In this document: in pieces, positions 1-45,773 of the stretch
Position numbering within the stretch: position 1 is the first letter of the stretch
How the letters are laid out: the number at the start of each line of letters is the position of its first letter
IMG/VR virus record: IMGVR_UViG_3300033145_000637
Coordinates: 1-45,773 of that record
Length of the DNA: 45,773 nt
Reading direction: 5' to 3' (one strand)
Origin: a virus
Program-made: the position numbers and the translations under genes
The notes under the pieces: generated by a model
The model's database searches: none
What the model was told of the DNA's origin: nothing
Seen by the model: only the letters and a program-made list of their open reading frames with translations

Positions 1-391
1 TTAATAAATTAAATAAAAAGTCTTTAAGCTCTTTGGATTGGTTGTCTAGGTTGTTGTCAAACAAGTTCCATAATACAACAATACTATTAAGGTTTCTTTG
101 TATTTCATCACTTCCGTCAAATCCCTCCATACTCATAGCCAACAACACATCACTTAATGTTATTGGTCTGCCGAGGATTTTATATTTCAAAAATTCTCCA
201 TTAGATTGATTAGGCGACAGTCCTGCTTTAGATAAATAATATCTCCAACCTAAATCATCAAGACATAAAGTTGTTTCAGTATATTTAATCTTTATTTTGT
301 TTTCCAGTTCAATTTCACACCCAAACTTTAACTCTAGAATACTAGGATTTGCTTCAATGATTATTTTTTTGATTTCTTTTAGTTTGTTCAT
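1..391 (-). CDS. Hypothetical protein, runs off the left edge
   Basis: An open frame of 130 codons starts at the ATG at 391 (MNKLKEIKKIIIEANPS) and has no stop before the edge. I recognise no domain; it is a mixed-charge soluble sequence without membrane segments. Its ATG overlaps the TGA of the gene at 388-546 (ATGA), so the two are probably translationally coupled. If the two ends of the window are joined, the frame gains one Asn codon and ends at a TAA at 45769-45771, giving a complete protein of 131 residues. That is one reason to suspect a circular genome. Confidence 0.7.
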   Translation of the reverse strand, partial: MNKLKEIKKIIIEANPSILELKFGCEIELENKIKIKYTETTLCLDDLGWRYYLSKAGLSPNQSNGEFLKYKILGRPITLSDVLLAMSMEGFDGSDEIQRNLNSIVVLWNLFDNNLDNQSKELKDFLFNLL

Positions 392-546
392 TTTTCTTTT
401 AGTCCACTCTTAATCCAATAATATAATTTCTCTTTAAGGTCATCATAATCTCCAGTGTCTTTGTCGTGGAATCTTTCAGCGATATCTCCTGCTATTTTGA
501 AAAACGGCTTATCTCCTATAATTTTTAAGCAAAGTTTTTTTATCAT
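388..546 (-). CDS. Small hypothetical protein (52 aa)
   Basis: A short frame begins MIKKLCLKIIGDKPFFKIAG and ends in a Lys-rich tail. It is continuous from the ATG at 546 to a TGA that overlaps the next ATG (ATGA at 388-391). There is no in-frame ATG, GTG or TTG further upstream before a stop. I recognise no family. The overlap with the next gene and the lack of any competing frame are the main support. Confidence 0.55.
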   Translation of the reverse strand: MIKKLCLKIIGDKPFFKIAGDIAERFHDKDTGDYDDLKEKLYYWIKSGLKEK

Positions 547-582
547 TGGTCTATATAAAAATAATACTTTTTCTCTACTTAA

Positions 583-831
583 TTATAAACTGCGAACACA
601 ACGAGAGTCGTTGGTATTAGTCTTAGCAGCGTAGTTCGTGTAGCCGTTGTTCAGGTATGTACGCCAGGCAAACTGAGTAGCATCGGATAGAGTAGTGGCT
701 GACCAATAGATGTCGTCTTTCCAGTCTTCAATTTCTTTGGCATGATTGTCAATCAAGTCAATTAGTTCAATTCTTGTGGGTAAACGACCACCCATTTCTG
801 CACATTTTTTGGTTGCTTCATACCAGTCCAT
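583..831 (-). CDS. Lcl/DUF1566-like C-terminal domain protein
   Basis: The 82 residues match the C-terminal half of the Lcl (DUF1566) domain: W-Y-E-A-x(3)-C, G-G-R-L-P-T-x-x-E-L, Y-W-S-A-T, A-W and a terminal C-V-R. These domains are common in secreted or surface proteins and are often lectin-like. The homology appears to continue upstream of the ATG at 831 (IGNLEWSEPLGEMDWYEA), where no usual start codon exists. That upstream part is in frame with the signal-anchor gene at 937-1107 and is separated from it by one TAA at 937-939. The real product may therefore be a longer anchored protein made by readthrough, or this may be the tail of a recently broken gene. Confidence 0.6.
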   Translation of the reverse strand: MDWYEATKKCAEMGGRLPTRIELIDLIDNHAKEIEDWKDDIYWSATTLSDATQFAWRTYLNNGYTNYAAKTNTNDSRCVRSL

Positions 832-936
832 TTCTCCGAGAGGTTCTGACCATTCTAGGTTTCCGATTTTTGTCCATTTCGTTTCTTCTTTGGGAATATA
901 TACTATTCCATCTATTGTTATTTCTTTTTTCTTAGA

Positions 937-1107
937 TTATCTTCTTTCAATACTAATACAAATTTCTATACCTTGACCTGATTCTCTTAAATCAACAACA
1001 CTAGCAAGAAAAGTAGCACAGACAACAAAAACAAGAGCCAAAAACCAAAGTCCTGCCATTTTCCAAAACACTTTCCAACCTTTTTCTTTCTTCTTTTCTT
1101 TTTTCAT
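937..1107 (-). CDS. Small signal-anchor membrane protein
   Basis: This 56-residue protein starts with a basic stretch (MKKEKKKEKGWK), followed by one hydrophobic segment at about residues 18-37 (AGLWFLALVFVVCATFLASV) and a short polar tail. This is the pattern of a signal anchor or signal peptide. The stop TAA at 937-939 lies in the same frame as the Lcl-like sequence downstream. The product may therefore be the N-terminal anchor of a split or readthrough Lcl protein rather than an independent peptide. No Shine-Dalgarno is obvious. Confidence 0.5.
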   Translation of the reverse strand: MKKEKKKEKGWKVFWKMAGLWFLALVFVVCATFLASVVDLRESGQGIEICISIERR

Positions 1108-1423
1108 AATTACTTTTTCTTAATGAATAAAATGCTGGCTGGGGGTTATGAATTTCACATACACAAGTTCGCGACGCTTGCTTTGGGGACTATCACCCAC
1201 CCCCAGTCAACATTCTATTCTTTTGTTAAAAATAGTGGGGGGTGTGTGCTTATGCACTTTTATGGTTGACCCCCTGCAACCTTTTAATGTTCAAACAACA
1301 AAGGGCAACTGAAATGTACTGTCCATCTAAAGTGTTAGTTACGACTTAATGCAATTTTAAATAAAAAACTTTTTAGGAATTTATTTTAAATATTTGATGG
1401 CGTCACCCCTTGTTGTCAAAAAA
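1108..1423. other. Non-coding gap with G/C-rich inverted repeat
   Basis: About 316 bases without a credible gene separate the coiled-coil gene (1424-1747) from the signal-anchor gene. The gap holds an imperfect 16-bp inverted repeat (1131-1146 with 1199-1214), G-runs and C-runs at 1228-1275, and an AT-rich stretch at 1340-1400. It is a likely site for transcription termination and restart, but I could not define a convincing -35/-10 pair. Confidence 0.5.
1131..1214. repeat. Imperfect inverted repeat around a 52-base loop
   Basis: The left arm AATGCTGGCTGGGGGT (1131-1146) and right arm ACCCCCAGTCAACATT (1199-1214) pair at 14 of 16 positions. The mismatches would be G-U pairs in one strand's RNA. 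There is no U-run next to it, so it is not a standard terminator. It may be an mRNA structure or a protein-binding site. Confidence 0.45.
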
Positions 1424-1747
1424 CTATTCAGATAGCAACTGCCTCACAATCAAAACAACTTCATTGTGTTTTTGGATTAAATCTTCCATCTTATTGACGG
1501 TCGCGCTCACTTGCTCTTGTTGGTCTGCGATGGACTCGTTGTGTCCAGTAACAAAAGAACTGTATTCAGTTTTTAGTTCCACAAATTCGCTCTTGATATT
1601 TTTCATCTCAGTATAAAAATATAGTGAAACCAAAAATACAGAAGCCACAAATAAACAGATGGCTATTATGACCGCATTGTCTTTCGTGATCACAGGGTCA
1701 TCCATTCGGTTCGGTGATGATTTTGTTTCCCTCAGCGTTATGCTCAT
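1424..1747 (-). CDS. Single-pass membrane protein with coiled coil
   Basis: One transmembrane helix at about residues 25-46 (AVIIAICLFVASVFLVSLYF) is followed by a long polar heptad-like helix to the C-terminus. Small phage proteins of this shape can be spanin-like or holin accessory proteins, but no family is recognised. Two starts are possible. The ATG at 1747 follows an AAGAAG stretch but overlaps the upstream gene by 50 bases. The ATG at 1705 overlaps it by only 8 bases and gives a protein that begins MDDPVITKDNAV. I keep the longer form because of the better ribosome-binding sequence. Confidence 0.6.
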   Translation of the reverse strand: MSITLRETKSSPNRMDDPVITKDNAVIIAICLFVASVFLVSLYFYTEMKNIKSEFVELKTEYSSFVTGHNESIADQQEQVSATVNKMEDLIQKHNEVVLIVRQLLSE

Positions 1748-1982
1748 TTTTTTCTTCTTGATTGACTAGTAATTTATCTACCGCTCTTTCTGTGACAGAT
1801 TTTTTCTTTGGACCGACCTCCAAATAATTAATAACTGGTCTGATTCCATCTCGCCCATAAATTAACGCTGGCTTGATAGTAATACCAGTTTCATCTGTGA
1901 GTTCTGAGAATCCTTTTTGGAATGCTTCAACTTTTTGCTTTATCCTTGCTTCTTTTTGTTTTTTTGTGAGAGTAAAACTCAT
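1698..1982 (-). CDS. Conserved-looking small phage protein, function unknown
   Basis: This 94-residue protein has a Lys-rich N-terminus (MSFTLTKKQKEARIKQKVE), a central part (DETGITIKPALIYGRDGIRP) and a polar C-terminus. There is no membrane segment. It is the first gene after a promoter with an extended -10 box at 1998-2006, so it probably leads a short transcript with the membrane protein at 1424-1747. I cannot assign a function. Confidence 0.55.
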   Translation of the reverse strand: MSFTLTKKQKEARIKQKVEAFQKGFSELTDETGITIKPALIYGRDGIRPVINYLEVGPKKKSVTERAVDKLLVNQEEKNEHNAEGNKIITEPNG

Positions 1983-1997
1983 TGATTTATTTACTTA

Positions 1998-2006
1998 ATT
2001 ATAACA
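1998..2006 (-). promoter_or_regulatory. Extended -10 promoter for the 1982 gene
   Basis: The minus strand reads TGTTATAAT, a consensus -10 hexamer with the TGn extension, about 15 bases upstream of the ATG at 1982. No good -35 is seen 16-18 bases upstream, as is normal for extended -10 promoters. The 166-base gap 1983-2148 holds no other credible feature. Confidence 0.5.
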
Positions 2007-2148
2007 TGAAATTGAAATTTATAAAAGGAAGATATAGCCCACTGGCCGCACCGCAAACTAAAAGTTTTTTGTTGAAAGTTTCTCAAAAAAATTAATTTAT
2101 GAAAATACTTCTCTTTTGTTTGTGCGGTTTATTTGCAAACCAAACAAG

Positions 2149-2577
2149 CTACATCTTACTGTTATAAATTTTCAATACGCGCTTTGCGGACTCGACCAAA
2201 CTCCTAACCGCATATTTATCCTTTGGGTCAATGAACTCTTTTCCTAGGTCCATATTTTTTTTAACTAATTCAAGCCAAGAATGATTATCCATCACTATGA
2301 GCCATTCGTCTTTTGGCATTCCGTCATAGTGAATCACTACTGCTGGGGTGTTGTGGCTTTTGCCTGAATCTCTTACTGCTTGGCGCCACGCTTTTTGTAA
2401 ACTTAAATTCTTAACTGTCTTTACTTCAAAATGAAAATCTATATCGTTGCCAACATCTGATTTCTCTCTGTTGCCACCACCACTCTGTCCGTCTTTGAAT
2501 GCCTTTATGCCATTATCATAAAGCCAGTTGGCAAAATTGTTCTCTCCCCTGTTTCCTTTTTTCTTTGCGTTAATCAT
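2149..2577 (-). CDS. PD-(D/E)XK nuclease, Holliday-junction-resolvase-like
   Basis: With the start at 2577 (MINAKKKGNRGE) the protein has 142 residues. It shows the resolvase-type nuclease signature: an early Glu (E12 in KKKGNRGENNF), Asp in DIDFHFEVK (D45 or D47), E51-x-K53, then Q66 and a V-V-I-H strand. Such enzymes cut branched recombination intermediates or DNA ends. The start overlaps the methyltransferase stop by 8 bases (ATGATTAA); a TTG at 2616 is a poorer alternative. The adjacency to a methyltransferase also permits a restriction-modification reading, but the Hjc-like layout and the nearby RecA favour recombination. Confidence 0.65.
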   Translation of the reverse strand: MINAKKKGNRGENNFANWLYDNGIKAFKDGQSGGGNREKSDVGNDIDFHFEVKTVKNLSLQKAWRQAVRDSGKSHNTPAVVIHYDGMPKDEWLIVMDNHSWLELVKKNMDLGKEFIDPKDKYAVRSLVESAKRVLKIYNSKM

Positions 2578-3550
2578 TTTGAAATAATTGTTTTTGTTTA
2601 AGTCTGTTTTCGGCAATTTTTATATAACTTTTGTTCAATTCTATGCCAACCCATTTTCTGTTTAAGTGTCTAGCCACTACTGCCACAGTTCCAGCTCCGA
2701 AGAAAGGGTCTAAACAAATTCCTCCTTCTGGACAACCTGCCTTGATAGGTGTTTCGCACAATGCTTCTGGGAATACTGCAAAATGGGCTTCGCTGAATGG
2801 TTTGGTTGTTATTTTCCATACTGCTCTTTTGTTTCTGCCTTGTGGTTGAAGTTTGTTATATGTAAAATTGCCTGCTTTTCCACCGTCAATATAGTCTGCT
2901 TTCATTTTAGATGTTTCTGGTCTTTTTGCTCTTGCTTCTGAATATGGTTCTATTGTTGGCTCATACTGTGTTTCAAACCAATACTTCTTATTCTTTACAA
3001 AGAAGAATATCTTTTCAAAATCTACTGTGAACCTATCTTTTACGCTACTCGGCATACAGTTGGGTTTGTGCCATATCAATTCGTTTCTTAATATCCAACC
3101 TCTATTTGTCATTTCTATTGCGAAGCGGGAAGGGATTTGACAGAGAGATTTTTCAGGGGCATCAGCGTTTCTTCCGCGGCCGCTTCGTGTTGATTGTTTT
3201 CCTGTCTGTTTTTCATCAAATCTTTTTTTCATTAACTGAGACATGTTAGCATCTTTTTTTTTTTTTTTTTTCCTACCCTTAGTTGAATATGACGATTGTG
3301 AACTATAGGTATCCCCCAAATTCACCCAGCAAGTTCCGTCTTTTCTCAATACTCTTTTTACTTCATCAAATATATCGCAGAGTTTGGTTATGTATTCTTG
3401 GAATGTTGGCTCTAGTCCGAGTTGCCCTTCCACTCCATAATCCCTTAAAGCCCAGTAGGGCGGAGATGTCATAACCATATTTATGCTTTCGTCTGGGAAA
3501 GTTTTTAAAACCTCTAAGCAATCTCCTTGATATATGTGATTTGTTTTCAT
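2570..3550 (-). CDS. DNA methyltransferase, beta class (TSPPYW)
   Basis: This 326-residue protein probably methylates an amino group of cytosine or adenine in DNA using S-adenosylmethionine. Motif IV is TSPPYW at residues 28-33 and the AdoMet-binding motif I is near the C-terminus (LDPFFGAGT, about 280-288). That order defines the beta class. The SPPYW form is most common in N4-cytosine enzymes, with N6-adenine as the alternative. A Lys6 run at residues 94-99 is encoded by 18 consecutive A bases, an obvious slippage site. The gene follows recA after 5 bases and overlaps the resolvase-like nuclease. It may protect phage DNA from host restriction. Confidence 0.85.
   Translation of the reverse strand: MKTNHIYQGDCLEVLKTFPDESINMVMTSPPYWALRDYGVEGQLGLEPTFQEYITKLCDIFDEVKRVLRKDGTCWVNLGDTYSSQSSYSTKGRKKKKKKDANMSQLMKKRFDEKQTGKQSTRSGRGRNADAPEKSLCQIPSRFAIEMTNRGWILRNELIWHKPNCMPSSVKDRFTVDFEKIFFFVKNKKYWFETQYEPTIEPYSEARAKRPETSKMKADYIDGGKAGNFTYNKLQPQGRNKRAVWKITTKPFSEAHFAVFPEALCETPIKAGCPEGGICLDPFFGAGTVAVVARHLNRKWVGIELNKSYIKIAENRLKQKQLFQND
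3254..3271 (-). repeat. A18 homopolymer inside the methyltransferase gene
   Basis: Eighteen T on the plus strand, hence eighteen A in the coding strand, encode Lys94-Lys99 of the methyltransferase. It lies between motif IV and motif I, so gain or loss of one base would truncate the protein before the AdoMet site. Tracts of this kind drive phase variation in other methyltransferase genes. Homopolymer sequencing error must also be considered. Confidence 0.7.
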
Positions 3551-3555
3551 TTTTA

Positions 3556-4536
3556 CTAGTTCCCTAGCTCTTCCTTTATCCTCTTTACTATTTCTTTACT
3601 CATCTTAGGATTTTCTCTCAAAAAGATGCGTGCTTTGTCATAACCTACTCCTAGTCTCGTATCACCATAGGAATAAGAAGCACCTGCTTTTTTGATAATC
3701 CCAAATTTTTCTCCTAATCCTAAAATCTCAGAAGGCCTAGAAATACCTTCATTATATATCAAGTCAAATTCCGTTTTCTTGAACGGTGGGGCCACTTTGT
3801 TTTTTACAACTCTTGCTCTAATTCTTCCCCCTATAGTCTCCTCGCCTTTTTTAATTTGAGCTATTCTTCTTATGTCAATTCTCACAGAAGAATAAAATCT
3901 AAGAGCTTTTCCTCCTGCTGTAGTTTCTGGGTTTCCATACCCACCTATGTTCATTCTAATTTGGTTGATAAAAATAATTGTTGTGTTTGACTTTGCTGAA
4001 ACAGAGGTTAGTTTTCTAAGTGCTTGTGACATTAACCTTGCCTGTAATCCAATGTGTTTGTCTCCCATTTCGCCATCAATTTCTGTTTGTGGTGTTAGTG
4101 CGGCAACGGAGTCAATAACTATTACAGCAACTTCTCCAGAACGGACCAGGCTCTCAGTAATTTCTAGGGCTTGTTCTCCACTACTAGGTTGAGATAACAT
4201 TAAGTCTTTTACCTTGACTCCCAATTTTTCAGAATACTCTGAATCAAGTGCGTGCTCAGCGTCTACAAAAGCACATAGTCCACCTTTCTTTTGTGCTTCG
4301 GCAATAATGTGTAGAGCAAGTGTTGTTTTACCGGAAGATTCTGGTCCAAAAATTTCTACAACCCTACCCATAGGAACACCACCAACGCCTAGTGCGTGGT
4401 CAAGTCCAATAGAGCCAGTAGAGATAGCTCCCACGTCAACCTTTGGAATATCGCCAAGTTTTATTATTGAATCTTCGCCGTATTTTTCTTTAATCTCTTT
4501 CAGTATGGTTTCTAAATTATTTTGTTTTTTTGCCAT
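3556..4536 (-). CDS. recA: RecA recombinase
   Basis: A complete 326-residue RecA, the ATP-dependent strand-exchange protein. Seen in order: Walker [10 protein letters not shown] (64-72), the EHALD segment (94-98), Walker B VIVIDS (138-143), loop L1 around residues 150-167, the NQIR segment (191-194) and loop L2 with [12 protein letters not shown] (201-212). It ends soon after the core, without the long acidic tail of many bacterial RecA proteins. It sits among recombination genes (NinB-like, DEDDh exonuclease, resolvase-like nuclease). The leader is AT-rich, without a clear Shine-Dalgarno. Confidence 0.97.
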
Positions 4537-4568
4537 ATTTAATTTACTTAATAATAATTTTCTAACTT

Positions 4569-5090
4569 TTACTTCATAAATATTTTAGGCTTCATTCGCA
4601 GATATGCTTCGCGCTGTTCCTCTTTGAGTGCATCGTACTCCTTGTGTGTGAGGGGTTTGAGGAAAGGTTCTGTGGTTGGGGACTCAATGCCTGTTTCGTC
4701 CTCAATAAAACACATATACATACTGAAACTAACTCGGTTTAGACCAGAGGTGGATTTTACCAGTGTCACATCCGCACCATAAATTTCTTCTGTTCCGTCA
4801 CCCAAAAATAATCCTGTGAAATATTTATGCAAACCTTTGACTGTGTGGCCCGAGGATAAAGAAACAAGGTCCAGGTACAACCAATAATAGTTATTCTGTG
4901 ATTCAGAGCGCAACGGTTTCTTGTTCGTGAGGTAAACGTGACCGACATCACCATTCTCACACCTCAAGTTTAGGTATCGCTGATAGTACAAAGGGAAATT
5001 CAGGACGAATTTTATGTTGCCATCTTTTTGCTTTTTAAAGACACCTGTGAAGTGTTGGGATTTGTATGTTGGGATTGACTTTTCACTCAT
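4569..5090 (-). CDS. NinB-like recombination protein
   Basis: This 173-residue protein has a central pattern, [14 protein letters not shown] followed by LHKYF and later [10 protein letters not shown], with P-T-T-E-P and a Lys-rich end. I associate QN-x-Y plus ST-x-x-L with the NinB/Orf-like recombination-mediator proteins of phages, which act with RecA or annealing proteins on single-stranded DNA. The ATG at 5090 overlaps the exonuclease stop (ATGA) and is preferred over an upstream TTG. The assignment rests on pattern and context only. Confidence 0.55.
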
Positions 5091-5689
5091 ATTAAACAAA
5101 TCTTTTTATAAATCTCATTAGTAATCATCGCATCACCCAAAGCCCTGTGGAGCGTTATCTTACTAGTATCAATATTCATCTCTTCACAGCACAGGGGTAT
5201 ATTATATTTCACACCCTTGGCCCATATAGATGAAACTTTTTTAGCGAAGTCAAAAAACGTCTCGCATGACTGTATCTGTATGTCAAGTTTCTGTGCCTTG
5301 TAGAGCATCGCAGTATCAACCATATTGTTATAAAAAATCATTCTATCAAAATCAATCCCCTCTCTACTTAGCGACTCAACTATAAATGGTATATCAAACT
5401 TAAAACCATTATGGGTGACATTAGGAATACCAAGGACAAATAAATCAAAAAACTCTTGCAGGGCAACCTTGGGGTCAACCCCGTCTTTATCAATCATCTC
5501 TTTCGTAATACCGGTAATTTCGGTTATCTTCTCAGGTATATCAATCCCATAATTCAGAAGCCATGATTTTTTCTTAACAATTGCGCCATCGTGAACAACA
5601 ACAACTCCGATTTCTGTTATTCTATTTTCTTTAGGACAGAAACCCGTGGTCTCCAAATCCCAAACGATGTAATTTTTTGGATATTCCAT
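5087..5689 (-). CDS. DEDDh 3'-5' exonuclease (DnaQ-like)
   Basis: This 200-residue protein carries the motifs of the DnaQ exonuclease superfamily: D11-L-E13-T-T-G (Exo I), N94-G-F-K-F-D99 (Exo II) and H181-R-A-L-G-D186-A (Exo III, the DEDDh form). It would remove nucleotides from DNA 3' ends using two metal ions. No polymerase gene lies nearby, so it may act in repair, recombination or host DNA turnover rather than as a proofreading subunit. It is joined to the NinB-like gene by an ATGA overlap. Confidence 0.88.
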   Translation of the reverse strand: MEYPKNYIVWDLETTGFCPKENRITEIGVVVVHDGAIVKKKSWLLNYGIDIPEKITEITGITKEMIDKDGVDPKVALQEFFDLFVLGIPNVTHNGFKFDIPFIVESLSREGIDFDRMIFYNNMVDTAMLYKAQKLDIQIQSCETFFDFAKKVSSIWAKGVKYNIPLCCEEMNIDTSKITLHRALGDAMITNEIYKKICLI

Positions 5690-5691
5690 AA

Positions 5692-6255
5692 TTAAAATTC
5701 TAGTTTTGATTCTTCTTTTTCGACCTCTTTGTTTTTTAATCCACCTGTCATTTTTACTTCAGTATGTTCACAGTTTTCTAAAATCCTAAGAGATGTCTCT
5801 CTCCAAAGGTCTTTTTTTATTTTTATTTCTTTTGGAATTAAGTCTTTATAAACCAGGAGAGATGGAACCACCCACCTTGGATTCTGTGTGAAAAATTCCT
5901 CTAACTTATCACTGACATTTGCAATGTCGTCTGCTTCTGGTTGATCGCCAGTCATTGCCCAAAAAAACATTCTGAAGTGCTGGATACTACTATTCACCTT
6001 TTTGTCCATTGGTAGTTTTTTAAAAATTTCTCTGCTCTCAATGCACCTAGCGTGCATTTCATCAAAACTAGTATCTTCCCTTTCCTCAACATCCAAAACA
6101 ACTCCTTTGATTTCTCCCAAAGACCATGATGCGTTTTTCAATGGAACTGAATAATTGGCAGGCAGATTAGCATCCTTGGCTTTTTTTATTTTTAAGGCAT
6201 CTTCTCTCGACACGTCTATTGGGTCTTGGCGACCTCTAATATATATATGAGCCAT
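5692..6255 (-). CDS. Hypothetical phage protein in the replication cluster
   Basis: This 187-residue protein starts MAHIYIRGRQDPIDVSRED. The short N-terminal beta-rich module and the following A-x-x-I-x-K helix resemble a small domain often seen in phage proteins. The C-terminal half is charged and helical (KEVEKEESKLEF at the end). There is no catalytic motif or membrane segment. It lies between the replication protein and the exonuclease with gaps of only 2-4 bases, so a DNA-metabolism role is likely but unproven. Confidence 0.55.
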   Translation of the reverse strand: MAHIYIRGRQDPIDVSREDALKIKKAKDANLPANYSVPLKNASWSLGEIKGVVLDVEEREDTSFDEMHARCIESREIFKKLPMDKKVNSSIQHFRMFFWAMTGDQPEADDIANVSDKLEEFFTQNPRWVVPSLLVYKDLIPKEIKIKKDLWRETSLRILENCEHTEVKMTGGLKNKEVEKEESKLEF

Positions 6256-6259
6256 AATA

Positions 6260-6967
6260 TTATTCTTTTAGTGAACTTAATTTTAATACACCTGGACCTT
6301 TATCCTCTTTAAGGTTTAAAAATTGATCAATGCGATCCTCGCTATGAAAGAACCACGCAATACCCCTGTGTGAATTTTTATCCATCCACCATTTACTTTT
6401 AGAAAAATTACCAATAGCCTTTAACAAATCATCAGCAGAGTATTCTTTTGAACGAGCATCTATTTTCTTTTTAGAAGATGGTGTTAAGCGAGAAAGCTTG
6501 TTAATTTTTTTCTTGTAGGTAGTATATATATTTTCTAATATAATCTTATCTATTTTTATCTTATCTTCTCTCTTCTTATCTCCTCTTATCTTATCTGGGA
6601 CGGACACTGTACGGACACTCTCCGTACCTTGTTCGTACTCTCTCCGTACTTTCTTCGTATAGTCATCGGAGTATCTCGACATTTTAGGCATATGTAATAT
6701 ACCTTTTTTAAAATTGTTTTTGTCTATCAAGTTTAATTCAGCCATCTCAAATAACATCTCATCAACCTTACCTTCAGGGAAACGAGATCTACTTATAAGG
6801 TATCTTTTCCACCCCTGTTTTTCTGAAATTTGATAAACATCTCCTTTCTCTGCAATTATTTCTGCACATATCCAATACAAACCATAGCCCTCCATTCCAA
6901 ATTTATCAACAAAGGGCTCTATGTTGAAATCTCTATGTGCGTTTGATTGATGTTGAAACCATTTCAT
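6260..6967 (-). CDS. Replication initiation / helicase-loader-like protein
   Basis: The N-terminus (MKWFQHQSNAHRDFNIEPF, then FGMEGYGLYWICAEII) matches the winged-helix domain found at the start of many phage replication or DnaD-like proteins (DUF4373/Lin1244 type). A Lys/Asp-rich linker follows. The C-terminal part (LLKAIGNFSKSKWWM, then GIAWFFHSEDRIDQFL) resembles the C-terminal region of phage O-type replication proteins. It probably binds an origin and recruits host helicase. Its 5' leader contains the structured RNA candidate at 6979-7113, which may control expression. Confidence 0.7.
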   Translation of the reverse strand: MKWFQHQSNAHRDFNIEPFVDKFGMEGYGLYWICAEIIAEKGDVYQISEKQGWKRYLISRSRFPEGKVDEMLFEMAELNLIDKNNFKKGILHMPKMSRYSDDYTKKVRREYEQGTESVRTVSVPDKIRGDKKREDKIKIDKIILENIYTTYKKKINKLSRLTPSSKKKIDARSKEYSADDLLKAIGNFSKSKWWMDKNSHRGIAWFFHSEDRIDQFLNLKEDKGPGVLKLSSLKE

Positions 6968-6978
6968 AATTTTTATAC

Positions 6979-6997
6979 AAAAAACCCCACCGGAGTG
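6979..6997 (-). terminator. Intrinsic-terminator-like hairpin before the replication gene
   Basis: On the minus strand ACUCC (6996-6992) can pair with GGGGU (6988-6984) around the loop GGU, directly followed by six U. The stem is only 5 bp with one G-U pair. Its 5' arm is also complementary to CGGAGT at 7048-7043, so an alternative pairing could prevent the hairpin. It lies 12 bases before the ATG of the replication gene, as in transcription attenuators. Confidence 0.45.
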
Positions 6998-7113
6998 ACA
7001 CGCAAAGAATTTACGAGGCTCTCGATGTGGGCACCAAAAGCAACTCCGATAGGGATTTTTATATAAAAATATTCTTTGCGCATTGTCCTTAAGTTTTTGG
7101 TGCCCAACTCCAT
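6979..7113 (-). ncRNA. Interleaved (pseudoknot) leader RNA candidate
   Basis: Three complementary pairs lie in the order A-B-C-A'-B'-C' along the minus-strand RNA. A is 7106-7095 with 7039-7028 (12 bp). B is 7080-7071 with 7010-7001 (10 bp, perfect). C is 7048-7043 with 6996-6991 (6 bp). A and B alone form an H-type pseudoknot. Two local hairpins lie inside: a perfect 16-base palindrome at 7070-7055 and CGAG-AGC-CTCG at 7024-7014. A promoter-like pair precedes the RNA and a terminator-like hairpin ends it. It may be a cis-acting attenuator or a separate small RNA of about 135 bases. Confidence 0.55.
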
Positions 7114-7119
7114 ACTCTT

Positions 7120-7147
7120 ATAATACATAAATTTTAAAATCTTGCAA
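7120..7147 (-). promoter_or_regulatory. Sigma70-like promoter for the leader RNA
   Basis: The minus strand has TTGCAA (7147-7142) and TATTAT (7125-7120) separated by 16 bases. The predicted transcription start is near 7113, just before helix A of the structured RNA. The -10 matches the consensus at 5 of 6 positions, the -35 at 4 of 6. Confidence 0.45.
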
Positions 7148-7150
7148 AAC

Positions 7151-7438
7151 TTAGTTATCCACTCCTATAAAAAAAGGTTTTCGGAGCTTGTTCCATAGTA
7201 TCTCTACATCAGGATCAAGGAGTCTTTCGCCATACTTACAATCACAGTATCCGCACAATGTAAGACAGTTCCACATCTTACGTTCTTTTTCTGGGTAGTT
7301 GCGCCGGGTCCATATGTGACAAACCCTTAAGTTTTCTGTGCTAGGACATATCCGACAAGTGTAGTTGTCTCTTTTTTTAACTTTTTCTTTCAACTTGCGC
7401 CACCATCTATAGCGTGAAATTCTTGAACTTTTGCTCAT
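7151..7438 (-). CDS. HNH endonuclease
   Basis: This 95-residue protein shows the zinc-bound HNH layout: C28-R-I-C31 after a basic helix (LKEKVKKRDNYT), then V-C-H41-I, N57-C-L-T-L-C62 and C65. HNH nucleases in phages act as homing enzymes, packaging nucleases or recombination nucleases. Here it lies in the replication/recombination cluster, overlapping the winged-helix gene at 7435-7680 (ATGA), far from the terminase. The exact substrate cannot be told from sequence. Confidence 0.8.
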   Translation of the reverse strand: MSKSSRISRYRWWRKLKEKVKKRDNYTCRICPSTENLRVCHIWTRRNYPEKERKMWNCLTLCGYCDCKYGERLLDPDVEILWNKLRKPFFIGVDN

Positions 7439-7680
7439 AGCAAGCTTACTTGTTTTAGTTCTTTTTTAATCCGGTATGATTTGAAGCCATATTCGTCTTT
7501 AAATGGGCTCGGCTCTATGTTGTGTCCTCCTTCTTGTAAACCAGAAATCCTAGAGTGGTATTGGCTTATCATCATTGTGGTATTAAAGTAGCGACCATTT
7601 ACCCATTCACCATTGGCGTTTTGCAACACTTCTAAAATTCTCTGCTCTTGTGTTGGTTTTTTTATGTATCCTACATCCAT
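7435..7680 (-). CDS. Winged-helix DNA-binding protein
   Basis: The protein (81 residues from the ATG at 7680) carries TQEQRILEVLQNANGEWV, a turn, and ISQYHSRISGLQEGGHNI. This is the pattern of the small winged-helix domains found in many phage proteins, which often regulate transcription or accompany nucleases. A GTG at 7695 would add five residues. I prefer the ATG because it follows the upstream TGA after one base. The C-terminus is basic. Confidence 0.6.
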   Translation of the reverse strand: MDVGYIKKPTQEQRILEVLQNANGEWVNGRYFNTTMMISQYHSRISGLQEGGHNIEPSPFKDEYGFKSYRIKKELKQVSLL

Positions 7681-7681
7681 G

Positions 7682-7918
7682 TCAACATTTTTCACAATAA
7701 TAATCTACACAAAATTGAGGGCGATTTTCGTAATCATTACATCGTGCTTTCCCTCTACTGTTGAATCTCAAGTGTGGGCAGTCTGGATTTTTGAACATTA
7801 ACATAGGTCTCTTGAAAAAAATAATTGCGTAGTACGCCAACTTAAACTTGAGGGAACTATCCTGTAGTAAGGTTTTTGTCTTACAACACCTGCCACATCT
7901 TTTGCATTTTTTTTCCAT
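7682..7918 (-). CDS. CxxCxxCC (YkgJ-type) metal-binding protein
   Basis: This 78-residue protein begins MEKKCKRCGRCCKTK and later has CPHLRF, ARCNDYENRPQFC and DYYC. The CxxCxxCC cluster plus C-x-x-Y-x-x-R-P-x-x-C-x-x-Y-x-C is the signature of the YkgJ/UPF0153 putative zinc- or iron-chelating family, whose function is unknown. The gene follows a 161-base gap that holds a hairpin and a perfect -10 box. Confidence 0.7.
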   Translation of the reverse strand: MEKKCKRCGRCCKTKTLLQDSSLKFKLAYYAIIFFKRPMLMFKNPDCPHLRFNSRGKARCNDYENRPQFCVDYYCEKC

Positions 7919-7934
7919 AATAATTTTCTAATCA

Positions 7935-7997
7935 CTACCCAATACCTACCGACCAAAACAAATTGACCTTTTATTTTGTAGACGTGGTATTGGGTAG
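7935..7997. repeat. 12-bp perfect inverted repeat in the YkgJ-type gene leader
   Basis: CTACCCAATACC (7935-7946) is exactly complementary to GGTATTGGGTAG (7986-7997). The 39-base loop contains further partial complementarity (CAAAA...TTTTG), so the leader RNA could form a long hairpin. Both arms carry an extra TACC copy on one side, giving alternative registers. It may act as an mRNA structure or as an operator. Confidence 0.5.
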
Positions 7998-8048
7998 GTA
8001 TCAAAAAACTATCTACAGCTCACTCAGAGAATTATTAGGTGAAAAATA

Positions 8049-8054
8049 ATTATA
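8049..8054 (-). promoter_or_regulatory. -10 box upstream of the YkgJ-type gene
   Basis: A consensus TATAAT lies on the minus strand, about 130 bases upstream of the ATG at 7918. No clear -35 is found 17 bases further up. The resulting transcript would begin near 8042 and carry the inverted repeat at 7935-7997 in its leader. Confidence 0.35.
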
Positions 8055-8079
8055 AGACCAAGTAAGCTGAAAAAATTTG

Positions 8080-8319
8080 TTAGACTTCTTCCGTTTCTTC
8101 CTCGTCCTCTTCTTCCTCGCCATCTTCTTCGGTTTCTTTCAACTCTTCATCGGTTGGCTCTGCCTCGCTGTCGCCCTGTGTGGCTTCTTCTTCATCACTC
8201 TCGTCCTTTGCCTCCTCTTCGGTATTTTCTTCGTCTACAGGGTCAGTTCCACCACCAGTAGTAGATTCCTCCTCCTTCTCCTTAACCTCTTCGTCAGTTG
8301 TCTTTGATTCTTCGTACAT
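8080..8319 (-). CDS. Extremely acidic small protein, possible DNA mimic
   Basis: In this 79-residue protein 42 residues are Asp or Glu and only five are Lys. There are no aromatic residues beyond Tyr2 and no hydrophobic core. Such composition suggests an intrinsically disordered acidic protein. Known phage roles for very acidic small proteins include DNA mimicry against restriction or other DNA-binding defences, and histone-like or chaperone interactions. It lies just before the PD-(D/E)XK nuclease and annealing-protein genes in the early region. The function is inference from composition only. Confidence 0.55.
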   Translation of the reverse strand: MYEESKTTDEEVKEKEEESTTGGGTDPVDEENTEEEAKDESDEEEATQGDSEAEPTDEELKETEEDGEEEEDEEETEEV

Positions 8320-8354
8320 GATAATTTTAGAATTAAGATTTATAATGGTACGAC

Positions 8355-9008
8355 CTATTTTTCCCAGATGCCAAGCGAAATTTTCTTGGCAACTTCAACA
8401 ATCAAAGAACCTACGTGATCAAGGTCATCTTGGTTTCTCTTGGTTTCAATAACTTTGACCTTGCCAGTTCTATCATTGACCGACTGCAATACAATCCTCT
8501 TGGGCATTTTCCCGAACTTAAGGAGTAGTCCCATGGTGTAAAAACTCAACTGCAAATCTTCATCAACCATTTCCTGTGAGCGTGTCACTCCGAACTTGTT
8601 TTCAAGCAGTAGTCCTTTTTTTTCATCATAGCCATCCAGTTTAATGAGCAAAGGGATTCCGTTGTATTTTATACCCTTGTATGTATTCTCACAATTAACC
8701 GGAGCCATTCGGATGAGGTTGGGCTGTGATAGCGCATTGGAGATGATACGCTCCTTGTCTGATGTAAAGTTTTCTTTTTTCAGTTTCTTTTTCCAATTAA
8801 TGCGTGGATCATACCATGCATCTTGGAATATAGAGCCGAGTCTTATTTTCTCCCAACGTGGAATATCATCCTCCCTTAACTCTTTCATGAAATCCTTGCC
8901 CATAAAGTAGTGTAGATAATACTCAGCAGGGTCCCAAAGATATTGGTTCATTGCAGAAAAAGATAAATATCCACGTGGAAGTTTTAACTCAAAGTCTAGT
9001 TTGTTCAT
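8355..9008 (-). CDS. PD-(D/E)XK exonuclease (RecB/Cas4-like)
   Basis: This 217-residue protein opens with SFSAMNQYLWDPAEYYLHYF, the usual S-x-S-x-x-x-x-Y helix of RecB-family nucleases. It carries the catalytic pattern D125 (KLDGYD), E136-N-K138 and a Q-L-S-F-Y-T-M helix. It probably resects DNA to give single strands for the adjacent annealing protein and RecA. The start overlaps the small gene at 9005-9139 (ATGA). Confidence 0.82.
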   Translation of the reverse strand: MNKLDFELKLPRGYLSFSAMNQYLWDPAEYYLHYFMGKDFMKELREDDIPRWEKIRLGSIFQDAWYDPRINWKKKLKKENFTSDKERIISNALSQPNLIRMAPVNCENTYKGIKYNGIPLLIKLDGYDEKKGLLLENKFGVTRSQEMVDEDLQLSFYTMGLLLKFGKMPKRIVLQSVNDRTGKVKVIETKRNQDDLDHVGSLIVEVAKKISLGIWEK

Positions 9009-9139
9009 TGTTCAAATTTATCCATTCTTAAATTCCACGACACTCTATATCCATCACCATCTAAAATTCCACCAGTACAACCGTCTTTTATTTGTTTAGC
9101 AATTTGTTCTAAATCTAAGTCAGTGATTTCTTCATCCAT
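9005..9139 (-). CDS. Small phage protein (44 aa)
   Basis: The frame from the ATG at 9139 encodes MDEEITDLDLEQIAKQIKDG, then CTGGILDGDGYRVSWNLRM, and ends in a TGA overlapping the nuclease ATG. The I-x-x-x-I-x-x-G-x-T-x-G ... W-x-L pattern resembles short acidic proteins common in phage recombination clusters. No function is known to me. The overlap and the pattern support it as real. Confidence 0.6.
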   Translation of the reverse strand: MDEEITDLDLEQIAKQIKDGCTGGILDGDGYRVSWNLRMDKFEQ

Positions 9140-9151
9140 GTTATACTCTGT

Positions 9152-9952
9152 TTATTTTAGCTCCTTAGTTCTTTTCAACATTAGATCGACCAATGTTTGT
9201 TTTTGAGTGTCGCTGAAACCAAGTTCGTCAATACGCTTCTTGTACCCTTGTAGGGTTTTAACATCAACGGCACCTTCAATAGCTCCCCTTGCCATCTTGA
9301 ATTTTTCAGCGAGAGTAGTAGGCTTGGCTTCTGTTTGTATTGTCGGCAAGTTGTCCCTTGGATTCTTCTTGACATTCATTTCTTCGGCTGTAACTGAAGC
9401 GGCGCTGATGGCTTGAGATGCGACTTCACCATCTACTTCACCCTTGCCATGCATCTTGGCCACGTTCTCCAATAGTTCTTTGTGAATCCTTAATCCATAA
9501 GCGTGCCGGATGCATCTGTTCTCTCCGCGAGTCTGAGCCAAGTGATTCTGATAACCTTTAAGTGTTCCCATTTTCATTGATGCCGGAGATGCTTCGCCTA
9601 AAATCCAAGGAGTTAAAGGTTTGCCGTCTTTCTTGAGTAATCGTACCTTACAGATTGCCTTGTCGTCATCTGTTTCAGAAATTTTAAACCAATCATACTC
9701 AAAAGTAGCTTCCTTGTGATACTGCTCAAGCTTGTCTTTGAGTCCCATATTGTTTATGTAAGGTAGACCTCCGAGAAAATTTGCACCGAACGGAGTGATA
9801 TTGATAGCTTTTGCCACAACCATCAGTGAGTTCTTTTTTACTTGGTCTTTCTCGCTTCCGTATGTTCCAAACAAATCAGCTCCTCCTGCCCAGAGCAAAT
9901 CTTTTTTAGACTTCTTTGTTGTTAACACTTTTGTTGGTTTTTTGTTTGCCAT
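9152..9952 (-). CDS. Putative single-strand annealing / recombination protein
   Basis: This 266-residue protein has a conserved-looking core: AINITPFGANFLGGLPYI, FEYDWFKISE, an ICKVRLL strand, PWILGEASP, and QNHLAQTRGENRCIRHAYG. The last helix resembles the A-x-T-R-A-x-x-R-A-x-R-x-A-x-G helix of Rad52/ERF-type annealing proteins. A basic Lys-rich N-terminus and an Ala/Glu-rich C-terminal tail flank the core. It lies one gene from a RecB-like exonuclease, the classic exonuclease-plus-annealing-protein arrangement. RecA is also present, so the phage would have both routes. Other single-stranded DNA binding roles remain possible. Confidence 0.5.
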   Translation of the reverse strand: MANKKPTKVLTTKKSKKDLLWAGGADLFGTYGSEKDQVKKNSLMVVAKAINITPFGANFLGGLPYINNMGLKDKLEQYHKEATFEYDWFKISETDDDKAICKVRLLKKDGKPLTPWILGEASPASMKMGTLKGYQNHLAQTRGENRCIRHAYGLRIHKELLENVAKMHGKGEVDGEVASQAISAASVTAEEMNVKKNPRDNLPTIQTEAKPTTLAEKFKMARGAIEGAVDVKTLQGYKKRIDELGFSDTQKQTLVDLMLKRTKELK

Positions 9953-10296
9953 TATTTAATAAATTTAATTGTAATATGATTACACGTTCTTTCTGTGTTA
10001 TAACCATAGTCAGAACAGTATGTATCAAACTCTGTTCCAATTTCCTTTAATGCCAAAACAGACATCTTTTCAACTTTTTCTCTGGTAACTACACAAACAC
10101 CCTTGCAAGATGCACATTTATCTAAAGTCCACCCCTTACACCGACAATCTTTTGGCTTCTGAATTTTAACTTTAATAGTAATCCAATGCGATGCTGTGCC
10201 GGTACTCTTTGTAACAGAAACATTCTTATAACCATACACATCAGACAGCGCCTTTCGAATTGCTTTTGTTTTTTCAGATGTTTTAATATATGTCAT
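9952..10296 (-). CDS. LPD29-like domain protein with zinc-knuckle insert
   Basis: The N-terminus (KTSEKTKAIRKALSDVYGYKNVSV, then S-x-W-I-T-I-K-V) resembles the LPD29-like domain of phage and conjugative-element proteins. A cysteine-rich insert, CRCKGWTLDKC followed by CASCKGVC, could bind zinc. The C-terminal part has D-Y-G-Y-N and I-T-I-K-F strands as in that family. The role of the domain is uncertain; antirestriction and polyvalent-protein contexts are known. The stop overlaps the next ATG by one base. Confidence 0.5.
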   Translation of the reverse strand: MTYIKTSEKTKAIRKALSDVYGYKNVSVTKSTGTASHWITIKVKIQKPKDCRCKGWTLDKCASCKGVCVVTREKVEKMSVLALKEIGTEFDTYCSDYGYNTERTCNHITIKFIK

Positions 10297-10302
10297 GATT
10301 AC

Positions 10303-10545
10303 TTAAACGTTTTTTTTTTCTGCTAAATGTTTAGGGCAAAGCTCGGGTTCGTTTTCTTTGCACTGGTCGCATTCTTTCTCATCTGATACTTCTAGCCTAA
10401 AAAACGATATTAGCTCCTTACCTAACTCCTTAACGCCAGCGTTGTAAGCTTCGACCTGTTCTGTGGTCAGCAGTCCAACCTTGTTGGATATTTTATCCAT
10501 GAGAGTGTTGGCTGTTTCTTTTATTAATTTTTCAGTTATCTCCAT
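10303..10545 (-). CDS. Small hypothetical protein with Cys/His motif
   Basis: The protein (80 residues from the ATG at 10545, MEITEKLIKETANTLMDKI) is helical, with a C-terminal C-D-Q-C-x(7)-C-P-K-H cluster that could bind zinc. A TTG at 10551 is a less likely start. The start overlaps the end of the upstream gene by 14 bases. No family is recognised. Confidence 0.5.
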   Translation of the reverse strand: MEITEKLIKETANTLMDKISNKVGLLTTEQVEAYNAGVKELGKELISFFRLEVSDEKECDQCKENEPELCPKHLAEKKNV

Positions 10546-10942
10546 GTTCAATTTTTATTGAATTACCCATTAATAATTTCTCGTATGCTTGGATTTTGCC
10601 AGACAAACGAGCGTCTACTGTTTCATCTTTGACTATCACTTCTTTTTCAACTATTTTCTCAACCTCAATGATTTTTCTGCTTTCAATCATAACACCTGCA
10701 TCAACGTCGTCATTCAAACAATTAAGAAAATCAAGAAGTTCATTGACATCTTTTAAATTTTTGGAGTTATTAATATAAAACTTCCCCATATCATCTCCAC
10801 CATGAATCATTAAGAAAGCAGAGAATCCATCTTTATTCGCAGTAACTGTATCATCTTCGTCTACAGTAAATTTTATATCATTTTTTGACACCCAATCACC
10901 CTTACTTTTTTTAATTTCGTCTAATATATCTTGTCTAGTCAT
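10532..10942 (-). CDS. Hypothetical protein with C-terminal coiled coil
   Basis: This 136-residue acidic protein starts MTRQDILDEIKKSKGDWVSKND and has a mixed alpha/beta first half. A heptad-like segment follows (IIEVEKIVEKEVIVKDETVD) that should form a coiled coil. There is no catalytic motif. It is flanked by overlapping genes on both sides, so it belongs to the early operon. Confidence 0.5.
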   Translation of the reverse strand: MTRQDILDEIKKSKGDWVSKNDIKFTVDEDDTVTANKDGFSAFLMIHGGDDMGKFYINNSKNLKDVNELLDFLNCLNDDVDAGVMIESRKIIEVEKIVEKEVIVKDETVDARLSGKIQAYEKLLMGNSIKIEHGDN

Positions 10943-11351
10943 GTTTAATTGGTACGATTGCGGCGCGCATAGATAACTTCTTTTCTTTGAACGCCTTAGC
11001 TTTTAATTCCCGGCTAATTTTGCCGTCTACGACTAGCTTATCAAATCTGTTGCGGTCGACATCCACAACAAAAGCCTTCTCCTCTAAAATAGAGAGTTCG
11101 TCTTTGGAAGCGTGTTTTTTGATTAGCTTTAAGTCGTAATACCTTTTGTAAGGCTGATCCACACGAATAAAGAAATCCTCGGTCTTAGCCTTGAGAACAT
11201 CTTCGGGTGTAGATTCTTTTGCGAGATTTTTTAAATCAATCTCGGCTTGTGCGACTTCTTCTTCAAAAGCGCTGATGCCATGCTTATCCTTAAGCTGTAC
11301 CAACTTCTGTTTCAAAGTCACATACTCAGAGAGTAGTTTTTTTAACTTCAT
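10935..11351 (-). CDS. Hypothetical early protein with helical N-terminus
   Basis: This 138-residue, mostly charged and helical protein begins MKLKKLLSEYVTLKQKLVQL. No domain is recognised. It is the first gene after the long untranslated region and has the clearest Shine-Dalgarno of the early block (GGGAG at 11365-11361, nine bases before the ATG). The H-type pseudoknot at 11369-11426 ends four bases upstream of that site, so its translation is probably regulated by RNA structure. Confidence 0.55.
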   Translation of the reverse strand: MKLKKLLSEYVTLKQKLVQLKDKHGISAFEEEVAQAEIDLKNLAKESTPEDVLKAKTEDFFIRVDQPYKRYYDLKLIKKHASKDELSILEEKAFVVDVDRNRFDKLVVDGKISRELKAKAFKEKKLSMRAAIVPIKHD

Positions 11352-11368
11352 TTGCTTCTTCTCCCATT

Positions 11369-11426
11369 TGTACCACCCCGGCCCCTTATGAGTGGCGAGG
11401 TGGAATGGTACAGATAGGCATAAGGG
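11369..11426 (-). promoter_or_regulatory. H-type pseudoknot next to the Shine-Dalgarno (riboswitch-like)
   Basis: In the minus-strand RNA, 11426-11419 pairs with 11390-11383 (8 bp, perfect) and 11412-11406 pairs with 11375-11369 (7 bp, perfect). The two stems interleave, with loops of 6, 15 and 7 bases, lengths that fit a real pseudoknot. A competing 5-bp hairpin, CCACC (11403-11399) with GGTGG (11377-11373), would break the second stem. The Shine-Dalgarno GGGAG of the 11351 gene follows after three bases. This looks like a translational switch. I do not recognise a known riboswitch class. Confidence 0.6.
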
Positions 11427-11456
11427 TTAATTAATAAACTAATAATTTTCAACCTA

Positions 11457-12026
11457 TGATAGTTCTCTAAAATCTGGGTAGAGCGAGGATTTGCGCGTTA
11501 GCGTACATTTTATTATTAAACAACTCAACCTATAGTTCATTCTACTTTCTTACCTAAATGACCTCTGGTTAGCTCGCCACAGTCCACTTAGTTTGGTTTG
11601 ATTTTCAAACCTCTCACACTACTTGCGCTAGGCGTGAGCCAGTTAGCTAGACAGTGAGATTTTCAAATTATCTATAAATTAGAGCCACTTCCCGTACCAT
11701 TAATCCACTCAGGGATTACCCCATACAGATTTAAGGTTAAACCAATCAATCAGACCATCCAACTTGAACAGTCCAACTCGCTACTCTCTATCGTCACCCA
11801 GACACTGTCAATATCTTGAGTTATTGTCGAAAGCTTTCACTCTGCGTACTTAGCGGTCGCCAAACCTACCAAGTACATCTTGCAAATCATGGCGGTAAAT
11901 AAAATGAGTCACCTCGCAACACTATGTTTGAACTATCATAGTATGGGGGAGATTCGTATTGTAGCGGTCTCCCTTCATGCGTGTACCTTTTTCGCCACCT
12001 ACCCAGATTTTAAAGAACTACCAACC
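11457..12026 (-). ncRNA. Large structured RNA candidate (about 570 nt)
   Basis: The ends pair in an uninterrupted 26-bp helix: 12023-11998 with 11457-11482, 23 Watson-Crick pairs plus three G-U pairs. Inside are several local helices: 11973-11968/11952-11947 (6 bp), 11944-11937/11926-11919 (8 bp), 11877-11868/11854-11845 (about 10 bp with wobbles), 11718-11713/11706-11701 (6 bp), 11638-11632/11619-11613 (7 bp with one wobble) and 11611-11606/11600-11595 (6 bp, loop AAAAT). No frame of useful length exists on either strand. A promoter ends seven bases before the closing helix. Size, closing helix and phage location recall ROOL and GOLLD RNAs, but I cannot test membership. Confidence 0.6.
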
Positions 12027-12032
12027 TAATTC

Positions 12033-12061
12033 ACATTAACATAAAAGTTACTAAAAGTCAA
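12033..12061 (-). promoter_or_regulatory. Promoter for the large structured RNA
   Basis: TTGACT (12061-12056; 5 of 6 consensus) is followed after 17 bases by TAATGT (12038-12033), preceded by TG at 12041-12040 as in an extended -10. The predicted start near 12026 falls three bases before the closing helix. The -35 overlaps the TGA stop of the gene at 12058-12360. Confidence 0.5.
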
Positions 12062-12360
12062 AAGTTATCCACAGGACACCAGAACCCTACCAAAATTTTT
12101 GAATCCCACTCGAGGAACATCTCACTCACACCACACAATCCATCTCTGTTGCTGTCCGTAATAAAAACACCACCAGGAAATGGTGGGTATGGCATGTATC
12201 CAATGTGTGGGGTTCCTGAAAAGTTCATGATCACAGCACAGCCCTTTGCAGGTCTAGCATTGTTATCTAAGTCAAAAGGTGTCCTTATAATAGGTAGTGA
12301 TGGGATTTTTTCACGAACATACTCTACACATTGAGGTGTGCAGAGTTGTATTTCGCACAT
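12058..12360 (-). CDS. CHAP/NlpC-like small cysteine-peptidase-fold protein
   Basis: This 100-residue protein has CVEYVREKIP near the N-terminus, PAKGCAVIMN, and GTPHIGYM. The spacing of Cys11, the G-C-A-V-I-M strand and His52 follows a CHAP/NlpC-P60 domain. It lies directly after the holin, so a lysis role is likely, although the domain is very short. The frame continues 20 codons upstream of the ATG at 12360 as a hydrophobic stretch (WLLGLILPIVIPIS), like a signal peptide, with no ATG, GTG or TTG before a TAA at 12423-12421. The real start may be an unusual codon, or the ATG may be correct and the stretch coincidental. Confidence 0.5.
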   Translation of the reverse strand: MCEIQLCTPQCVEYVREKIPSLPIIRTPFDLDNNARPAKGCAVIMNFSGTPHIGYMPYPPFPGGVFITDSNRDGLCGVSEMFLEWDSKILVGFWCPVDNF

Positions 12361-12424
12361 CGGGCTTATAGGAATTACTATCGGTAATATTAAACCTAGT
12401 AGCCAAGTTGGAATGTTGAGTTAT

Positions 12425-12604
12425 TTACGCTTTCGGTTTTGCAACTATGCGACCATAAATGACGACAACCAAACCTACTAACTCAAAACTTAATTTGATT
12501 AGCTGTTCCCATTCGTCAGGTGCTATATAGTTAGACAAACCAAAAGCACCAATCAAGAGAACACCTAACCCAACGAATGTCTTTTTACCCTCTAAAAACT
12601 TCAT
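12425..12604 (-). CDS. Holin-like small membrane protein
   Basis: The frame from the ATG at 12604 gives 59 residues: a short polar start (MKFLEGKKT), a hydrophobic segment FVGLGVLLIGAFGL, a loop with D-E-W-E-Q, a second hydrophobic segment LVGLVVVIYG, and a basic end. The L-x-G-K-K-T start and two short membrane helices match a common class of phage holins. It lies between two cell-wall peptidase genes, as expected in a lysis cassette. A strong promoter (12611-12639) would start the transcript at or next to the ATG. Confidence 0.75.
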   Translation of the reverse strand: MKFLEGKKTFVGLGVLLIGAFGLSNYIAPDEWEQLIKLSFELVGLVVVIYGRIVAKPKA

Positions 12605-12610
12605 AACATT

Positions 12611-12639
12611 ATTATACTATTAAACTGATAAAATTTCAA
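12611..12639 (-). promoter_or_regulatory. Strong sigma70-like promoter before the holin gene
   Basis: TTGAAA (12639-12634) and TATAAT (12616-12611) are separated by exactly 17 bases. The predicted start is near 12604, the first base of the holin ATG, so the transcript would be leaderless or nearly so. The -35 overlaps the TGA stop of the upstream endolysin gene. Confidence 0.65.
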
Positions 12640-13154
12640 CCTATATATTTATAAAACTCTACTGAAAGTCTTTTGTATTTTGTTTTCCACATCCATACAT
12701 TGAAGTGTTCATCCCAGAGTGAATCATCGGAGTTATTGGACATTACCTTGTGATTGTCCGATACGATTCCGACATGTCCGATAGTGTTTCCATGAGTAGC
12801 AGAAATAATTATACATCCTCGTTCTGGTTCATTAATCTTTTTCCACCTAGGGTCTGAGTCTAATTCTGGTTTTAATCTGTAGGTTGACAGCCTCTCTTTC
12901 ATTTCTATGCCTGCCAACGAAAGGACAGCCGTTAGCGCCTCAACACAACCGTAGGTATTGTACTTGGCCGACATATCTTTACCCAAACAATTCTTGGCTG
13001 TTTTGTATATTATGTCGTTATAACTAAGCTTACTTTTTTCTTCTTCTATTTTGTCGCTCAAAAGAACAACGAATTGTTCACACAAAACAATCACTTTTTT
13101 GGTTAACTTTGCGATCGTCTTTTTTAGTTTTTTAATCTGTGATATTTTATCCAT
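12636..13154 (-). CDS. Endolysin, Cys/His peptidase (CHAP or NlpC/P60-like)
   Basis: This 172-residue protein has a basic helical N-terminus with a hydrophobic patch (KKVIVLCEQFVVLL, about 19-32) and a C-terminal domain. Cys70 (TYGCVEALTAVLSLAG) and His127 (ATHGNTIGHVGIVSD) fit the catalytic pair of CHAP or NlpC/P60-like peptidases, followed by VMSNNSDDSLWDEHF. It should cleave peptidoglycan peptides. The N-terminal patch could be a membrane anchor or a signal-arrest-release element. It overlaps the end of the M23 gene by 31 bases. Confidence 0.72.
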   Translation of the reverse strand: MDKISQIKKLKKTIAKLTKKVIVLCEQFVVLLSDKIEEEKSKLSYNDIIYKTAKNCLGKDMSAKYNTYGCVEALTAVLSLAGIEMKERLSTYRLKPELDSDPRWKKINEPERGCIIISATHGNTIGHVGIVSDNHKVMSNNSDDSLWDEHFNVWMWKTKYKRLSVEFYKYIG

Positions 13155-13792
13155 GTTCTATATAAATACTTAAGATAGCCACTTACTGGGCGCCTGACAC
13201 GACTCTTACGGACACCCATTACTTCTAAAACAAAAACGTTTTTGTACCACTCATCCATGTCTATTGCGCCATTATGTCCGTTATCTTTATTTAGTGTTTG
13301 TCCGTTAGCAGAAATGTCCTTTAACATCTCATGGACATGGTGTCCTGACGATGCTCCTGTGTTGTTACACTTAGCGATTGGCTGACCGAAGATAACTTTT
13401 TCACCGTCACTCTTAAGACTTTCCTTTAAGTGTCCGATAGTATATTTACGATAATGTCCGTTAATAGGTTGCCTTGACAGAACGTGCAACCAAACACCCC
13501 CATTAGATTCTTTCTCATTCATGGCGTACCATTCTACGCCCTCAACTTGAATAGGGAAGTAGGCGAGCTCTCCGTCCCAACATGGACGGTCTACACCATT
13601 GTGACCCTTGAGTCCCATGAATGGATACCACAAGCGCCATCCTCGTGGGATTTTGTTTGTATACTTAGGTCTGCGCCGGACAATGAAAGGTATGATGGGA
13701 AAATCTCCACCACCTGCGCATTTACAAATTGCATAGTTGGCTCCGAATGGCTGGCTTACTCTTGGGCTTTTAATTGGTCGATATATAATCAT
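13124..13792 (-). CDS. M23 family metallo-endopeptidase (endolysin)
   Basis: This 222-residue protein carries the LytM/M23 zinc site: H64-N-G-V-D68 (GLKGHNGVD) and H152-V-H154 (GASSGHHVHEM), plus a Y-T-I-G-H-L strand with H121. M23 enzymes cut the cross-bridges of peptidoglycan. The N-terminal S-Q-P-F-G segment is also typical. No signal peptide is seen, so release would depend on the holin or on entry with the virion. Its ATG overlaps the stop of the giant protein (ATGA). It may therefore be made late, together with the ejection proteins, and could act in entry as well as in lysis. Confidence 0.85.
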   Translation of the reverse strand: MIIYRPIKSPRVSQPFGANYAICKCAGGGDFPIIPFIVRRRPKYTNKIPRGWRLWYPFMGLKGHNGVDRPCWDGELAYFPIQVEGVEWYAMNEKESNGGVWLHVLSRQPINGHYRKYTIGHLKESLKSDGEKVIFGQPIAKCNNTGASSGHHVHEMLKDISANGQTLNKDNGHNGAIDMDEWYKNVFVLEVMGVRKSRVRRPVSGYLKYLYRTWIKYHRLKN

Positions 13793-16700
13793 AGTTTTAA
13801 ATCTAATTTTAAATCTTCTAATTCACCAAAGTCAAGGTCTAGGTCTAAATCAATATCTAGGTCTGTATCTTCAATACCTAAAACTTCTTTCGTTCGTTCA
13901 ATAGGGGCGATATATGTTTCCTCAATTCCTTTTAGAAACTCAAGAGAGCGTGGTTCTTCTGCGCCAGGTACATGGATGTAATTTGCAAGTTCCTGAATAC
14001 TGAATGTTAACTCTTTAAGAATTGAAAACGTAGGGTTGTTTGTGATTGCATCCGTGATTGGCTTAAGTGTGATTAGTTCAATAACACTATTGATGGTTTC
14101 AGCTATTGACTGAGCGACTCTCATGGCTCGCTTGTGTCCCATTCTGCCTAGTTCATAAGCGATATACATTCCAATTCCATACATAATGAAAGCCTTAGAC
14201 AATGCGCGAGTGTTCTTGCCCAGTTTCTTTCCAGTTTTGATTTCATTGTAAGAACCAACAGTCAAACGTCTAAGTAGATTAGCGTTAGTGATTCTCCATC
14301 GGTTCATTTGCATAAAGAGTCGACCGAACGATGTTTGTAGCCACAAAGGGGAGTCAACCTTAGTAAAGACACCCTGAGTAACTGCGATTAAATCTTTAAT
14401 TTCTCTGACTCTTTTGGTAGACAACTTTCCAGCTTTCCATTCCTCGGCTGTCATTTCACCTGCAAGAATACCTCCTCTAATTTCAAACTCACCAGCCTTT
14501 TGCATTATAAGGAGAAAGTCTCTTACTTTTTTATTGCTCAACAAAAGTCCCTTGGAAACGTATTCGTAAAACGCACCTTCCATCAATCCAGTATCTCTCA
14601 TTAACTGCAAAACTTTTCTGGGGTTCTTTAAATATCTAGCCTTTCCTGTTAGGTATTTATTAAGCTCTGTTCCAATAAAACTGTTGGCTTCACCTGCGGC
14701 CAGATTCTTAAGTCCTGACCAGTAGTTCAAACCAAGCAATTTGACATAGCCTAAGTCCACGATCGTATCAGCTATTTTTGAAAGCCACCCCATCTTCCCT
14801 CTACGGAAACTAGAATCCATACCTCGCCCTTTAAGATTTTGCAAAAAGCGTTTAGTCCATTTTGCTGTTCTTGGCTTAAGAAGTAATTGAACCATGGCCT
14901 GTCCTTCAGGCAATACTTTATCGAGAGCTTTCTTGGTTTCAAATAAATCAGAATAGGTATTCATGATGTGTCGCAGGTTGGATGATGGATCAACAATGTC
15001 GTGCCTCTCTTGTGCGAATCTGAAAAACTTCTCGCTACCTATTATATTGTCCAATTCCAACATGATGTTGATTGGTAGCAACTCTTCTAGTTTGCGAGCC
15101 TTACCTTTGGAAGTAACAAAGTTTTTGATTCCCTTAATAATTCCATTGCGAGCGATTTGTTCTGACAATGGTTTCTCTAGGTGGGTAACATAATATTTAC
15201 GAGCCTTGTCTAGTTCCAGTTCTCTGCGCACTTTCTTGAAAAAGTTTTTGAGATAGGCGACTACTGCAACTTCCTCCCTCGTCAGTTTTACCTTGAACCC
15301 TCCTAGGGCTTTGAATATTTCAATATTCTGGGGTACAACAAATCGTTTTAACTTCTCTTTCTTTGTGAGCTTTTTCTTCCTAGACTTCTCTGCTTTAGTA
15401 AGCAAAGCATCAAACTTCTTCAAGCGACTCTCATGCTTTACGCTCCCCTCAGTTAAAAGAGCATCTGCCTTGTCGACAACTCTGCGAACATTCTGATTTT
15501 TCTCTTTAACATCTACGGTAGGAAAAAGAGCGTCCTCAATATATTGGGTTATGTTTCCACTTAAAATATCACCAAACTCATTGTAGGTTTCAATTAATTC
15601 TCTTTGAGTGATCAGTTCAATTTTTGTACCAAACAAATCAAGGTCAATAAACTCTTCGAAGTCCTCACCCTTTTGAGTGAGGCTTTCCATTTGTTTGTCG
15701 GTTAACATCTTGTCACCAGGTTCTAACATTTCAAGGAATTGAATATACTCATCAAGCTTCTCGTCTGTGGCTTTTCTTGTGTCCTTGATTCCGAGTGCGC
15801 GCCTGATGCGTGACATTGTAAGATTGGAAAGTTCCTTTTCTATTTGGATAGCTTTGATTCTTGCGACTTCCTCACGTACACCAGCCACAACTTTCTCGGA
15901 CTTGGTCATGAAGTCATCTACAATCTCGCCAGTTTCACTGGTAGTTATCAGAGAAGTTGGGGTATTGCCCTCTTTATAAGCGAATATTTGCCCCTGTCGC
16001 AAGCTTTGTGACACAGTCTTGATGTATTCCCCATCCACATCGTTGGTTAAAGCGAGCTTTGCGCCCTGTTTTCCCATATCAAAGGCGTTTTTGTGGGCAT
16101 CAACAAAAGCCGTACCTGACTCAAAGTTCTCTAGTCCGGTAGCTTCCTTGTATACCTTGGCCGATAAAACGTAGGGTGGGTCAAAATAGAAACCGACAGA
16201 ACCAGCTTCTTGATTGGTCTTGAAATCCCTGACCATCTTAGCACCATCTTCATTATATAAAATTATCTTGGTGCCTTTTTCTTTTGCTAATTTAAATGTT
16301 TTGTTGGTATCACGGAGCCCTTCAACCATTCCGAACTTACCGAATATCTTTTGCTCGAACGTCAGGAATCCATTGATTCTCATTAAGGACTGACCCTTGC
16401 CTCCAAATACACCAATGCGATTGATAAAAGCTTTATCGACTGCATCCTCCAATGTGTCGACTTTTTCTGTGTAAACAGCATTAAAACCAGACTGGAATAG
16501 TTTAGCCCATACTTTGCGGTCCTCCTCAAAGACCGTTACCTGAGAGCCGATTGGTTTCTCTTTAATAAAAGAATTAAACTCAGCGCTTCCGATATAAGAT
16601 GTGGGATGTAGTTTGAAAAATTCATCGAGTAGTTCCTTTTGTTTGCCGGTAGAGTTTTTATAAATAATATCTGATAGTTTTCTAGCTGATTTTTTTATAA

Positions 16701-19700
16701 GCTCAACTACATTTTCTATCTTTCCATCTTGGACAGCTTTGACCATCATGTATTTTTCTTTATCAAAAATATTAGAATGAAACTCCTTGAGTCCATTGTT
16801 GATAGCATCTTGCATGGAATGAGTTCCAAGCGTGTAAGCTCCGGCATATGGTTCCACGATTATGTCGACACCTTCCTTTTTCACCCATTTGCCAAAAATG
16901 TTTCTGAAAAGCGGAACTGCGGTGTCTTTGTTTCCAAGCAAAGAAAAGGCCCGAGTGTTCATCCTACGAGATGGTCTGAAGAATGTTTTTATTTTTTCCT
17001 TTAGAGATTGGGAGATCTCCTGAAACTCTGCGGTTTTTTTGACCACGTCTTTTTCTGGCGGTGGCTTTTCCGCTTCCTTGTATCTGATACCAACTTCTTT
17101 TTCAACTGGAGTAACTGGTCTGCGCCCTTCCTGAATGTCCTTGAATACTTTGTTTATTTTTGATTCGGCGTTCATGGTCCTGCGAATGAACAGGACTATC
17201 TCCTCAAAGAATTGTTTTATCTTGCCGGAGAATGTTCTGCTCTCGGCTACGTGTTCGGCAAACATATCAGCCATGAACTCCTCTGAATCTTTTAGAGTTC
17301 TTAATTCAACACCAAGTCCTTTGGAAAAATCTTGAGTGGCAACCCTCAGTTCTGTGCGAGTTTTTGGGTCAACAAACAACTGCATATATTGATGAAATGT
17401 TTCGTGCCACAATTCCTTGTCGTGAACCTTGCCATTGTCACGGACTAACTTAATAAGTCCAGCTGACGAAGAACCCCACGCGAGCCTTCCATTAGGCATA
17501 AAAATTATACCGTCTTGGATATGGAGCTTGGTTTCTTCTTTCGTGAAAAATTTACGAAGTTCATTTTCGGCTTGTTCTTCTGTGATGAATTTACCTTCAC
17601 GTTTTTCTGCAACCTCCTTAAATGCTTCAACTGGAACTTTGGCTTCTTTTTTCTTCACCTGTATTTCAAACCACGTTACTCCCTGTGGGTCTGTGATTTG
17701 TTTCATTTCTGGGTGTATTCTTTTTAGATAGCGTGATACGTTCTTTTCGTAGAAACGATAGATGGGATTGTCTGTGTCTATTTTGCCAGAGATGTCAAAT
17801 TGTTCAGGATTAGCGTAAGTGAAATCATCAACAGTTCCTTCTAGTTTTCCAGCATTAACATCTTTAACAAAACTCTCAAATCCTTCATCAAAATCTCTTC
17901 CAGATGTTTTCATTCCTTCTATAACTTTACCTCTCAATACTGCCTCAAATCTTCCTTCACCCAGAACCTCTGTGACTATCCAACCTCTTTCTGCTGACAT
18001 TACTATTTCAATACCTATTTTTATATTTTCTTGAGTTAACGTGGTGGCAGAAAAACCTCCGGTTCCCGGTATTGCCCAATCGTGAGTTACTCCTAACCCC
18101 TCTATTTTCATAGCTGTTTCTCCTGTAGGGAATTGGAGTTTAATCTTGCCATCTTGTGCGGCGTGTTTTATTTCTTCTCTTATTATTCTTTCGTACCAGA
18201 CGTTGCGGTAGGGTTCTAGAGGTTCAAAAACTTTAATTTCTTTGTCCATTTTCTTCTGGGCCAACATCAAGGCTTTTTTTGCTTCACGCCAAGTTATCTT
18301 TTCACCATCTGCCGCTTCAATGGTCCTGCCTTTAAAATCACCTTGAGTGCCACCCCAAAAGTCACGCTTTGTATCTAGTGGAATGTCAATTTCTGACAGA
18401 GCATCATCCCATCTTTGTATTTTTTTTGTTTCACCTTTGAATTTATTACGAGTAAGGGTAAATTTTCTTCCATTAACTCGTACCACTTCCACATCTCCTA
18501 TCTCAAAATCCAATCTCCCCTTCTGAAACAGATCGCTTTGGATTTCTATTATTCTGCGATCTTTGTGTGACATATCTTCTATTCTTGTGTGAGCAAAATA
18601 ATTAGGATAATCTTTTGCAGAAAAATGAATACCACCTGCTGATGTTTCAATAGGACTTTCGTATATTTTTTCTCCATAATTAATAACATCTCCTCTCAGT
18701 TCTGGGGTTAATGTGGTATTTTCATATCTTGCCTCTTGGACTCCTGAAATGTTGGCCGCACCTGATCGTTCTTCGTTTGCTGTATATGTACCAGATGATC
18801 TGCCTGAAAGAGCATCTTCATTCTTCAATGGTAACAATTCTCCTTGTACTTTCTCAATAAATTTGGCAGTATCTACTTTTGGACCTTCATCTTCTAACAT
18901 CCTACGAATCATTTCACGCTCAGCTTGTTTTAAGTCTGGCTGATTAGATAAATCTTCAATGAATTGTTTGTCAATAGTTCCTTTGCCTTTTAATTTTTCT
19001 AGAGTTTTCAGAGTTACCTCTGGTTCTTTTACTTCTTCAATAGTAAGACCAGGTTTTATCTTGTCAGAAATACTCACAGCACCTCCGGCAACTCCAGCAC
19101 CAAGCCCGAGCAATCCTCCAAAGAATGCTGATTCAGATACGCCTGTCAATAAATCTCGGTTCTCATCATAAGAACGTGCAACTGCATTAGATACAATTTC
19201 CTGTAAAGATTCTGTGCCGGCTTCCTCTAGCGACTGAAGAACAACGTCTTTTACAATTTGCTTCATTATTCTTTTTTTAATTTGACCACCTGCAACTGTT
19301 CTGTTTAAGAATCTTGATACTGGAATCATCTCAAGAAGTCCATTAGTAATTCCAACCTTAGCCATGATAGCGGTAGCTTCTTCGTCAGAGAGTCCGAACT
19401 CTTTAGCATCCTGATAGGCAAAACCGCCCTCTAAGGCCGCCGAAACGCCAAAAGCGGAAACTACACCACCAACAGGACCTGCAATCGCTGTACCAGCGAT
19501 TCCTGCCCCAATAGAAGCGAGTAAATTGGGTGCATTGGAAGCTATGCCGGTAGCAATCCAGTCAGGGTTTTGGATTCCCTCCCTGAAAGCAATAGGGTCT
19601 TTGACTATAATTCCAGCAGTAGATAAGTCTTTGTCTTTTTCAGACAAGTTAATTAGTTTGTTTGACATCTCGTCAAATACATTTCTCACTATGTCAGGTC

Positions 19701-20037
19701 TTAAATCGTACTTTTTTTTCTCTGCAATCTTGCTCATTACTCGGCCAAGGGAAAGCTCAATGGCACTGGCTGATCGCAAGATAGCACCTCTGAACTCGGG
19801 GCCTTTGTCTCTTAGTCTAGGAACTGATTGAATGATAGCTTTTCCTACACCAAATAAATCCTCTGTACTGAAATCTTTATCATTCAAAGTCATCGGGGTG
19901 GTTGTCTCCACACCAAAAGCTGTCTCATCCAATGTAGATATGGGTGATAACTTTGGAAAAGTCGGCTTCTCTTCTTCTCCTGGTAGTTTTAGTTTACTTT
20001 TCCGTGTGAAATTTTTGTCTGGCAATATAAGAGCCAT
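13789..20037 (-). CDS. Giant polyvalent protein: EIQSD, HExxH peptidase and DPPY methylase-like domains
   Basis: A 2082-residue protein in the ejection-protein position of the tail block. Gly/Ala-rich hydrophobic segments lie at about 173-202 and 305-322. The EIQSD domain follows (IIEIQSD at 496-502, with W-Y-E-R-I-I-x-E near 614 and FPTGET near 636-641), a mark of phage and conjugative polyvalent proteins. A zincin-like HETFH is at 878-882 with EEFMADMFAE near 919-928 as possible third ligand. A D12-class N6-adenine methylase-like region spans about 1026-1365, with motif I VEPYAGAYTLG (1061-1071) and FDPPY (1285-1289). The rest is helical, ending in Asp-Leu repeats (2059-2081). It is probably injected with the DNA to act early in the host cell. 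Confidence 0.8.
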   Translation of the reverse strand: MALILPDKNFTRKSKLKLPGEEEKPTFPKLSPISTLDETAFGVETTTPMTLNDKDFSTEDLFGVGKAIIQSVPRLRDKGPEFRGAILRSASAIELSLGRVMSKIAEKKKYDLRPDIVRNVFDEMSNKLINLSEKDKDLSTAGIIVKDPIAFREGIQNPDWIATGIASNAPNLLASIGAGIAGTAIAGPVGGVVSAFGVSAALEGGFAYQDAKEFGLSDEEATAIMAKVGITNGLLEMIPVSRFLNRTVAGGQIKKRIMKQIVKDVVLQSLEEAGTESLQEIVSNAVARSYDENRDLLTGVSESAFFGGLLGLGAGVAGGAVSISDKIKPGLTIEEVKEPEVTLKTLEKLKGKGTIDKQFIEDLSNQPDLKQAEREMIRRMLEDEGPKVDTAKFIEKVQGELLPLKNEDALSGRSSGTYTANEERSGAANISGVQEARYENTTLTPELRGDVINYGEKIYESPIETSAGGIHFSAKDYPNYFAHTRIEDMSHKDRRIIEIQSDLFQKGRLDFEIGDVEVVRVNGRKFTLTRNKFKGETKKIQRWDDALSEIDIPLDTKRDFWGGTQGDFKGRTIEAADGEKITWREAKKALMLAQKKMDKEIKVFEPLEPYRNVWYERIIREEIKHAAQDGKIKLQFPTGETAMKIEGLGVTHDWAIPGTGGFSATTLTQENIKIGIEIVMSAERGWIVTEVLGEGRFEAVLRGKVIEGMKTSGRDFDEGFESFVKDVNAGKLEGTVDDFTYANPEQFDISGKIDTDNPIYRFYEKNVSRYLKRIHPEMKQITDPQGVTWFEIQVKKKEAKVPVEAFKEVAEKREGKFITEEQAENELRKFFTKEETKLHIQDGIIFMPNGRLAWGSSSAGLIKLVRDNGKVHDKELWHETFHQYMQLFVDPKTRTELRVATQDFSKGLGVELRTLKDSEEFMADMFAEHVAESRTFSGKIKQFFEEIVLFIRRTMNAESKINKVFKDIQEGRRPVTPVEKEVGIRYKEAEKPPPEKDVVKKTAEFQEISQSLKEKIKTFFRPSRRMNTRAFSLLGNKDTAVPLFRNIFGKWVKKEGVDIIVEPYAGAYTLGTHSMQDAINNGLKEFHSNIFDKEKYMMVKAVQDGKIENVVELIKKSARKLSDIIYKNSTGKQKELLDEFFKLHPTSYIGSAEFNSFIKEKPIGSQVTVFEEDRKVWAKLFQSGFNAVYTEKVDTLEDAVDKAFINRIGVFGGKGQSLMRINGFLTFEQKIFGKFGMVEGLRDTNKTFKLAKEKGTKIILYNEDGAKMVRDFKTNQEAGSVGFYFDPPYVLSAKVYKEATGLENFESGTAFVDAHKNAFDMGKQGAKLALTNDVDGEYIKTVSQSLRQGQIFAYKEGNTPTSLITTSETGEIVDDFMTKSEKVVAGVREEVARIKAIQIEKELSNLTMSRIRRALGIKDTRKATDEKLDEYIQFLEMLEPGDKMLTDKQMESLTQKGEDFEEFIDLDLFGTKIELITQRELIETYNEFGDILSGNITQYIEDALFPTVDVKEKNQNVRRVVDKADALLTEGSVKHESRLKKFDALLTKAEKSRKKKLTKKEKLKRFVVPQNIEIFKALGGFKVKLTREEVAVVAYLKNFFKKVRRELELDKARKYYVTHLEKPLSEQIARNGIIKGIKNFVTSKGKARKLEELLPINIMLELDNIIGSEKFFRFAQERHDIVDPSSNLRHIMNTYSDLFETKKALDKVLPEGQAMVQLLLKPRTAKWTKRFLQNLKGRGMDSSFRRGKMGWLSKIADTIVDLGYVKLLGLNYWSGLKNLAAGEANSFIGTELNKYLTGKARYLKNPRKVLQLMRDTGLMEGAFYEYVSKGLLLSNKKVRDFLLIMQKAGEFEIRGGILAGEMTAEEWKAGKLSTKRVREIKDLIAVTQGVFTKVDSPLWLQTSFGRLFMQMNRWRITNANLLRRLTVGSYNEIKTGKKLGKNTRALSKAFIMYGIGMYIAYELGRMGHKRAMRVAQSIAETINSVIELITLKPITDAITNNPTFSILKELTFSIQELANYIHVPGAEEPRSLEFLKGIEETYIAPIERTKEVLGIEDTDLDIDLDLDLDFGELEDLKLDLKL

Positions 20038-20040
20038 ATA

Positions 20041-20988
20041 TTATTTTTCTTCTTCTTTAATACCCATCTTATCTCTAAGTATGGATGTTATTTTATCAAC
20101 ATCAACATCACTCCATTTCTGTTTCTTCGCGTTCTTCTCAATCAAAAATAGAGCATCCTTAAATTCTTCTGGTCGTTTCTTGGTTAACTTCCTAACTGAA
20201 TCAAAAATCTGTTTAGCGATGCGGTCTAGAGCGTCATCAGATAGTGTTGTTTCTTTGGTTTCTTTTTTATCAAGGACTGCTGTAATTTCTGTTTTGGTTA
20301 ACTTCGTACCCCTCAATGCTTCATCTAGTAATTCTTCTCGAGAGGCATCGGGGTTTTTGCTTATAAGTTCATCAAGCCAATCATAGTCCTTGTCATCTTG
20401 ATCTTCATCAGTTGTCTTTGCACTTCCTGGTCCATAGTCTTTTATAAATTCTCCTGTGTCTAAATCAACAAGAACCTTCTTGTCGCCAATCTCAATTACC
20501 TGTGATCTAATCTTTGGTGGTTCGGCTTGGTCCAATGCTTGCTTTACCAATGACTCAGTAAAAGAAGTACCGGCTCTTTGAAAATCACCCAGTATCCCTG
20601 AGAAGTCTGAAGCTGGACCAACGCCAGGAGTAGCAAGTCCCATTATATCTGCCATCATGCGCGAGCGTTTCTTTTGGGCCAGGCCAACAGCATCAGAAAG
20701 AACTGATGAGAATGAACTAAGTCTACTTTTTGTTTCCCCAGGGAGTGTCTTTTTTCCGTCATCCAAACTCTTGGTGCTTTCCGCAACATCCTTTTTAGAT
20801 GGCAAGGGTGCCAGGCTTTTTTCACCTCTAAGAAGTTCAAGGAGTTCTTCGTTTTGCTTTCCGTGTCCTCTATAGTTTTTAACGCCGTAAGATTTAGCAA
20901 GCCTTTCACGAGCAGGATAGGAGCTATCTAACCCTTGTTTATTTAAAAAATCTACGATGGACGGATTGAGTGATTTTGTTTTTACCAT
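20041..20988 (-). CDS. Internal virion / ejection protein candidate (315 aa)
   Basis: The N-terminal part (SIVDFLNKQGLDSSYPAR, then LAKSYGVKNYRG and NEELLELLRG) is a short helical domain that I recognise from structural proteins of many environmental phages. A Gly/Ala-rich middle follows (LATPGVGPASDF), then an acidic helical C-terminal half. There is no enzyme motif. It sits between the 536-residue coiled-coil protein and the giant polyvalent protein, in the position of the internal core proteins of short-tailed phages. I infer a virion role. Confidence 0.6.
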   Translation of the reverse strand: MVKTKSLNPSIVDFLNKQGLDSSYPARERLAKSYGVKNYRGHGKQNEELLELLRGEKSLAPLPSKKDVAESTKSLDDGKKTLPGETKSRLSSFSSVLSDAVGLAQKKRSRMMADIMGLATPGVGPASDFSGILGDFQRAGTSFTESLVKQALDQAEPPKIRSQVIEIGDKKVLVDLDTGEFIKDYGPGSAKTTDEDQDDKDYDWLDELISKNPDASREELLDEALRGTKLTKTEITAVLDKKETKETTLSDDALDRIAKQIFDSVRKLTKKRPEEFKDALFLIEKNAKKQKWSDVDVDKITSILRDKMGIKEEEK

Positions 20989-20994
20989 AACATT

Positions 20995-22605
20995 TTAAAA
21001 AACGAAGCTACTGCTAAAACCAAATATGTCTTGTTGACGTTGTCTGGCTATACTACCAGGAATGCCACCTAGTGGCTCAAGCCCTGGTAACGATGGCAAT
21101 TTTTCTGTGCCAACTAATTCTTCTGCGGTTCTACTTAATGTTCTCTTTTTTTCTCCTGCAAGCTCTTTCAGTCTATCCACTTCCGCCTGAATATCACGTT
21201 CGTTACGCGAAAGAGTAGATGTCAACTCACCTCGTTTTAATCCAAATTTCCTTTTAGAAGATTCTCTTAATTCTCCGGAAACTTCTTTTTCTAGGGTTTC
21301 TTTTTCTGTTCGGCGAGTTGATCGTACGAATCCTGTCTCTGCCATTTGCTGACTGATATTCTCTAAGTCTTGAGTGAGTTTGCGGTCTAAGTTTTTGAGT
21401 TCTTGTTTTTGGGATATGTCTAAAAATTCTGTGCCGGTACGGACATCTTCCCTTAAGTCCTCAAGTTGTTTTAGTTTCTGGGTCTCTTGAAACTCAAGGT
21501 CACCCTCAATTTCTTCAAAGCCTCTTTTGAGAGCATCAGTAGCAAGCCTGATTTGATTACTAAAAAATGGGTCTGAAATCTTTTTGGCGGCTTCCATAGC
21601 TCCGAGCAATCTGTCAAAGTCCTCTTCACTTTTAGAAGATGATGCATCAAATATAGCGCGAATCATTCCTTGCTCGTCATCACTTAAACCTGAGCCAGCC
21701 AAGAGTTTGTCTAGATCTACATTTTCGTCTGTGTTGGATTCCTTGATTTGATTTTGTTGGTCAGATGTTGGAACAATGTCTGGTTTAAAATCTGACTGGT
21801 TGCCAACATATTCCCAGTTTCCGTCTGGTAAATATCCGACTATGTCTCCGCTGGCTAGAGTTTCGTATCTCACATATTTACCACCTGAAAGTTGTTTCAC
21901 ATCTACATCGCCAGAGTAGTTTCCTGTGTCAATTTGTTTCTGAAGTTCCTTGACAACAATATCAGGCGCGACTTGTCCGGTTTCAATTAGTTTCATAAGA
22001 GCTTCGTATTGTGCGGGAGAGATTGTGTCGCCCTGCCCTGCGGCCGCTGACTCTAGAGCTTCGCGGGTAGATGGCGCTTTTGATATTTCACCCGTAAAGC
22101 TAGAAGTGACATCCGCCCCTTGTGGATTGATAGGGGATATTGATTTGGTTATTATTTCGCCTGTTTTTATAGTTTCAGGTTTTGGTAAAGCAAAAGCAGA
22201 AACATCTTGACTTGAGACAGACGCACCAAAAGCTGTTTGCAAATCTGCATAGTTAAAATTACCAGTAGGGGTTTTTTCATAATCAATCCCTTGTTCACTC
22301 AAAGCTATTTTTCCATATTTACCAAAAAAACCTTTACTTATTTCTTCTTTATGCCCATCAGGAAACTTGTAAACATAGGTTGGTGCATTAGAAATCAATC
22401 TACCTTGTGCATCAACATTTCTTGCTTCTACTGCACCAATACCAGCTAGATACTCTCTACCCAAAGTCTCCACACCCAAAGTTTGAATACCAGTCTCTGT
22501 TCTCTTGAAAATTGTTGGTGCACCTCCTTTGTCTCTAAATACCTCCCCGATGTCGGGAATTGCGAAACTTAAATTTTGATAAGGTATTTTGTATGTTCCT
22601 GCCAT
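20995..22605 (-). CDS. Coiled-coil internal virion / ejection protein candidate (536 aa)
   Basis: The first third is beta-rich and low in charge. A short motif near the middle (LLAGSGLSDDEQGMIRAIFD) precedes a long, charged heptad region (about 340-500; DLEFQETQKLKQLEDLRED and similar) that must form an extended coiled coil. Proteins of this kind occur next to the portal or tail genes of many environmental podoviruses and probably belong to the internal core that is ejected ahead of the DNA. It is the first gene of the three-gene ejection block, separated from the tailspike by the lone plus-strand gene. Confidence 0.6.
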   Translation of the reverse strand: MAGTYKIPYQNLSFAIPDIGEVFRDKGGAPTIFKRTETGIQTLGVETLGREYLAGIGAVEARNVDAQGRLISNAPTYVYKFPDGHKEEISKGFFGKYGKIALSEQGIDYEKTPTGNFNYADLQTAFGASVSSQDVSAFALPKPETIKTGEIITKSISPINPQGADVTSSFTGEISKAPSTREALESAAAGQGDTISPAQYEALMKLIETGQVAPDIVVKELQKQIDTGNYSGDVDVKQLSGGKYVRYETLASGDIVGYLPDGNWEYVGNQSDFKPDIVPTSDQQNQIKESNTDENVDLDKLLAGSGLSDDEQGMIRAIFDASSSKSEEDFDRLLGAMEAAKKISDPFFSNQIRLATDALKRGFEEIEGDLEFQETQKLKQLEDLREDVRTGTEFLDISQKQELKNLDRKLTQDLENISQQMAETGFVRSTRRTEKETLEKEVSGELRESSKRKFGLKRGELTSTLSRNERDIQAEVDRLKELAGEKKRTLSRTAEELVGTEKLPSLPGLEPLGGIPGSIARQRQQDIFGFSSSFVF

Positions 22606-22607
22606 GG

Positions 22608-22637
22608 TTGACTTTTTTTTATTTATGTTCTAATAAT
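22608..22637 (+). promoter_or_regulatory. Plus-strand sigma70-like promoter
   Basis: TTGACT (22608-22613) is followed after 17 bases by TAATAA, or after 18 bases by AATAAT (22632-22637, 5 of 6 consensus). The predicted start falls at 22643-22644, on the ATG of the plus-strand gene, so the mRNA would be leaderless. Confidence 0.45.
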
Positions 22638-22642
22638 GGGGT

Positions 22643-22798
22643 ATGATATATTTACTAATTGGTTTGGCTTTCTTTGCTCTCTTTATTGGCTGTATGTTTA
22701 TTGTTGCTTATGGTACTAAAATCGGAAACGAAAACTGGAATGACGAAATGGAAGAACTGCTTTACAAGGAAGGACATATCAAAAATATAGTCCGCTAG
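22643..22798 (+). CDS. Lone plus-strand small membrane protein
   Basis: The frame encodes 51 residues: a hydrophobic segment (MIYLLIGLAFFALFIGCMFI) followed by a polar, acidic tail (NENWNDEMEELLYKEG). This is the layout of a small single-pass membrane protein, perhaps a second holin, antiholin or superinfection-exclusion factor. It is the only credible plus-strand gene in the window and fills a 189-base gap. It has its own promoter-like sequence, and its stop overlaps the end of the tailspike gene tail to tail. No Shine-Dalgarno is needed if the mRNA is leaderless. Without homologues I remain cautious. Confidence 0.5.
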   Translation: MIYLLIGLAFFALFIGCMFIVAYGTKIGNENWNDEMEELLYKEGHIKNIVR

Positions 22799-24423
22799 TT
22801 TGTGTTGACTGTCATATCGTCTACTGTGTCAATGTTAGCGTATATTCTGAAGTTTTTTATATACGCATCGTAACCACCTTCATTGTAAGCCATAAGATAT
22901 GCTTGAACTAAATCTCCCGGACTAACCGCAATATCATCTGAATAAGTTGTGTATGTTGTATCTTGGTCAGAATGTTCAGCACCAACGGCAACACCATTAA
23001 CATACACTCTTCCTTTTGTATAGTATGTACCGCTAGTAATATCATGTTTTAAGTCCATTTTTACTCTAACTGTTCCCAAGCGATTAACTCTTATTTCTTT
23101 TTTCTTTACATAAGTACCACCATCCTGTATTCGTTCTGTGTCAGCACTTTCTTTTAAGTTGTCAGAAACAACAAAACCTTGTAGTGTTGTTCCAATCGTT
23201 ATCGTATCTGTGCCATCATCGTTCACATCACCAGAAGTGTTGTTGTCATAACTATTTCCTGTAACTACATTTGCATCACAATTTGCATTGGCAACATTTA
23301 TTCCATATCCGCCATTATCCTCAAACACACAACCATTTATTATATTCCTATCAGCTGTTCCAGTTAATTTTATTCCATCACTTGAATTTCCCTTAATAGG
23401 ACAGTTGAGTATTGAAACATTATCGCAACCACTTACAAGTTCTATCCCATTTACACCATTTGATGCGGCGACTTGAACAATTCCTATTTCCTTGCAATCT
23501 GTAAGATTCATGCCATCACCAGTTGAGTTCATAAAGAATGAAGCTAAAAAGACAACCTTAGAACAACCACTCATTGTTATTCCATTTCCTCCTGCGTTTA
23601 TTCCTCCACTACTATTGAAAGATACATAATGACAATTAGTCATTTGTATGGCATCAGAAACCAAAGCAACATAATCAAAAGCATTTATTTGTATATTTTC
23701 AGAATCATCAATGTCAAGTGCTACCACTGATGCTTGAGTGTCAACATCAAAGAAAAATACTTCTCTTGCATATTGGATTTTAATACAAGCAGTTGCTGAA
23801 CCAGTTATTTTTAAGTTTGAAATTTTAACACCTTCTATTGGAGTGCATATAACATAAGTATCTCCTGACAAATCTGCTCCTGCATAAGCTGGCGATATTG
23901 TTAAGTGTGTTGTATCTGCAACAGCTGTTATCGGATAATAAAGCCCGCCTAACATTATAGACCTGCCAACCATTGCAGAAGTCCAAGTAGTGCCTGAACC
24001 AACAACAGCAGTAGCTCCATTTGTTACAGACACCGTTCCTGTGGTGTAAGCATTTGTGCCAACAGCTTTTATCTGATAAGCACCACTATTGAAATCAAGG
24101 GTGGTATTTTCTGCCGACTGACCAATCATTTCTATGTTGTTGTACCATGTTAGATGATTGGCAAGTTTATGTGTGCCATCTTTGAGATAAACTATTCCAC
24201 CCCCTGCATCATTGACCAGTTCAATGGCTTTCTGAATATCACCACCTACCTCTACTGTGACGCTTCTGCCTCCAATGAGAACATCTTGTAAAAATGTTTC
24301 TGTGCCTCCTGGAGTTTCTTGCTCGGAAATTGAAATCAATCCATCAGCAAAGTAAGTACCGATGTCGGCTCCGGCTCCGATGTTCATTTCCTCTACACTC
24401 AATTTTTGTTCTCTAGTAATCAT
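22795..24423 (-). CDS. Tailspike with parallel beta-helix
   Basis: This 542-residue protein has a short N-terminal attachment region and a pectate-lyase-like start (VGGDIQKAIELVNDAGGGIV, YLKDGTHKL). About ten rungs of Ile/Val-rich N-x-x-I repeats follow (GNGITMSGCSKVVF, GDGMNLTDCKEIGI, GVNGIELVSGCDNVSI, SDGIKLTGTADRNII), the pattern of a right-handed beta-helix. A C-terminal beta-sandwich-like region (about 440-542) may bind the receptor. Tailspikes of this fold bind and often cleave surface polysaccharide. Its start overlaps the hub stop by one base, consistent with the order hub then spike. Confidence 0.75.
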   Translation of the reverse strand: MITREQKLSVEEMNIGAGADIGTYFADGLISISEQETPGGTETFLQDVLIGGRSVTVEVGGDIQKAIELVNDAGGGIVYLKDGTHKLANHLTWYNNIEMIGQSAENTTLDFNSGAYQIKAVGTNAYTTGTVSVTNGATAVVGSGTTWTSAMVGRSIMLGGLYYPITAVADTTHLTISPAYAGADLSGDTYVICTPIEGVKISNLKITGSATACIKIQYAREVFFFDVDTQASVVALDIDDSENIQINAFDYVALVSDAIQMTNCHYVSFNSSGGINAGGNGITMSGCSKVVFLASFFMNSTGDGMNLTDCKEIGIVQVAASNGVNGIELVSGCDNVSILNCPIKGNSSDGIKLTGTADRNIINGCVFEDNGGYGINVANANCDANVVTGNSYDNNTSGDVNDDGTDTITIGTTLQGFVVSDNLKESADTERIQDGGTYVKKKEIRVNRLGTVRVKMDLKHDITSGTYYTKGRVYVNGVAVGAEHSDQDTTYTTYSDDIAVSPGDLVQAYLMAYNEGGYDAYIKNFRIYANIDTVDDMTVNTN

Positions 24424-25910
24424 TATGAATAAGTTGGTAAAACAAATACGTTGGGTAGTTCTATTTGCTTAATTGTGGCGCGCGCGCCCTTTTGATTTCC
24501 CACTAAACCAAACTCAAAATAATTTCCTCTGAGGGTTTTATCAAGTTTGATTTCAGTAATATCATCTTTAATTTCTTTATTAAAAACTATCCAGTCGCCT
24601 CCGTTCACTTTGACTCTGATTTTAGCGCCGATTGCATTTCTTGTACTGGCTACAATGTTTTCTCTGACCTCTTTAATTTCGTTGAACCCAAAATCTTCTT
24701 CCTGAGATGAGATTTGCCATGTAATAGGAGTATTGGATGGATAGTCATCATATATCCCACCCTTGTCTATTTCAATAACGTTACCATCGTCATCTCCCCC
24801 TACGATTGCATTATTCCCACTTCCATCTACATATGAAGAAAAGAACTTAAACTCAGTAGGATATGATCGCACACTCCATTGGTTCAAAATTCTATTCCAC
24901 CGGACCACGACATTTGTATAAGCGGTTCCGTCTACTGTTACATCTCCTATACTCCAGCCAAAAAATCTATCTGAAACAAAGCCTGAGATGTCACTCTCGT
25001 TTGCCACAGGAATAGCATCAATCCATTTCTTTATATTCTTAACTCTGTCGTGTGATATAGGAACTGGTCTGCCTCCATCTGTAATATAAAAACCTCGGGC
25101 GTTTTTAGAACTAGCTGAAAAGAATGCCACCAAGCCAGCACCATAAACTATACTCTCATGAGATGGTGTGCCTATGTTCACCAAACTTTCAGGGAAAGCA
25201 GAGCTGAAATTCCAACGTGTCATAGAGCGCTCTTTAAATATCAAAAGGTATCCGGGAACTTTGCCGATGCCTTTAAGTCCACCTCCGCCATCTTCGGGTT
25301 CTATGTCTACATTTCCATTTCCACTTGTCCATGATACTGCACCACCTGAGATAACCGAGGAATAATAAAGTCTGTCTGGCTCTGCTGTGTCTCCCAGCAA
25401 ATAAACACGACTCTTCCATTCAATTCCGATACTACACTTATTACTTCCGGGAATATTACCTAAATCAAACACTCCGGCTGTAGTTATCCACGCCGCTCCA
25501 TTCCATGCTTTCTCTGCATCTGTTCCGTTTAATCTCAGACACTCGTCTCCAAAAGTAACAAATCTAGTTTTCAAATCCTTGGTGTCGTCCGCTAGAGATT
25601 TGGTTCCAGCTTCTACGTCATATATATCACTGTTCGTTCCGTCTGAAACTACTGCGAATAGTTTGTGTCCTGCGCCGACTGAGTCCCTGAAGTTGTGGAG
25701 TCCTAAAATTGGTTTATTATTTACAAGCTGGGCATTTATAATCCCTGTACCCAATCTTCCCTTAGCGCTTCCAAGCTCTTCATCAAAGTCCACGTTCATA
25801 CCAATCTTGACTGAATCGTCTGGAATCAAAGACTCATTAAAATTAGTTACCATTGCAGAGAAAAATGATTTGATGAATTGGGGTTCAAGTTGTAGTTCTT
25901 GCTTTGGCAT
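24423..25910 (-). CDS. Tail hub / P22 gp10-like protein
   Basis: This 495-residue beta-rich protein contains propeller-like repeats (LGLHNFRDSVG, HKLFAVVSDG, CLRLNGTDAEKAWNGAAW, RVYLLGDTAEPDRLYYSS, GYLLIFKERSMTRW, DRFFGWSIGDV, NAIVGGDDDGNVI). Length and repeat style resemble the P22 gp10 family of packaged-DNA stabilising or tail-hub proteins, which close the portal channel. It lies between the adaptor and the tailspike genes. The mini-gene at 25910-25948 immediately precedes it (TAATG). Confidence 0.65.
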   Translation of the reverse strand: MPKQELQLEPQFIKSFFSAMVTNFNESLIPDDSVKIGMNVDFDEELGSAKGRLGTGIINAQLVNNKPILGLHNFRDSVGAGHKLFAVVSDGTNSDIYDVEAGTKSLADDTKDLKTRFVTFGDECLRLNGTDAEKAWNGAAWITTAGVFDLGNIPGSNKCSIGIEWKSRVYLLGDTAEPDRLYYSSVISGGAVSWTSGNGNVDIEPEDGGGGLKGIGKVPGYLLIFKERSMTRWNFSSAFPESLVNIGTPSHESIVYGAGLVAFFSASSKNARGFYITDGGRPVPISHDRVKNIKKWIDAIPVANESDISGFVSDRFFGWSIGDVTVDGTAYTNVVVRWNRILNQWSVRSYPTEFKFFSSYVDGSGNNAIVGGDDDGNVIEIDKGGIYDDYPSNTPITWQISSQEEDFGFNEIKEVRENIVASTRNAIGAKIRVKVNGGDWIVFNKEIKDDITEIKLDKTLRGNYFEFGLVGNQKGARATIKQIELPNVFVLPTYS

Positions 25911-25948
25911 TATTTCTTCTTCTTTTTCTTGTATTTACTTTTTGGCAT
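25910..25948 (-). CDS. Mini-gene, basic 12-residue peptide
   Basis: The frame MPKSKYKKKKKK sits exactly in the gap between the adaptor and the hub genes. Its ATG lies one base after the adaptor TAG and its TAA overlaps the hub ATG (TAATG). It may encode a functional basic peptide or simply carry ribosomes across the gap. The fit of both ends supports translation, but the length gives no independent proof. Confidence 0.4.
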   Translation of the reverse strand: MPKSKYKKKKKK

Positions 25949-25949
25949 A

Positions 25950-27365
25950 CTAGTATGTGATACGATTTAATTTAGGTTTACGCTTATATTTAAAACCTCT
26001 ACCCTTTGTTTTTATTGCATCGTTTAATTTATCTTTAAATGAAAGGAACCATCCGTCTGTGTGATTAAGGTTGCCTTCGTTCTTGGCCAACATTTTAATT
26101 CTCCATGTAAGATAATCTGTAAGCATGTCAAACCTCTGATAATCAATTGTGTCACCAGTAGAATCCGGAGCAGTGCAAACTATAAAGTAGTCAAGATAGA
26201 CTGCTTTGTTGTCATACTTGTCATCAGCTATTGGCCAGAACTCTAACTGACTATTGCGAACCGTGAATTGTGTAGGCTGTCCCACTTGTTCGCCATGATG
26301 AACCTTGGTATCAACAGGAATAGTTACTGTGATAGAGCCTGTGCCGGAAGCTGGAACGCCTGTCAATACACCTGCGGTAGCGCTCCGTGTGACCCCCGTG
26401 TAAGTAATTGTGTACTTGGTACCTGAAATATAAACACTGACCGAACCCGAGTCCGCAAAATCGTAAGAGTTGTCTATTTCAAGCGTTGTGTCGCCAGAAC
26501 TGGCCTGTGTGCGCACATCTGTGAAGATATGACCTCCTACCACTCTATCCTCCCATTCAACAGGGTCCCTATAAATAAGATTAGAATCACTGCCAATTCT
26601 CATGGCGAGAATAGATTTATTGGTTTCGTTATCATAAATATCGGTTGGCATCGTGATTATGTTTTCTCCGTGGACTGTGTAGTCAATTTTTGTGTTCATT
26701 TTCTGATGTTCTGGCCACCTCATCTGCTTGCCTTGAATATAATTAATGCCGTCCTTGATTAGCCTTATGCATCCCGCGAGGGTTACTTTTTCAGAAAAAT
26801 CAATCCCTGGTAAATTTAAGAAAGCCTGTTCAATCATGTATCCGACTGAGTCTTGTGTCCATCCTCCATAAGGTAGAGCATCACAGTATTCGCTGAAAGT
26901 GTTTCCAATAGTTTCTTTGAATCGTGCAAAGTAGAATCCAGTAGTCTTAGAAGTTTCATCATAAACCTTTTCAAGAACATCAGGATCAAGAGTTTCTGTG
27001 GCTAGAACTGATTTACTTCCTGTAGCTGTAGTAGCATGAGAATACTCTACTGAATCAAAAAGAATCACCCTGACCTTAGTGCCGGCAGGATGAGCATAAA
27101 CAGTATTAGAAAGAAACGTAATGGTTGAACCTGATGGAGCTGTTGATCCATGAGTTTTTATAATCTCTGAATCTTCTGCACCAAGTTCTCCTATCAAAAG
27201 GACTTGGTCAATAGCAAAACCCTTGATTGATTTTACTGTGCAAGTGCCACTAGCGGCCGCGAGGTCTGCGTTTAATACTGTTTCTTCTACTGCGTTTTCT
27301 ACTATATTCTGCTGTCGGACTTTTAACTGCTCATTTTCGTGTTGTAAATAAGGAGTCAATAACAT
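25950..27365 (-). CDS. Head-tail adaptor-like structural protein
   Basis: This 471-residue protein has a short helical N-terminus, beta-rich inserts (ASSGDTTLEIDNSYDFADSG and similar, about 285-350) and a C-terminal helical part (YQRFDMLTDYLTWRIKMLAK). Long helical segments around a beta-rich insert suggest a connector or neck protein. The position after the capsid genes and before the hub supports an adaptor. It is much larger than P22 gp4, so the match is by context, not by length. Confidence 0.5.
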   Translation of the reverse strand: MLLTPYLQHENEQLKVRQQNIVENAVEETVLNADLAAASGTCTVKSIKGFAIDQVLLIGELGAEDSEIIKTHGSTAPSGSTITFLSNTVYAHPAGTKVRVILFDSVEYSHATTATGSKSVLATETLDPDVLEKVYDETSKTTGFYFARFKETIGNTFSEYCDALPYGGWTQDSVGYMIEQAFLNLPGIDFSEKVTLAGCIRLIKDGINYIQGKQMRWPEHQKMNTKIDYTVHGENIITMPTDIYDNETNKSILAMRIGSDSNLIYRDPVEWEDRVVGGHIFTDVRTQASSGDTTLEIDNSYDFADSGSVSVYISGTKYTITYTGVTRSATAGVLTGVPASGTGSITVTIPVDTKVHHGEQVGQPTQFTVRNSQLEFWPIADDKYDNKAVYLDYFIVCTAPDSTGDTIDYQRFDMLTDYLTWRIKMLAKNEGNLNHTDGWFLSFKDKLNDAIKTKGRGFKYKRKPKLNRITY

Positions 27366-27367
27366 GT

Positions 27368-27901
27368 TTAATATGAAATAAGTGCTTTACAAGTATGCTC
27401 ACCATCGGTTGCTTCAACTACACCACACCTGATGTATTTGATGGCATCGTTTGCCGTATCCATTGAATACATCTCGGTTGTAGTACCAGCTAATGCTGAT
27501 GAAACATTAACTCTTGTAATATCCTGTGAATTGCTATTCGTTACGTTATCAACCAGTTTGTTATACCAGACCCAATTTGTTCCATCCTCGGAAACTTCAA
27601 CACCGAAAGTTGAACTGCCTGAGTTTCCCTGTCCAGTAGTATCACCTCTAGAGAAGTACCATGTAATTTTCTTGGCTCCTGCCACAAAAATTGCTGACGG
27701 ATTTGTAGAAGTGGATGTGGTGGTTGTAGCATTTAAGAAAGTTTCTACTTTATATGATCCACCAGGATAGTATCCACGTTCGAGATATCCTCCAACAGAC
27801 ACCTCTTCATTAATGGTTTTTGGCTGACCAAGTGAGTAAGCGATAAAACCTAACTCAAGAACTATGATTATTAACAAAATTGTGATAAAACCTTTTTTCA
27901 T
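27368..27901 (-). CDS. Membrane-anchored or secreted beta protein
   Basis: From the ATG at 27901 the protein has 177 residues. It begins MKKGFITILLIIIVLELGFI, a signal peptide or anchor, followed by a Ser/Thr-rich beta domain with VEVSEDGTNWVWYNKLV and a late CGVVEATDGEHTC, which could form a disulfide. The upstream AGAGAAAG favours this start over the one at 27943. Export signals are unexpected between capsid and tail genes. It is coupled by position to the signal-peptide protein at 27986-29092. Confidence 0.6.
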   Translation of the reverse strand: MKKGFITILLIIIVLELGFIAYSLGQPKTINEEVSVGGYLERGYYPGGSYKVETFLNATTTTSTSTNPSAIFVAGAKKITWYFSRGDTTGQGNSGSSTFGVEVSEDGTNWVWYNKLVDNVTNSNSQDITRVNVSSALAGTTTEMYSMDTANDAIKYIRCGVVEATDGEHTCKALISY

Positions 27902-27929
27902 ATTTACTTTCTCTTTTAAATTATTAATG

Positions 27930-27987
27930 AGATTAAATCTCATCCCTGTGGCCAGTCACAAGCAAGCCACAGAGGAAAATTTAATCT
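27930..27987. repeat. Two-part hairpin between two surface-protein genes
   Basis: AGATTAAAT (27930-27938) pairs with ATTTAATCT (27979-27987), and inside it CTGTGGC (27946-27952) pairs with GCCACAG (27966-27972). Both stems are perfect and nested. No U-run follows on either strand, so a standard terminator is unlikely. It overlaps the stop of the upstream gene and may stabilise or divide the mRNA. Confidence 0.5.
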
Positions 27988-29092
27988 AGCTTGGGTCTGT
28001 GCAAAGCAATTTAGATGCTGTTTCTCCGCGAGAATTGAGAATATTCCAATTTGTTCCATCGGAAATAAGCTCAACAAAATCTCCTATCTGTTCTCCATCA
28101 TACACAAATTCAATCTTATCTTCTCCTGAACAAGCGACAATCGCGTCATTCACAAAGAGAGAACCATTTATATTGTCCCCCTCTGCTGATACGATACTGT
28201 AATTAGCAGTATCAAACGCGGCTTGAACGCTGAACGTGAATATTTGGCCAACAGTTGATACCGCAGGAAGCGTTGTCGTTGCTCCTGTAGTTTTAAGAAA
28301 GTTTATTTGCCCACTGTCTGCCGCTGTCAATGTGTCGTCATAAGCAGAAGTAGTTGAAACTCTGTAAGCAGATAAAGTTCCCGTAACAAACACATCTCCA
28401 CCAGTCGGAGCAAATGTGAAGTCGCCATCCCTGTCTAATATCATGTCATCGGTATTGAACAAGAAATCTCCACTGTCAAACTCAGCTACAACAGACAATG
28501 TATATCCATCGTCTAGCTTCTGTAAAAACTGAGTAGAAAATTCTATTGACGTAGAAGCCGTGTCATCCATTATCGTCAGAATTTCAAACGAAGATGTCGC
28601 TGTTCCGCTGTCGTCCTCCATCCATTGAGTCAAGATTGTACTTTGCCATCCATCCTCCATAATCAAGCCACTGCTGTCTGTATCAATTAGAGTTAGTAAT
28701 GTAGTGTCTGTGCTTGAAGCTGCGTCGGAAGTGATACTTACAATACCATCGCTCATTGTGAAATCCCCAAGAGTAACAGTCAAATCAGTTCCTACTGTCA
28801 AAGCGCCTGTTAGAGAAACAGCGCCGGTCAAAGTAGTAGCGCCGGTAACAGATAACGTCCCACTCATCTCAACATCAGATGTGATATGAGAAACACCCCC
28901 AATGCCATCCTCTTCATACACATCTTCATACCCCTGATAAACAGGTGGCAAGAAAATGGGCTGGATATAGTAAGGCATTATCTGCGGTTCTGCATCGTAG
29001 ACAGTCTTAGAAGCGACAGCAGAGCTGATAAATCCACCAATCACTAGCGTTAGTACAACTGTTGCGAGAATAATATAACTTTTTTTGCTCAT
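27986..29092 (-). CDS. Secreted repeat protein, fibre-like
   Basis: From the ATG at 29092 the protein has 368 residues. It starts with a clear signal peptide (MSKKSYIILATVVLTLVIGG, cleavage likely after SAVASK or nearby). Short beta repeats follow (SGTLSVTGATTLTGAVSLTG, ALTVGTDLTV), then Asp/Thr-rich segments and a C-terminal domain (NGSLFVNDAIVACSGEDK, TNWNILNSRG) as in fibre or surface proteins. The start at 29092 follows the upstream stop by four bases; the longer frame from 29164 would bury the signal peptide. A Sec signal in the capsid block is odd for a virion protein. Confidence 0.65.
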   Translation of the reverse strand: MSKKSYIILATVVLTLVIGGFISSAVASKTVYDAEPQIMPYYIQPIFLPPVYQGYEDVYEEDGIGGVSHITSDVEMSGTLSVTGATTLTGAVSLTGALTVGTDLTVTLGDFTMSDGIVSITSDAASSTDTTLLTLIDTDSSGLIMEDGWQSTILTQWMEDDSGTATSSFEILTIMDDTASTSIEFSTQFLQKLDDGYTLSVVAEFDSGDFLFNTDDMILDRDGDFTFAPTGGDVFVTGTLSAYRVSTTSAYDDTLTAADSGQINFLKTTGATTTLPAVSTVGQIFTFSVQAAFDTANYSIVSAEGDNINGSLFVNDAIVACSGEDKIEFVYDGEQIGDFVELISDGTNWNILNSRGETASKLLCTDPS

Positions 29093-29096
29093 GTGA

Positions 29097-29603
29097 TTAT
29101 TTTTTGGATTTTGACTCCTTAGCTGTTGAATGCTTACCTTCAGGAATCGTCCTGGCGGCGACATTCTTAAGCTTCGTTTCGCGTTTTTCTTTTACCTCTT
29201 TGGCTTTTTTGGCATCTTTCTTTTTCTGAGATTCTCTTATCTTATCTTCTCTTTCGGTAGCACCCTTGTTATTCTTGACTACTTTGAGTTTAGACTCTTC
29301 CACCTTAATGAGATTAGCGAGAACATCTCGCGGAGTCTCAGCAGTGAAATCAATCTTCAACCCTTTCGCCAATTTCTCAAGTTCTACCATTGGCTTCCTG
29401 TTTAAAGGAGCGCCTTTATCCTCTTCTTTCTTGAGTGCAGTCTCGTAAGCTTTCAAGGTTACAATACCATCACGAACATAATCCGCAGGGATTTTTAGTT
29501 CACGAATAGCATGGTTGTCCTCGTCACTCCAAGGTACACCAATGTCTTTGCATCTGTTCTTAGTTTTCAGACTTGCCCAAGGCAATGTCGTTGGTTTACG
29601 CAT
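29097..29603 (-). CDS. Basic structural or neck protein candidate
   Basis: This 168-residue protein has an N-terminal helical part (ELKIPADYVRDGIVTLKAYE), a short SAP/HeH-like helix pair (VELEKLAKGLKIDFTAETPR) and a very Lys-rich tail from about residue 105. It follows the major capsid gene, where short neck or completion proteins are often found. The basic tail suggests contact with DNA. No family can be named with confidence. Confidence 0.5.
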   Translation of the reverse strand: MRKPTTLPWASLKTKNRCKDIGVPWSDEDNHAIRELKIPADYVRDGIVTLKAYETALKKEEDKGAPLNRKPMVELEKLAKGLKIDFTAETPRDVLANLIKVEESKLKVVKNNKGATEREDKIRESQKKKDAKKAKEVKEKRETKLKNVAARTIPEGKHSTAKESKSKK

Positions 29604-29635
29604 GTCAAAATTAAATTAATAATAAATCAGAAACT

Positions 29636-30613
29636 TTAGGAGTTGTCTCCTTTGGCTCCAGCAATATAAGCAGGATGACCAATTCCTACTGTATAAAAGA
29701 AGTCACAAGAGTATGACCAGTTTTTGTTCTCATAAGCCTGATCAGGAGCGTCTAACGTTGGTCGTTCTGCAAACTTAGCCTGCAAAGACTCACCCACCTT
29801 TTTACTTTCAGTCATGAACCAATAAGCATCTGTGTCAGTACCTTGACCACTAGTGTCAAGTCTTTCCCAAACGATTATGCTCTTAATCTTTCCTTTCAGG
29901 TTGTTTATGTCGTTGTCCATCGAGCCTTGTAGCAAGTTGGAGTAAACGATTCGTTCTGCTATATCTTCGTTGTCTTGGCTAACTATTAAGGTGTCAAGCT
30001 TAACAGGTCTAATAATGCCATCTGCGCCTTTGTGTCCACGCCTCAATGCGCGAGTCGCAATAATGGCGGCCCTCGATATTGCAGGGTTAGTGTTCGTACC
30101 GTCAGTTATAATGTTTGTGTAGGTCTCTGAACCAACATTGTAATCGTGACCGGAATTAAACAAAGTTTTTGCATTAGGGCCAACAGAAGTAACTGTACCT
30201 CCGAACACGTCAGTATAACTAGATGACCATCCATTCAAAAGAACGTCTGCAAAACTCTGGTCAATTTTGCTGAAAGCATCATCAACTAAAGTTTTAGGAA
30301 GCTGTTCAATCTTTCCGAATAGATCGAACTTCCTCATCTCTTTTGTGACATCAAACAAGCCACCAAAATACCTCTGTGTCCAGATTATGGAATCACCCTC
30401 GTTAGAGTTGATGCTTGGTAGGTCTTGACCAGGGGTTACCTCTTCAATACCCTCCACTCCATGAATCATCTGGTACTCATAGCTTCTGCGATTAGTGTCC
30501 TTTACACTAAAAATCTTGAGTCCCTGCATATCTGCGATAGCATCTTCAGCGGACTCATTGAAAATCTCTTCGAGATCATCAGTAAGGGCTGGAAAATCTG
30601 ATTGAGTAATCAT
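29636..30613 (-). CDS. Major capsid protein (Mu gpT-like, HK97 fold)
   Basis: This 325-residue protein has the pattern of Mu-type major head subunits: an N-terminal helix (LTDDLEEIFNESAED), then YFGGLFDVTKEMRKFDLFG, an A-domain segment KTLFNSGHDYN, ISRAAIIATRALRRG and KLDTLIVSQDNEDIAERI. The C-terminus (NWSYSCDFFYTVGIGHPAY) ends in the usual strands. No protease domain is fused. The gene order scaffold, decoration, capsid fits a tailed-phage head block. Context and length are right. Confidence 0.8.
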   Translation of the reverse strand: MITQSDFPALTDDLEEIFNESAEDAIADMQGLKIFSVKDTNRRSYEYQMIHGVEGIEEVTPGQDLPSINSNEGDSIIWTQRYFGGLFDVTKEMRKFDLFGKIEQLPKTLVDDAFSKIDQSFADVLLNGWSSSYTDVFGGTVTSVGPNAKTLFNSGHDYNVGSETYTNIITDGTNTNPAISRAAIIATRALRRGHKGADGIIRPVKLDTLIVSQDNEDIAERIVYSNLLQGSMDNDINNLKGKIKSIIVWERLDTSGQGTDTDAYWFMTESKKVGESLQAKFAERPTLDAPDQAYENKNWSYSCDFFYTVGIGHPAYIAGAKGDNS

Positions 30614-30688
30614 AGATTAATAAAAAATGAATTATAAAGATTTGCTTCTTTATGCTTCTTTTTTTATTTGCTTCTTCTATTTGCTTGC
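30614..30688 (-). repeat. Short gap with repeated GAAGCAWA units
   Basis: The 75-base gap between the decoration and capsid genes contains three or four copies of AAGCAAAT or GAAGCAWA in the minus-strand RNA, plus AT-rich sequence before the capsid ATG. No frame or terminator is evident. It may be a leader that improves capsid translation. Confidence 0.35.
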
Positions 30689-31099
30689 TTAGCTCAATGT
30701 ACCTTCGTACTGAGTAAACCTTCCGTAAACCTCTTTGTTAGCAACCGCACCACGAATGGCTCGGATGTAAAAAGCATCAACAGAAGAAGAACTCTCGTTC
30801 AGGGTGTCGTGATCTGTAAGATCAGCGAACGTACCAACGTCAGTTGTCGTTGGGCTGGCATTACAATCAGCAATGAACTCAACATCTTCAGTTGCAAGAA
30901 CCAAAAGCTTTTCTTTTGCTGAAGTAGATACCTGTGCCTCCATAGCGACATAGGGAACAAAAGCAGTTGAAGATGTTGCGCGTTGGTACAAACCATTGCC
31001 ATCTTCTGCCAAAGCATCATACTTGGCCACGGTAGTTGTGGCAGCTTGGCTTACTTTTGATAACTTGCCCTTGTCGTAACGTATTGGTTTAAAACCCAT
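30689..31099 (-). CDS. Head decoration / stabilisation protein
   Basis: This 136-residue protein is Ala/Ser/Thr-rich and beta-rich (TTTVAKYDALAEDGNGLYQR, AFVPYVAMEAQVST). It has the overall look of small head proteins that follow the scaffold gene and precede the capsid gene, such as the DUF2190-like decoration proteins. No membrane segment or enzyme motif. The assignment rests on position and composition. Confidence 0.6.
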   Translation of the reverse strand: MGFKPIRYDKGKLSKVSQAATTTVAKYDALAEDGNGLYQRATSSTAFVPYVAMEAQVSTSAKEKLLVLATEDVEFIADCNASPTTTDVGTFADLTDHDTLNESSSSVDAFYIRAIRGAVANKEVYGRFTQYEGTLS

Positions 31100-31101
31100 G
31101 A

Positions 31102-31190
31102 TATTTTTTGGGGTGGGAAGCGCGCTACTTTCGTAGGGGCTGAACGGACTAAGTCCAACTTAACGCAGTCCCAAAAACTGTTAAAAGGGT
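31102..31190 (-). promoter_or_regulatory. Structured leader before the decoration gene
   Basis: The minus-strand RNA between scaffold and decoration genes has a GNRA-type hairpin CTAC-GAAA-GTAG (31136-31125), a palindrome GGACTTAGTCC (31156-31146) and a possible stem AACAGT/ACTG near 31180-31165. The region is richer in G and C than its surroundings. It may control the high expression of head proteins, or act as an RNA processing site. Confidence 0.4.
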
Positions 31191-31194
31191 TTGC

Positions 31195-31902
31195 TTACTT
31201 CTCTTTTTTTTCTTTTTTCTTGGTCCTATCAGTTTTGTACCAAGTGTCCATAGACTCGTCACCTTTCAAAATATTACGTTTACCTGTGCTCTTCTTGGTT
31301 TTGCCAGATGCACCTCCTCCGGTACCTCCGTCTGCACCAAGTTCACGCTTTGCATCCTTGTCAGTATCTGTCTTAACGCCACCTGTGCGCCTTTTCCAAA
31401 CTGTGTGAGCATCAAAGATAGATTCAACAATTCCACCAACCGACTTACGATTAGCAGACTGGTTGAAAAATGGAATAATGTCATCCCAATTATCATTGAT
31501 TTCACTCTTGATTGCTTTGAGTTTATCAGAATCTTTACTTTTAGGAGTAGTGGCCTGCGTTATTGCAGTATCCTCATTGTCCTTATAAAAATCCTTTTTG
31601 GTAATAAACCCAGATTCATCTTTCTCTTCTGGTTTTTCCTTATTAGAATGTTTACGAGCCTTACGAGTTTGTCGTTTAGATTTTTTCAAATCTTTTTTAA
31701 GCTTGGCAAGCTCCGACTGTTTTATAGTGACATCCTCGTCATCGTCACTCGAAGAATCTTCATCGTCATCAGAAGTATCATCAGTTGAGTCATCTTCCGT
31801 AGAAGTATCCTCATCTTCAGTTTCTTCATCCTCGACTTCTTCTTCAATTTCCGATTCATCTTTTTCCTCTTTATCGGCAAAGAGTATTTTTTTTGCTCCC
31901 AT
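31195..31902 (-). CDS. Scaffold-like acidic protein
   Basis: This 235-residue protein has a very acidic N-terminal third (long Glu/Asp/Ser/Thr stretch at about 10-60), then basic helical parts (KSKRQTRKARKHSNKEKPEE) and a Lys-rich end. High charge, predicted helices, low complexity and the position just upstream of decoration and capsid genes are typical of head scaffold proteins. There is no protease motif. Confidence 0.65.
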   Translation of the reverse strand: MGAKKILFADKEEKDESEIEEEVEDEETEDEDTSTEDDSTDDTSDDDEDSSSDDDEDVTIKQSELAKLKKDLKKSKRQTRKARKHSNKEKPEEKDESGFITKKDFYKDNEDTAITQATTPKSKDSDKLKAIKSEINDNWDDIIPFFNQSANRKSVGGIVESIFDAHTVWKRRTGGVKTDTDKDAKRELGADGGTGGGASGKTKKSTGKRNILKGDESMDTWYKTDRTKKKEKKEK

Positions 31903-31956
31903 GTTTTTTTGGTTGGTTTTGTGTAGCCAGCCAACTACTGACTTTCAAAATAATAA

Positions 31957-31972
31957 TAACCCCATAAGGGGG
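31957..31972 (-). terminator. Weak terminator-like hairpin before the scaffold gene
   Basis: CCCC-TTAT-GGGG on the minus strand (about 31972-31961) forms a 4-bp G/C stem and is followed by TTATTATTATTTT. The U-run is interrupted. The hairpin may reduce read-through into the scaffold gene or stabilise a processed end. Confidence 0.3.
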
Positions 31973-31977
31973 CCATT

Positions 31978-32042
31978 AGAGCGCTCTGGTGAAGCAAATA
32001 GGATAAGAAAATTGTTAAACTTACCCAAAACCAAAGCGCTTT
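31978..32042. promoter_or_regulatory. Two AGCGCT-centred palindromes (possible operators)
   Basis: AGAGCGCTCT (31978-31987) and AAAGCGCTTT (32033-32042) are perfect 10-bp palindromes with the same AGCGCT core, spaced 55 bases centre to centre. Between them TTGGGT and TATCCT on the minus strand, 17 bases apart, could be a weak promoter for the head genes. A dimeric regulator could bind both sites, but none is identified. Confidence 0.4.
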
Positions 32043-32080
32043 AAAAGCCTCCCTATGATAACGTTAATTTTTCAAAGAAC

Positions 32081-32425
32081 TTATTTTTCGTTTTTCTGGG
32101 ACAACTCTTTCAGTCTTTTTTTCTGCTTTCCGAACTCTTTGCTTGAATAATATAACAACCGTCCCAACTCAAACTTCTGTCCCATTATTCTCATCAGTCC
32201 ATCTCTGTCATTTTCCATAATAGCTTTGAACGCCATGCCATCATCAAAGGATTTCATTATTCGCCTGTATCTTAATTGAATGTATGTATTGAATGCAGGG
32301 TTGTATGGATTCTGTCCAAGCCAAACCTTTAATGCTTCTTTCTCTTTGCCACCAAGGTCATCTTCAGGAAAATCTAACAGCTTAAATAAAACTCTAATAC
32401 AAAGATTTTTTATTTTCCGTTTCAT
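32081..32425 (-). CDS. Small hypothetical protein in the head block
   Basis: This 114-residue basic, helical protein starts MKRKIKNLCIRVLFKLLDFP and contains NPYNPAFNTYIQLRYRRIMK. There is no catalytic motif. The start overlaps the previous gene by 32 bases. Position between surface cassette and scaffold suggests a role in head assembly or packaging, without direct evidence. Confidence 0.5.
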   Translation of the reverse strand: MKRKIKNLCIRVLFKLLDFPEDDLGGKEKEALKVWLGQNPYNPAFNTYIQLRYRRIMKSFDDGMAFKAIMENDRDGLMRIMGQKFELGRLLYYSSKEFGKQKKRLKELSQKNEK

Positions 32426-32651
32426 AATTTAATATATCAAAGTGACCTGACACACTACTTCTTTTACTATCCTCATACTCGCTAAAACTAATCATCTTGA
32501 CCTTGACCTTTAAAATGTATGTCTTTCCCACTTCCCATTTTTTAATCTCAGGCATTTGTTTGTCGTTAACACCAAAAGACGGATAATACTTTCTAGGCAT
32601 CTCTCCATCTTCAGAGGGTAGTGATCGTTCAATTTTTGCTAGGCTCTTCAT
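32394..32651 (-). CDS. Small beta-rich head-block protein
   Basis: This 85-residue protein has a central strand-rich pattern (PEIKKWEVGKTYILKVKVKM, then SVSGHFDILNYE). Short proteins with W-E-V-G-K-T-Y-x-x-x-V-x-V are often found near portal and scaffold genes of environmental phages and seem to be structural. It is the first gene after the 38-bp promoter-like repeat at 32658-32695. Confidence 0.55.
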   Translation of the reverse strand: MKSLAKIERSLPSEDGEMPRKYYPSFGVNDKQMPEIKKWEVGKTYILKVKVKMISFSEYEDSKRSSVSGHFDILNYETENKKSLY

Positions 32652-32657
32652 TTATTT

Positions 32658-32695
32658 TTATTATATCACACTTTTAATTATAATACTATTCACAA
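32658..32695 (-). promoter_or_regulatory. Late-promoter-like 38-bp element, copy 2
   Basis: The minus strand reads TTGTGAATAGTATT, 11 variable bases, then TGTGATATAATAA. It includes an extended -10 (TGATATAAT). The same layout, with identical spacing, occurs at 40287-40324. This copy overlaps the stop of the 66-residue membrane protein gene and precedes the head block. Confidence 0.6.
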
Positions 32696-32890
32696 ATCCA
32701 ACTTCTTAATAACAATATCCATCTTGGTATTAAGAGCTGAAACCTGACCGACAACTGTTGTAAAACTGTGATTAAACTTATCAGTCAAATCATCCATTCG
32801 TCCTATCATATAACCAGCAACAGCCAAGCTGACTGTAACCACTATTCCCATTGTCCAATAAAACATTTTTCTTGTTAAATATCCGTTCAT
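32690..32890 (-). CDS. Small membrane protein with helical tail
   Basis: This 66-residue protein has one transmembrane helix at about residues 10-28 (FYWTMGIVVTVSLAVAGYMI) and a polar helical tail (MDDLTDKFNHSFTTVVGQVS). It is joined to the previous signal-peptide gene by two tiny ATGA-linked frames. It may be an accessory of the membrane/surface cassette, or a lysis accessory protein. Confidence 0.55.
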   Translation of the reverse strand: MNGYLTRKMFYWTMGIVVTVSLAVAGYMIGRMDDLTDKFNHSFTTVVGQVSALNTKMDIVIKKLDL

Positions 32891-32948
32891 TTTGCTATTG
32901 TTTTACCTATTGTTATTATTTCTGTCATGCTTTAATTAGTTTTTTCAT
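32887..32948 (-). other. Two ATGA-linked mini-frames (7 and 13 codons)
   Basis: The stop of the LamG-like gene overlaps ATG of MKKLIKA (32925-32948). The stop of that frame overlaps the ATG of MTEIITIGKTIAK (32887-32928), and its stop overlaps the ATG of the 66-residue gene. All three junctions are ATGA. The chain may serve to keep ribosomes moving between genes. Confidence 0.4.
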
Positions 32949-33745
32949 ATTTCACTTATCATTGGTTGAATGTTAGGGGGGGCTTCTGCTGGGGGTGCCG
33001 CTCCACAAGCACCTGTAAGAGTTGGCAAATTCCCTGATTGAAAAGTTGCTGAATTATAAGCGTCCATATCGTTAGAACCAGCTCCGTCTGTGCCGTTGTT
33101 GTTAAATCTCCAATGTCCGACTAGATTATCTTCCGTGCCAGCCATATAACAATCGTAGTTTTCATCAATTTCTGAGTCTGTCCGAACGTCATCCCAAACT
33201 CTCACATAAGCAATATATCCATCAAAGTTGTAATAGTCATCAAGCATAAGTTGACCCACCCAAATTCCATTATTATTGTCGGTTGTATTTGGAGTAGCTG
33301 TAAAAGTGTCAGTTCCGTCTGGTTGTCCGTCATAATAGAATGTTACAGTTGTGCCGTCATAAGTGTGGGCAATATGATGCCAAGCACCTACTGGAACTAT
33401 TGTATTAGAAAAAGCAGAACTCTCGCCATAAATACCAATTATTTGCTTGCAAGGATTATCATCACCTACATTCCAAGTCCAATCTTGAGAAGTAGCTCTT
33501 GTTCCGTAATCCAACATAGAATAAAAATTGTTATTAACTGGAACTGTTTCCATATAAATCCACGCTTCTGCAGAACGAGCAGTATTTCCATAAGGCACTC
33601 CATTGTCAGTATCACTTTGAAAGTAGTCGTCTGTGTCCTTTTCCATATCTGCTGTGTGAGTATTAGAAGCGGCATAAATATAATTTCCACTCAGATAGAA
33701 TGTAGTTATTAGAATTATTGCTATGAATGTTTTTAGTATTTTCAT
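32945..33745 (-). CDS. Secreted LamG/concanavalin-like domain protein
   Basis: This 266-residue protein has a signal peptide (MKILKTFIAIILITTFYLSG, AA-S cleavage region near 25-28) followed by a LamG-like jelly roll: AEAWIYMETVPVNN, GAWHHIAHTYDGTTVTFYYD, GQPDGT, GYIAYVRVWDDVRTDSEI, and HWRFNNNGTD near the end. Such domains bind sugars or proteins. The tail is Pro/Ala-rich. It is secreted or surface bound, which is unusual for a gene inside a phage head region. It overlaps the previous gene (ATGA). Confidence 0.8.
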   Translation of the reverse strand: MKILKTFIAIILITTFYLSGNYIYAASNTHTADMEKDTDDYFQSDTDNGVPYGNTARSAEAWIYMETVPVNNNFYSMLDYGTRATSQDWTWNVGDDNPCKQIIGIYGESSAFSNTIVPVGAWHHIAHTYDGTTVTFYYDGQPDGTDTFTATPNTTDNNNGIWVGQLMLDDYYNFDGYIAYVRVWDDVRTDSEIDENYDCYMAGTEDNLVGHWRFNNNGTDGAGSNDMDAYNSATFQSGNLPTLTGACGAAPPAEAPPNIQPMISEI

Positions 33746-34158
33746 GTTGAAGTTGCAATTATTTCTGGTAATGTTTCAACCACTCTTGGCTCCCAAGTGT
33801 GAAAATCTGCAAGCACGCCGTACCCATAAGACCTTTGGATTATCTCTGTATCTGTTCTTTCTTCAGTGAGTATCACATAGCCCTTTTCGCCCTTGTTCGT
33901 TATGTAGGTATTAGTTTTGAAAGTAAAAGATATATCACCTATTTTAGTATCTTCTAAAGTTTTGCCTTTTTCTAGTTTTGGATATTTGCCAGTTTTTACA
34001 AATTCTTCGTCTTGGTATTTTTCAATAGCCCAAACAATGTCCAATTCGTTTGTGAGGGTTGGCTCAGGTTTCGCCGCGAAAGCTACACCCAAAAGCCCTG
34101 TCGCTACCAAAAATCCCACGATTGTTTTTTTTAAATTTTCTTTAATCCAATTCATCAA
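33742..34158 (-). CDS. Secreted small protein
   Basis: This 138-residue protein begins with a signal peptide (MMNWIKENLKKTIVGFLVAT, GLLGVAFAA-K cleavage). A mixed alpha/beta part follows (NELDIVWAIEKYQDEEFVKT, GDISFTFKTNTYITNKGEKG). No known domain. It overlaps the genes on both sides by ATGA, so it is made together with the 963-residue surface protein and the LamG protein. Confidence 0.65.
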   Translation of the reverse strand: MMNWIKENLKKTIVGFLVATGLLGVAFAAKPEPTLTNELDIVWAIEKYQDEEFVKTGKYPKLEKGKTLEDTKIGDISFTFKTNTYITNKGEKGYVILTEERTDTEIIQRSYGYGVLADFHTWEPRVVETLPEIIATST

Positions 34159-37046
34159 TTTGCGGTTTCATAATAAAATGGTGTAATTGTTACCCTGTCG
34201 GGAGTTGTCGCTCCTGTCATTATTTCTATTTTAAAGCTCTCCCATTGAGTCCAAGTGTTGTTGGTAGTGGTTAAGGTCAAAACTCCTGTGGTGTCGCAGA
34301 TAGCTGTTACAGTTTCGTTTGTGCCGTCTGTTAACAAGACTGTGGCTGTGCCTGCAGAGTCATCAACCTTGCAGTAGAACCCAAGCAGAGTAATAGCAAA
34401 AGGAAAGTTTTGAACCAAAAAAGTAGATGAAGCTGTTGAGTAAGAATTGCCCGAGCCGTCTAGTGTGGTTGAAGCGATATTCCAACCCTTAGAAGAAGTG
34501 GAAGTGAAAGTATTTATCCTGCCGTTGCCGTAGATTTGAAATTGTCCTGTCGTTGTGTCCCAATCTGTTTCACCCACGCTGTCGCTTGTTTGGTCTTGCG
34601 GAATTTCTAATACTGCCGAGCCAAGGTCAAGTCGTCCTGTAGAAGTCAAATCAACAATAGAAATGTCGTCAAATGTTGAAGCTGTGGCTGTACTTGTGGC
34701 TGTGAAGTAAGAAGCTACTACTCCGCCGTTTACACTTAATTTTGCATAAGGCGAAGTGGTGCCGATGCCGACGTTGCCGCTCGGTAATGTAGTAATATAC
34801 TCTGTTCCAGGTAAAGAAACTGAACCCGAAGTACCTGCATAATTTATACCAAAAGAACCATCACCAGGGTCAGTATTAAAATACCATCCTCTACCATTCG
34901 CATAAGTGGACTCCAAAAGAAAACCTAATCCTGCATTGCCGTTGCCAGAAATTCGTATATCATCTACTCCAACAAAAACATCCAAGACATAAAGCGGTGT
35001 TGTTGTTCCAATACCCACTCTTCCGCTTGCGGTTGCTAGATATGTATAATTTGTTGTTGTCAGTTGTGTGCCCGAAGCGTTGCCGAAGGCAAGTTGTCCT
35101 GTGGTTGTGATTGCTCCTGCACCAACATCTATTGAAGTAAAACCCGAAGTGATTGAGCCAGAATTTAACGCGCCAGTTCCTATTAAGTTAGTTTGATTAG
35201 TGTCAAGATACGCTTCGTCTATTGCTGTGCCATTCCAAGTGCCTGAAGTGTAAGTTGTGGTATCTATATTGGTTGCCGAAAGATAAGTTGTAGAGGCGTT
35301 TACTGTCAGAGTTGAAGTTGCGATTATTGTGCCTGTGGTGAGAATGGTATTTGCTCCCATGTTAAGAGTTCCTGTCATTGTGTCGCTTCCATCTATATTA
35401 AAATAAAGAACGTGGTCATCATCTCCTAAACCTGAAAGATTGCCGTGGTCTGAAATTGTACCACCTGGGCTTGAAACAGGAGTAGTCCGAATATCTATCC
35501 ACTGGTCGCCACCTGCTGTTGGTAGAGCCGAAGCATCTCCTTTAAGAATTAAACAAGTAGTTTTTGGTTGATTGGCTAATCCTGTTGGAAGTGTTTGAGT
35601 TGCTCCGCCTGTAATTGCGGCGTTTACATTTGCATATTCAACAGTTGGTGCCATTGCGTGCATATCTTCATCTATTTGAAAAAACATCCAAGCATAGTAT
35701 TTTGAAGCAGTTGTAGAAGCCATTGAGCCAGAATCACACCAACTATCTTCTGTTATTTCTACCCCTGTCAAATAAACATCACCGCCACACCATATCCTTA
35801 TATCAGCTAATCGTGTTGTCGTTGCAGGTACAATATGTTCTTCGTGGACATCATGGTAATAAATACCAGAACTGATTTGAACATCAAAAGCATAAGTTAC
35901 ATCCGTATCTTCTGATACAACCATTCCACTTGTTACAACAATGGGGAATGTATTTGCCAACCCTGTTTCAATTCCGCTCTCGCGGACATTTATTAAAGAG
36001 TCTGTGTGAACATCCCAAATATCACCATCTTGAACATTTATAACTGCAACAGCAATTTCATTTCCACTAGGAGCCGTTGTATTTAAAGTTAAACCACTAC
36101 CGCTGACCCATTTTAAGTAATTTATATTATCATTTGTTGTGCCTGTGGAACCCGAAGCTGTTGTGTCCACAATAAGAGCATTTGCCTTATCGTAAATCTC
36201 ACCCACAGTCCAAGACACATTTGTTCCGCCCTCATCTGTAACTGTGATAGTATCCATTACACCTTTATTGGCTACATCTACTGTCCATTGATTAAGGGTT
36301 TCTTTCCCAAAACCAAAATATAATCCACCGCCTTGCCCTAGCCAAGTAGAAGTAGCAAAACCTGTTATAGACAAATCATCAGCGATTGTGGAAGTTGCAT
36401 TGCCTGTAATATTAAAAAGTCCTGACAAAGACAGATTTGTTCCTGACAAAAAAGTTGAAGAAGCATTTTTAGCAATTAAAAGTCCATCAAAGAATGAAGT
36501 TGAAGAAGCATATATTGAATCCTGAAACCAAACAGGGGTGGAAGTAGCTGATGTGTTTTCGTTGTAATTAGTTGAAGGTGTCCAAGCGAAAGGGTCGCCT
36601 GAACCTGCCGCGGCTCCACAAGCCCCACCACTTCCCGACACCTTTCCTGTGGTATCTACTTGCAAGCATTGTGTTGAGCCCGTGATTCCTGTAACGGTTA
36701 AATTTGTAGTTGAAGCGTTTGTGAAAAACGCGCTAAAAATCCGAGAAGTAGATGATCCGATGCCCCACGTTGGATCTACCAAGAATGCACCATTTATAGA
36801 TGAGCTGATACCTTCATCCGGATACCAGACAGGAAAGAAATTTAATCCGCCACCAATTCCACTTGACTCTACCTGTAAGCCCTTTGTTTCTTTTTTTAAT
36901 TCATCTATCTTGGCCATCTCTGATTCTATTCGGTCAGACTTGTTCTTGTTATAATAGCCGAGTGTCATGGCGCCCAAAAAAGCTAGGACACAAATAGTTC
37001 CAATTGATATTCGTATAAAATTATATTGTTTCTTTTTTTTTGCCAT
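34155..37046 (-). CDS. Membrane-anchored chimeric surface/fibre protein (963 aa)
   Basis: A signal anchor (about 11-30; IRISIGTICVLAFLGAMTLG) and short coiled coil (36-56) precede a long Ser/Thr-rich region with NASTTNLTVTG and NASSTFLSGTNLSLSG repeats. A phage-fibre-like segment lies near 533 (GNLSGLGDDDHVLYFN, then MTGTLNMGANTI). Two VGIGTTTP/VGIGTTSP modules lie near 677 and 759, and a C-terminal beta domain (about 870-963) has C-K-V-D and A-I-C-D cysteines. The VGIGTT and ASTT style is typical of CPR surface proteins in my experience. The chimera may be displayed on the infected host or on virions. It starts at the stop of the coiled-coil gene (TAATG) and overlaps the next gene. Confidence 0.75.
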   Translation of the reverse strand: MAKKKKQYNFIRISIGTICVLAFLGAMTLGYYNKNKSDRIESEMAKIDELKKETKGLQVESSGIGGGLNFFPVWYPDEGISSSINGAFLVDPTWGIGSSTSRIFSAFFTNASTTNLTVTGITGSTQCLQVDTTGKVSGSGGACGAAAGSGDPFAWTPSTNYNENTSATSTPVWFQDSIYASSTSFFDGLLIAKNASSTFLSGTNLSLSGLFNITGNATSTIADDLSITGFATSTWLGQGGGLYFGFGKETLNQWTVDVANKGVMDTITVTDEGGTNVSWTVGEIYDKANALIVDTTASGSTGTTNDNINYLKWVSGSGLTLNTTAPSGNEIAVAVINVQDGDIWDVHTDSLINVRESGIETGLANTFPIVVTSGMVVSEDTDVTYAFDVQISSGIYYHDVHEEHIVPATTTRLADIRIWCGGDVYLTGVEITEDSWCDSGSMASTTASKYYAWMFFQIDEDMHAMAPTVEYANVNAAITGGATQTLPTGLANQPKTTCLILKGDASALPTAGGDQWIDIRTTPVSSPGGTISDHGNLSGLGDDDHVLYFNIDGSDTMTGTLNMGANTILTTGTIIATSTLTVNASTTYLSATNIDTTTYTSGTWNGTAIDEAYLDTNQTNLIGTGALNSGSITSGFTSIDVGAGAITTTGQLAFGNASGTQLTTTNYTYLATASGRVGIGTTTPLYVLDVFVGVDDIRISGNGNAGLGFLLESTYANGRGWYFNTDPGDGSFGINYAGTSGSVSLPGTEYITTLPSGNVGIGTTSPYAKLSVNGGVVASYFTATSTATASTFDDISIVDLTSTGRLDLGSAVLEIPQDQTSDSVGETDWDTTTGQFQIYGNGRINTFTSTSSKGWNIASTTLDGSGNSYSTASSTFLVQNFPFAITLLGFYCKVDDSAGTATVLLTDGTNETVTAICDTTGVLTLTTTNNTWTQWESFKIEIMTGATTPDRVTITPFYYETAN

Positions 37047-37987
37047 TATGCAGTATAGACATCAATCTCCATCACTTGAGAACCAGTAGTACACTGGAAG
37101 AAAATCTTAACTCCTGAGAAGTCTAACCCCTCAGCTTCTCTTGAAGAATAAATTGGGTCTGTTTGATATGCTAATCCATCGCCAGAAGTAGGCATCTTGC
37201 CTGTCTGCCATGAGTGTAAGAATGCCTTATTCGTAGAGCGTAATTTTATTTGAAAGCCGACTGTGTTGGCTGGGAATGTATAAGAATACTCCGTGTTGGC
37301 GTTTACAATCGCCACGTTGGATGTTGTTGCTCCCCGTGCGGCCATTGCACTAGGACTACCAACACCACCACCAGAGGACCTTATGGACCGCAACTGCTCT
37401 GTGTCCAATTTAAATGTTTGAGGAATCACAACCTTGAAAGCCTTTAAATAAGTAATGATAGTGTCAAGCTTGCCCTCAACTCCTTTGTTTTTGTTCAACT
37501 TCAACTCTTTCAATATCATCTTTAGTCTGTCATCCAAGTCATCAATGCCGGACAAATCAATGTCAGTCGCTTCAAGTTTAATATTACTGATAGCTTTCTC
37601 TACCCTTCCGAGTAGTTTGTGAGTCTGCTTGTCTCCACTAAATAACTTTTTAGTTTCTGTTATGTGTTTTTCAATAGCAGTCGTGATCGCCTTAAGCTTT
37701 GGGTTCATTTCTGAAACAGCCCCAAAACCTTTTTCAGCATCAGACATTGCGAGCTTCAAATCATTAAGCCCAGTCTTTGCTTCGGTTTCTGACAGTCCCT
37801 TGATAGCATCAAGAATCTTATCAATCTTGATATGCTTTTCATCCTGAAGTTTCTCAACTGCGGCAGATGTCAAATCAATTCTCATCTCTCCTTGAGAGCG
37901 TTCGGTAGCATCAAAAAGTTTGTCTAGTTTTCTCCCTAGATGTAATGCCAACTCTTTTAAACCTGCTACTATTTTATGAGTATCCAT
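37046..37987 (-). CDS. Coiled-coil plus beta-domain structural protein
   Basis: This 313-residue protein is mostly helical with heptads at about 20-190 (LGRKLDKLFDATERSQGEMR and later stretches). A short linker (SSGGGVGSPSAMAARG) leads to a C-terminal beta domain (IVNANTEYSYTFPANTVGFQ, then KIFFQCTTGSQVMEIDVYT). It probably forms an elongated trimeric or dimeric fibre on the head or portal. The layout follows the portal gene and precedes the anchored surface protein. Confidence 0.55.
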   Translation of the reverse strand: MDTHKIVAGLKELALHLGRKLDKLFDATERSQGEMRIDLTSAAVEKLQDEKHIKIDKILDAIKGLSETEAKTGLNDLKLAMSDAEKGFGAVSEMNPKLKAITTAIEKHITETKKLFSGDKQTHKLLGRVEKAISNIKLEATDIDLSGIDDLDDRLKMILKELKLNKNKGVEGKLDTIITYLKAFKVVIPQTFKLDTEQLRSIRSSGGGVGSPSAMAARGATTSNVAIVNANTEYSYTFPANTVGFQIKLRSTNKAFLHSWQTGKMPTSGDGLAYQTDPIYSSREAEGLDFSGVKIFFQCTTGSQVMEIDVYTA

Positions 37988-38002
37988 ATTTTATTAAATT
38001 AA

Positions 38003-39994
38003 TTATTCTAAACCAAGCACCGACACTCCCTCTTCCGCAGGAGCCTCTCCTCCCTCTGGTGGAGCAGGTGGCGCTGGTGGATTATATTCATCAGTTGTTT
38101 CGCCATAGAGCTCAATTCGTTCTCCGAATAGCTTCTCTTTGTTTGTGGCCGCGTATTCTGGGAAGTATGTAAATATCCATTGATGCTTCTCGTCAACCTG
38201 TTCTGCTTTGGTGGCGAGTGACTGGTCCTCCAAACTCTTGGAGATAACTTGGAAGTCATATTCCCAATCATCAAAGTAATCAGAAGATGCTACTACCAGC
38301 TTATAGTTCACTCCCTCTTCTTCGGCCATTTGCTCACGTGCCTCAATTTCCTCGCGTGTAAATGCATCAAAGGGCTTTGTGCCATCCTTGGTCATCTTTG
38401 CCCTGTCTGAGCCAGCTGAGGCGATTTGAATGCCCAATGTACCGATAGAACCATCGGAAAAATCAACTTCATCAACTTCGTAGTAGTTTAGAGCCTCTTG
38501 AATCACATCTGCACTTTCTGGTCCAACTATTGTTTCATACTTAGGCGCAGTATAATTTTGGAGAATATTAAGGATTCGGAGCTCTGTTTTCTGTATCCAT
38601 AAATCCTTTAAGAACATAAATGGGATTTGTTTTAGTTTGCGAGCATACTCATCGGTTATAATAGCTTCGCGAGCTGTGCGCTTCTGTGCTCCTGCCTGAC
38701 CTCCTTGCATTGGGTCAACAGAGTTTTCGTCAACCATTTTCCATATGAGCTGAAGCATCGCCACATCACCAGAGTCAACTTTGGATTCTGGCATTGGCTT
38801 AACTTGATTCACATCAGGCACGTACCATTTGTTATCTTGATTTACCAACTCATCTTCAATGTCAAGAATATCTTTGTTGGCTAGTCCAACCAGCATGCCA
38901 GGAACTAATGAGCGATACCACTTGTCAAGAATTGTATTGATAGCTGTGTTAGATACGTCTTGCAATCCCTCGAGGATACCAGGTAGAGATTTACCACAAA
39001 AGAAATTCCTGTTTGCGAATGGTTCGAATATCATCTTGGCGAATGGATACTTCTTTTTCTTCTTGCCCCACAGTAATGGAGCTCTGAGCATCTCTACACC
39101 ATTAATCCATATCTCGTAAGTGTCTTGGAGGTTATTATAAAGCCGGACAACTTCATAGTGTGCATCTTCGCGAACCCGAGACTCCCATTTTTCATAATAA
39201 TAAGAATGAACATCTGAAGTGAACCGACCGGCTGTTTTTCTGTCTAAAACATATTTAAGGTTAGGGTTGTGCTTGAACTCCTGAATGAGCTCATCTTCTC
39301 CATAGTATTTTATCCAAGCTACCTTTGGTTGTTTTTGAACATCAGAAATGTACATGTCCCACCAAAAGAACTCCTCAATAGGCACTTCTAGTTCAATAGG
39401 TCTGTCGTCAACGAGTTCTTCTTTAACATCAAACTCTACTGCACCAGTAATTGGGTCAAAACTGTTGATAACTTTGCGTTCGTATTTTGTGCGAAGATAA
39501 CTATCGTATTTGATATAAGTTCCTTTGCCGGCCGCTCCCCACATATCGAAGAACACTTCTACCTCTGGGTTATCAACCTGTCTTGAGTGTCTGACTAGTT
39601 GCTTCATGGCTTCTGCCCTTTTAGCAGAAAAAAGCCCAAACCTATTGGTGGCTTTATAACTTAACTCAGGAATTTGTAGAGCTGTACCGGCAACGATTGC
39701 CTTTAATTTATTTCTAGTCTTAGGGTCAAAGAGGTTCTCTTGCCAATCATCCTTCCCTTGGGCCTCTCTAGTGAGTGTGTATCCATTGAGCCTACGGTCT
39801 GAATCATTCACATACTCAATGATTGTCCTGTCTCCCTCTCCATTGTTAAACTCCTTGTATTTTTCATTCTTAATATCGATCATGTAATCGATATCTTTGT
39901 AAGCTTCATCTCGCCTTTCACGAACATCCGCATCAGGACGATAACGCGCGGACCCTATCTTGTTAATCTCTTTAGAAGTTGATACGATTGCCAT
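38003..39994 (-). CDS. Portal protein (podovirus type)
   Basis: This 663-residue protein has the size and helical pattern of the large portals of short-tailed phages. Recognisable segments include an N-terminal helix with ERRDEAYKDIDYMIDI, the stretch VEVFFDMWGAAGKGTYIKYD, EVPIEEFFWWDMYIS, MIFEPFANRNFFCGKSLPGI, LQDVSNTAINTILDKWYRS, and an acidic Pro-rich C-terminus. It forms the dodecameric DNA channel of the head. The order TerL, kinase, co-chaperonin, portal is typical of a packaging block. It overlaps the small gene upstream by 23 bases. Confidence 0.82.
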   Translation of the reverse strand: MAIVSTSKEINKIGSARYRPDADVRERRDEAYKDIDYMIDIKNEKYKEFNNGEGDRTIIEYVNDSDRRLNGYTLTREAQGKDDWQENLFDPKTRNKLKAIVAGTALQIPELSYKATNRFGLFSAKRAEAMKQLVRHSRQVDNPEVEVFFDMWGAAGKGTYIKYDSYLRTKYERKVINSFDPITGAVEFDVKEELVDDRPIELEVPIEEFFWWDMYISDVQKQPKVAWIKYYGEDELIQEFKHNPNLKYVLDRKTAGRFTSDVHSYYYEKWESRVREDAHYEVVRLYNNLQDTYEIWINGVEMLRAPLLWGKKKKKYPFAKMIFEPFANRNFFCGKSLPGILEGLQDVSNTAINTILDKWYRSLVPGMLVGLANKDILDIEDELVNQDNKWYVPDVNQVKPMPESKVDSGDVAMLQLIWKMVDENSVDPMQGGQAGAQKRTAREAIITDEYARKLKQIPFMFLKDLWIQKTELRILNILQNYTAPKYETIVGPESADVIQEALNYYEVDEVDFSDGSIGTLGIQIASAGSDRAKMTKDGTKPFDAFTREEIEAREQMAEEEGVNYKLVVASSDYFDDWEYDFQVISKSLEDQSLATKAEQVDEKHQWIFTYFPEYAATNKEKLFGERIELYGETTDEYNPPAPPAPPEGGEAPAEEGVSVLGLE

Positions 39995-40253
39995 TTGTCA
40001 TGGGGTTTGCTTCTTTTGTTTTAGCTGTTAAGAATACAACACCAAAACGCCTCATGAGTGTTGATAGTTCACCAGAAAAAACAGTGATCAAGTACGGTCT
40101 GTTTGTCATCGGTATTTTCTGGTCAAATTCCATTTGAAAATTAAAAGGAAGCCCCTGTTCTGGCTTCGGTGTATTGGACTGCTTAACCTCTTTGGAGAGG
40201 TCACCAACCGACTTGGCTAATCCTAATATGAGTTCTCTATCTGCTTTTTTCAT
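39972..40253 (-). CDS. Small hypothetical protein before the portal
   Basis: This 93-residue protein (MKKADRELILGLAKSVGDLS) is helical at first and then has beta-like stretches (TNRPYLITVFSGELSTLMRR, FGVVFLTAKT). The end overlaps the portal start. It is the first gene after the promoter-like 38-bp element at 40287-40324 and carries an AGGAAG-like Shine-Dalgarno. Function unknown. Confidence 0.5.
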   Translation of the reverse strand: MKKADRELILGLAKSVGDLSKEVKQSNTPKPEQGLPFNFQMEFDQKIPMTNRPYLITVFSGELSTLMRRFGVVFLTAKTKEANPMTNGNRINF

Positions 40254-40286
40254 ATAAACGATATGTGCTTCCTATAAATTGTAATT

Positions 40287-40324
40287 GTAGTATATCACAA
40301 AACTAAAAAAAATACTATCCACAA
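40287..40324 (-). promoter_or_regulatory. Late-promoter-like 38-bp element, copy 1
   Basis: TTGTGGATAGTATT, 11 variable bases, then TGTGATATACTAC on the minus strand, containing an extended -10 TGATATACT. It has the same spacing as the element at 32658-32695. The start would be near 40282, upstream of the 93-residue gene and the portal. Confidence 0.6.
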
Positions 40325-40329
40325 GTGTC

Positions 40330-40602
40330 TCACACTTTTGCGATTATCAACTCAGCTTTAACAGCAGAGTATTTGACGTTGTCCACAATGAGCGGAACGT
40401 CATCGTACTTATTGATAATAACTTTGTCGCCTTTTTTAAAGCCATCATCTTTCACGTTGGGACCAACAGACACCACTTCGCCAAACACTCCATAGAACGC
40501 TTTCTTGTCATTAGAATGCTTCACGATAATACCGGACTTTGTAGTCTGGTCATGATCTTCTTCATTGACCTTGATAATAACGAAATCATTTAATGCTTTC
40601 AT
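40330..40602 (-). CDS. GroES-like co-chaperonin
   Basis: This 90-residue protein follows the Cpn10 fold: an N-terminal strand (KALNDFVIIKVNEE), a mobile-loop region (TKSGIIVKHSNDKKAF), GEVVSVGPNV, FKKGDKVIINKYDDVPLIVD and a final A-E-L-I-I-A-K-V strand. It should bind GroEL and support folding of the capsid protein, as T4 gp31 and similar phage proteins do. It lies between portal and terminase genes. No chaperonin gene is seen in the window, so host GroEL is needed. Confidence 0.85.
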   Translation of the reverse strand: MKALNDFVIIKVNEEDHDQTTKSGIIVKHSNDKKAFYGVFGEVVSVGPNVKDDGFKKGDKVIINKYDDVPLIVDNVKYSAVKAELIIAKV

Positions 40603-40631
40603 TTTGTTTCTCGTTTAATTTTAAACATAAA

Positions 40632-40916
40632 CTATAACTCTATAAATTTACAACCTGTTATTTGATAAACCTCTATTGGGAATGGACATATAGTTGATAC
40701 GATAATCGTGAATCCTTGTACTTCTAGAGCCTTGGCCAATTTGGCTATCCTTATGTTGTTTTCCAGTCTGTCTTTGTTTGAAAAGCCCAAATCTTCTGTT
40801 ATGCAAGCTCGCATATCATCTCCGTCTAGGTTTATGCTGTTAGGTATGAGTTTCTGTAACTCTTTTGCTGTAGTTGTCTTGCCAGACTTTCGTTGACCTC
40901 GTACCCAGATAATCAT
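40632..40916 (-). CDS. APS-kinase-like P-loop protein (short form)
   Basis: This 94-residue protein matches the first half of CysC: P-loop GQRKSGKTT (7-15), NLDGDDMRACITEDLGFSNK, DRLENNIRIAKLAK, and FTIIVSTICPF. Normal APS kinases have about 180-200 residues; this one ends after the F-I-E strand and lacks the C-terminal half, including the lid and the rest of the APS-binding site. It may be a minimal kinase, a broken copy, or a different nucleotide kinase. The ATGA overlap with TerL suggests it is retained. A sulfotransferase gene at 44027-44695 would use the product of a full APS kinase. Confidence 0.65.
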   Translation of the reverse strand: MIIWVRGQRKSGKTTTAKELQKLIPNSINLDGDDMRACITEDLGFSNKDRLENNIRIAKLAKALEVQGFTIIVSTICPFPIEVYQITGCKFIEL

Positions 40917-42406
40917 ATTTTCCCGAACTTGCGCCGGGTCTCTTTTAAGTTAGACTTCTTGCCAGCCATCTTCATCTTGAAATGCTTCTCCTCGTAGCTT
41001 GGAGCAAACACTCTGACTGCCTTTGAATAGGTGACCATTAGTGCCTCGACCACATCAGGAGAACTCAGTCCAACATTTCTCATGTCTTGCTTGGACATTA
41101 TCTCCATACGTCCATCAGATTCTTTAGCGCGATATTTGATACTGCAAAGCTGATACCATCTCTCGTCCGGAAACAATTTAAGACCTCGCTTAATATCCTC
41201 TCTCATCTTCCAGTAGTTCTCTGCCTTTTTGTTGACAAAGTTTCTCTGGTCAACAGCTTTCTCACCCACGTTGATACCATCTATGGAATGACCTTGCTCT
41301 CTCAAGCGTTTAATGTAACCTGCACCAACCCCGACAGAGTCACCAAACCTACGATTTGATTTTATGTCATGGTCCTTGATTATAAGAATTGAAGCGCCAA
41401 CGAACTCCATAACATCTACACCAGACGAACTATACTCTATCTTCGCCATGTTTGCCCCTCTAATGACCACCACAGCCTCGTCTACACCTGAATCAGCTGG
41501 GTCTGCACCAAAAGACTTCTCTCCGAATATTTGCAGGTCCTCAGCCCCGTCCATGGCCATCTCAACCTCTTTGCGAGTAAGTAAAGACATCCAGCCTTTC
41601 TTGTCCATCATGTCTTGCTCTGGGAATTTGCTTTCAAAGAGAATCCTGAATAATGGTTTTGACTTTGCTTCATCGATAAAGTCACTAGTGTATCTTCCCT
41701 CTTCAAGCCCTTGGTTGTAATCAATGAACACTTTGAAATACTTCGGGTCGTGCCATGAGTTCCAGAAATGAGTGAAAGGTGGTTCGTTATAAAATGGGTT
41801 GCCAACCTTGCAGTAGAATGCGTCCTCTCCTTGACCGGCAAGCATACGAAAGATAGTAGCCTCGCTGTCATCACTGATCAAACAATACTCATCACCGATA
41901 ACATTTTTACAACCCAGTCCCATCGCAGCCTCAAGAGTCTTGTTGGCATTTCTTGACTGAGCGGAAACAACGAAGATACCTCCGCCATCTCTTAACTTGA
42001 TTCTCTCTTTGCTCTCTTCTTTTCGGAGTCTTTCCAGTCTTGTGTCTGCCTCTAACTGTTCATAGAAAAATCTATTGTCGCCAAGGTGGTCAATATAATA
42101 TCTCATGATGATTTTAGCCTTCTCTGTTGTTGGCGCGACAACAGCCACAATTTCATTTTGAATGCAAGTAAGAATGATGCAAGCGAAAGCAACCATGATA
42201 GATTTACCGTACTGAGTAGAGCAGACAATTTGAACTCTCATCGATGGCCGGAAAACTATCGTCCAAAATATCCAAAGCTCTCCCTCTGTTACCAATTCAT
42301 TTGCAGGTTGTCCGTCAATCTGAAACATCTCAAGCATCTCCATGCATGTAGTTCTTTGACTCTCGGGAATTTCAATTTTTGGAACATCGTAAATTGTATC
42401 AAGCAT
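40913..42406 (-). CDS. terL: Terminase large subunit
   Basis: The 497-residue ATPase-nuclease that drives DNA into the head. Walker A CSTQYGKS (62-69), Walker B region NVIGDEY (168-174) with catalytic Glu, APTTEKAK (91-98), the nuclease start GADPADSGVDEAVVVI (300-315) and a later D-S-V-G-V-G-A-G-Y segment are visible. The C-terminus is basic. It overlaps TerS by 8 bases and the kinase by 4. The packaging strategy (headful or cos) cannot be told from the motifs seen. Confidence 0.9.
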   Translation of the reverse strand: MLDTIYDVPKIEIPESQRTTCMEMLEMFQIDGQPANELVTEGELWIFWTIVFRPSMRVQIVCSTQYGKSIMVAFACIILTCIQNEIVAVVAPTTEKAKIIMRYYIDHLGDNRFFYEQLEADTRLERLRKEESKERIKLRDGGGIFVVSAQSRNANKTLEAAMGLGCKNVIGDEYCLISDDSEATIFRMLAGQGEDAFYCKVGNPFYNEPPFTHFWNSWHDPKYFKVFIDYNQGLEEGRYTSDFIDEAKSKPLFRILFESKFPEQDMMDKKGWMSLLTRKEVEMAMDGAEDLQIFGEKSFGADPADSGVDEAVVVIRGANMAKIEYSSSGVDVMEFVGASILIIKDHDIKSNRRFGDSVGVGAGYIKRLREQGHSIDGINVGEKAVDQRNFVNKKAENYWKMREDIKRGLKLFPDERWYQLCSIKYRAKESDGRMEIMSKQDMRNVGLSSPDVVEALMVTYSKAVRVFAPSYEEKHFKMKMAGKKSNLKETRRKFGKI

Positions 42407-42920
42407 CGGTGTGTTTCTCTTTTACTTTAGCTTGTCTCTTTTTAAGGTCACGAACAGCAGAACAATTTGGCAAATCTTTCTCAAGCCATCTTCCAATGAC
42501 TAAATCTTTTAGTTCTCTTAATTGTTGACGGGAAGTATCATCATCAACCTTAAGCCTATCGCCAAATTCCTTTCTCCTTTTACGTGCCAAATACCAACGA
42601 GCTCCTTCTGGTCTTTTTAAATCTTTAACAACTGTCTCTCTTGCCTTTAAAATAGGTTCATCTTTCAATCCCTCAAACCTCTTGCGAAATTCAGGATATT
42701 TATCACAGAACCTATAGTAAGAATCAGAGGAAATGTTTGCATAGAATATAGCTTCTTTGACTGTTGCACCTATGGCAAAAGCATGTTCTAATTTCGCAAC
42801 AACCTTACCTCTATCTTTACCATCAAATAGCTTTCTTCCAGGCTCCTTTCTTGGCTTACCTCTTTTTGTTAATTTGCTCTTTTTTTTTGGTTTAGCTTTC
42901 GTCTTTATTCTCTTCGTCAT
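42399..42920 (-). CDS. terS: Terminase small subunit
   Basis: This 173-residue protein has a very basic N-terminus, then KLEHAFAIGATVKEAIFYAN and ISSDSYYRFCDKYPEFRKRF (helix-turn-helix), followed by LKDEPILKARETVVKDL and ARWYLARKRRKEF. That is the usual series of phage small terminase subunits of the HTH type. It recognises the packaging site and recruits TerL. The C-terminal part may form the oligomer and bind TerL. Confidence 0.85.
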   Translation of the reverse strand: MTKRIKTKAKPKKKSKLTKRGKPRKEPGRKLFDGKDRGKVVAKLEHAFAIGATVKEAIFYANISSDSYYRFCDKYPEFRKRFEGLKDEPILKARETVVKDLKRPEGARWYLARKRRKEFGDRLKVDDDTSRQQLRELKDLVIGRWLEKDLPNCSAVRDLKKRQAKVKEKHTDA

Positions 42921-43047
42921 CTTTTTTAACTATTTTTGTTTTGGTAATAAGCTCGCCTCTTGACTTATAATATTCATTGGGTGCATCGCAGTACGGACAC
43001 TTTTGTACGTTTGATATTCTTCTGTTGCAGTTTAAGCATTCTTCCAT
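42892..43047 (-). CDS. Zinc-ribbon mini-protein
   Basis: From the ATG at 43047 the frame encodes MEECLNCNRRISNVQKCPYC and an acidic-basic tail. C4-x-x-C7 and C17-x-x-C20 form a rubredoxin-like zinc ribbon. The start follows the upstream stop by eight bases, and the end overlaps TerS by 29 bases. A longer frame from 43083 would have an unlikely N-terminus. Probably a nucleic-acid or protein-binding adaptor. Confidence 0.6.
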   Translation of the reverse strand: MEECLNCNRRISNVQKCPYCDAPNEYYKSRGELITKTKIVKKDDEENKDES

Positions 43048-43055
43048 AATGATTC

Positions 43056-43595
43056 TTAGTCTGTAACAACAGGACCGCCACACTTAGGACACTTGGTGTG
43101 TTCGGCAGACATTTTACTATCAAAAATAAAGCCACAAATATCATCAATGCACGTGTAAGTATAAGTTGGTCTTGGTCCCTCGAGTGGATTTTCTGGTTCC
43201 ATCGAATGTTTCTCTTCTTTTATTACAGGTTCGTTGCCATCTAGTTTCTTCACTCGGGAATAATATGTTGGATTTGTTATTCCAAACTCTTTGCATAGTT
43301 CTGCCACGTTGGCCTTATTTCCTGCCTTTATGTTTCTATCTACCTTATTCTTGATTGTTATAATCACACCGTCTGGCACTCTTGCCTTTGCGTTTCCTTT
43401 TTTCCACTCTTTTTTAGTGTCGGGTTTTGGTTCTCTTTTTTTATACTTACGTTTTTTTGGCAAAGTGAAAACTTCATCGTTTTTAGGTGTTGCCGTTGTT
43501 ACCCCCAAATCAGTTTCATCAAAAGGTTCAGCCTGAACAAACAACTCACCCTCATGTACTAAAACTTTTTTACCTCCTATGTTATATTTTTTCAT
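43056..43595 (-). CDS. HTH plus zinc-ribbon DNA-binding protein
   Basis: This 179-residue protein has a beta-rich start, a very basic middle (LPKKRKYKKREPKPDTKKEW), a helix-turn-helix (NVAELCKEFGITNPTYYSRV, about 99-118) and a C-terminal zinc ribbon (YTCIDDICGFIF ... TKCPKCGGPVV). It probably binds DNA, as a regulator or as a packaging or DNA-organising factor. Its location two genes upstream of TerS suggests the second possibility as much as the first. Confidence 0.65.
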   Translation of the reverse strand: MKKYNIGGKKVLVHEGELFVQAEPFDETDLGVTTATPKNDEVFTLPKKRKYKKREPKPDTKKEWKKGNAKARVPDGVIITIKNKVDRNIKAGNKANVAELCKEFGITNPTYYSRVKKLDGNEPVIKEEKHSMEPENPLEGPRPTYTYTCIDDICGFIFDSKMSAEHTKCPKCGGPVVTD

Positions 43596-43771
43596 TGTGG
43601 CTTTGTTACGTTTTTATTTAAAAATACTGAGCGAGTACACCTAGAACAAACGATGTTCCGAGCAGAATAAAAACCTCCGTCATTATCCCACGAAGTTACT
43701 ATGTAATTATGTCCGATAAATCGGCAAAGAATATTGTACCAGATTTTATTGAGTTTTTTCACTGTTTTCAT
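43592..43771 (-). CDS. DUF1660-like zinc-binding phage protein (copy 2)
   Basis: From the ATG at 43771 the protein is 59 residues: a short basic helix (MKTVKKLNKIWYNILCRFIG), then GHNYIVTSW and a C-S-R-C pair (RNIVCSRCTRSVFL). The C-x(3)-G-H ... C-x-x-C layout resembles DUF1660 phage proteins. It is a paralogue of the next gene upstream. Alternative starts are the ATG at 43792, with an AAGGGG sequence 11 bases before it, and the TTG at 43816. Confidence 0.55.
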   Translation of the reverse strand: MKTVKKLNKIWYNILCRFIGHNYIVTSWDNDGGFYSARNIVCSRCTRSVFLNKNVTKPQ

Positions 43772-43827
43772 TATAGCATATTGTGGGGACATTTTCCATA
43801 GAACCCCTTTTAACAAAAATAAACAAA

Positions 43828-44034
43828 TTAACTATTAATCCTATCCCTATCAACTCTATCTCTTTCGTGGCCCGTCAACACAACCAACTGACCACAACGC
43901 TGGCATGCATATTTCTCAACGCGAGATTCATCAAACTTGGTGTCACAATCCCTTCTTGTCACCCAACTTGATGCCACAAGGTTGTGACCAAGAAAAAAAC
44001 AAATCACCAATCGTAGCTTGTTCATTTTAATCAT
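43828..44034 (-). CDS. DUF1660-like zinc-binding phage protein (copy 1)
   Basis: From the ATG at 44034 the 68-residue protein begins MIKMNKLRLVICFFLGHNLV and carries Y-A-C-Q-R-C-G-Q-L-V-V-L near the end. Cys, G-H and C-x-x-C are placed as in DUF1660 proteins. The ATG overlaps the sulfotransferase stop by 8 bases (ATGATTAA). It is similar to copy 2 in the same order of motifs, so the two probably arose by duplication. The start at 44025 is a possible alternative. Confidence 0.6.
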   Translation of the reverse strand: MIKMNKLRLVICFFLGHNLVASSWVTRRDCDTKFDESRVEKYACQRCGQLVVLTGHERDRVDRDRINS

Positions 44035-44695
44035 TGTGTTTCCATAAACTTGACTTAGTGCTTCTAACAACAGGTGCAGGTGGTAGCAATATCGACTCCA
44101 ATGCTCGCTGTACCTGGTTCTCTGTTGGCTTAATGTCAATGAATTTAATTATATCTTCTACTATCTTTATGCGATCCATGTGTTCATCGAACCATATTTC
44201 TAACACGCCATGAACATTAGTAGCAACCAATGGGTCAGTCCTCCATCCGTGTAAAAATTGCCTCAGATAGTTATCATCTCGTTCGAACCTGCGCTTAGCA
44301 TCCCAACGATTTATTCGCCAATGCTTTCTCATGGATTTAATGGTTTTTTTCTTGTCCCGGCGAATCCAAATAAACTTGGCCCCACCAGTCAATTTGAGGA
44401 TTTCAGGGAGTAAATGGGTGGTTATCGGATTTTTCCAACCCCAGTGTTCGCTTGTGTGACGTTTTTCTATCAAAGAGGACATGCTGGACCTCCACTCTTC
44501 CACGCCGATAAAACCTTTTAAGCGCCGAGAGCAAAGTAGTCCCATGTCCACATCTTCAAAATATCCGGCCGGTTGAGTTCTGATCGGGAGCGGAAACGTC
44601 TCACCCATGTTCACACCTAGGTGGAATAGAACTCTAGCGACCATACTACTGCCACATCTTCCGGTACAAACTACTATGGTTGGTTTGTTTTTCAT
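44027..44695 (-). CDS. Sulfotransferase
   Basis: From the ATG at 44695 the 222-residue protein begins MKNKPTIVVCTGRCGSSMVA, the 5'-phosphosulfate loop that binds PAPS (GRCGSS). GWKNPITTHLLPEILK and FIWIRRDKKKTIKSMRKHW supply the 3'-phosphate site (I-x-R-R-D and S-M-x-K-H). It should move sulfate from PAPS to a sugar, lipid or protein. The start overlaps the upstream gene by ATGA; the longer form from 44743 is less likely. It could modify surface glycans of the host, with PAPS made by the host or with help of the APS-kinase-like protein at 40632-40916. Confidence 0.82.
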   Translation of the reverse strand: MKNKPTIVVCTGRCGSSMVARVLFHLGVNMGETFPLPIRTQPAGYFEDVDMGLLCSRRLKGFIGVEEWRSSMSSLIEKRHTSEHWGWKNPITTHLLPEILKLTGGAKFIWIRRDKKKTIKSMRKHWRINRWDAKRRFERDDNYLRQFLHGWRTDPLVATNVHGVLEIWFDEHMDRIKIVEDIIKFIDIKPTENQVQRALESILLPPAPVVRSTKSSLWKHND

Positions 44696-45324
44696 TTCTC
44701 TTTGATTTTGTTTATGATGTCTTGTGCTGTTTCCTTTGCCCACTTTTTATTTATACGCCAAAAGAATGGTTCTGCTTCTTTAATAACTGTTTCAACATAA
44801 TGGTCTTTTCCTGCATAAAATTCTGTGTCTGTTAAAACCTCTATTATTGTTTCCTCTATGTCTGACTTTTGTTTTTTGAGTAGAGATGAGATGAAGTCTT
44901 TGAGTTTTTCTTCAGGATTTTTTGCATCTGTTCCAACTAAACTTGCCAAGCGTATTAACTCCTCCTCCCAGTTGTCTTTTTTGGATAGATTTACTCCTAT
45001 AAGACCTTTTTCTTTTTTGATTTTTCTGTATTCTGCCCATTCAACAGTCTTACAGCTATCAGTTGCTCCACATTCTTCACATATTTGATATGTTTTGGTT
45101 GGTTGTTTAGAAGCATAGTCAATTAGTTTTCTGCATGCTTCATCTGATATTATTTTAGTTTCATCGCCTTTGTTAGGCAAATTTTTAAAACAATTCGTAT
45201 GATAGATTTCCTCTCCTATAATGTGCTTGTGGTGATGTAGCAGAAATGGAGCATTACATTTTGTGCATCTCTTAGGTAATTCTTCACAATTAAGGATTTC
45301 TTTTAAGGTTTTCTCTTTTGTCAT
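44692..45324 (-). CDS. Protein with two zinc-binding Cys clusters
   Basis: From the ATG at 45324 this 210-residue protein has CTKCNAPFLLHHHKHI with a later H-T-N-C, and CEECGATDSC. A charged, helical C-terminal part follows (WEEELIRLASLVG, then IEETIIEVLTDTEFYAG). The two Cys clusters suggest zinc ribbons. It might bind nucleic acid. The start follows the stop of the small upstream gene after one base; an ATG at 45339 is the alternative. Confidence 0.55.
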   Translation of the reverse strand: MTKEKTLKEILNCEELPKRCTKCNAPFLLHHHKHIIGEEIYHTNCFKNLPNKGDETKIISDEACRKLIDYASKQPTKTYQICEECGATDSCKTVEWAEYRKIKKEKGLIGVNLSKKDNWEEELIRLASLVGTDAKNPEEKLKDFISSLLKKQKSDIEETIIEVLTDTEFYAGKDHYVETVIKEAEPFFWRINKKWAKETAQDIINKIKEK

Positions 45325-45325
45325 G

Positions 45326-45451
45326 TTAATAAGTTTCAATGGTTATTTTTATTTGGAGTGCAGAAGAATAGACTTTCATTTTTAAGGGAATAACAATAAC
45401 ACTGCTTTCTTTTTTGGTTTTCTTTGGTTGTTTCTTTGGTTGTTTTTTCAT
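45326..45451 (-). CDS. Small basic protein (41 aa)
   Basis: The frame from the ATG at 45451 encodes MKKQPKKQPKKTKKESSVIV then a short beta-like stretch (IPLKMKVYSSALQIKITIET). Its start overlaps the upstream stop (ATGA) and its TAA is one base before the next ATG. The N-terminal K-Q-P-K repeat is basic and may bind nucleic acid. No family is recognised. Confidence 0.5.
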   Translation of the reverse strand: MKKQPKKQPKKTKKESSVIVIPLKMKVYSSALQIKITIETY

Positions 45452-45660
45452 TTGAATAAATTATACTTTCTAATAGAAAAATAACAAGCAACACGATTTA
45501 TACAAAACACATCTTTTCTGCCTAAAAAATCAAAAGATGGTCTGTTAAATATATCTTGTAAGAATCTATAAATTTTTACTCTTATCTCCTTTCCAACACA
45601 CCTCCAACAAAGCCCTGTGGTGCAGTCTGTTTTCTCGTTGTGGCAGTTTTTACAAGTCAT
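45448..45660 (-). CDS. Zinc-ribbon mini-protein
   Basis: From the ATG at 45660 the 70-residue protein reads MTCKNCHNEKTDCTTGLCWR and continues with basic and aromatic residues. C3-x-x-C6 and a second cluster C13-x(4)-C18-x-x-C21 can bind zinc. The start follows the stop of the first gene at 45663 after two bases. A longer frame from 45708 is less likely. Function unknown. Confidence 0.55.
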   Translation of the reverse strand: MTCKNCHNEKTDCTTGLCWRCVGKEIRVKIYRFLQDIFNRPSFDFLGRKDVFCINRVACYFSIRKYNLFK

Positions 45661-45662
45661 AA

Positions 45663-45761
45663 TCAAAATTTTAGTAAAACCTTTAATGATAAATAGAAAG
45701 CAAGCCAATGGCTGTCTGTGTCCTCTTTTATTGTTTTGTAGTTTTGTATGAATAGTTTCAT
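45663..45761 (-). CDS. Very small protein at the right edge (32 aa)
   Basis: MKLFIQNYKTIKEDTDSHWL then AFYLSLKVLLKF. The ATG at 45761 has a good Shine-Dalgarno (AAGGGAG just upstream). It starts a run of closely spaced genes. If the genome is circular the preceding gene is the one at 1-391, ending at 45769-45771. Confidence 0.5.
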   Translation of the reverse strand: MKLFIQNYKTIKEDTDSHWLAFYLSLKVLLKF

Positions 45762-45773
45762 TCTCCCTTTAAT

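What the first reader, a model, noticed from the sequence alone, without database searches (positions are those of the whole stretch)
11369..11426. H-type pseudoknot next to the Shine-Dalgarno of the first early gene
Two perfect stems (8 and 7 bp) interleave with loops of 6, 15 and 7 bases and end three bases before GGGAG. A competing 5-bp hairpin would disrupt the second stem and change ribosome access. It follows directly after the large RNA candidate, so the two may act together. This could be a riboswitch or protein-binding leader of an unknown class.
Basis: partly seen in the sequence, partly recalled or inferred. Interest (0 to 1): 0.7.

Follow-up and report, generated by a model that had tools for sequence, protein, structure and literature searches.

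The report
Interleaved RNA stems before phage genes
The predicted RNA knot just before a phage gene is real: eight other stretches of phage DNA carry the same two-helix design with different letters, and the two helices appear to take turns, which probably makes it a small folding switch that controls translation of the next gene.

Summary
The two interleaved stems are present on the minus strand at the stated coordinates, but stems of that size occur by chance about as often in shuffled sequence, so the observation alone proved little. Comparison settles it. Nine sites (window plus eight from uncultivated-phage contigs) share the layout A(8)-B(14-20)-about 3 nt-A'(8)-B', with a start codon 5-17 nt after B'. 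Both helices covary (95.5% of cells paired, 59 double-change cells against 17.8 in shuffles, 0/500). G-U pairs outnumber A-C mismatches 27 to 2, which points to RNA on the coding strand. Randomised sequence (18 Mb) gave no score above 34; eight real sites score 38-50. There is no Rfam match.

With no nucleotides between A and B, the full helices probably cannot coexist: A is predicted to form first during transcription and B to replace it. These phages show no Shine-Dalgarno signal, so "GGGAG" is probably not the point. The most likely role is bistable control of translation start, possibly regulated by a factor. A small-molecule riboswitch or coupling to the large upstream RNA is not supported. 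The structure is well supported; the switching mechanism is inferred.

The parts
11419..11426 (-). Strand A (5' half of helix A): CCCTTATG, preceded by TTAA
   Evidence: Sequence; 8/8 paired with A' in all members of alignment A4, five of eight pairs with changes on both sides
11402..11418 (-).
11391..11401 (-). Loop between B and A' (ACCTCGCCACT); 2-3 nt in all other members
11383..11390 (-). Strand A' (3' half of helix A): CATAAGGG; lies in the loop of hairpin B
11380..11382 (-). Linker GCC between A' and B'; absent in the other members
11363..11379 (-).
11352..11362 (-). Spacer AGAAGAAGCAA between helix B and the start codon (5-17 nt in the members)
10935..11351 (-). Gene presumably controlled in cis: 138-aa protein with no Pfam or PHROGs match; first gene of the operon leading to the replication and recombination genes

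Best explanation
It is a cis-acting RNA element that controls translation of the gene immediately behind it by switching between two interleaved helices. While the RNA is being made, strand A pairs with A' (8 bp), because A' is transcribed before B'. B' and the bases before the AUG are then still open. When enough of B' is out, the stronger hairpin B-B' (14-20 bp) replaces A and places a stable stem 5-17 nt before the start codon. In these phages initiation relies on A-rich start regions without Shine-Dalgarno sequences, so a stem there is expected to lower initiation. The likely result is a new message that is translated for a limited time and then shuts off, or a leader that a phage or host factor holds in one state. 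Shown: both helices covary, orientation fits RNA, position before start codons, order of folding in equilibrium calculations, no SD signal. Inferred: mutual exclusion in three dimensions, which state is ON, and any timing or regulator.
For: Element recovered from IMG/VR with patterns using strand A/A' only; in the five sites so found (window included, G049 first seen by eye) helix B, not used for finding them, is 94.3% paired with 23 double-change cells against 7.8 in shuffles, 0/500. Eight-member alignment: 95.5% paired, covariation score 0.950 against 0.247, and sliding the partners by 1-3 columns drops pairing to 43-57%. Four more sites (G046 twice, G013, G027) lie in phages fetched for portal or terminase homology, not for the motif. 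Null: 18 Mb of second-order Markov sequence, best score 34; eight real sites score 38-50 in 3.06 Mb. 27 G-U against 2 A-C in helix B. A hairpin -7.8 to -11.4, B hairpin -16.8 to -29.1 kcal/mol; prefix folding gives A (P about 0.9 or more in 8 of 9) once A' is out, then B when 6-14 nt past A' are exposed. No SD signal: window 5% against background 12%, lambda control 42% against 15%. The genes behind the element have the most folded start regions, or nearly so, in window, G049, G051, G013 and G027.
Against: No experiment. Equilibrium folding favours B so strongly that helix A might live only briefly; nested-only folding cannot score A together with part of B, so a true pseudoknot (A plus the base of B) is not excluded. 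The window copy is the least regular member (11-nt loop, 3-nt linker, one mismatch) and scores only 32 in the gapless scan. In G053 the prefix fold does not favour A. Transcription starts, host and RNA polymerase speed are unknown.
Confidence: 0.5

Rival explanations
1. Protein-binding translational operator: a phage or host RNA-binding protein recognises the conserved cap (CT-CRYAAGRG) of hairpin B or a pseudoknot made of A plus the base of B, and represses (or activates) the next gene, as gp32 and gp43 do in T4.
For: Strand A core CTT and strand A' core AAG are invariant in the eight aligned members while stem B is free to vary, as expected for a recognition site. Several neighbours act on DNA or look like replication and recombination proteins. 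T4 precedents in PMC3014915.
Against: Downstream genes are unrelated to one another, so simple autoregulation by the encoded protein does not fit; no candidate binder was identified.
Confidence: 0.27
2. Translation silencer of inserted or expendable genes: the stem simply keeps ribosomes off when the gene is transcribed from upstream promoters, like the hairpins before T4 homing endonuclease genes; helix A is a by-product or folding guide.
For: Two members precede HNH/NUMOD4 endonuclease genes; several lie 4-64 nt after another gene's stop codon; T4 precedent in PMC3014915.
Against: Helix A covaries with 100% of cells paired, which a plain hairpin does not need; other members precede replication, exonuclease-like or unknown genes.
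Confidence: 0.13
3. Ligand-sensing riboswitch that uses an H-type pseudoknot.
For: Size and topology resemble small pseudoknot riboswitches (general knowledge).
Against: No Rfam match for the window or the relatives; very few conserved unpaired positions; no common metabolic gene downstream.
Confidence: 0.05
4. DNA-level element (operator, nick site or single-strand DNA hairpin) rather than RNA.
For: Helix A is an inverted repeat with a constrained core; replication genes lie nearby in several members.
Against: Strong G-U over A-C asymmetry towards the coding strand, spacing of the A/A' half-sites varies 18-28 nt, and the start codon always follows within 5-17 nt of B'.
Confidence: 0.05

Closest known systems
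T4/T2 gene 32 autoregulatory pseudoknot
   Same: Phage mRNA leader with two interleaved stems that controls translation of a DNA-metabolism gene
   Different: Lies 67 nt upstream of the start codon, stems stack coaxially, and works by gp32 binding (PMC3014915); here the long stem starts where A ends, reaches to 5-17 nt from the AUG, and the genes differ
T4 gene 43 operator and hairpins before T4 homing endonuclease genes (I-TevI, mobE, segB)
   Same: Hairpin in the translation start region lowers initiation; two members here precede HNH genes
   Different: No interleaved second helix in the account read, and they hide a ribosome binding site (PMC3014915); these phages show no SD signal
Metastable hairpins in the Helicobacter AapA3 toxin mRNA; also the MS2 maturation-gene leader (from memory)
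   Same: Transient helices formed during transcription decide when a message can be translated
   Different: AapA3 uses SD-sequestering hairpins (PMC6733600); here the helices share no strand and would exclude one another by geometry
STAXI motif
   Same: Candidate structured RNA built from a pseudoknot, near genes for DNA-handling proteins
   Different: Repeated two or three times in tandem, often with UUCG loops (PMC2864571); ours is single and not matched by Rfam
Small H-type pseudoknot riboswitches (preQ1-I, SAM-II)
   Same: Interleaved two-stem topology next to a start region (general knowledge)
   Different: No Rfam match; no metabolite gene; no ligand-type conserved loops

Membership tests
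H-type pseudoknot (both helices formed at once) | Two stems interleaved in order A-B-A'-B' | tested here: met
   Nine sites; A4 counts
H-type pseudoknot (both helices formed at once) | Loop lengths allow both full helices together | tested here: inconclusive
   Connectors in the relatives are 0, 2-3 and 0 nt with B of 15-20 bp: judged sterically impossible for the full helices, possible for A plus the base of B; no three-dimensional modelling was done
Known Rfam cis-regulatory RNAs, including riboswitches and STAXI | Covariance-model score at or above gathering | tested here: not met
   No match for the window or eight loci that carry the element; a permissive scan of the window region gave only chance hits
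Shine-Dalgarno-sequestering leader | A functional SD that is hidden by the structure | tested here: not met
   A clear anti-SD match stands before the gene only in the window (-7.3) and weakly in G052, G053 and G049; five of nine members have none; the genomes show no SD signal
T4 gene 32-type autoregulation | Encoded protein binds its own leader | not testable with these tools
   Needs binding assays; unrelated downstream genes make it unlikely as a common rule
Co-transcriptional bistable leader | An early helix is replaced by a more stable later helix | tested here: met
   Equilibrium prefix folding, 8 of 9 members; kinetics not tested

The most novel reading that the evidence does not exclude
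A new class of cis-regulatory RNA, used by phages of hosts without Shine-Dalgarno initiation, in which two helices that share no strand exclude each other by geometry, so that transcription order alone sets a time window for translating the next gene.
Probability: 0.3. Interest if true: 0.75.

Novelty: new variant of a known kind. Interest (0 to 1): 0.6.

Why it matters
Phage leaders that regulate translation are known mostly from hosts where hiding or showing a Shine-Dalgarno sequence is the means. This element recurs in uncultivated phages that show no such sequences, before replication-like, exonuclease-like, endonuclease and unknown genes, with both helices conserved by compensatory changes. 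It gives a defined, testable case of how a message can be controlled without SD, and of a switch whose two states share no strand. It is short enough to test in reporters directly.

Tried and rejected
Chance: rejected by covariation and the null scan. Riboswitch or other Rfam families: none found. DNA operator or nick site: disfavoured by G-U asymmetry, variable half-site spacing and constant start codon position. Joint action with the large RNA: most other members have no such RNA directly upstream. Antitermination leader of the lambda nut or HK022 put kind: disfavoured because several members sit between genes close to a stop codon. Direct DNA and protein searches with the RNA and its flanking proteins found no relatives; relatives came only through portal and terminase. 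A first architecture scan was too permissive and was replaced. Other hits of the A-strand patterns in viral contigs and all nine genome hits lack helix B and were discarded. G045 and G047 have related-looking interleaved stems (GCTCTTG/CAAGAGC) but 92-99 nt from a start codon, and were not counted. The reversed-sequence control is not independent (reversal keeps the pairing) and was replaced by the Markov null.

Full report
What is there. The window is a 45,773-base phage record. Nearly all genes run on the minus strand. Terminase, portal-like, head and tail genes come first, and a leftward operon with a UvsX-like recombinase, a DNA polymerase exonuclease subunit and a replication-initiation-like protein follows. 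Between them lie 706 non-coding bases (11352-12057). The finding is the last part of this stretch, directly before the 138-aa gene 10935-11351.

The observation. Minus strand, 5' to 3': TTAA CCCTTATG CCTATCTGTACCATTCC ACCTCGCCACT CATAAGGG GCC GGGGTGGTACAAATGGG AGAAGAAGCAA ATG. By structure alone such a pair is not rare: 12 on this strand against a mean of 6.6 in shuffled copies, and the fold z-score is -1.76. So conservation had to decide.

Finding relatives. The flanking proteins and the DNA gave no relatives. Portal and terminase alignments gave some 60 related contigs. In one of them (G049) the same leader was seen: TTAACCCTTATG-CGCTTTGTTCTGCCTT-TCT-CATAAGGG-GAGGCAGAGCAGAGCG-GAAAAAAC-ATG. 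Pattern scans of IMG/VR that used only the A/A' strands gave G051 and, with relaxed letters, G052 (CTCTTACG/CGTAAGAG) and G053 (CCCTTACG/CGTAAGGG). All of these have a long stem B that the pattern did not ask for; the other hits of those scans do not, and neither do the nine hits in bacterial genomes. A scan of the related phages by pairing then found four more sites: two in G046 and one each in G013 and G027. In 18 Mb of Markov-randomised sequence the best score was 34; eight real sites score 38-50. The window itself scores 32 in the gapless scan because its loop is longer; it joins the family by its A, A' and TTAA letters and by its helix B.

Covariation. On composite strings that set the strands in register (A, first 14 of B, A', last 14 of B'; eight members), 95.5% of cells pair, 17 of 22 pairs have double changes, there are 59 double-change cells against 17.8 in shuffles, and 0 of 500 shuffles reach any of the five measures; sliding by one column drops pairing to 43-45%. 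With only the five sites found without use of helix B, helix B still gives 94.3% and 0/500. The composite strings were put in register by hand, which leans towards the structure; the slid control and the five-site test guard against that. Helix B has 116 Watson-Crick, 27 G-U, 2 A-C and 7 other cells, so the structure belongs to the coding strand, as an RNA.

Anatomy. Common form: A (8), B (15-20) starting at the next base, 2-3 bases ending in C or T, A' (8), B' starting at the next base, then 5-17 bases and the start codon. The core CTT of A and AAG of A' never vary in the aligned eight. The genes behind it are unrelated: unknown 138 aa (window), a 219-aa protein next to a probable exonuclease (G049), replication-type proteins (G051; G013 with an HTH_36 domain), a protein that resembles phage exonucleases by eye (G052), small unknown proteins (G053, G046b), HNH (G046a) and NUMOD4-HNH (G027) endonucleases. 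In G049, G052, G053 and G013 the stop codon of another gene lies 4-26 bases upstream, so the large RNA of the window is not part of the element. In G053 the upstream gene looks like a capsid gene by eye, so early genes are not a rule.

Shine-Dalgarno. In the window only 5% of genes have a strong anti-SD match upstream, against 12% at random places; lambda under the same procedure gives 42% against 15%. The other phages behave like the window, several with A-rich start regions. The GGGAG before the window gene is therefore probably not a working SD. Against this background the genes behind the element have among the most folded start regions of their genomes.

How it probably works. The A hairpin alone is worth -7.8 to -11.4 kcal/mol and the B hairpin -16.8 to -29.1. 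In growing transcripts A is the dominant fold once A' is out (8 of 9) and is replaced by B when about 6-14 bases of B' are exposed. With no bases between A and B, none between A' and B', and 2-3 between B and A', I judge that both full helices cannot exist in one molecule; A plus the lower part of B could. This makes an early state (A paired, B' and start region open) and a late state (B paired, stem 5-17 bases before the AUG). The simplest reading is a translation window that closes as the RNA refolds, or the same switch held by a protein. Which state is active, and whether a factor is involved, is inference; the calculation is equilibrium folding without pseudoknots.

Comparison with the known. 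The nearest precedents are the T4 gene 32 pseudoknot, the gene 43 operator and the hairpins before T4 homing endonuclease genes (PMC3014915), the metastable hairpins of AapA3 (PMC6733600), and the STAXI pseudoknot motif (PMC2864571). None has this layout as far as read, and Rfam has no model that matches. I file it as an unlisted RNA family of a known general kind: phage cis-acting translation control.

Limits. Nine sites from uncultivated phages; hosts, transcript ends and any ligand are unknown; collection scans were exhausted, so the true spread is underestimated; no member has been tested by experiment.

Noticed in passing
window 11457-12024, minus strand: Large non-coding RNA candidate: the 706-nt gap folds with z = -5.0, has a closing stem of about 25 bp (GGTAGTTCTTTAAAATCTGGGTAG with CTACCCAGATTTTAGAGAACTATC), no Rfam match and no DNA match in 47 related contigs.
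   Followed up: partly
window about 12040-12070, minus strand; L113 about 4740-4790: Both the window and G049 have TGTGGATAA (the reverse complement of a DnaA box) followed by TTGACT and a possible -10, just before the structured non-coding stretch.
   Followed up: no
L113 about 4780-4960: G049 has at the equivalent place a structured RNA of about 190 nt with a strong promoter-like start (TTGACT-16-TATACT) and an intrinsic terminator; possibly a counterpart of the window's large RNA.
   Followed up: no
L124:10134-10200: An intrinsic terminator (GGGAGCGTCT...AGACGCTCCCTTTTT) interleaved with a 9-bp helix AACCGCTAG/CTAGCGGTT in the same A-B-A'-B' order, in an unrelated phage contig: it may be a transcription version of the switch.
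   Followed up: partly
L099:2087 (minus) and L102:17190 (plus): Related-looking interleaved stems GCTCTTG.../...CAAGAGC in G045 and G047, with similar following bases (ATGAGGRGCT), but 92-99 nt from the next gene start.
   Followed up: partly
L118:2850-2895: In G051 the element follows a TATAAT box and a palindrome TTTGTGATA-GTCGT-TATCACAAA that looks like a repressor operator.
   Followed up: no
window 7001-7153, minus strand: Cluster of interleaved repeats (TGGGCACC, CGCAAAGA and complements) in the gap before the replication-initiation-like gene 6260-6967, possibly an origin.
   Followed up: no

What the first reader, a model, noticed from the sequence alone, without database searches (positions are those of the whole stretch)
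11457..12061. A 570-base structured RNA candidate with its own promoter, closed by a 26-bp helix
The longest non-coding stretch of the window has ends that pair over 26 continuous positions (12023-11998 with 11457-11482). All three departures from Watson-Crick are G-U pairs in the minus-strand RNA and would be A-C mismatches in the other strand. At least six local hairpins lie inside. An extended -10 promoter (12033-12061) would start transcription three bases before the helix. A region with this shape and location recalls large ornate phage RNAs such as ROOL and GOLLD, but no tRNA is nearby. It could be a new class. A competing view is a MITE-like element: the arms are flanked by the 5-base repeat ACCTA (11452-11456 and 12024-12028), although AACCTA or CAACCTA also occurs elsewhere nearby.
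Basis: partly seen in the sequence, partly recalled or inferred. Interest (0 to 1): 0.9.

Follow-up and report, generated by a model that had tools for sequence, protein, structure and literature searches.

The report
New phage RNA with rRNA-like closing helix
This phage carries a gene for a large folded RNA of about 570 bases that makes no protein; a second, distantly related phage carries the same RNA with many matching pairs of letter changes that keep the fold, beside a gene for an RNA-binding (Ro60) protein, so this looks like a new family of large viral RNAs that no RNA library lists.

Summary
Positions 12023-11998 pair with 11457-11482 over 26 gapless positions (shuffles: longest helix 12.2 on average, 19 at most), closing a non-coding minus-strand region. 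It is a real structured RNA, not a MITE. One homologue was found in a different phage contig (IMGVR_UViG_3300033145_001147, here G009; nhmmer E=5e-20, 61% identity over aligned columns). The consensus structure of the two has 103 pairs, none broken and 30 changed on both sides; sliding the partners by 1-3 columns leaves at most 5. The fold predicted from the window sequence alone keeps 29 of 38 doubly changed pairs in the homologue (background 36%, p=4e-7). It matches no Rfam family, while a control ROOL was found.

The 5' arm carries a perfect rRNA-type boxA motif (GTTCTTTAAAA; G009 has TGTTCTTTGAAAA there), so the closing helix resembles the leader-trailer helix of pre-rRNA. In G009 the RNA lies directly upstream of a TROVE/Ro60 gene; in the window it follows lysis-type genes and no TROVE gene was found. 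Most likely: a stable RNA excised by an rRNA-like route that scaffolds a ribonucleoprotein (inferred). The claimed dedicated promoter is not supported. Only two members are known.

The parts
11457..12023 (-). the RNA: 567-nt structured noncoding RNA, 5' end near 12023, 3' end near 11457
   Evidence: fold z -4.5 to -5.9; homologue in G009 with 103 conserved pairs, 30 doubly compensated
11998..12023 (-). 5' arm of the 26-position closing (leader-trailer-like) helix
   Evidence: 6 pairs of this helix changed on both sides in G009
11457..11482 (-). 3' arm of the closing helix
12008..12018 (-). boxA-like motif GTTCTTTAAAA inside the 5' arm; perfect match to the published gamma-proteobacterial consensus GYTCTTTAANA
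   Evidence: G009 has TGTTCTTTGAAAA at the same place; consensus from PMC5725501
11947..11973 (-). hairpin GGGAGA..UCUCCC with invariant loop region CCGCUACAAUACGAA; stem changes to GGAUAGA..UCUAUCC in G009
   Evidence: pairing p=0.99; 2 doubly compensated pairs
11922..11941 (-). hairpin CUAUG..CAUAG; stem becomes UUGUA..UACAA in G009
   Evidence: 3 of 5 pairs doubly compensated
11912..11916 (-). 5' strand of a long-range helix CGAGG, pairing with 11488-11484
   Evidence: 2 of 5 pairs doubly compensated
11484..11488 (-). 3' strand of that helix, CCUCG
11898..11906 (-). 5' strand of a long-range helix CAUUUUAUU, pairing with 11514-11506
   Evidence: 3 of 9 pairs doubly compensated
11506..11514 (-). 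3' strand of that helix, AAUAAAAUG
11879..11899 (-). conserved core AUUUACCGCCAUGAUUUGCAA (20 of 21 identical in G009)
11847..11875 (-). hairpin UACUUGGU-GG..CCGCUAAGUA
   Evidence: p about 0.95; 3 doubly compensated pairs
11738..11744 (-). 5' strand of a long-range helix UGGUUUA, pairing with 11539-11533
   Evidence: 7 of 7 pairs kept, 1 doubly compensated
11533..11539 (-). 3' strand of that helix, UGAACUA
11612..11659 (-). stem UCUCAC..GUGAGA (becomes UCCCAU..AUGGGA in G009)
   Evidence: 2 of 6 pairs doubly compensated
11554..11591 (-). 13-pair hairpin CUAAGUGG..CAUUUAG
   Evidence: 5 of 13 pairs doubly compensated, none broken
12058..12360 (-). 100-aa ORF of unknown function immediately upstream of the RNA
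   Evidence: no Pfam or PHROG hit
12425..12604 (-). 59-aa ORF, holin-like by its appearance (hydrophobic, after the hydrolases); inference only
   Evidence: read; no PHROG hit
12636..13154 (-). 172-aa protein, weak CHAP / NlpC-P60 similarity (below Pfam cut-off); probable lysis or tail hydrolase
13124..13792 (-). 222-aa protein, weak M23 peptidase similarity (below Pfam cut-off)

Best explanation
11457-12023 (minus strand) encodes a large structured noncoding RNA of a phage, first of a family with two known members. SHOWN: closing helix, internal helices with covariation, boxA-like motif in the 5' arm of both members, TROVE/Ro60 gene directly downstream in one member. INFERRED: it is made and matured like ribosomal RNA. 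RNA polymerase reads through from the upstream lysis-type operon; host NusB/S10 bind boxA and make transcription resistant to Rho over this untranslated stretch; when the 3' arm emerges it pairs with the 5' arm (a leader-trailer helix); an RNase III-type enzyme then cuts in the long duplex and frees a compact, stable core of roughly 500 nt. INFERRED, weaker: the core serves as the scaffold of a ribonucleoprotein. In G009 the likely partner is the adjacent Ro60 protein, as Y RNA serves bacterial Ro60 (Rsr) in structured-RNA decay or RNA repair; in the window phage the partner would be a host protein or none.
For: Structure: 26-position helix far beyond chance; fold z -4.5 to -5.9 and -4.3 in the homologue. 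Homology: nhmmer E=5e-20 over positions 31-556. Covariation: 103 pairs, 30 doubly compensated, 0 broken; shuffles 15.1 +/- 2.8, none of 500 reaching it; slid structures at most 5. Fold predicted from either sequence alone and read on the other: 29/38 and 26/37 doubly changed pairs kept, background 36%, p=4e-7 and 2e-5. boxA: GTTCTTTRAAA expected 0.22 times in the whole window, yet lies inside the 26-nt arm; two copies of TGTTCTTTGAAAA in G009, both at 5' arms of long helices. A leader-trailer helix of more than 17 bp is needed for active 30S subunits, and boxA is necessary and sufficient for the rRNA antitermination complex (PMC10250234). TROVE in G009: Pfam E=7e-35, PHROG RNA-binding protein E=5e-61, start codon about 30 nt after the helix. 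Y RNA tethers Rsr to PNPase for structured-RNA decay in D. radiodurans (PMC7790460). Phages with very abundant ncRNAs near lysis genes are known: ICP1 (PMC7567579) and phage K (PMC9241854).
Against: Only two members; the alignment is by sequence, and one-side changes are kept no more often than background when a single-sequence fold is transferred (12/43), so parts of the predicted fold are wrong or differ. No transcript data. In the window phage no TROVE or RtcB was found, so Ro60 is not a required local partner. In rRNA boxA lies just outside the helix; here it is paired within it, which might hinder NusB binding unless it is read co-transcriptionally before the 3' arm is made. The G-type motif of G009 deviates from the gamma-proteobacterial consensus at one base, hosts are unknown, and my attempt to show the same string beside rRNA in a reference genome was inconclusive. 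No Y-RNA family matched.
Confidence: 0.5

Rival explanations
1. Same RNA, but working like ROOL or GOLLD: a protein-free, self-assembling homo-oligomer (RNA cage) that accumulates late in phage infection; the Ro60 gene beside it in G009 is an incidental neighbour.
For: Similar length (567 nt; ROOL model 574), phage location, multibranched fold with a terminal helix. Of the two phages only G009 has a TROVE hit. Other TROVE phages sampled have no such long helix beside the gene.
Against: No ROOL or GOLLD covariance-model hit even at E<=10, although the same search finds a true ROOL at E=1e-27. No tRNA in the window; one tRNA-His in G009, about 6 kb away. ROOL/GOLLD are not described with boxA arms.
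Confidence: 0.25
2. A cis-acting element: a long structured leader controlling the next gene (138-aa ORF at 11351 in the window, TROVE in G009), or an insulator that terminates or processes a polycistronic late transcript.
For: In both phages a gene starts shortly after the helix (about 105 nt in the window, about 30 nt in G009). G009 has two more long boxA/boxA-like-armed helices that enclose short ORFs (87 and 115 aa), so arms may be general processing devices. Region 11352-11456 is itself somewhat structured (z -2.4).
Against: The downstream genes are unrelated in the two phages, while interior loops far from the gene are conserved (a 21-nt identical stretch). A leader needs no 570 nt closed by 26 pairs.
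Confidence: 0.15
3. A MITE-like non-autonomous transposon with 25-bp terminal inverted repeats and ACCTA target duplications.
For: Arms begin TG and end CA, 92% complementary, flanked by ACCTA.
Against: Arm pattern absent from 2.9 million viral contigs and 84,980 genomes; no second copy in the genome; homologue has diverged arms that still pair, and interior helices covary; flank words recur nearby.
Confidence: 0.02
4. A replication origin with its primer or control RNA (as ColE1 RNAII), since TTATCCACA (DnaA box) lies at 12065, just upstream.
For: The only TTATNCACA in the window is there; G009 has TTATCCACA about 60 nt before its first helix element.
Against: One copy where 2.3 TTATNCACA are expected; it lies in the coding end of the 100-aa ORF; in G009 there are nine copies spread over the genome; no GC-skew turn at the RNA.
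Confidence: 0.05

Closest known systems
ROOL RNA (RF03087)
   Same: length, phage or mobile-element location, terminal helix, elaborate multibranched fold
   Different: no covariance-model match although the control ROOL on pMP118 is found; no tRNA neighbourhood; boxA in the closing helix; TROVE neighbour in one member
GOLLD and OLE RNAs
   Same: large ornate noncoding RNAs; GOLLD is also phage-borne
   Different: no match even at E<=10
ICP1 abundant ncRNA (between gp139 and gp140) and phage K lnc002
   Same: large noncoding RNA next to lysis genes; ICP1 also lacks tRNAs (PMC7567579, PMC9241854)
   Different: no significant sequence similarity; a comparable long terminal helix was not looked for beyond the folds
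Pre-rRNA leader-trailer helix with boxA (rrn operons)
   Same: boxA in the 5' flank, long helix joining the two flanks of a structured RNA, expected antitermination and RNase III-type processing
   Different: enclosed RNA is not rRNA; boxA is inside the helix rather than upstream of it; viral
Bacterial Y RNAs (YrlA/YrlB) with Ro60/Rsr and RtcB
   Same: noncoding RNA encoded beside a TROVE/Ro60 gene (G009); ends joined in a stem; an RtcB fragment elsewhere in G009
   Different: much larger than Y RNAs as I know them (about 100-300 nt); no Y-RNA family match; window phage lacks TROVE and RtcB; tRNA-like domain not looked for in detail

Membership tests
ROOL (RF03087) | match to the ROOL covariance model above 99.1 bits | tested here: not met
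   no match at E<=10 in the window region or whole genome; positive control 130 bits
ROOL (RF03087) | location near tRNA genes (usual, not universal) | tested here: not met
   no tRNA in the window; single tRNA-His about 6 kb away in G009
ROOL (RF03087) | assembly into an octameric RNA cage | not testable with these tools
   needs biophysics
GOLLD / OLE / HEARO / raiA | match to their Rfam models | tested here: not met
   all 4227 Rfam families searched on both members, only chance hits
Y RNA / YrlA | match to a Y-RNA model in Rfam | tested here: not met
   no positive control was run for Y RNA
Y RNA / YrlA | encoded beside a Ro60 (TROVE) gene | tested here: inconclusive
   met in G009, not met in the window
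Y RNA / YrlA | binding to Ro60 | not testable with these tools
   needs binding assay
boxA-dependent (rrn-type) transcription unit | boxA motif GYTCTTTAANA in the 5' flank | tested here: met
   GTTCTTTAAAA at 12018-12008; G009 TGTTCTTTGAAAA, one base off the gamma-proteobacterial consensus
boxA-dependent (rrn-type) transcription unit | leader-trailer helix of more than 17 bp | tested here: met
   26 positions in the window; 21 consecutive bp in G009
boxA-dependent (rrn-type) transcription unit | NusB/S10 binding and antitermination | not testable with these tools
   needs experiment
MITE | several copies with the same terminal repeats at unrelated sites | tested here: not met
   no copy in 2.9 million viral contigs or 84,980 genomes
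Structured noncoding RNA | compensatory base changes in homologues | tested here: met
   30 doubly compensated pairs, none broken; p=4e-7 with the single-sequence fold

The most novel reading that the evidence does not exclude
A viral RNA family that borrows the ribosomal-RNA production line (boxA antitermination plus leader-trailer helix excision) to make a large stable RNA that acts as a giant Y-RNA-like scaffold for Ro60 ribonucleoproteins during phage infection; phages use the same boxA-armed helices to excise other transcript segments, including short ORFs.
Probability: 0.25. Interest if true: 0.92.

Novelty: new variant of a known kind. Interest (0 to 1): 0.74.

Why it matters
Large structured RNAs of phages (ROOL, GOLLD) are among the most elaborate RNAs known and have no known function. 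Here is a further family, supported by covariation, that differs from them in sequence and offers two concrete handles on mechanism which they lack: a boxA motif in an rRNA-like closing helix (how it is made) and a Ro60 gene directly downstream in one member (what it may bind). Both are directly testable.

Tried and rejected
A second, paralogous RNA upstream (12040-12604), suggested by short repeats at spacing about 600, was rejected: that stretch reads as two ORFs (59 and 100 aa) and the aligned similarity is poor. The apparent RNA in phage G004 (L081:7531-8038; z -7 to -8.6 on both strands) is another element: small hairpins and a terminator, no similarity, no match to the core model. Relatives found through M23, RecA, terminase and exonuclease genes share only one or a few genes, so no RNA was found through synteny. 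BLAST in phages and plasmids with both members: nothing meaningful. Other 16-18-mer probes hit apparently unrelated sequence by chance; only ACCGCTACAATACGAA found the homologue, and its other three hits are chance. Ten TROVE-phage neighbourhoods carry no homologue of the core and, where gaps were checked, no clearly exceptional closing helix. A 21-mer of the core with up to 2 mismatches in 398 genomes of the Bacillota: 3 hits, about the level expected by chance. A coding explanation was considered because a 20-residue stretch is similar in frame in both members; it lacks a usable start, ends after 20 codons in the window and shows no third-position pattern.

Full report
OBSERVATION. The minus strand of 11457-12023 was re-examined. 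The two ends pair over 26 gapless positions, 12023-11998 with 11457-11482, all departures being G-U in the minus-strand RNA. In 400 dinucleotide shuffles the longest such helix was 12.2 +/- 1.4 and never more than 19. The stretch 11352-12057 is the longest in the window without an ORF of 70 aa. The minus strand folds at z=-4.5 to -5.9, while 120 windows of this genome average -0.1 with sd 1.4. Most of the excess is the closing helix, since the interior alone has z=-1.8. I therefore ran controls: a genuine ROOL has z=-1.1, and the published ncRNA regions of phage K (lnc001) and ICP1 have -1.7 and -1.8, so a weak interior z does not speak against an RNA. The proposed dedicated promoter is not better than chance. 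A strong sigma-70 match (TTGAAA-17-TATAAT, 11 of 12) lies at 12639-12611, before the 59-aa ORF, and could serve the RNA by read-through.

SETTING. The window is an IMG/VR record of 45,773 bases. The strand read is that of the main genes: terminase, head, tail and tape-measure genes lead to M23-like and CHAP-like hydrolases (12636-13792; weak hits below the Pfam cut-offs), a holin-like 59-aa ORF (12425-12604, by appearance only) and a 100-aa ORF, then the RNA, then a 138-aa ORF and the replication and recombination genes. No tRNA was found.

HOMOLOGUE. No Rfam family matches, no phage or plasmid record matches, and gene-based searches found only mosaic relatives sharing one or a few genes. Short probes from predicted loops were then tried. 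The probe ACCGCTACAATACGAA brought up L116, part of a 63,731-base viral contig (IMGVR_UViG_3300033145_001147, G009). nhmmer aligns the window RNA, positions 31-556, to it with E=5e-20. The two contigs otherwise share only faint similarity of a few genes.

COVARIATION. The sequence alignment gives a consensus structure with 103 pairs in 15 helices; none is broken in either member and 30 are changed on both sides. In shuffles 15.1 +/- 2.8 pairs change on both sides and no shuffle of 500 reaches 30; sliding the 3' partners by 1-3 columns leaves 1 to 5 such pairs and 39-51% of cells paired. Because that structure was derived from the alignment, I also took the minimum-energy fold of each sequence alone and read it on the other: 29 of 38 and 26 of 37 doubly changed pairs still pair, against a background of 36% for random column pairs (p=4e-7 and 2e-5), and restricting to pairs of probability above 0.5 or 0.8 gives the same picture. 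One-side changes are kept only at background rate (12 of 43), so parts of the single-sequence fold are wrong or differ between members. The closing helix has diverged in part (AAUCUGGGU..ACCCAGAUU against AAUUAAAU..AUUUAAUU) yet remains paired. The homologue itself folds at z=-4.3. A core covariance model finds the two members and nothing else convincing in the loci searched with it, about 1.4 Mb.

BOXA. The 5' arm of the window contains GTTCTTTAAAA, a perfect match to the published boxA consensus GYTCTTTAANA (PMC5725501); the loose pattern is expected 0.22 times in the whole window. G009 has TGTTCTTTGAAAA at the homologous place and a second copy at the 5' arm of another 32-nt inverted repeat (88%) just upstream, which encloses an 87-aa ORF; a third long helix (27 nt, 96%) with the similar arm TAGTTCATTAAAAATTGGGG encloses a 115-aa ORF before a DNA methylase. 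In rRNA operons boxA nucleates the NusB/S10 antitermination complex and a long leader-trailer helix (more than 17 bp needed) brackets the rRNA and contains the RNase III site (PMC10250234). The arrangement here is therefore rRNA-like. That it works so is inference; a difference is that boxA here is inside the helix. In G009 the RNA follows the first helix element within a few bases, leaving no obvious room for its own promoter, which also favours processing of a longer transcript.

RO60. The gene directly after the RNA in G009 encodes a TROVE/Ro60 protein (Pfam E=7e-35, PHROG E=5e-61). The window has none. G009 also has a C-terminal fragment of an RtcB RNA ligase at 2103-2432; the window has none. 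In bacteria Ro60 (Rsr), Y RNA and RtcB can form one RNA-repair operon, and Y RNA tethers Rsr to PNPase (PMC7790460). A scaffold role with Ro60 is thus the most concrete functional proposal, but it rests on one genome. Ten other TROVE phages sampled do not carry this RNA at a detectable level.

WHAT IT IS NOT. ROOL: the model does not match, and the same search finds the ROOL of pMP118 at E=1e-27. MITE: the arm pattern occurs nowhere else. Origin: the DnaA-box-like word is not informative.

VERDICT. Structured noncoding RNA: about 0.97. A family absent from Rfam release 15: about 0.9 (a paper outside the searched library could exist). rRNA-like production through boxA and the closing helix: about 0.5. 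Ro60 scaffold: about 0.3. The limits are two members, no transcripts and unknown hosts.

Noticed in passing
L135:4922-5286 (G009 23922-24286): A second boxA-armed long helix (32-nt arms, 88% complementary) encloses an 87-aa ORF immediately upstream of the RNA homologue; possible rRNA-like excision of an mRNA segment.
   Followed up: partly
L136:642-1069 (G009 38642-39069): A third long helix (27 nt, 96% complementary, arm TAGTTCATTAAAAATTGGGG) encloses a 115-aa ORF directly before a DNA methylase gene.
   Followed up: partly
G009 2103-2432 (L134): C-terminal part of an RtcB RNA ligase in an open frame of 115-118 aa without its N-terminal part; remnant or split gene.
   Followed up: partly
L134:3655-5484, L134:15778-18081, L136:11083-14367: Three G009 proteins (helicase, 767-aa protein, portal) carry intein or LAGLIDADG homing-endonuclease matches in Pfam.
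   Followed up: no
G009, nine places (for example 23864): TTATCCACA occurs 9 times (1.1 expected), 7 on the + strand; at 23864 it lies before a transcription unit, so it may be a promoter or replication element.
   Followed up: partly
L081:7531-8038 (phage G004): A 508-nt noncoding region with very strong folding on both strands (z -7 and -8.6), TTATCAAC repeats, a TATAAT box and an intrinsic terminator; looks like a small-RNA and control region.
   Followed up: partly
window 32070-32080: A second boxA-like GTTCTTTGAAA directly after the stop codon of the ORF at 32081-32425, heading a 180-nt intergenic region; no closing helix was found for it.
   Followed up: partly
window 11360-11435: Two mutually exclusive hairpins (GTACCAttCCACC..GGGGTGGTAC and CCCTTATG..CATAAGGG) before the 138-aa ORF, as in a leader or attenuator; z -2.4.
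   Followed up: no
window 30401-30970: Another strongly folding window (z about -3.4 with 60 shuffles, minus strand) around the start of the probable major head protein gene.
   Followed up: no

Follow-up and report, generated by a model that had tools for sequence, protein, structure and literature searches.

A 45,773-nucleotide viral contig (IMG/VR record IMGVR_UViG_3300033145_000637, positions 1–45,773; hereafter the window) encodes a giant protein of 2,082 amino acids that joins unlike domains in one open reading frame (ORF): an EIQSD domain, a zincin-like domain and a Dam-like methylase domain. We read it, with a probability of about 0.62 for the joint scheme, as a modular polyvalent protein that is packaged, ejected, released by its zincin and equipped with a methylase that shields entering DNA. 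Virions would carry the protein and eject it together with their DNA, the zincin would cut the polypeptide, or a host protein, releasing domains, and the methylase would mark adenines of the incoming phage genome ahead of cleavage by host restriction enzymes. The sites methylated would be those left uncovered by the phage’s other methylase, with GATC as the first candidate. The protein probably comes from a phage of Patescibacteria, and little is known of how such phages enter and overcome their hosts.

The protein is encoded by a single ATG-initiated ORF, the longest found, at 13789..20037 on the minus strand; the original prediction had given the same ends but no strand. Residue r corresponds to window positions 20037-3r+1 to 20037-3(r-1), and the features of the protein and the four genes flanking it all lie on the minus strand. 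Gene order runs from terminase through major-head-like and tail-fibre-like genes to a 536-aa gene (20995..22605; family unassigned) and a 315-aa gene (20041..20988), the N-terminal segment of which matches PHROG lysin/peptidase families, and then to the giant ORF. An M23 peptidase-like gene (13124..13792), which overlaps the giant ORF by 4 bases, and a CHAP/NlpC-like gene (12636..13154) follow, both recognized by Pfam below its cut-off. The position after structural genes therefore stands, with the 536- and 315-aa genes intervening and the M23-like gene overlapping. In the sister phage G010 gene order is the same and the giant gene closes the structural block. The longest ORF, late in a structural block and helix-rich, could also be the tape-measure protein of a long-tailed phage that acquired enzyme domains, but we consider this highly improbable: no tail-tube or tail-assembly genes were recognized, the C-terminal module is the only long helical part, and length does not track a tail, since the giant proteins of relatives measure anywhere between ~800 and more than 5,000 aa and their ends are unrelated. 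The short tail originally proposed is a putative feature: tblastn searches against annotated phages returned no match for the presumed portal protein or for two proteins from the tail region.

Pfam, NCBIfam and PHROGs searches of the whole protein and of pieces of it returned no methylase, peptidase or EIQSD match, and because none of the domains matches Pfam they were tested one by one. The EIQSD, HExxH and DPPY motifs are not chance occurrences, each region having conserved homologues, and the ranges first proposed for them (residues 440–780, 840–940 and 1020–1370) fall inside domains of ~331–810, ~803–985 and ~1020–1400.

The EIQSD domain (residues 331–810; 17608..19047) spans ~480 aa and contains the motif at residues 498–502 (18532..18546), which is conserved in alignments. 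Relatives were collected from viral contigs with a hand-made EIQSD pattern and then by alignment; homologues, ~40% identical across ~470 aa, occur in ~49 viral loci, and many of the polar residues are strongly conserved. The original description of a domain typical of polyvalent proteins is right in that the domain is real and large, but not in treating it as a named one, as the literature searched contained no relevant paper on ‘EIQSD’ under that name. Structure prediction brought out a fold that the earlier reading had not suggested. In an AlphaFold model that includes the domain (mean pLDDT 72, with many EIQSD-domain residues above 85), residues 400–802 appear GNAT-like: the best 50 structural rows are acetyltransferases, nearly all GNAT, at Z 7.2–9.5, and the best row reaches Z 9.5 over 121 residues, compared with best Z values of typically 7–8 for unmatched models. 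Foldseek E-values were above 0.9, hhalign of the domain against 15 GNAT proteins gave under 1%, and the acetyl-CoA motif R/Q-x-x-G-x-G/A is absent after strand 4, the residues following EIQSD being LFQKGRLDFEIG. We assign a GNAT-like fold with moderate confidence, and the region is probably a further enzyme-like domain of that fold. Membership of the GNAT family itself is not claimed here because the sequence-profile test is negative; the CoA motif is also missing.

Residues 803–985 (17083..17631) are a predicted zincin-like metallopeptidase. Within them, residues 834–972 align with giant crAss-like phage proteins that bear the annotation of RNA polymerase subunits (best E 5e-7). In an alignment of 12 proteins the HE..H of the predicted zinc-binding and catalytic motif HETFH (residues 878–882; 17392..17406) is invariant, as is, ~37 residues on, the second Glu of SEEFMAD (E920; 17278..17280), the predicted third zinc ligand. 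The zincin known from polyvalent proteins has been described with a Glu provided by a helix that comes after HExxH (PMC5512222), and the domain fits that description through its HExxH and conserved Glu. The possible downstream ligand of the original prediction thus has a candidate, kept with HExxH in all twelve proteins. Self-processing by a zincin of its own protein has been inferred for DdrB of P1 (PMC5512222).

The methylase domain covers residues ~1020–1400 (core ~1037–1369; 15838..16980). The Pfam D12 model, which is less sensitive than the hhalign comparison, found nothing in the window. In an AlphaFold model of residues 985–2060, the best 17 structural rows are EcoDam, DpnM, T4Dam or 7m6b (titled Mcbe1), at Z 9.2–11.8 with 198–225 residues aligned, whereas rows outside this group reach Z 8.7 at most. 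Foldseek places EcoDam at ranks 1–6 with probability 1.00. Local model confidence (pLDDT) is ~70–88 in the methylase core but lower outside it, and averages 45 across all 1,076 residues modelled. The modelled elements run strand-helix-strand, long helical insert, strand, strand with DPPY, strand, as in Dam, and the motifs follow the alpha-class order of X, I, II, helical insert and DPPY, the insert sitting between motif II and the beta strand preceding DPPY. Comparison by hhalign of a profile of the four homologous methylase domains with nine Dam-type proteins gave a probability of 94% (E 1.2e-7), compared with 0.2% or less for controls made from reversed and five column-shuffled versions of the methylase profile. 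Together, the structure matches and this independent profile test with its shuffled controls show a D12/Dam-class fold for the modelled domain, and N6-adenine methylation is its likely activity. Fold, motif order and profile comparison thus concur with the D12-class methylase that had been proposed from the motifs, and for this domain as for the zincin the evidence now goes beyond the motifs themselves.

Homologues of the methylase were found in three other phages: L135, which came from the EIQSD-domain relatives (39% identity over the whole region), and L173 (57% over the domain) and L175 (41%), which were added by two methylase scans of viral contigs. The second of these scans, run with the methylase profile, returned the same three phages only. 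No homologue was found in plasmids, nor in 379 genomes, a sample drawn from the phylum of one Patescibacteria genome. Invariant in the four-way alignment are the motif X lysine of LLGxK, EPYAGA, NIFD, YN.DG, DPPY, TND and YKEGxTPTSL. Motif I (EPYAG, residues 1062–1066; 16840..16854) reads EPYAGA(Y/F) in all four, keeping the first Gly and replacing the second with Tyr or Phe. After strand 2, where an acidic residue is usual, all four apparently have Asn, so the SAM pocket may differ from that of typical members. These substitutions, and GATC counts that are below expectation in every carrier (0.30–0.79), would suit a domain that kept its Dam fold as a structural relic or as a module holding DNA or an effector, without methylating. 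Such a relic is an unlikely explanation: DPPY (residues 1286–1289; 16171..16182), whose loss would be expected in a pure relic, is invariant in the four phages at 39–57% identity, together with the motif X lysine and the motif VI Asn-Asp.

Both ends of the protein also have relatives. The Gly/Ala-rich N-terminal region (residues 150–328; 19054..19590) is similar to N-terminal sequence of the virion RNA polymerase family phrog_2206 (7e-10) and to other giant phage protein families, contains hydrophobic segments at residues 172–203 and 303–324, and is carried by an ORF of L117 as well. The helical C-terminal module (residues 1420–2060; 13858..15780) is 55% identical in L173, with stretches at 74%, and 27% identical in L136; an iterated profile search gave no link to LPD38. 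Residues 1650–1900 (14338–15090) are up to 74% identical to L173 and are conserved beyond most of the methylase domain. The protein ends in an Asp/Leu-repeat tail (residues 2055–2082; 13792..13875), a similar repeat ends the L173 protein, and other short repeats end those of L135 and L118; these C-terminal ends are possibly packaging tails. The terminal repeats of such giants have short periods (DLDLDL, LPSLPSLPS and KFNKFNKFA), and they lie at window positions 13792–13875 and at the C-terminal ends of ORFs 5034–11219 of L173, 5751–14942 of L135 and 9380–16633 of L118.

Comparison with relatives supports the polyvalent reading. L135 encodes EIQSD, HEAFH and DPPY in one 3,064-aa protein. All three modules follow one another there as they do here, so their joining is no accident of a single genome. 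L173 retains residues 978–2060 at 55% identity without the EIQSD domain, and has a different N-terminal half with its own HESFH zincin; its phage agrees with the window in gene order, and identity is 54% for RecA and 51% for the exonuclease but only 21% for the portal. EIQSD-domain relatives carry ART-PolyVal (3e-19), LPD38 (1e-22), a weak SLT match or CAP. By sequence comparison, this swapping of modules is the shuffling characteristic of polyvalent proteins, and the status originally proposed is supported by the Pfam polyvalent domains (ART-PolyVal and LPD38) of relatives and by the exchanged N-terminal half in L173. We note that the L135 protein (P0002) also has sequence resembling, by eye, ART and ParB domains at residues ~590–700 and ~1790–1870, which Pfam does not report, and that L121 has two consecutive ORFs (746–2392 and 2388–4535) with EIQSD in each, as if a polyvalent protein had been split or duplicated.

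Packaging is a prediction, and the window encodes a separate N6/N4 methylase; both would allow a protein that stays out of the virion and is made in the infected cell, either late or for host takeover, with its methylase marking progeny DNA. We judge this improbable, since the gene comes last in the structural block, beside hydrolase-like genes, the N-terminal region resembles virion RNA polymerase giants, and relatives have polyvalent domains, a class that phages encode close to virion genes (PMC5512222). Packaging and ejection of the polyvalent protein remain our preferred reading.

The likely host is a member of the Patescibacteria: the seven best genome matches of the window’s RecA (3556–4536, minus strand) are all from this group, at 64–74% identity, an assignment from RecA that gene transfer could mislead. 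The sister phage G010 also has RecA (54%). Adjoining the window’s recA gene and a gene for a RusA-like Holliday junction resolvase (2149–2616) is the N6/N4 DNA methylase gene (2570–3550, minus strand; PF01555, E 7.6e-50).

Among the window’s 4-base palindromes, GATC shows the strongest depletion (44 versus 149 expected, 0.30), and TCGA (0.40) and GGCC (0.60) also fall below expectation, despite the two methylase domains. Among EIQSD relatives without a Dam-like methylase, GATC is entirely missing from G004 (43.7 kb; 0 versus 150 expected) and G007 (43.5 kb; 0 versus 137 expected), and such total absence in large contigs is a sign of very strong restriction pressure. GATC-free contigs include G004 (L235, L119 and L236), G007 (L122, L237 and L238), G001 (L117 and L234), G006 (L121), L125, L146, L150 and L159; some also lack GGCC, CCGG, CATG, GTAC or CTAG, and a methylase of a different class is present in two of the GATC-free records. 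Genome pieces from the Patescibacteria phylum have ordinary GATC levels (0.65–1.15). All four carriers of the Dam-like methylase keep GATC, with 19–187 sites (0.30–0.79 of expectation), so that 0/4 carriers are GATC-free compared with ~8/26 non-carriers, a difference that is not significant because the carriers number four and only ~8 of the 26 non-carriers are GATC-free, too few phages in all. The pattern is suggestive, fitting strong restriction at GATC combined with a Dam-like protector, and other causes exist. A fuller scenario can be drawn, in which intense GATC restriction in Patescibacteria has led some relatives with >40-kb genomes to lose every such site, four phages inject a self-processing Dam-class protein that protects GATC at entry, and the EIQSD domain is a GNAT-fold enzyme that modifies a host protein; taken as a whole, this is speculative and unlikely to hold in every part.

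Comparison with known systems places the protein close to, yet apart from, several of them. The EIQSD domain resembles GNAT acetyltransferases in predicted fold and differs from them in its large inserts, its lack of detectable profile similarity and its lack of the CoA motif. Dozens of phage giants contain this domain, for which no assigned function was found, and a GNAT-like fold would offer a first handle on it. With the giant virion proteins of crAss-like phages the protein shares a zincin-like domain with the same HExxH...EExxA motif, and with the N4-type family phrog_2206 it shares N-terminal similarity, the virion RNA polymerase of N4 being an injected giant phage protein (PMC5512222); unlike these giants it has a methylase and an EIQSD domain and no recognized RNA polymerase domain. 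The methylase resembles Dam, DpnM and T4 Dam in predicted fold, motif order, DPPY and a helical insert that separates the N-terminal from the C-terminal part of the Rossmann sheet, but is only ~12–17% identical to them, is embedded in 2,082 aa, and has a larger insert and an altered motif I.

Like the polyvalent proteins of phages described by Iyer et al. 2017 (PMC5512222), the protein is giant, combines disparate enzyme domains including a zincin, lies beside virion genes, swaps modules and has relatives with ART-PolyVal or LPD38. The methylase usual in polyvalent proteins is of the gamma class, with NPP(Y/F), and DarB-type dyads fuse it to a SWI2/SNF2 helicase; here the methylase is of the D12/Dam class with DPPY, no helicase was found in the ORF with Pfam, NCBIfam or PHROGs, and the source is probably a phage of Patescibacteria. 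The closest functional parallel is DarB, a head protein of P1 that protects P1 DNA in cis (PMC5512222): in both, a methylase belongs to a giant phage protein whose presumed target is incoming DNA. As the helicase partner of the DarB dyad is missing, the methylase class differs and the phage is of another type, the protein may work like DarB without being one. The injected polyvalent class was previously known mostly with the DarB-type methylase and helicase. A Dam-class methylase replacing that pair in a polyvalent protein suggests a simpler, helicase-free protection of incoming DNA for which GATC is a testable site.

Follow-up and report, generated by a model that had tools for sequence, protein, structure and literature searches.

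Results

Genes between the portal and the tail genes

The window, the whole stretch of DNA analysed here, is the 45,773-base IMG/VR record IMGVR_UViG_3300033145_000637, and its late genes lie on the minus strand. From the portal gene the order is c313, c963, c138, c266, c66, two small genes and a scaffold-like gene, followed by a small head gene, the capsid gene (PF25209), g168, A, B and the tail genes. The capsid and terminase names come from profile matches; the portal, the scaffold and most tail genes were named by their place in the gene order and by comparison with relatives.

Portal (context), 38003..39994, minus strand: name taken from gene order and relatives; matched neither Pfam nor PHROG.
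c313, 37046..37987, minus strand: coiled-coil-like towards the N-terminus, with a beta-sandwich domain at the C-terminus; lacks a signal; its gene is coupled to that of the fibre.
c963, 34155..37046, minus strand: fibre-like; signal anchor at about residues 11-29, W..D/TWG N-module, Thr/Ser-rich body, C-terminal beta-type domain.
c138, 33742..34155, minus strand: signal-peptide protein of 137 aa counted from the ATG; candidate site AFA|AK.
c266, 32945..33745, minus strand: signal-peptide protein with a LamG / concanavalin-type lectin domain (PF13385, E 9e-20).
c66, 32690..32890, minus strand: 66-aa membrane protein with a coiled-coil-like tail; module membership uncertain; no Pfam match.
Major capsid protein (context), 29636..30613, minus strand: PF25209, E 3.7e-13.
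A, 27986..29092 (internal ATG start), minus strand: behind the capsid gene; signal peptide (AVA|SK); C-terminal domain signal-free in a relative.
B, 27368..27943, minus strand: beta-sandwich domain preceded by an N-terminal extension of 53 residues that contains a membrane anchor.

The original prediction described a cassette of exported and membrane-anchored proteins between the portal and capsid genes, and its open reading frames are all present at their positions on the minus strand. c963, c138 and c266 do lie between portal and capsid; c313, which comes first after the portal gene, had been omitted, and the set is larger than claimed, as A and B behind the capsid gene carry signals as well. 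Linkage of all the genes by ATGA or TAATG held for c313/c963 (TAATG, one base in common) and c138/c266 (ATGA), but c963/c138 is joined by TGATG, and c66, 54 nt beyond c266, is not coupled. The start of c138 is probably the ATG at 34155 rather than the TTG at 34158.

Elsewhere the window encodes a GroES-like co-chaperonin upstream of the portal gene (40330-40602; Cpn10, E 1.2e-12), a short APS-kinase-like protein (40632-40916; E 5.1e-17), a sulfotransferase-like protein (44027-44743; E 9.3e-7) and a short protein with likeness to Lcl_C / C-type lectin domains (583-831).

Export signals and topology

Signals were called from hydropathy, charge and the -3/-1 rule, and the N-terminal hydrophobic segments were compared with 2000 composition-preserving shuffles of the same protein. 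The observed value was reached in 6 of 2000 shuffles for c963, 1 each for c138 and c266, 5 for A and 0 for B, so that the signals predicted for c963, c138 and c266 stand. The predicted 66-residue membrane protein exists as an open reading frame, but its hydrophobicity is weak (109/2000). Of the 49 remaining minus-strand ORFs with 60 aa or more, only 2 reached a score of 1.8, a contrast that is descriptive because the six set proteins were chosen for their high scores.

The N-terminus of c963 has four lysines followed by a hydrophobic stretch and lacks an AXA-type cleavage site, and we therefore read it as a signal anchor. AXA-type sites are found in c138 and A; c266 has a hydrophobic N-terminus with no cleavage site under the strict rule applied, and the anchor of B is located inside its 53-residue extension. 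Among 30 set proteins examined, the more positive side is N-terminal in 27 (N-in, C-out), and 17 have an AXA-type site. By hydropathy and charge, the window proteins have the positive n-region, hydrophobic core and outside C-terminus of Sec-exported proteins, c66 weakly so. Because they bear such signals, c963, c138, c266, A and B probably sit on the outside of the infected cell.

These hydrophobic N-termini could instead be membrane- or particle-attachment segments in ordinary virion proteins that never leave the cytoplasm, an idea with which the occurrence of A and B domains without the segment in relatives agrees. We consider it improbable: the positive-inside bias and the AXA-type sites are seen in many different proteins, and the LamG proteins of both the window and one relative (G304) have signal-peptide-like N-termini.

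Fibre and lectin domains

The fibres share a make-up of a signal or anchor, a short W..D...TWG module in most, and a variable Thr/Ser-rich body, and several have a C-terminal domain in common. Pairwise similarities between fibres were computed with no composition correction and are inflated by the Thr/Ser bias; we therefore relied on gene place and on both protein ends. In Pfam and PHROGs, c963, c138, c313, A and B gave weak sub-threshold matches and no significant family, six related fibres found nothing in PHROGs, and a scan of c963 across genome contigs returned no relative. The LamG domain predicted in c266 was confirmed, with 71.8 bits against a curated PF13385 cut-off of 27.6, placing the protein in the LamG / concanavalin A-like class. 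For the small membrane proteins, a holin-like (XhlA-type) identity found no support in Pfam, and a papain-type peptidase among their neighbours was also unsupported; one neighbour has a peptidoglycan-binding domain.

c963 had no match at E 0.01 to t542, the tail-spike-like protein of this phage, and so seems not to be a copy of the receptor-binding protein; its match to t495 is weak and was obtained without composition correction. Residues 247-559 of c963 match, at 41%, a signal-free protein in another phage (L010) that sits between capsid and neck genes, as read by eye from translations. Among 286 Patescibacteria genomes, c963 was matched in 3, always by short stretches of ORFs of similar Thr/Ser-rich style, and the c313 profile was matched weakly in 2, over the coiled-coil part. 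The fibre C-terminal domain is present in just 2 of 379 Patescibacteria genomes, so c963 is no obvious borrowed host adhesin, and we found that origin unsupported.

In the structural model of c313, the last ~95 residues partly reach a pLDDT near 80 and nearly all the rest lies below 50; the model of B is fair (mean pLDDT 74). Foldseek searches of both models against the PDB gave no match with E <0.001. Phage capsid and neck proteins are just some of the many weak matches of B, which we do not count as evidence.

Recurrence of the gene order in relatives

With a capsid profile we recovered 43 viral loci and two loci in MAGs, compared with 6 from a single-sequence scan. In most relatives with a visible portal gene, the portal leads directly to g114 and the set is absent. 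Scans with c313 recovered 17 distinct contigs holding its beta-domain, 18 with the window. In 11 of the 18, the c313-type gene is followed directly by a fibre gene (the window, L028, G304, G291, G299, L075, L076, L079, L082, L084 and L105, of which L082, L084 and L105 fall outside the capsid-defined set; the L079 contig ends within its fibre). An anchored fibre is absent after c313 in 7 (L083, L085, L086, L087, which was left uninspected, L088, L089 and L113). As to whether close relatives lack the signals, a hydrophobic, signal-like N-terminus is present in 11/11 contigs with a fibre after c313, and in cassette-free relatives the homologs of A and B are signal-free.

A search for the same gene order in related phages was the proposed check, and G304 has that order: portal, c313, fibre, small anchored protein, LamG protein and small membrane protein. 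The set occupies the window's place in both G304 and L028. L028, L075 and L076 have portal, c313 and fibre with further exported or membrane proteins, and in G291 and G299 the block of portal, c313 and fibre is placed after the tail genes. The slot after the fibre repeatedly holds carbohydrate-type domains (LamG in G304 and L105, CBM96 in G004). Exported fibres occur without c313 in G001 and G004, so coupling to c313 is not universal. L105 has one uninterrupted run of genes that comprises B-like, A-like, two c313-type and fibre genes together with a fusion of a c138-like part and LamG. The fusion (L105:8191-9462) joins a hydrophobic N-terminus, a c138-like part and LamG in one protein where the window has two coupled genes; the likeness to c138 rests on motif and place (E 0.14). 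The signals, the gene order and its recurrence are thus read directly from the sequence.

Such arrangements would also suit virion appendages: c313, which follows the portal and has no signal, would be on the virion, while the exported fibre, A and B would join the particles only once the cell has lysed. The c313-type gene and the fibre are adjacent in L082, L084 and L105, and in G291 and G299 they remain together with the portal although the block follows the tail genes; the signal-free homologs of A and B among head genes point the same way. We nevertheless regard appendages as unlikely, as an interface is seen in no structure, the model of c313 is of low quality except at its C-terminal end, and for c313 and B alike the PDB gave no fold at the threshold used.

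A and B with and without signals

From about residue 54 onward, the B protein of the window can be aligned to 16 relatives that have no signal, and the B protein of L075, 55% identical to it, has a signal peptide. For A, L020 encodes a signal-free homolog (E 9e-14), and the slot is occupied by proteins with signals in L028, L029, L004, L021 and L075. Both proteins have signal-free homologs among head genes, so gain or loss of the signal took place as a unit. The argument of the original prediction that virion parts need no Sec signals is indecisive, because the same domains occur with and without one.

Exported proteins behind the capsid gene were found in 5/5 loci with the cassette (6 counting L075) versus 1/12 without it (Fisher 0.001, kinship ignored), a count from which near-duplicates (L003, L007, L038, L039), cut regions and cassette-unknown loci (L013, L017, L018, L024 and L027 among the complete ones) were left out, in which L004, L021 and L029 were set by hand to having the cassette, and in which L035, cut there, was scored as lacking it though anchored fibres occur further on. 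The signal in L027 is slightly below threshold.

Host

One family member, L011, is a provirus integrated in JAPLYZ010000012.1, a contig of Ca. Staskawiczbacteria, which NCBI puts in the Patescibacteria group. It is flanked by ribosomal protein genes and a purM-like gene and has an integrase-like ORF near one end (names from reading translations); a repeat of 14 bases close to the ends of the provirus may be the att core, but the same comparison gave a 15-base chance match. The window encodes a RecA (3556-4536) that is up to 68% identical to those of Patescibacteria genomes (187/192 match) and 42-53% identical in 9/9 genomes of one other phylum, the single outside comparison. We infer that the virus probably infects ultra-small bacteria, that is, a patescibacterial host. 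Caution is warranted because a second relative, a 3.8-kb fragment, is binned as Ca. Lithacetigena, of another phylum.

Discussion

The recurrence of the signals with the same gene order, the more positive N-terminal sides and the AXA-type sites support export to the cell surface, and with it, in part, the predicted display on the infected cell. Signals, topology and recurrence are most economically explained by export of a fibre-plus-lectin set. From these we infer export, late timing and a surface location. Our leading interpretation, tentative and held at somewhat less than an even chance, is a Sec-exported coat that masks the surface of the infected, probably patescibacterial, cell. The set would be expressed together with the virion genes, and the Sec pathway of the host would deliver its products to the cell exterior: the long anchored fibre c963, the small c138, the lectin-type c266 and the beta-rich A and B. 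They would coat the surface and bind glycans or receptors there, most likely masking them, so that neither other phage nor newly released progeny would adsorb to the cell or its debris. Several results sit uneasily with such a coat: c963 does not resemble a copy of the phage's own receptor binder, its residues 247-559 recur in a signal-free protein, homologs of A and B that lack a signal are found among head genes, and exported fibres occur without c313 in G001 and G004.

The original prediction had also raised contact with a partner organism, which seems sensible because a family member is integrated in a Patescibacteria contig and the group is described as epibiotic in PMC12911398. An exported fibre and lectin might accordingly tie the infected epibiont to its partner or to other cells, and the phage might gain, with the same doubtful standing, by keeping its host fed or bringing new hosts near. 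The LamG and CBM96 domains and the integrated relative speak for adhesion, as do the five concanavalin-like genes of groundwater Patescibacteriota phages, for which PMC12911398 proposes surface adhesion, and the concanavalin and adhesin domains that PMC13059738 reports for large surface proteins of an epibiont. Against it, the set genes sit in virion operons, so lysis should come soon after, and the fibre C-terminal domain is rare in Patescibacteria genomes. We judge adhesion doubtful, if worth serious attention. Masking is preferred but unproven, with adhesion and assembly on released virions close behind.

Phage head and neck fibres and decoration proteins resemble the set in their beta-rich bodies, their location among head genes and the beta-sandwich models (the c313 end and B). 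To our knowledge they have no Sec signal, unlike the window set. It is conceivable, though rather unlikely, that some phages of ultra-small bacteria assemble part of the particle outside the cell, with Sec-exported fibres and decoration-type proteins docking on c313-bearing virions after lysis.

Lectin-like genes in Patescibacteriota phages are already published. Those of the groundwater phages are alike in host group, domain class and proposed surface role; by annotation they are single auxiliary genes, and the term 'signal peptide' is absent from the text of PMC12911398, whereas in the window the genes form an ordered module, linked to the portal and c313, whose products bear export signals. 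A phage precedent that speaks for masking is the exported receptor blocker llp of T5, whose gene stands next to a receptor-binding (adsorption) gene and which is likewise put on the infected cell (PMC4728585). It is a lipoprotein, expressed early according to a title in the reference list of that paper; the window instead has an anchored fibre and lectin-type proteins in a virion operon. Limited searches over part of the literature found no ordered exported module of this kind.

Phage biology on Patescibacteria is little known. An exported module coupled to the portal and c313 offers a testable handle on how phages deal with the surface of an epibiont, and it also lets one ask whether the gain of a signal switches virion-type domains to surface display.
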